Shown in pieces: positions 1-11,188 of a DNA stretch of 11,188 nucleotides. Origin of the DNA: Patescibacteria group bacterium (GTDB lineage Bacteria; Patescibacteriota; Saccharimonadia; Saccharimonadales; Saccharimonadaceae); assembly GCA_030917245.1 (NCBI GenBank), contig JAUPVA010000041.1, positions 1 to 11,188 of the forward strand, in the 5' to 3' direction. Made by a program: the position numbers and the translations under genes. The notes below the pieces were generated by a model. That model did no database searches, was not told where the DNA came from, and saw only the letters and a list, made by a program, of their open reading frames with translations. Position 1 is the first letter of the stretch, and each line of letters starts with the position of its first letter.

Positions 1-2
1 GA

Positions 3-266
3 AAACTGCTAGCTCGCTCGTTAGAGCGATCTAGTCCGAAAGCAATTCAAAACAAGCTCCAGATTCTTGAAGAAGAACAGTTCATAGGTAAACGATACGA
101 AAAAAGTTTCGAATTGGCGGAGAGAGAGGGATTCGAACCCTCGAGAAGATTGCTCCTCTACACGCGTTCCAGGCGTGCCAGTTCAACCACTCCTGCACCT
201 CTCCGTATAGCTATATTGTACCAGTTAACCGGCCTACGAGGCTCTAACATAATCCCTGCTGATTAG
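3..266 (+). CDS. Possible 3' end of an unknown gene running into the tRNA-Ser antisense (partial at left edge)
   Basis: This is the only one of the six frames that stays open across the first 114 bases. It would encode a charged, helix-prone tail (pieces such as [15 protein letters not shown] and [14 protein letters not shown]). It then continues through the antisense of the tRNA gene (the EGFEPSR-type peptide that antisense class II tRNA genes commonly produce) and stops at 264-266, overlapping the stop of the minus-strand cupin gene. I do not recognise the family. The part before about base 115 may be a real C-terminus. The rest may be a by-product of the tRNA sequence, although some mobile-element integrases do end inside a tRNA attachment site. 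The start lies outside the window. A six-base-pair hairpin (14-29, TCGCTC/GAGCGA) lies inside the frame but has no T tract. Confidence 0.25.
115..204 (-). tRNA. tRNA-Ser (anticodon GGA), CCA encoded
   Basis: Read on the minus strand, this folds as a class II tRNA. The acceptor stem GGAGAGG/TCTCTCC has one G-T pair, and the discriminator is G followed by an encoded CCA (bases 117-115). The anticodon stem CACGC/GCGTG encloses the loop CTGGAAC, giving anticodon GGA, which reads UCC and UCU serine codons. A long variable arm (GAGGA/TCTTC around GCAA) is the hallmark of tRNA-Ser/Leu. The T arm is GAGGG-TTCGAAT-CCCTC. A run of six T on the transcript side begins about nine bases after the CCA and might aid 3' end formation, but no convincing terminator hairpin is seen. 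Confidence 0.97.
215..223 (-). promoter_or_regulatory. Extended -10 promoter for tRNA-Ser
   Basis: On the minus strand TGGTACAAT (TG-N plus a -10-like hexamer) ends 10 bases before the tRNA 5' end, a sensible spacing for a short precursor leader. No good -35 is visible 16-18 bases upstream, as expected for an extended -10 promoter. The surrounding 13 bases, AACTGGTACAATA, recur exactly at the promoter of the neighbouring cupin gene (1010-1022). Confidence 0.55.
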
Positions 267-1003
267 GAATGGCGTGCGTAGTCATCGTCTAGGCGAACAA
301 TGTCATCTTCGTTTGACGCTTTGTCGCTAACGGTATGCTGCCAAATCTCAGCCACTAAGGTGTAATCAGTGTCGTCGAAGGCACATAGTCGGTGGCGCTC
401 ACCTTCAGCAAACTGAACAATCGTTCCCGCTGGCGCGTCGATACGCTTTCCTTGTGAGTCGGTCATGCTCTTGTGGTACGCACCAGACAGCATAAAGTGC
501 CAGCGCTCTGCTCGACGATGGTGATACTGCCAACTGAGCCTCTGACCGGGAGAAACTAATAAGAATTTTGGGCTCAGCTTGGCGTTAGGTTGACCCAAGC
601 GTGCGTCTTCTGGTGATAATCCAGGAAAAAACTCGGCAATGAAACGATCTGCTTGGCTGTCGGCAAGGCGATAATAAGCACCCCACGGTTTGGTCTCGTC
701 TTTCTCGACAATCCGGTAGTCCAGTTGGTGAATCATTTCACGCACCCTGGTTTGAGCTATTGTCTTGGATGTTGTTTTGACCAACGTCGGAAAGAATGCT
801 GCCACAAATTCATCTACCTTACGGTAAACGTGCCGTACCTTCTTGCGTCGTTTAACGTGATGTCGTTCGACATCAAGAATATCTTTTCCGGTAATATCTC
901 GAATACCGCGGCGCAGCTTCCAAACGCCAGTTCGAAGTGGCGTCGTATGTCCGATTTCGAGCCTACCCGGCACTTGCTGAGACTTGTAGTCAACTCTCTT
1001 CAT
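263..1003 (-). CDS. Cupin protein of the mannose-6-phosphate isomerase type II family, with N-terminal extension
   Basis: The C-terminal half (about residues 100-246) has the features of the type II mannose-6-phosphate isomerase cupin found at the end of ManC/AlgA proteins. These are KPWG at 105-108, the cupin strand SPGQRLSWQYHHRRAERWH at 151-169 with likely metal ligands Q159, H161 and E166, a second-motif H204 in ERHRL, and the family's closing motif DDIVRLDDDYAR at 233-244. A role in fructose-6-phosphate/mannose-6-phosphate or related sugar chemistry is therefore likely. No nucleotidyltransferase domain is fused. The first 90 residues are strongly basic (KRRKKVRHVYRK at 51-62) and unfamiliar to me. 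Residues 63-74 (VDEFVAAFFPTL) echo residues 118-129 (ADRFIAEFFPGL). The start at 1003 is chosen because an extended -10 lies just upstream. Met90 (codon 734-736), with AGGGTG before it, is an alternative start that would give a bare cupin domain. Isomerase activity is not proven; it could be a binding or regulatory cupin. Confidence 0.8.
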   Translation of the reverse strand: MKRVDYKSQQVPGRLEIGHTTPLRTGVWKLRRGIRDITGKDILDVERHHVKRRKKVRHVYRKVDEFVAAFFPTLVKTTSKTIAQTRVREMIHQLDYRIVEKDETKPWGAYYRLADSQADRFIAEFFPGLSPEDARLGQPNAKLSPKFLLVSPGQRLSWQYHHRRAERWHFMLSGAYHKSMTDSQGKRIDAPAGTIVQFAEGERHRLCAFDDTDYTLVAEIWQHTVSDKASNEDDIVRLDDDYARHS

Positions 1004-1010
1004 TTCACCT

Positions 1011-1019
1011 ATTGTACCA
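1011..1019 (-). promoter_or_regulatory. Extended -10 promoter of the cupin gene, predicted leaderless
   Basis: TGGTACAAT on the minus strand ends seven bases before the ATG at 1003, so transcription should begin at or within a base or two of the start codon. AGGTG sits two bases before the ATG, too close for a normal Shine-Dalgarno. The -35 region is poor. The core is the same 13-base string seen at the tRNA-Ser promoter. Confidence 0.5.
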
Positions 1020-1046
1020 GTTGTGAAATTAACGGAACGCTTACGG

Positions 1047-1076
1047 TTGCCATCAGCTAAAGAGCACTTCTATAAT
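1047..1076 (+). promoter_or_regulatory. Sigma-70-type promoter of the ABC transporter operon
   Basis: TTGCCA (1047-1052), an 18-base spacer and a perfect TATAAT (1071-1076). The ATG at 1089 lies 12 bases after the -10, giving a predicted leader of only about five or six bases. No strong Shine-Dalgarno is present (only AAGAGA, overlapping the predicted start site). The promoter is back-to-back with that of the cupin gene in an 85-base gap. Confidence 0.75.
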
Positions 1077-1088
1077 AAGAGATAAATT

Positions 1089-1901
1089 ATGGCAAAGCCT
1101 GCAAACAAACCAGTCATAAAGATGACGGACCTGAAAAAACGGTTCGGGGTTGGTGATGCCGAACATTACGCCCTAGACGGAGTTGACTTAACGGTCAAAA
1201 AAGGTGAATTCATTGCAATTATGGGGCCGTCGGGGTGCGGCAAGACAACCCTATTAAACATCATTGGCTTGCTCGATCGACCGACTGATGGAGAATACCT
1301 TCTTGATGGAGATAACGTCGAAGACCTACGCAGTGGCCAAGCCGCCAAAATTCGCGCACATCGCATCGGCTTTATCTTCCAAAACTTTAATTTGATAGAA
1401 CGCTTGAATGTGCTTGAAAATGTTGCCCTCCCCCTCACCTACAGTGGCGTCCCACACATGAAGCGCATCCAACGTGCAAGCGACATACTGAAGGGTTTTC
1501 ATCTGCAAGAACGTGAGTACTATATGCCATGGCAGCTTAGTGGCGGTCAAACCCAGCGGGTCGCAATTGCCCGAGCACTCGTTAACAAACCAAGTATCAT
1601 CCTGGCAGACGAACCCACTGGCAACCTTGATTCCAAATCGAGCCACATTATTATGGAAGAACTGTCGGAGATACATAAAAAGGGCAACACAATTCTTATG
1701 GTGACTCACAACCCTAACCTGACTACCTATGCTACGCGCGTCATAACGATGCTCGATGGCCGAATTGACACTGATACAGCAGAGCCTAAATTGCACGAGA
1801 ATAAAAATGAGAAGCGGCCACTTAACAAATCCGCCAAACAAAAGTCTTCAAAAAAAGGCGCAAAAACGACTAAATCGTCTCGACGAAAGGCGAAGAAGTA
1901 A
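1089..1901 (+). CDS. ABC transporter ATP-binding protein, MacB/LolD type, with Lys-rich tail
   Basis: This is the ATPase subunit of a MacB-like ABC exporter, acting at the cytoplasmic face of the membrane with the permease that follows. All nucleotide-binding motifs are intact: Walker A GPSGCGKT (46-53), Q-loop Q98, signature LSGGQ (150-154, followed by TQR instead of the usual QQR), Walker B IILADE (170-175) with catalytic E175, D-loop GNLD (178-181), and switch H207 in VTHN. The core ends near residue 231, close to the normal family length. The last ~39 residues form a low-complexity, very basic tail (many Lys, Ser and Arg, ending RRKAKK) that is not part of the domain. Its TAA stop overlaps the permease ATG by one base, so the two are probably translationally coupled. 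The substrate cannot be read from sequence; family members export macrolides, peptides or lipoproteins. Confidence 0.95.
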   Translation: MAKPANKPVIKMTDLKKRFGVGDAEHYALDGVDLTVKKGEFIAIMGPSGCGKTTLLNIIGLLDRPTDGEYLLDGDNVEDLRSGQAAKIRAHRIGFIFQNFNLIERLNVLENVALPLTYSGVPHMKRIQRASDILKGFHLQEREYYMPWQLSGGQTQRVAIARALVNKPSIILADEPTGNLDSKSSHIIMEELSEIHKKGNTILMVTHNPNLTTYATRVITMLDGRIDTDTAEPKLHENKNEKRPLNKSAKQKSSKKGAKTTKSSRRKAKK

Positions 1902-3127
1902 TGCTCCTACTAACCGATCACTACCGAGTGGCACGGCAAGCTCTTGACCGCTCCAAAACAAGGGCATTCTTAACTATGATTGGCGTAGCAATCGGCGTGG
2001 CAAGTATTACCGCCATACTTGCTCTGTCGGGAGGTGTTAGCAAAGTTATCGGCCGTCAAGTCGCTGACCTAGGCGGGTCTGTTGCCGTTATCAGACCAAG
2101 TACTGGTCGAGCTAGCCTTGCCGACCTATCAAATCCCTCCCCTTCCAACGCCTACTCGACTAGCCCGCTTCAAGAACGGGACGTCACGTCAATTTCAGAG
2201 CTACTGGGTGTTGAAGCAATCGCACCTCTAATGACACTCTCTGGGAGTGTGCGTACAAATTCATCAACCCCATCCGAGAGTACAATCGTCGCAACCAGCC
2301 CTGCGTTGCAGCAAATATCCAACCTCGAGACAGCCGATGGCCAGTTTATCGACAGTGTCACAAAGCAGAATACTGCCGTAATTGGTACGCAGCTTTCTAT
2401 CGATCTATTTGGGACCGAACAGTCAATTGGCCAGACGTTTCTCGTTCGCGGCCAGTCATTCACGGTCATTGGCATTCTGAAGCGCCTTAACCAGCCAATC
2501 AATTACAACAACATCGATTTCGACCATGCAGCCATCATATCGCTTGAGAGCGGGAAACTATTTAATGGTGGTATTGCGCAAATACAACAAATTAACGTCA
2601 AGGCGGCACCAAATACAAACATGTCGCGGCTGGCTGATTCGATTAAACTTACCTTACAAAATAACCATGATAACCAAAAGGACAGCGATGTGTTCATTGG
2701 ACGGGAAATTGCACAGCCGACAAGTGAGCTATTTCAATTTGTCAGTGCAGTCATGGCGGTGATTGCAAGCATATCCCTGCTAGTCGGTGGAATCGGGATT
2801 ATGAACATTATGCTGGTTGGCGTTTCCGAACGAACCCGAGAAATCGGACTTCGAAAAGCAGTCGGAGCTTCAAATGGCACCATTGTTAGCCAGTTCTTAT
2901 TTGAAGCACTCATTATCAGCGTACTTGGCGGTGTACTAGGATTTCTCGGCGGCTACTTCATCGCATTCGTTGTTAGTTTAATGATTCCGTACGACCCCGT
3001 CTTCAGCTGGTATATTGTTGGCTGGGCGGCAACACTATCGGTAGGCGTAGGCGTTGTATTCGGACTCTACCCTGCTATACGCGCTGCCCGCAAAGACCCG
3101 ATCGAGTCGCTCCGACGATACCATTAA
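1901..3127 (+). CDS. ABC transporter permease, MacB/FtsX type
   Basis: This is the membrane subunit that pairs with the upstream ATPase. It has the MacB layout: a short cytoplasmic N-terminus, TM1 (about 23-44, LTMIGVAIGVASITAILAL), a large extracytoplasmic domain (about 45-277, Ser/Thr/Asn-rich like the MacB periplasmic core domain), then TM2 (about 278-306), TM3 (about 332-362) and TM4 (about 369-392). After TM2 come the FtsX-domain residues VGVSERTREIGLRKAVGA (306-323), which form the coupling helix to the ATPase. The end YPAIRAARKDPIESLR is also typical. The length of 408 aa is normal for Gram-positive-type MacB permeases that lack the fused ATPase. No partner membrane-fusion protein is visible here. 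The pilin gene starts 18 bases after the stop, and its -10 lies just after this stop codon. Confidence 0.95.
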   Translation: MLLLTDHYRVARQALDRSKTRAFLTMIGVAIGVASITAILALSGGVSKVIGRQVADLGGSVAVIRPSTGRASLADLSNPSPSNAYSTSPLQERDVTSISELLGVEAIAPLMTLSGSVRTNSSTPSESTIVATSPALQQISNLETADGQFIDSVTKQNTAVIGTQLSIDLFGTEQSIGQTFLVRGQSFTVIGILKRLNQPINYNNIDFDHAAIISLESGKLFNGGIAQIQQINVKAAPNTNMSRLADSIKLTLQNNHDNQKDSDVFIGREIAQPTSELFQFVSAVMAVIASISLLVGGIGIMNIMLVGVSERTREIGLRKAVGASNGTIVSQFLFEALIISVLGGVLGFLGGYFIAFVVSLMIPYDPVFSWYIVGWAATLSVGVGVVFGLYPAIRAARKDPIESLRRYH

Positions 3128-3130
3128 GAC

Positions 3131-3139
3131 TGCTATACT
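3131..3139 (+). promoter_or_regulatory. Extended -10 promoter of the first pilin gene, predicted leaderless
   Basis: TGCTATACT is an extended -10 (TG-N-TATACT) ending six bases before the pilin ATG at 3146. No Shine-Dalgarno is present between it and the ATG, and no good -35 lies in the preceding permease codons. Read-through from the ABC promoter may also supply transcripts. Confidence 0.5.
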
Positions 3140-3145
3140 AGTCTC

Positions 3146-3712
3146 ATGAAAAAAAGCGTGGGCTTTACAATAGTTGAACTGTTGATTGTCATAGTAGTCA
3201 TCGGCATCCTTGCCGCCATTACAGTAATAGCTTTCAGTAATATAAATGCCAAGTCACGCGACAATGAGCGATATGCCGAGGCTAAGACCATCATGAAAGC
3301 TCTCGAACTCTATAAGGCCGACAGGGGTGTCTACCCTCCAAATTCAGCTACGACCGCAGTAAACGGCCCGGGCGGAGCATGCGGTGACGGTAGCTATAGC
3401 TATAGCTTTGCTACCGACGACAGCTGGCTAAGGCCCCTTGTTTTGGGAGGGTACCTTACAAAAGCTCCCACCCCTGCGATAAACGATTGCTCTCACTATT
3501 ATCGGTATTATTACGTCAGCAATCCGACATCATATAATTGTCTTTCACGCACGAGTCGGTATTATGTCCTTGAAATCGTCGGCACTGATGCAACCTTTCT
3601 CCCCGATGATGCTTCAAGCACACTGACTTCACAGTGGCGACCGTGCTCAGGCGCAACCGCCGGCTGGGGGAATGGTAAAGTCAACTGGGCATTTTCAAAA
3701 GACGAAAATTGA
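3146..3712 (+). CDS. Type IV prepilin-like protein, four-cysteine, paralog 1
   Basis: This is a class III-signal prepilin. The short basic leader MKKSVG is followed by the processing site G6|F7 and the hydrophobic helix FTIVELLIVIVVIGILAAITV, with the conserved Glu at position +5 of the mature protein (E11). A prepilin peptidase (PilD type) would cleave and methylate it, and the helix would anchor it in the membrane and pack into a filament. The amphipathic continuation (NAKSRDNERYAEAKTI) and the YPP turn are usual for pseudopilins and pilins. The globular domain has four Cys (79, 115, 132, 167), which could form two disulfides outside the cell. The stop is TGA. It is paralogous to the next gene, sharing all four Cys, a Tyr-rich centre and a W-x-FS-x-x-EN ending. 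It could act in adhesion, DNA uptake, twitching or secretion; no pilus motor genes lie in this window to decide. Confidence 0.93.
   Translation: MKKSVGFTIVELLIVIVVIGILAAITVIAFSNINAKSRDNERYAEAKTIMKALELYKADRGVYPPNSATTAVNGPGGACGDGSYSYSFATDDSWLRPLVLGGYLTKAPTPAINDCSHYYRYYYVSNPTSYNCLSRTSRYYVLEIVGTDATFLPDDASSTLTSQWRPCSGATAGWGNGKVNWAFSKDEN
3392..3407. repeat. 16-base perfect palindrome inside pilin 1, repeated in pilin 2
   Basis: AGCTATAGCTATAGCT is its own reverse complement and encodes the Tyr-Ser repeat around residues 83-87. Fifteen of these bases recur at 4106-4120 in the paralogous pilin, including synonymous positions. It is probably coding sequence first; no site function is established. Confidence 0.4.
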
Positions 3713-3840
3713 TCGTCTCCTTGACTTACCTCTGTGACAGCACCTAGCTATAACGAACTCAAAACTTAATCTAACTAGCACGGCATAGCAAGCATCATGA
3801 GAGGAAATTAGCGTACTCTACCCCTCCCTTGCCACCCATC

Positions 3841-3849
3841 TGATACACT
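3841..3849 (+). promoter_or_regulatory. Extended -10-like promoter of the second pilin gene, predicted leaderless
   Basis: TGATACACT has the TG-N plus -10 layout and ends six bases before the ATG at 3856, matching the geometry at the first pilin gene. No Shine-Dalgarno precedes the ATG. The 143-base gap between the pilin genes (3713-3855) shows no terminator hairpin and no other gene. A separate promoter here suggests that the two pilins can be expressed independently. Confidence 0.45.
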
Positions 3850-3855
3850 TAACCT

Positions 3856-4407
3856 ATGAAAAGAAGCGTAAGCGGGTTTACGATTGTTGAATTACTCATT
3901 GTCATCGTCGTTATCGCTATACTGGCGGCCATAACGGTAGTAGCTTTCAGCAATATCCAAGCTAAAGCTCGCGATAATGCTCGCTACTCAGACGTAAAGG
4001 CCATCTTAAAAGCACTAGAACTCTACAAGGCGAGTAACAACGGTCAATACCCCACCACCTTCGGTACAACGAATCCGACTGCTACGTGCCCAGCCGTCGG
4101 TAATGGCTATAGCTATAGCTGGGACACTGAAGGCAAATGGCTTCAAGGGCTAAAGGATAGCGGAATCATGCCAACGCCTCCCGTACCGACCCCAAACGAC
4201 TGCACGAGATATTATCAATACTATAGAGGTTCAGCTAATACATGGGGCTGCACGACGCTTACGAAGGGATGGTACCTGCTTAGGGTATACGGCGCTGAAG
4301 GTACCTTCACGCCCCAGGAATCTGCCACCTTCCGTCCCTGCCCCGAAGCAACGGTCACCGCAACCGCATCATCTGGAACTTGGGTGTTCTCAGGATACGA
4401 AAACTAA
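3856..4407 (+). CDS. Type IV prepilin-like protein, four-cysteine, paralog 2
   Basis: The prepilin leader MKRSVSG, the cleavage site G7|F8, and the helix FTIVELLIVIVVIAILAAITV with Glu at +5 (E12) mark a type IV prepilin. The N-terminal 60 residues are nearly the same as paralog 1. The globular part is diverged but keeps four Cys (78, 116, 132, 162), the NDC-x-x-YYxYY segment and the closing W-V-FS-G-Y-EN. This indicates tandem duplication followed by divergence, so the two may be major and minor subunits of one filament. At 183 aa it is a usual size. Its TAA stop overlaps the TAG stop of the convergent isomerase gene (shared bases 4405-4406), and no terminator separates them, so the two transcripts must overlap at their 3' ends. 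Confidence 0.93.
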   Translation: MKRSVSGFTIVELLIVIVVIAILAAITVVAFSNIQAKARDNARYSDVKAILKALELYKASNNGQYPTTFGTTNPTATCPAVGNGYSYSWDTEGKWLQGLKDSGIMPTPPVPTPNDCTRYYQYYRGSANTWGCTTLTKGWYLLRVYGAEGTFTPQESATFRPCPEATVTATASSGTWVFSGYEN

Positions 4408-5432
4408 CCCAGTTCAACCTTAAATCTTTCAACCAGTTCAACAGGGCTCGGATCTACCCCGTTAAGTAAGCCGAGATACAGGGTAACGAAGTCACCGAAA
4501 ATCACCAGATACACCAGTTGTTCAATTGCAGACGCTCCCACAGCCTGGACGTCAATCGACTTTGGTCGCATACCTGATAGCAACCGGTCGGTTACCTCAA
4601 ACCGCTTTTGCGTTCGAGGGTGTTCAAATGATGACAACAAATCAATCACTGCAAACGGTTTTTCGACCGGATGTGAGCTCCAGCCTATAAATTCATTGTG
4701 ATTAAACTCTGGAAGAGTACCGGTCCACGCCGTGTTTTTTGCATTTTCGTTGGCGCTAATTTTCCACTTATACGCCGCTGGCGCCATTAGTGGACCAGAG
4801 TAAATAATAGGTGTCTTTCCAACAAGTTGTAAGGCCAATTGCTTGGCTGGATTTTCGGCAGTCGGCACCGTCTTTGTCCACGATTTAACTGCCCGCTCCA
4901 ACGCTGGCACGGCTCGCTCAATTTCTTGCAAGGTATCGGCTGGGGTTAACCCGTACCCCACCAGCACCTCTATAAGTGCCCGGTAGGCATACAGTACGGC
5001 CATGCGAGGCTGAACCGCCTTGGGAATTACGACATGGTCAAAACCTTCTTGCTTTGCTCGCTCAAGCAACTTACCGCCACCGGCCATAACCACGACCTTT
5101 GCTCCTCGCTGCACAGCTTGTTCGAGACCCGACAATGACTCTTCGGTATTACCCGAATAGCTCGACACAATTACCAATGTAGACGCATCCACGAAATTCG
5201 GCAGATTGTAGTCTTTCACAATCACGAACGGAACATTCAGTACCGGGTAGGTCTTAACAAACTCAGCTTGCAACGCACTCCCGCCCATGGCGGCAAACAC
5301 AACGCTGGTAAATGGCTTGTCACTCGACACTACTGCCTTAAAGTCGTGCAACAACTGTTTCGGTGTGGCTTCGGCGAGACTCAGTGCGTCTGACCTGTCA
5401 CGTTGGGAAATTACATTCATATCATCTAGCAT
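4404..5432 (-). CDS. Bifunctional phosphoglucose/phosphomannose isomerase
   Basis: This is a cytoplasmic SIS-domain isomerase interconverting glucose-6-phosphate, or mannose-6-phosphate, with fructose-6-phosphate. The first SIS domain has AAMGGSALQ (47-55) and the phosphosugar loop SYSGNTEE (91-98). The second half carries NEN (228-230) and PEFNHNE (241-247). E229 and H245 are 16 residues apart, the same spacing as the catalytic Glu and His in archaeal PGI/PMI. The C-terminal signature LLNGVDPSPVE is also typical. The length of 342 aa is close to the family's ~300-350. The start is set at 5432 by a strong Shine-Dalgarno. The frame stays open for 140 further codons upstream, but these are Ser/Thr/Gly-rich and antisense to the neighbouring gene. 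The enzyme would supply a glycolytic entry step and link to the mannose-type cupin at 263-1003. Dual specificity is inferred from the family. Confidence 0.92.
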   Translation of the reverse strand: MLDDMNVISQRDRSDALSLAEATPKQLLHDFKAVVSSDKPFTSVVFAAMGGSALQAEFVKTYPVLNVPFVIVKDYNLPNFVDASTLVIVSSYSGNTEESLSGLEQAVQRGAKVVVMAGGGKLLERAKQEGFDHVVIPKAVQPRMAVLYAYRALIEVLVGYGLTPADTLQEIERAVPALERAVKSWTKTVPTAENPAKQLALQLVGKTPIIYSGPLMAPAAYKWKISANENAKNTAWTGTLPEFNHNEFIGWSSHPVEKPFAVIDLLSSFEHPRTQKRFEVTDRLLSGMRPKSIDVQAVGASAIEQLVYLVIFGDFVTLYLGLLNGVDPSPVELVERFKVELG

Positions 5433-5438
5433 CGGTTT

Positions 5439-5447
5439 CTCCTCCTT
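5439..5447 (-). promoter_or_regulatory. Shine-Dalgarno that sets the isomerase start
   Basis: AAGGAGGAG on the minus strand lies six bases before the ATG at 5432, a near-perfect ribosome-binding site. It favours this start over the longer in-frame extension. A possible -10 (TATCAT, 5466-5471, minus) lies upstream, but no convincing -35 is seen. Confidence 0.75.
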
Positions 5448-5514
5448 GCGAGTATCTCTGTCAATATGATACAGTAATAACAACTTGAAAGCATAATCAA
5501 TATCAGAGGTGGGC

Positions 5515-6003
5515 ATGGCAACTATTGAACCGTTAAACGACACGCAACAACCAATCAGTGACGACCAAGAACTTGCGAAAGTACTAGCAGGCGTCGACTT
5601 GCAGGCAGGTGCTACTGCGGACGCGTCCGTCTCTCCTGCACTTCCACCGGCTGATGACACCCCAGTCACCGACCCAACTACACAAGAACTGCCCGAAGTT
5701 ACCGTCCCGCCAGTAGTCGAAACTCCGGTCATGCCAGAACCAACATTCTCAACCGGTTCCGACGATCTAAGCACGGTCAAACAAGAAGCCTTAACAGAAC
5801 TCCGTCCACTTGTTGATAAGCTCAACATCCCGGCTGAAGAGAAGTTCGACACTTATCTCCTCCTACTTCGTTCGACCGATGACAAGTCACTTATCGAACC
5901 CGCGCACGAGACCGCTAAATTAATCGAAGACGAATCGCGTCGTGCCCAGGCATTACTCGATATCATCAAAGAAATCGATTTCTTAAGCGCCGCCAAGCAA
6001 TAA
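5515..6003 (+). CDS. Acidic protein of unknown function with disordered N-terminus and helical C-terminal domain
   Basis: I do not recognise a named family. The 162-aa product has two parts. Residues 1-85 are rich in Pro, Thr, Asp, Glu and Val (PALPPADDTPVTDP, LPEVTVPPVVETPVMPEP) and should be disordered. Residues 86-162 are predicted to be all-helical and amphipathic (ELRPLVDKLNIPAEEKFDTYLLLLRSTDD, then ETAKLIEDESRRAQALLDIIKEIDFL), like a small helical adaptor or interaction domain. There is no signal peptide or membrane segment, so it is probably cytoplasmic. The start at the ATG 5515 is preferred because AGAGGTGG lies just before it; an in-frame GTG at 5509 would add two residues. It is divergent from the isomerase across 82 bases and directly precedes the helicase-sigma gene, which has its own promoter, so a shared function is only a possibility. 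Confidence 0.85.
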   Translation: MATIEPLNDTQQPISDDQELAKVLAGVDLQAGATADASVSPALPPADDTPVTDPTTQELPEVTVPPVVETPVMPEPTFSTGSDDLSTVKQEALTELRPLVDKLNIPAEEKFDTYLLLLRSTDDKSLIEPAHETAKLIEDESRRAQALLDIIKEIDFLSAAKQ

Positions 6004-6026
6004 CATTGCTCACCCCTAGACTTCTA

Positions 6027-6055
6027 TTGACATTTTAGCTATTTTTTGTTATAGT
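6027..6055 (+). promoter_or_regulatory. Near-consensus sigma-70 promoter of the helicase-sigma gene, predicted leaderless
   Basis: A perfect -35 TTGACA (6027-6032), a 17-base spacer and TATAGT (6050-6055). The ATG at 6063 begins eight bases after the -10 ends, where transcription should start. The seven bases between are A followed by six T, with no Shine-Dalgarno. This is the strongest case for a leaderless mRNA in the window. Confidence 0.85.
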
Positions 6056-6062
6056 ATTTTTT

Positions 6063-8378
6063 ATGTCTTCAGAACGACATTCTCCGGAATCTGTACTTAG
6101 TCCTGATTACGCCTTTGCAGGCAGCCTACAGGCGACGTTAAATAATATTCACAGTCGTGATTTCTCGCTTGATGTTCAACAACTAGAAGCTCTTGAAGCA
6201 ATCGGCCATGCGCTCGTAACCGGCACAAAATCGGGATACATCGAAATGGCCACAAGCACCGGCAAAACAACCGTAGAGGCACTCCTAGCTGAGGCAGCTG
6301 TTCGTGCTGGTAAACGCGTACTCCTTCTAGCGCCAACTATCCCCATCGCTCGTCAAATTGTCGGCAAAAATAATGAAACTCCCACGGGCTTAAGACGATT
6401 TGCTCATCTTCCCGACGGCACGTCTGTTCATTCTCACTTCGGCTCCTCGACTGGCAATGAATCTGCTGACATTGTAGTCACAACCTATCCAGGTTTACTC
6501 AATGATGCCAAACGTGGACACCAAACATTAGGTCAGTTCGACGTGGCTATTGCCGATGAATGTCACCGCAGCCTCGGCGAACAAACTTCTCAGGTAATAC
6601 GCACTGCATTCCCCGATGCATTTAAACTTGGCCTTTCAGCAACCCCTGATTACGCCATTGACCGTATGTCAAATGAGGTATTTGACCAGTCCCTGTACGA
6701 CTTTTCACTTATTCAAGCAATCGAGACTGGTAAGACCGCTCCTGTTCGGACACTTGTGTACGAGACGAATGAATCTCTACAATTAACCGATCCGCGCAGA
6801 GAATTTACCGATCGTGAACTCGCTCCTCTTATTGAAAATATGCAGCGCAACAATACCGCGCTAGAACTTTCACGAGCTCTTGTCGAAGAAGGACGCCAAG
6901 GAATAATCGCCTGTGTACCAGGCCAGAGTAACTTACACGCCCGCTTATTAGCCGACTTACTTAAAACAAACGGGGTTAAAGCCGCCGCTGTAGGCGCACA
7001 TTTGTCGCCCGAAGATCATGCTCTTAAGCTCAAAATGTTTGATGCTGGCGTATTCGATGTCCTCACGTTCACAAAGTCGCTCGAGGAGGGTTGGGATAGT
7101 GACAAGGCAAGTTTTGCAATTAATTTATCTCCGACAACGTCCCCGGTTCGCACAAAGCAACTATTAGGTCGCGTGTTGCGCAAGAAGCCAAGCGGTATCG
7201 AAAGCATTTACGTTGACTTCATTGATGAAAAAAGCGGCCTTTCGAAGTCCCAGTACACAGCCATGCACGCACTTGATCTTGACTATATTGACTTTGATCG
7301 TGTGCTCGGCCGCCACGGGGGCAGCCAGGGGCCCTACCGCCCACACCCAGGAATGCTACACTTCCTCAATCCGAAGCTACTTGAGAGATTGAAGAAATCA
7401 CAAGGGAAGCTGCTTCAAGATGTAACCGTAGGGCAGCAAATAGACCCTTTGGTTAAACTATGGGAAACAACCCTCGCCGACGAAGGTCTACCCGCCGAGC
7501 TGAACGATAATTTTGTGTTGCCACCACGATTGGAAAAACGCGTTAGTCGCGCCTATACACAATTCGTTCGCGACAACCAGACAGAGCCGACCGTTGACGA
7601 CCTAATTGAAATTATGGGTACAGTAAGTAATCCTGAACGCATCGCACTAGGTAAATTTGCTCTACGTGTCGAAATGACACCAAACCATCAATGGGATCTT
7701 GAAGACGTTCCAGCCAGTGACGACTTAAGTGACCAGACTCAAATTGCAGAAAAAAATGCGCTGTATGCGCAACTAAATGCAGTGACAAACACGCTGAGCG
7801 AACGAGAAGCAGGCGTTATTGATAAACGTTTTGGTTTAACCAATGGCGAACCAATGGACCTGGATAAAATAGGAAAAGAGTATGGTGTCACTAGAGAGCA
7901 CATCCGTCAGATTGAATCTAAGTCAATGTCAAAGTTACGGCATCCGTCTCGCTCCGAAGTACTTAAAGATTACCTCGATATTTCAGCACCTTACGGTCAC
8001 ATGCGTGCCAGCGATTCACGACCTGAGGTATCTGTTAAGATTCCTATGGCAAAATTATTTGATTATATTGATTCTCAGTTAGCTAATAGCAGCGAAACCG
8101 GTGCCCGAGAAATTTACAACTCACTGGTCGCACTTGGAATTGATGAGTTTGCCGATCTAATCGACACGAGTACGGATAATCTCAAAACACGCCTACCTCA
8201 AGTGAAGGTACAGCGAATCAATATTCTTGATTCGTACATTGAAGCCGCGGACACTCAGCTACATACCCAGCGCGCCCGTTCCCGACCTGACGAAACATCT
8301 ATTGCTACCATTGAGCGGCGCCGAAAAAATCTTACGCTTGCACGCGAGATAATTACGCGTATAAAATTCGCCCAGTAG
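6063..8378 (+). CDS. SF2 DECH-box helicase fused to sigma-70 region 3/4-like domain
   Basis: This is a 771-aa multidomain protein. Residues ~35-375 form a superfamily 2 helicase of the ResIII/DEAD-DEAH type: motif I ATSTGKTT (63-70), Ia APTIPIARQ (90-98), motif II DECH (165-168), motif III LSATP (191-195), motif V-like TKSLEEGWD (337-345) and motif VI QLLGRVLRK (366-374). Residues ~489-550 resemble sigma-70 region 3 (RVSRAYTQFVRDNQTEPTVDDL). Residues ~566-638 are a clear sigma-70 region 4, with SEREAGVIDKRFGL, the helix-turn-helix IGKEYGVTREHIRQIESK, and KLRHPSRSEVL, which matches E. coli RpoD. R611, E612, R615 and Q616 align with RpoD R584, E585, R588 and Q589, the -35 readers. Residues ~680-730 (AREIYNSLVALGIDEFADLI) look like a helix-hairpin-helix or alpha-CTD-like domain; this is less sure. 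No sigma region 2 is seen, so it cannot melt a -10 as a sigma factor would. Inference: an ATP-driven remodeller targeted to promoters or to the RNA polymerase beta flap. Confidence 0.9.
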   Translation: MSSERHSPESVLSPDYAFAGSLQATLNNIHSRDFSLDVQQLEALEAIGHALVTGTKSGYIEMATSTGKTTVEALLAEAAVRAGKRVLLLAPTIPIARQIVGKNNETPTGLRRFAHLPDGTSVHSHFGSSTGNESADIVVTTYPGLLNDAKRGHQTLGQFDVAIADECHRSLGEQTSQVIRTAFPDAFKLGLSATPDYAIDRMSNEVFDQSLYDFSLIQAIETGKTAPVRTLVYETNESLQLTDPRREFTDRELAPLIENMQRNNTALELSRALVEEGRQGIIACVPGQSNLHARLLADLLKTNGVKAAAVGAHLSPEDHALKLKMFDAGVFDVLTFTKSLEEGWDSDKASFAINLSPTTSPVRTKQLLGRVLRKKPSGIESIYVDFIDEKSGLSKSQYTAMHALDLDYIDFDRVLGRHGGSQGPYRPHPGMLHFLNPKLLERLKKSQGKLLQDVTVGQQIDPLVKLWETTLADEGLPAELNDNFVLPPRLEKRVSRAYTQFVRDNQTEPTVDDLIEIMGTVSNPERIALGKFALRVEMTPNHQWDLEDVPASDDLSDQTQIAEKNALYAQLNAVTNTLSEREAGVIDKRFGLTNGEPMDLDKIGKEYGVTREHIRQIESKSMSKLRHPSRSEVLKDYLDISAPYGHMRASDSRPEVSVKIPMAKLFDYIDSQLANSSETGAREIYNSLVALGIDEFADLIDTSTDNLKTRLPQVKVQRINILDSYIEAADTQLHTQRARSRPDETSIATIERRRKNLTLAREIITRIKFAQ

Positions 8379-8400
8379 TGCGCTACAGTCGTAAGTAGCC

Positions 8401-8436
8401 TTAAAAAATAGAGTCGGCATCGTAGCCGACTCTATT
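8401..8436 (-). terminator. Intrinsic terminator of the groES-groEL operon
   Basis: A 12-base-pair stem (8407-8418 with 8425-8436, core GAGTCGGC/GCCGACTC) encloses a six-base loop. On the minus strand it is followed at once by a run of six T (8408-8403), 23 bases after the groEL stop. On the plus strand the hairpin is not followed by T-rich sequence, so it would be a weak terminator for the helicase-sigma gene. Confidence 0.92.
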
Positions 8437-8459
8437 AGTCTGAAGTACGGTGATGATTT

Positions 8460-10103
8460 TTACATCATTCCTGGCATGCCACCGCCCATAGAAGGCATTG
8501 CCGACTCTTTTTCAGGAATATCAACCACTAGCGCACCCATCGTGGCAGCAGTAGATGCGATTGACACGGCGTTCTGTACCGCTTCTTTCGTTACACGAGC
8601 AGGGTCGATTACTCCAGCTTTCTTCACATCAATCAATCCCGCCTCTGGCTTCATGACGTTGACGCCAAACCCTGGCTTGCCGGCTTCTACCTGAGCCAGA
8701 AGAGCCTCGGAGTTGAGCCCAGCGTTTGCGGTGATTTGAAGGAATGGTTGTCGAAGCGCATTTTTCAAGATTGAACGACCAGCGGCAACGCTATCAGCAC
8801 CTTCAACCGATATTGCGGCAGATAAGTTTACAAGCGTCACGCCACCCCCTGCCACAATTCCCTCGGCCAAAGCGGCTTTAGTCGCAGCAACTGCGTCATC
8901 GACGCGGAACTTTTTCTCATCGATTTCGGTTTCGGTAGCTCCACCGACTTTGATTACGGCGACCTTGCCCGACAGAGCCGCTGAGCGCTTTTCGAACTGT
9001 TCTTTGTCGTATTCACTGCTTGCATTGTCAGCTTGCGCCAGAATCTGCTTGATACGCGCGGTAACATCGTTGGCGTGTCCGGCACCTTCAATAATTGTCG
9101 TCTCATCTTTACCAACAATCACCTTACGAGCTGCACCCACTACCTCAAGTCCTACATTGTCGAACGTCAGTCCCTGATCTTCCGAGATAACCTGTGCGCC
9201 AGTAAGCGTTGCTATGTCAGCCATAATATCTTTACGGCGGTCACCGAAGCTAGGTGCTTTGACCACTACGGTATTTAATACGCCTTTGAGTTTGTTGAGC
9301 ACAAGGATTGAGAGAGCTTCTCCGTCTACTTCGTCAGCAATCAGAACAATGTCTTTCTTGCCGGCTTGAGCCAGTTTCTCAACCAAGGGCAACAGCTCGG
9401 CTGCCGTGCTAATTTTTTTGTCGGTAATGACTATAGAGGGTTTTTCAAATACAGCTTCTTGTCGTCCGGCATCGGTAACGAAGAACGGACTAGCCCAACC
9501 TCGGTCCAAGCTGAATCCTTCAACGACTTCCGCTTCCATTTCGAGTCCTTGGCCAGCCTCAACCGTCACTACTCCGTCTTTACCGACCTTGGCAATCACA
9601 TCAGCAATTAGCTTGCCAATTGCTTCATCGCCTGCGGAAATCGTCGCAACTTCTGCAACACGGTCGGTCTTACCTTCAATCGATTCACTCAAGCCATCAA
9701 GTGCGGCTACGACTTCCCTTCCAGCCTCTTCAATGCCGCGTCGAAGTTCCTGTGGGTTGTGCCCTGCAGCAATCAACCGATTGGCTTCTTTCAGAATATT
9801 GTAGGTCAGTACAGTAACAGTAGTTGTTCCGTCACCAGCCGATTTATTTAACTTGCTCGCCGCCTGCTTAATAAGCTCGGCACCAACCTTGTAGCCCAGC
9901 GTCTTATCGTCATCTTCTGGCAGTTCAACACTCTCAGCAACTGTTACACCGTCGTGAGTTACGGTTGGACCACCGTAGCCTTTAGCGATTACTACATTGT
10001 TTCCTTTTGGGCCGTAGGTGACTTTCACCGCATCATATAGAGCTTTTGCCCCTTCGAGCACTCGCTCGCGTGCGTCATCACCGTAAAATACTCGTTTTGC
10101 CAT
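8460..10103 (-). CDS. groEL: Chaperonin GroEL (60 kDa)
   Basis: This is the cytoplasmic chaperonin that forms double heptameric rings and folds proteins with GroES in an ATP-dependent cycle. The full-length 547-aa product matches family length. It shows the N-terminal nucleotide-site segment TYGPKGNNVVIAKG (29-42), the ATP motif AGDGTTT (89-95), and the equatorial VDDAVAATKAA plus AGGG near 401-421, which includes the catalytic Asp equivalent to E. coli D398. The C-terminus is a short Gly-Met tail (SMGGGMPGMM). Residues 41-46 (KGYGGP) differ from the more common KSFGSP type. Its Shine-Dalgarno-like AAAGGATAA overlaps the stop of the small membrane protein gene, and only six bases separate them, so translation is probably coupled. 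It is the last gene of the operon and is followed by a strong terminator. Confidence 0.98.
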   Translation of the reverse strand: MAKRVFYGDDARERVLEGAKALYDAVKVTYGPKGNNVVIAKGYGGPTVTHDGVTVAESVELPEDDDKTLGYKVGAELIKQAASKLNKSAGDGTTTVTVLTYNILKEANRLIAAGHNPQELRRGIEEAGREVVAALDGLSESIEGKTDRVAEVATISAGDEAIGKLIADVIAKVGKDGVVTVEAGQGLEMEAEVVEGFSLDRGWASPFFVTDAGRQEAVFEKPSIVITDKKISTAAELLPLVEKLAQAGKKDIVLIADEVDGEALSILVLNKLKGVLNTVVVKAPSFGDRRKDIMADIATLTGAQVISEDQGLTFDNVGLEVVGAARKVIVGKDETTIIEGAGHANDVTARIKQILAQADNASSEYDKEQFEKRSAALSGKVAVIKVGGATETEIDEKKFRVDDAVAATKAALAEGIVAGGGVTLVNLSAAISVEGADSVAAGRSILKNALRQPFLQITANAGLNSEALLAQVEAGKPGFGVNVMKPEAGLIDVKKAGVIDPARVTKEAVQNAVSIASTAATMGALVVDIPEKESAMPSMGGGMPGMM

Positions 10104-10109
10104 ATACTA

Positions 10110-10313
10110 TTATCCTTTCCTGTATTCAGTCATAGTGTCTTGTTTTGCGGCAAGACTGTCTGCATCAACCTGTTCCATCGCCTTCATGCGCAGTTCAAGG
10201 TCTTTGACGTGTCGCGCCTGTTTGTGCACGACCGCTAAAATTTTTAATAATATCGCGATAGCCAAAAACGCCGTGACGAGCAATGTAATGCTTTGGACAA
10301 TATCGAGTGTCAT
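10110..10313 (-). CDS. Small single-pass membrane protein inside the groESL operon
   Basis: This is a 67-aa protein of unknown function. Residues ~5-28 (IVQSITLLVTAFLAIAILLKIL) form one hydrophobic transmembrane helix. Residues ~30-67 are charged and helical (HKQARHVKDLELRMKAMEQ), with coiled-coil character, probably on the cytoplasmic side given the Lys/His/Arg just after the helix. Its ATG overlaps the groES TGA (ATGA, four bases), and its stop is six bases before groEL, so it is co-transcribed and likely coupled to both. A true gene is favoured by this tight packing and the coherent membrane design. It may belong to the heat-shock response, for example by tethering the chaperonin to the membrane or sensing envelope stress, but that is inference. 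I know of no named family for it. Confidence 0.8.
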   Translation of the reverse strand: MTLDIVQSITLLVTAFLAIAILLKILAVVHKQARHVKDLELRMKAMEQVDADSLAAKQDTMTEYRKG

Positions 10314-10576
10314 GCTAGTGTTCCGAGAATATCTTCTTCTTTTACGACTAAGTACTCGGTGGTATCAATCTTTAGTTCTGTCGTCGAATATTCTTTATAG
10401 AGAATTCGATCTCCCACCTTAACATGCTTTGCGTCGGGGCCTATCGCTACAACCTTAGCAGCAACTGGTTTTTCCTTTGCGTTATCTGGTAAAAAGAGGC
10501 CGCTCGCGGTTTTTTCTGCCGCTTGTTCGCGCACAGCGACGATGCGATCTCCGAGGGGTGTAATAGGTGAACTCAC
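10310..10576 (-). CDS. groES: Co-chaperonin GroES (10 kDa), GTG start
   Basis: This is the heptameric lid of GroEL. The 88-aa product (family usually 90-100) has ITPLGDRIVAVREQ at the start, the mobile loop around residues 18-33 (EKTASGLFLPDNAKEK) that docks to GroEL, a GPDAKHVKVGDRILYKEYSTTEL core and a closing YLVVKEEDILGTL. The start is GTG at 10574-10576, fixed by AAAGGAGG seven bases upstream; no ATG gives a better N-terminus. The first gene of the operon, it lies downstream of a CIRCE-overlapped promoter with a leader of about 30 bases. Its stop overlaps the next gene's ATG. Confidence 0.97.
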   Translation of the reverse strand: MSSPITPLGDRIVAVREQAAEKTASGLFLPDNAKEKPVAAKVVAIGPDAKHVKVGDRILYKEYSTTELKIDTTEYLVVKEEDILGTLA

Positions 10577-10583
10577 GTGTACT

Positions 10584-10591
10584 CCTCCTTT
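10584..10591 (-). promoter_or_regulatory. Strong Shine-Dalgarno for the groES GTG start
   Basis: AAAGGAGG on the minus strand lies seven bases before the GTG. It decides the non-ATG start and contrasts with the genes here that have no Shine-Dalgarno. Confidence 0.85.
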
Positions 10592-10613
10592 ATACGTTAG
10601 TGTTCTGTATTCT

Positions 10614-10641
10614 ATTGTACCGAACCGCTAGCACTCGTCAA
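10614..10641 (-). promoter_or_regulatory. Promoter of the groES-groEL operon
   Basis: On the minus strand, -35 TTGACG (10641-10636), a 16-base spacer and -10 TACAAT (10619-10614). Transcription should start near 10607, about 30 bases before the GTG. The -35 lies in the CIRCE element, overlapping the last base of one half-site and the central spacer, so bound repressor would directly block sigma contact. Confidence 0.8.
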
Positions 10642-10654
10642 GCGCGAGTGCTAA
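10628..10654. promoter_or_regulatory. CIRCE operator (HrcA binding site)
   Basis: The half-sites CTAGCACTC (10628-10636) and GAGTGCTAA (10646-10654) flank a nine-base spacer. This matches the CIRCE consensus TTAGCACTC-N9-GAGTGCTAA at 17 of 18 half-site positions. CIRCE is bound by the heat-shock repressor HrcA, whose gene is not in this window. The element covers the groES -35 and ends just before the likely -35 region of the divergent FemAB-like gene. Confidence 0.96.
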
Positions 10655-10678
10655 ATTTATTGATTGCCATTTTTTCGT

Positions 10679-10684
10679 TACAAT
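10679..10684 (+). promoter_or_regulatory. -10 element of the FemAB-like gene, predicted leaderless
   Basis: TACAAT ends six bases before the ATG at 10691, the same geometry as at the pilin and cupin genes. No Shine-Dalgarno lies in between. The -35 at the right distance is weak (TTTATT, 10656-10661, 17-base spacer) and starts two bases beyond the CIRCE element. Confidence 0.45.
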
Positions 10685-10690
10685 ATACGT

Positions 10691-11188
10691 ATGAAAAGCC
10701 GATACGCAACGCCTGATGAAATCAAAAATTGGAACACACTTGTGCAACATAACCCCGACGGCGGTAACTTGTTTCAGATGAGCGAAAGTGCCGAAGTAAA
10801 GCAAGGGACCGGTTGGACCCCCCGCTATATCATGAGCGGTACTACCGCCGTCCTAGCGCTAGAACGTCACATACCGCTCCTCGGTAAATTCTGGTATCTT
10901 CCAAAAGGGCCATCGGTCGAATCTGCCAGCGCATTAGCCGTTGCCGTAAGCAGTCTCAGACCATTAGCCCTAGGCTCGGGAGTGTTTGCCATAAAAATAG
11001 AGCCTGAATTACCCAAAGCTACAGAAATGAACCTGGCTGAAGCCAAACAAAGCTTCCCTGTTCAGCCGAACTCTAGCACCGTTCTAATCGATCTGACGCC
11101 TGAACTCGATGAAGTAATTATGGCGTTTAACCAAAAAGGTCGTCATGCAATTCGCCGTGCCGAACGTGACGGAGTAACTGCTACCCCC
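10691..11188 (+). CDS. FemAB-family (GNAT-fold) aminoacyltransferase-like protein, partial at right edge
   Basis: The first 166 codons are present; the rest runs off the window. FemA/FemB/FemX proteins use aminoacyl-tRNA to add amino acids to the peptidoglycan bridge or lipid II on the cytoplasmic face. The fit comes from an N-terminal segment with NLFQMSESAEVKQGTGWTPRYI (26-47), the KFWYLPKGP strand-turn (66-74), and above all QPNSSTVLIDLT (125-136) followed by KGRHAIRRAERDGV (149-162), the hallmark of Fem proteins (a 'K-x-R-x-x-I-R-x-A-x-x-x-G-V' pattern). The start is the ATG right after a -10 element. It is divergent from groES across a shared CIRCE-containing region. The substrate amino acid cannot be told, and some Fem-like proteins act on polysaccharide or other acceptors. 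Confidence 0.85.
   Translation, partial: MKSRYATPDEIKNWNTLVQHNPDGGNLFQMSESAEVKQGTGWTPRYIMSGTTAVLALERHIPLLGKFWYLPKGPSVESASALAVAVSSLRPLALGSGVFAIKIEPELPKATEMNLAEAKQSFPVQPNSSTVLIDLTPELDEVIMAFNQKGRHAIRRAERDGVTATP

Follow-up and report, generated by a model that had tools for sequence, protein, structure and literature searches.

What would a DNA translocase do with the tail of a housekeeping sigma factor? The question is raised by one gene in the window, i.e., the whole stretch of 11,188 nucleotides of Saccharimonadaceae DNA analysed here. The gene (6063..8378, plus strand) encodes a 771-aa protein that Pfam and a PDB sequence search resolve into an SF2 helicase joined to regions 3 and 4 of SigA. 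A preliminary description of this DNA had proposed an uninterrupted 771-codon frame with intact helicase motifs, and this was confirmed. The frame has no internal stop, and ResIII (residues 36-196, 2.4e-22; 6168..6650, plus strand), DEAD (residues 50-198) and Helicase_C (residues 275-374, 4.3e-9; 6885..7184, plus strand) all score above the curated Pfam cut-offs. Walker A (G67, K68, T69), the DExH motif (DECH, 165-168) and motif VI (Q366, G369, R370, R373) lie in two RecA-like domains, as SF2 membership requires, and the similarity of the helicase core is at the level of XPB. Behind it lies Sigma70_r4 (PF04545; residues 577-627, 3e-13, 49.5 bits vs. a cut-off of 24.1). Region 2, which serves core binding and -10 melting, is not among the seven Pfam families listed at E<=1; it had not been visible in the preliminary description either, and because it is missing the fusion protein is no sigma factor. 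Pfam found no nuclease domain in the 771-aa protein.

The sigma segment can be followed to the level of single residues. When the whole protein was used in a PDB sequence search the best matches were actinobacterial SigA/HrdB over residues 492-639 (E 4e-28). Region 4 (residues 567-640; 7761..7982, plus strand) is defined by Pfam, by this match and by an hhalign probability of 100, and its recognition helix (residues 611-625; 7893..7937, plus strand) by the alignment and an AF2 model. The -35 element is contacted by R584, E585, R586, R588, and Q589. In the alignments, with the usual E. coli residue numbers, R611, E612, R615, and Q616 of the fusion align with E. coli R584, E585, R588, and Q589, while H613 aligns with R586 and S623 with R596, exactly as first read from the DNA. 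The serine at the R596 position is the residue of the aligned actinobacterial SigA (KTMSKLRHPSRS), and it is therefore not a sign of decay.

Region 3 is less obvious. The preliminary description had spoken of a region 3/4 module, for which HMM searches were proposed; these returned significant matches to Sigma70_r4, ResIII, and Helicase_C, but none for region 3, where Pfam gave no family for the single sequence and the sole match of a single-sequence search was the unrelated FlgE at E 1.5. At the profile level, on the other hand, residues 489-566 match the SigA region 3 profile in register (hhalign probability 95.1, E 3.4e-8; 61 of the 65 family rows used, four dropped), while the negative controls, the linker (400-477) and the C-terminal part (646-771), gave probabilities of 4.6 and 0.1. 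The region 3-like helices, known at profile level only, span residues 491-542 (7533..7688, plus strand), with AF2 helices at 488-505, 511-518, and 523-532. From the profile match and its controls it follows that the fusion carries the C-terminal stretch of a SigA, which starts near region 3.1, runs to the last residues and leaves out region 2. It is followed by a poorly conserved, mostly helical extension of 131 aa (7983..8375, plus strand) with no family above cut-off. An alpha-CTD-like nature of this C-terminus was considered and rejected, as neither a PDB sequence search nor Pfam at its cut-offs gave a match, and the model consists of long helices of low confidence.

A candidate sigma-70-type promoter, TTGACA-17-TATAGT with a TG preceding the -10, is located at 6027..6055 (plus strand). 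It agrees with the consensus at 11/12 bases; this is a consensus match and not a proof, and five promoter-like sites were found in the region vs. 4.0 expected. Its -10 ends 7 nt ahead of the fusion ATG, so that the gene looks leaderless. The -10 lies 6-9 nt before the ATG in four of the five loci scored, and for G397 the scorer chose another pair. As a side observation, the placement of the -10 at 6027-6062 and upstream of the L126, L127, and L130 fusions suggests leaderless mRNAs. In the interval between the fusion and groEL a 12-bp inverted repeat with a 6-base loop (8407..8436, no strand assigned) is terminator-like in sequence, and it is missing from the list of sites given by the terminator scan.

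The preliminary description had asked whether the fusion is conserved among orthologs. Because the hits of a first protein search may share words with region 4, relatives (family A) were collected with words from residues 1-470 only, i.e., the helicase half, scoring the 7993 candidates that shared most words at E<=1e-30. PF04545 was present in 59 of the 65 proteins recovered in this way, and the fusion is therefore more than chance. It was missing from P0024, P0025, P0026, P0031, P0124, and P0127, which means that the helicase can do without it. The residues of the motor are nearly invariant (Walker A 65/65, DExH 65/65, motif VI 64/65), and mean pairwise identity is highest in the helicase (56%) and falls through region 4 (36%) and region 3 (20%) to the C-terminus (14%, from 1020/2080 pairs). 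Within region 4 the equivalents of R586 (58/65), Q589 (53/65), R554 (52/65), R603 (52/65), and R588 (48/65) are well kept, those of E585 (39/65) and R584 (35/65) less so, and the complete RE.RQ set occurs in 27/65. His at the R586 position is found in the 771-aa protein and in one other of the 65 (P0025). Beyond the recognition helix the RHPSR block is also kept (R599 in 50, H in 40, P in 41, and R603 in 52 of 65).

Among genomes the gene is uncommon. Of 392 genomes sampled in the order, 6 have the helicase half (G000, G006, G397, G208, G064, and G111), as do 3 of 394 genomes of the taxonomic family and 2 of 379 in a phylum draw, and region 4 at Pfam level accompanies it in three of the six carriers of the order (G000, G006, and G208). 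In G397 the frame (744 aa) ends at the contig end and equals P0026 at 740 positions; PF04545 was found neither in P0026 nor on the contig with the helicase. Nor was region 4 at PF04545 level found in the helicases of G064 and G111, where HTH-like matches behind the core are all below cut-off, or in those of the more distant G035, G059, and G021. In these last three a weak match to 'Late promoter-activating protein' (PF25716; E 0.0017 to 0.054, 14-19 bits vs. 35) was seen at about residues 572-616 (L012, L013, and L014). A whole-protein search of 100 relatives gave, among the matches listed, mostly the sigma part of other frames, with fusions in G000 and G006 and one of another kind in G071; a scan of genome contigs gave only two loci. 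The fusion is rare and patchy in the order. As to a viral origin, none of the best 80 of 149 confirmed viral loci matches beyond the helicase part (<=34% identity in the best segment, within residues 7-418). Matches to the sigma part in phage records (all 29) and plasmid records (the best 60 of 158) were annotated as sigma factors or sigma-like HTH proteins or lacked annotation, with no helicase name under any of them. As the assembly of this genome is fragmented (97 contigs, 77.8% complete), an assembly chimera or a chance similarity might be suspected, but this is scarcely credible, because related proteins so often carry PF04545 and because G006, a single-contig genome, has the fusion at this locus too. 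The helicase–sigma fusion is real and, as the preliminary description had left to be decided, no assembly artefact.

The surroundings of the gene are variable. In the genus genomes compared (9 of the 14 genomes G000-G013) the order groES-groEL-[slot]-ORF164-PGI-ABC is conserved, where the slot (6004..8459, 2456 bp, no strand assigned) lies between groEL and ORF164 (5509..6003, plus strand), a core Saccharibacterial gene found in 56/61 genomes at E<=0.001, which is upstream of the slot and outside the fusion. The compared piece of G009 ends within the ABC permease, and in G028, of another genus, ORF164 has no groEL next to it. In G000 and G006 the fusion occupies the slot; in the seven sister species examined the slot is empty in one (103 bp in G009) and has other reading frames in six, i.e., frames of 500 aa (G007), 542 aa (G013), 135 aa (G004), 218 aa (G010), and 217 aa (G001), and in G011, with a GC of 0.63, a 235-aa frame together with a 602-aa HATPase frame. 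Because the content of the slot varies between species, the fusion is accessory cargo. Six of the slot frames (G007, G011 x2, G013, G004, and G010) were analysed with Pfam and PADLOC and none was recognisably defensive. When six neighbours in the window and four frames next to the fusion of G208 were run with PADLOC, an ABC transporter pair was the sole match, to general models (ABC-type ATPase and LolE-like), so that nothing points to a defence island. In the fusions themselves PADLOC recognised SF2 or sigma parts only, and no restriction modification or specificity gene was found among the six window frames run with Pfam or the six neighbours run with PADLOC. Elsewhere in the window the listed PGI frame (4404-5852, minus strand) seems too long at its 5' end, by about 143 codons that run antisense to ORF164, and the true start looks to be an internal ATG that has a GGAGG-like site; two adjacent type IV pilin-like genes (N_methyl) are located at 3146-3712 and 3856-4407.

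The sigma part points away from the genome in which it is found. Among the best 120 of 205 hits of a protein search, 57 proteins that are not fusions (P0064-P0120) carry sigma-factor domains, and every organism stated for them is actinobacterial. Mean identity of region 4 is about 72% to actinobacterial SigA vs. 46% to the own RpoD, and actinobacterial SigA is the best-scoring reference for 54/65 fusions (19 actinobacterial, 24 own-order and 8 other references, where 'other' comprises plasmid and phage records only). The affinity is not an artefact of reference number. When every group was cut to six references chosen at random, actinobacterial SigA remained nearest for an average of 46.1 of 56 fusions (42-50), while in the control 0.1 of 24 own RpoDs were nearer to actinobacterial than to other references. 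Identity and subsampling were computed for 54 of 63 proteins plus L127 and L130, P0010, P0024, P0025, P0026, P0031, P0051, P0053, P0054, and P0063 being left out as degenerate or outside the list. In a tree of 79 rows (26 of them fusions; A1 holds 36/63) all fusions minus L130 form one side of a branch together with actinobacterial SigA (99/95.9). Duplication and fusion of the own RpoD, tried as a clade of fusions and own-order RpoD, was rejected moderately (AU p=0.033); a single clade of all fusion rows including L130 was not (p=0.365 in this tree, the smaller and A-heavy one). The trees have 154 and 77 columns, and their bootstraps had not settled. The evidence that actinobacterial SigA, and not the own RpoD, is the nearest relative of the sigma part appears good but not final, because long branches are present. 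The own genome has a separate, full RpoD of 356 aa that lacks the HPSR block which the fusion keeps, with near-full-length relatives (59-83% identity) in G006, G397, G071, G208, and G498. Loci L001, L004, and L003 comprise this RpoD and a second sigma factor of 432 aa on one contig (C19), and a separate 351-aa region 4 protein is also encoded; rpoB was not found in this incomplete assembly.

A second, distinct family of such fusions in Patescibacteria (family B: L130:7001-9298 and proteins P0129-P0176) was recognised from the G071 protein (765 aa, same order), which has 26% identity to the 771-aa protein over the helicase. With this protein as query 48 proteins were recovered, 42 of them with PF04545 and one named from Candidatus Curtissbacteria. 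For the 48 rows the reference nearest to region 4 was 'other' in 28, own-order in 13, actinobacterial in 6, and the second own sigma factor in one. A shared origin of region 4 in the two families was rejected (AU p=0.0009; 12 family A rows, 25/48 family B rows, 77 columns), which indicates that such helicases acquired region 4 on two or more occasions. P0147 and P0173 of family B group with actinobacterial and family A region 4 (93/100), and region 4 has perhaps also been exchanged. In a phylum draw the G071 protein matched 2/379 genomes at E<=1e-40 (G498 and G458), over the helicase part only and with no PF04545 match on the helicase-bearing contigs. Two other sigma-like architectures were seen in passing: L186:934-3132 (G458:C18) is a 732-aa full sigma-70 (regions 1.2-4) fused to TsaE (PF02367, 6e-20), and L187:106-2619 (G208:C4), 837 aa, has by eye a sigma-like N-terminal half and a long, repeat-like C-terminal part.

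What, then, may the protein do? Our preferred explanation, which is a tentative one, is that it works as a DNA translocase of the RadD/XPB class, ATP-driven, accessory and stand-alone, and that a captured SigA tail of actinobacterial type would guide it to promoter-like DNA. Region 4 would dock the enzyme on promoter-like (-35) double-stranded DNA, mainly by backbone contacts and by a recognition helix whose specificity may have diversified between relatives, and the motor would then travel along or strip the DNA and displace proteins such as RNA polymerase. The biological use would be defence or competition, e.g., at the promoters of DNA entering the cell, and not housekeeping transcription; such a role seems most likely because the gene is rare, swappable, and located in a cargo slot. 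Against the preferred explanation stand the six relatives without PF04545, the complete RE.RQ set in just 27/65, the His for R586 in the 771-aa protein, PADLOC matches confined to single parts of the fusions, and the lack of recognisable defence genes among the neighbours and other slot frames examined. It is also conceivable, if rather unlikely, that region 4 is a non-specific HTH clamp on a RadD-like helicase for repair or against mobile elements, with no promoter or polymerase involved. The base-specific residues do vary while the equivalents of R586 and Q589 stay, region 3 and the C-terminus drift fast, and relatives of the helicase without region 4 exist in G064, G111, G035, G059, and G021. 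A generic clamp would, however, leave it surprising that of many possible HTHs it was region 4 that entered two helicase families separately, and that the RHPSR block was kept beyond the recognition helix.

The preliminary description had suggested likeness, in logic, to a promoter-opening or polymerase-remodelling factor, or to a competitor of RpoD for the beta flap. An own-cell action of this kind, in which region 4 would rival RpoD at the beta flap or the -35 and the motor would open promoters or strip the own polymerase, agrees with the XPB-level core, with the RpoD type of region 4 and with the perfect TTGACA at the candidate promoter of the fusion, which makes autoregulation possible. 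To this extent the functional interpretation is partly supported. Promoter opening is possible but not favoured, because the tail is not of the own-RpoD type and most relatives lack the gene; with an HPSR block that the own RpoD lacks and a patchy occurrence unlike that of a core transcription factor, own-cell action is quite improbable. Still more doubtful is an effector delivered into an actinobacterial host, where the SigA-like tail would target host polymerase or promoters and the motor disturb transcription. The grouping of the sigma part with actinobacterial SigA would suit it, as would the hosts of isolated TM7, all Actinobacteria according to a 2022 report (PMC9040727), and a T4SS described in another report as essential for epibiotic growth in Saccharimonadia (PMC12102498). 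Yet most relatives searched are without the gene, the family B fusion of G071, from the same order, has a region 4 of non-actinobacterial type, and an ancient one-time transfer with later drift accounts for the similarity. A broader proposal, improbable as it stands, is that Patescibacteria, of which many live on other bacteria, repeatedly captured the promoter- and polymerase-binding tails of SigA from other phyla, in Saccharibacteria from the phylum of their hosts, and may in this way aim ATP-driven translocases at host-type promoters or polymerase, whether inside the host or on DNA from hosts or phages.

If the preferred explanation of a promoter-addressed translocase is true, an SF2 motor with sigma region 3/4 attached would represent a novel route by which a DNA translocase is directed to promoters. 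A sigma source in the hosts' phylum and not in the own genome, together with the separate entry of region 4 into two helicase families, would provide an example of domain capture in episymbionts that can be tested, with a bearing on how Patescibacteria handle foreign DNA or the transcription of their hosts.

A literature search found no published account of a helicase–sigma fusion architecture, in agreement with the preliminary description, to which no such system was known. Among the known systems near to it is actinobacterial SigA/HrdB (group 1 sigma), which it resembles in region 4, in region 3 in register by profile, and onwards to the end of SigA; the fusion differs in that it lacks region 2, sits behind a helicase, and carries the 131-aa extension. 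RadD/YejH has, to our knowledge, no sigma tail, and the fusion scores 31.7 bits vs. an NCBIfam equivalog cut-off of 720. XPB/Ssl2 of TFIIH was compared over the helicase core alone; XPB has damage-recognition and thumb domains and a RED motif, and we know of no sigma-like domain in it. Mfd has a CarD/TRCF polymerase-interaction domain, which is not among the Pfam families listed for the fusion at E<=1, and type I/III restriction R subunits differ from the fusion in that it is without a nuclease domain. The MzaA model of the MZA anti-phage system matches residues 494-640, the sigma part only, at 91.7 bits, far below its equivalog cut-off of 800, and no Mza model matched among the six neighbouring frames of the window. 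BrxL of BREX is an ATPase of another kind, AAA+/Lon-like. It has been described with an N-terminal sigma-HTH-like domain on a defence ATPase (PMC12839542), and it resembles the fusion in that a sigma-type HTH is joined to an ATPase, but its HTH is N-terminal and tri-helical where the fusion carries the tail of SigA.
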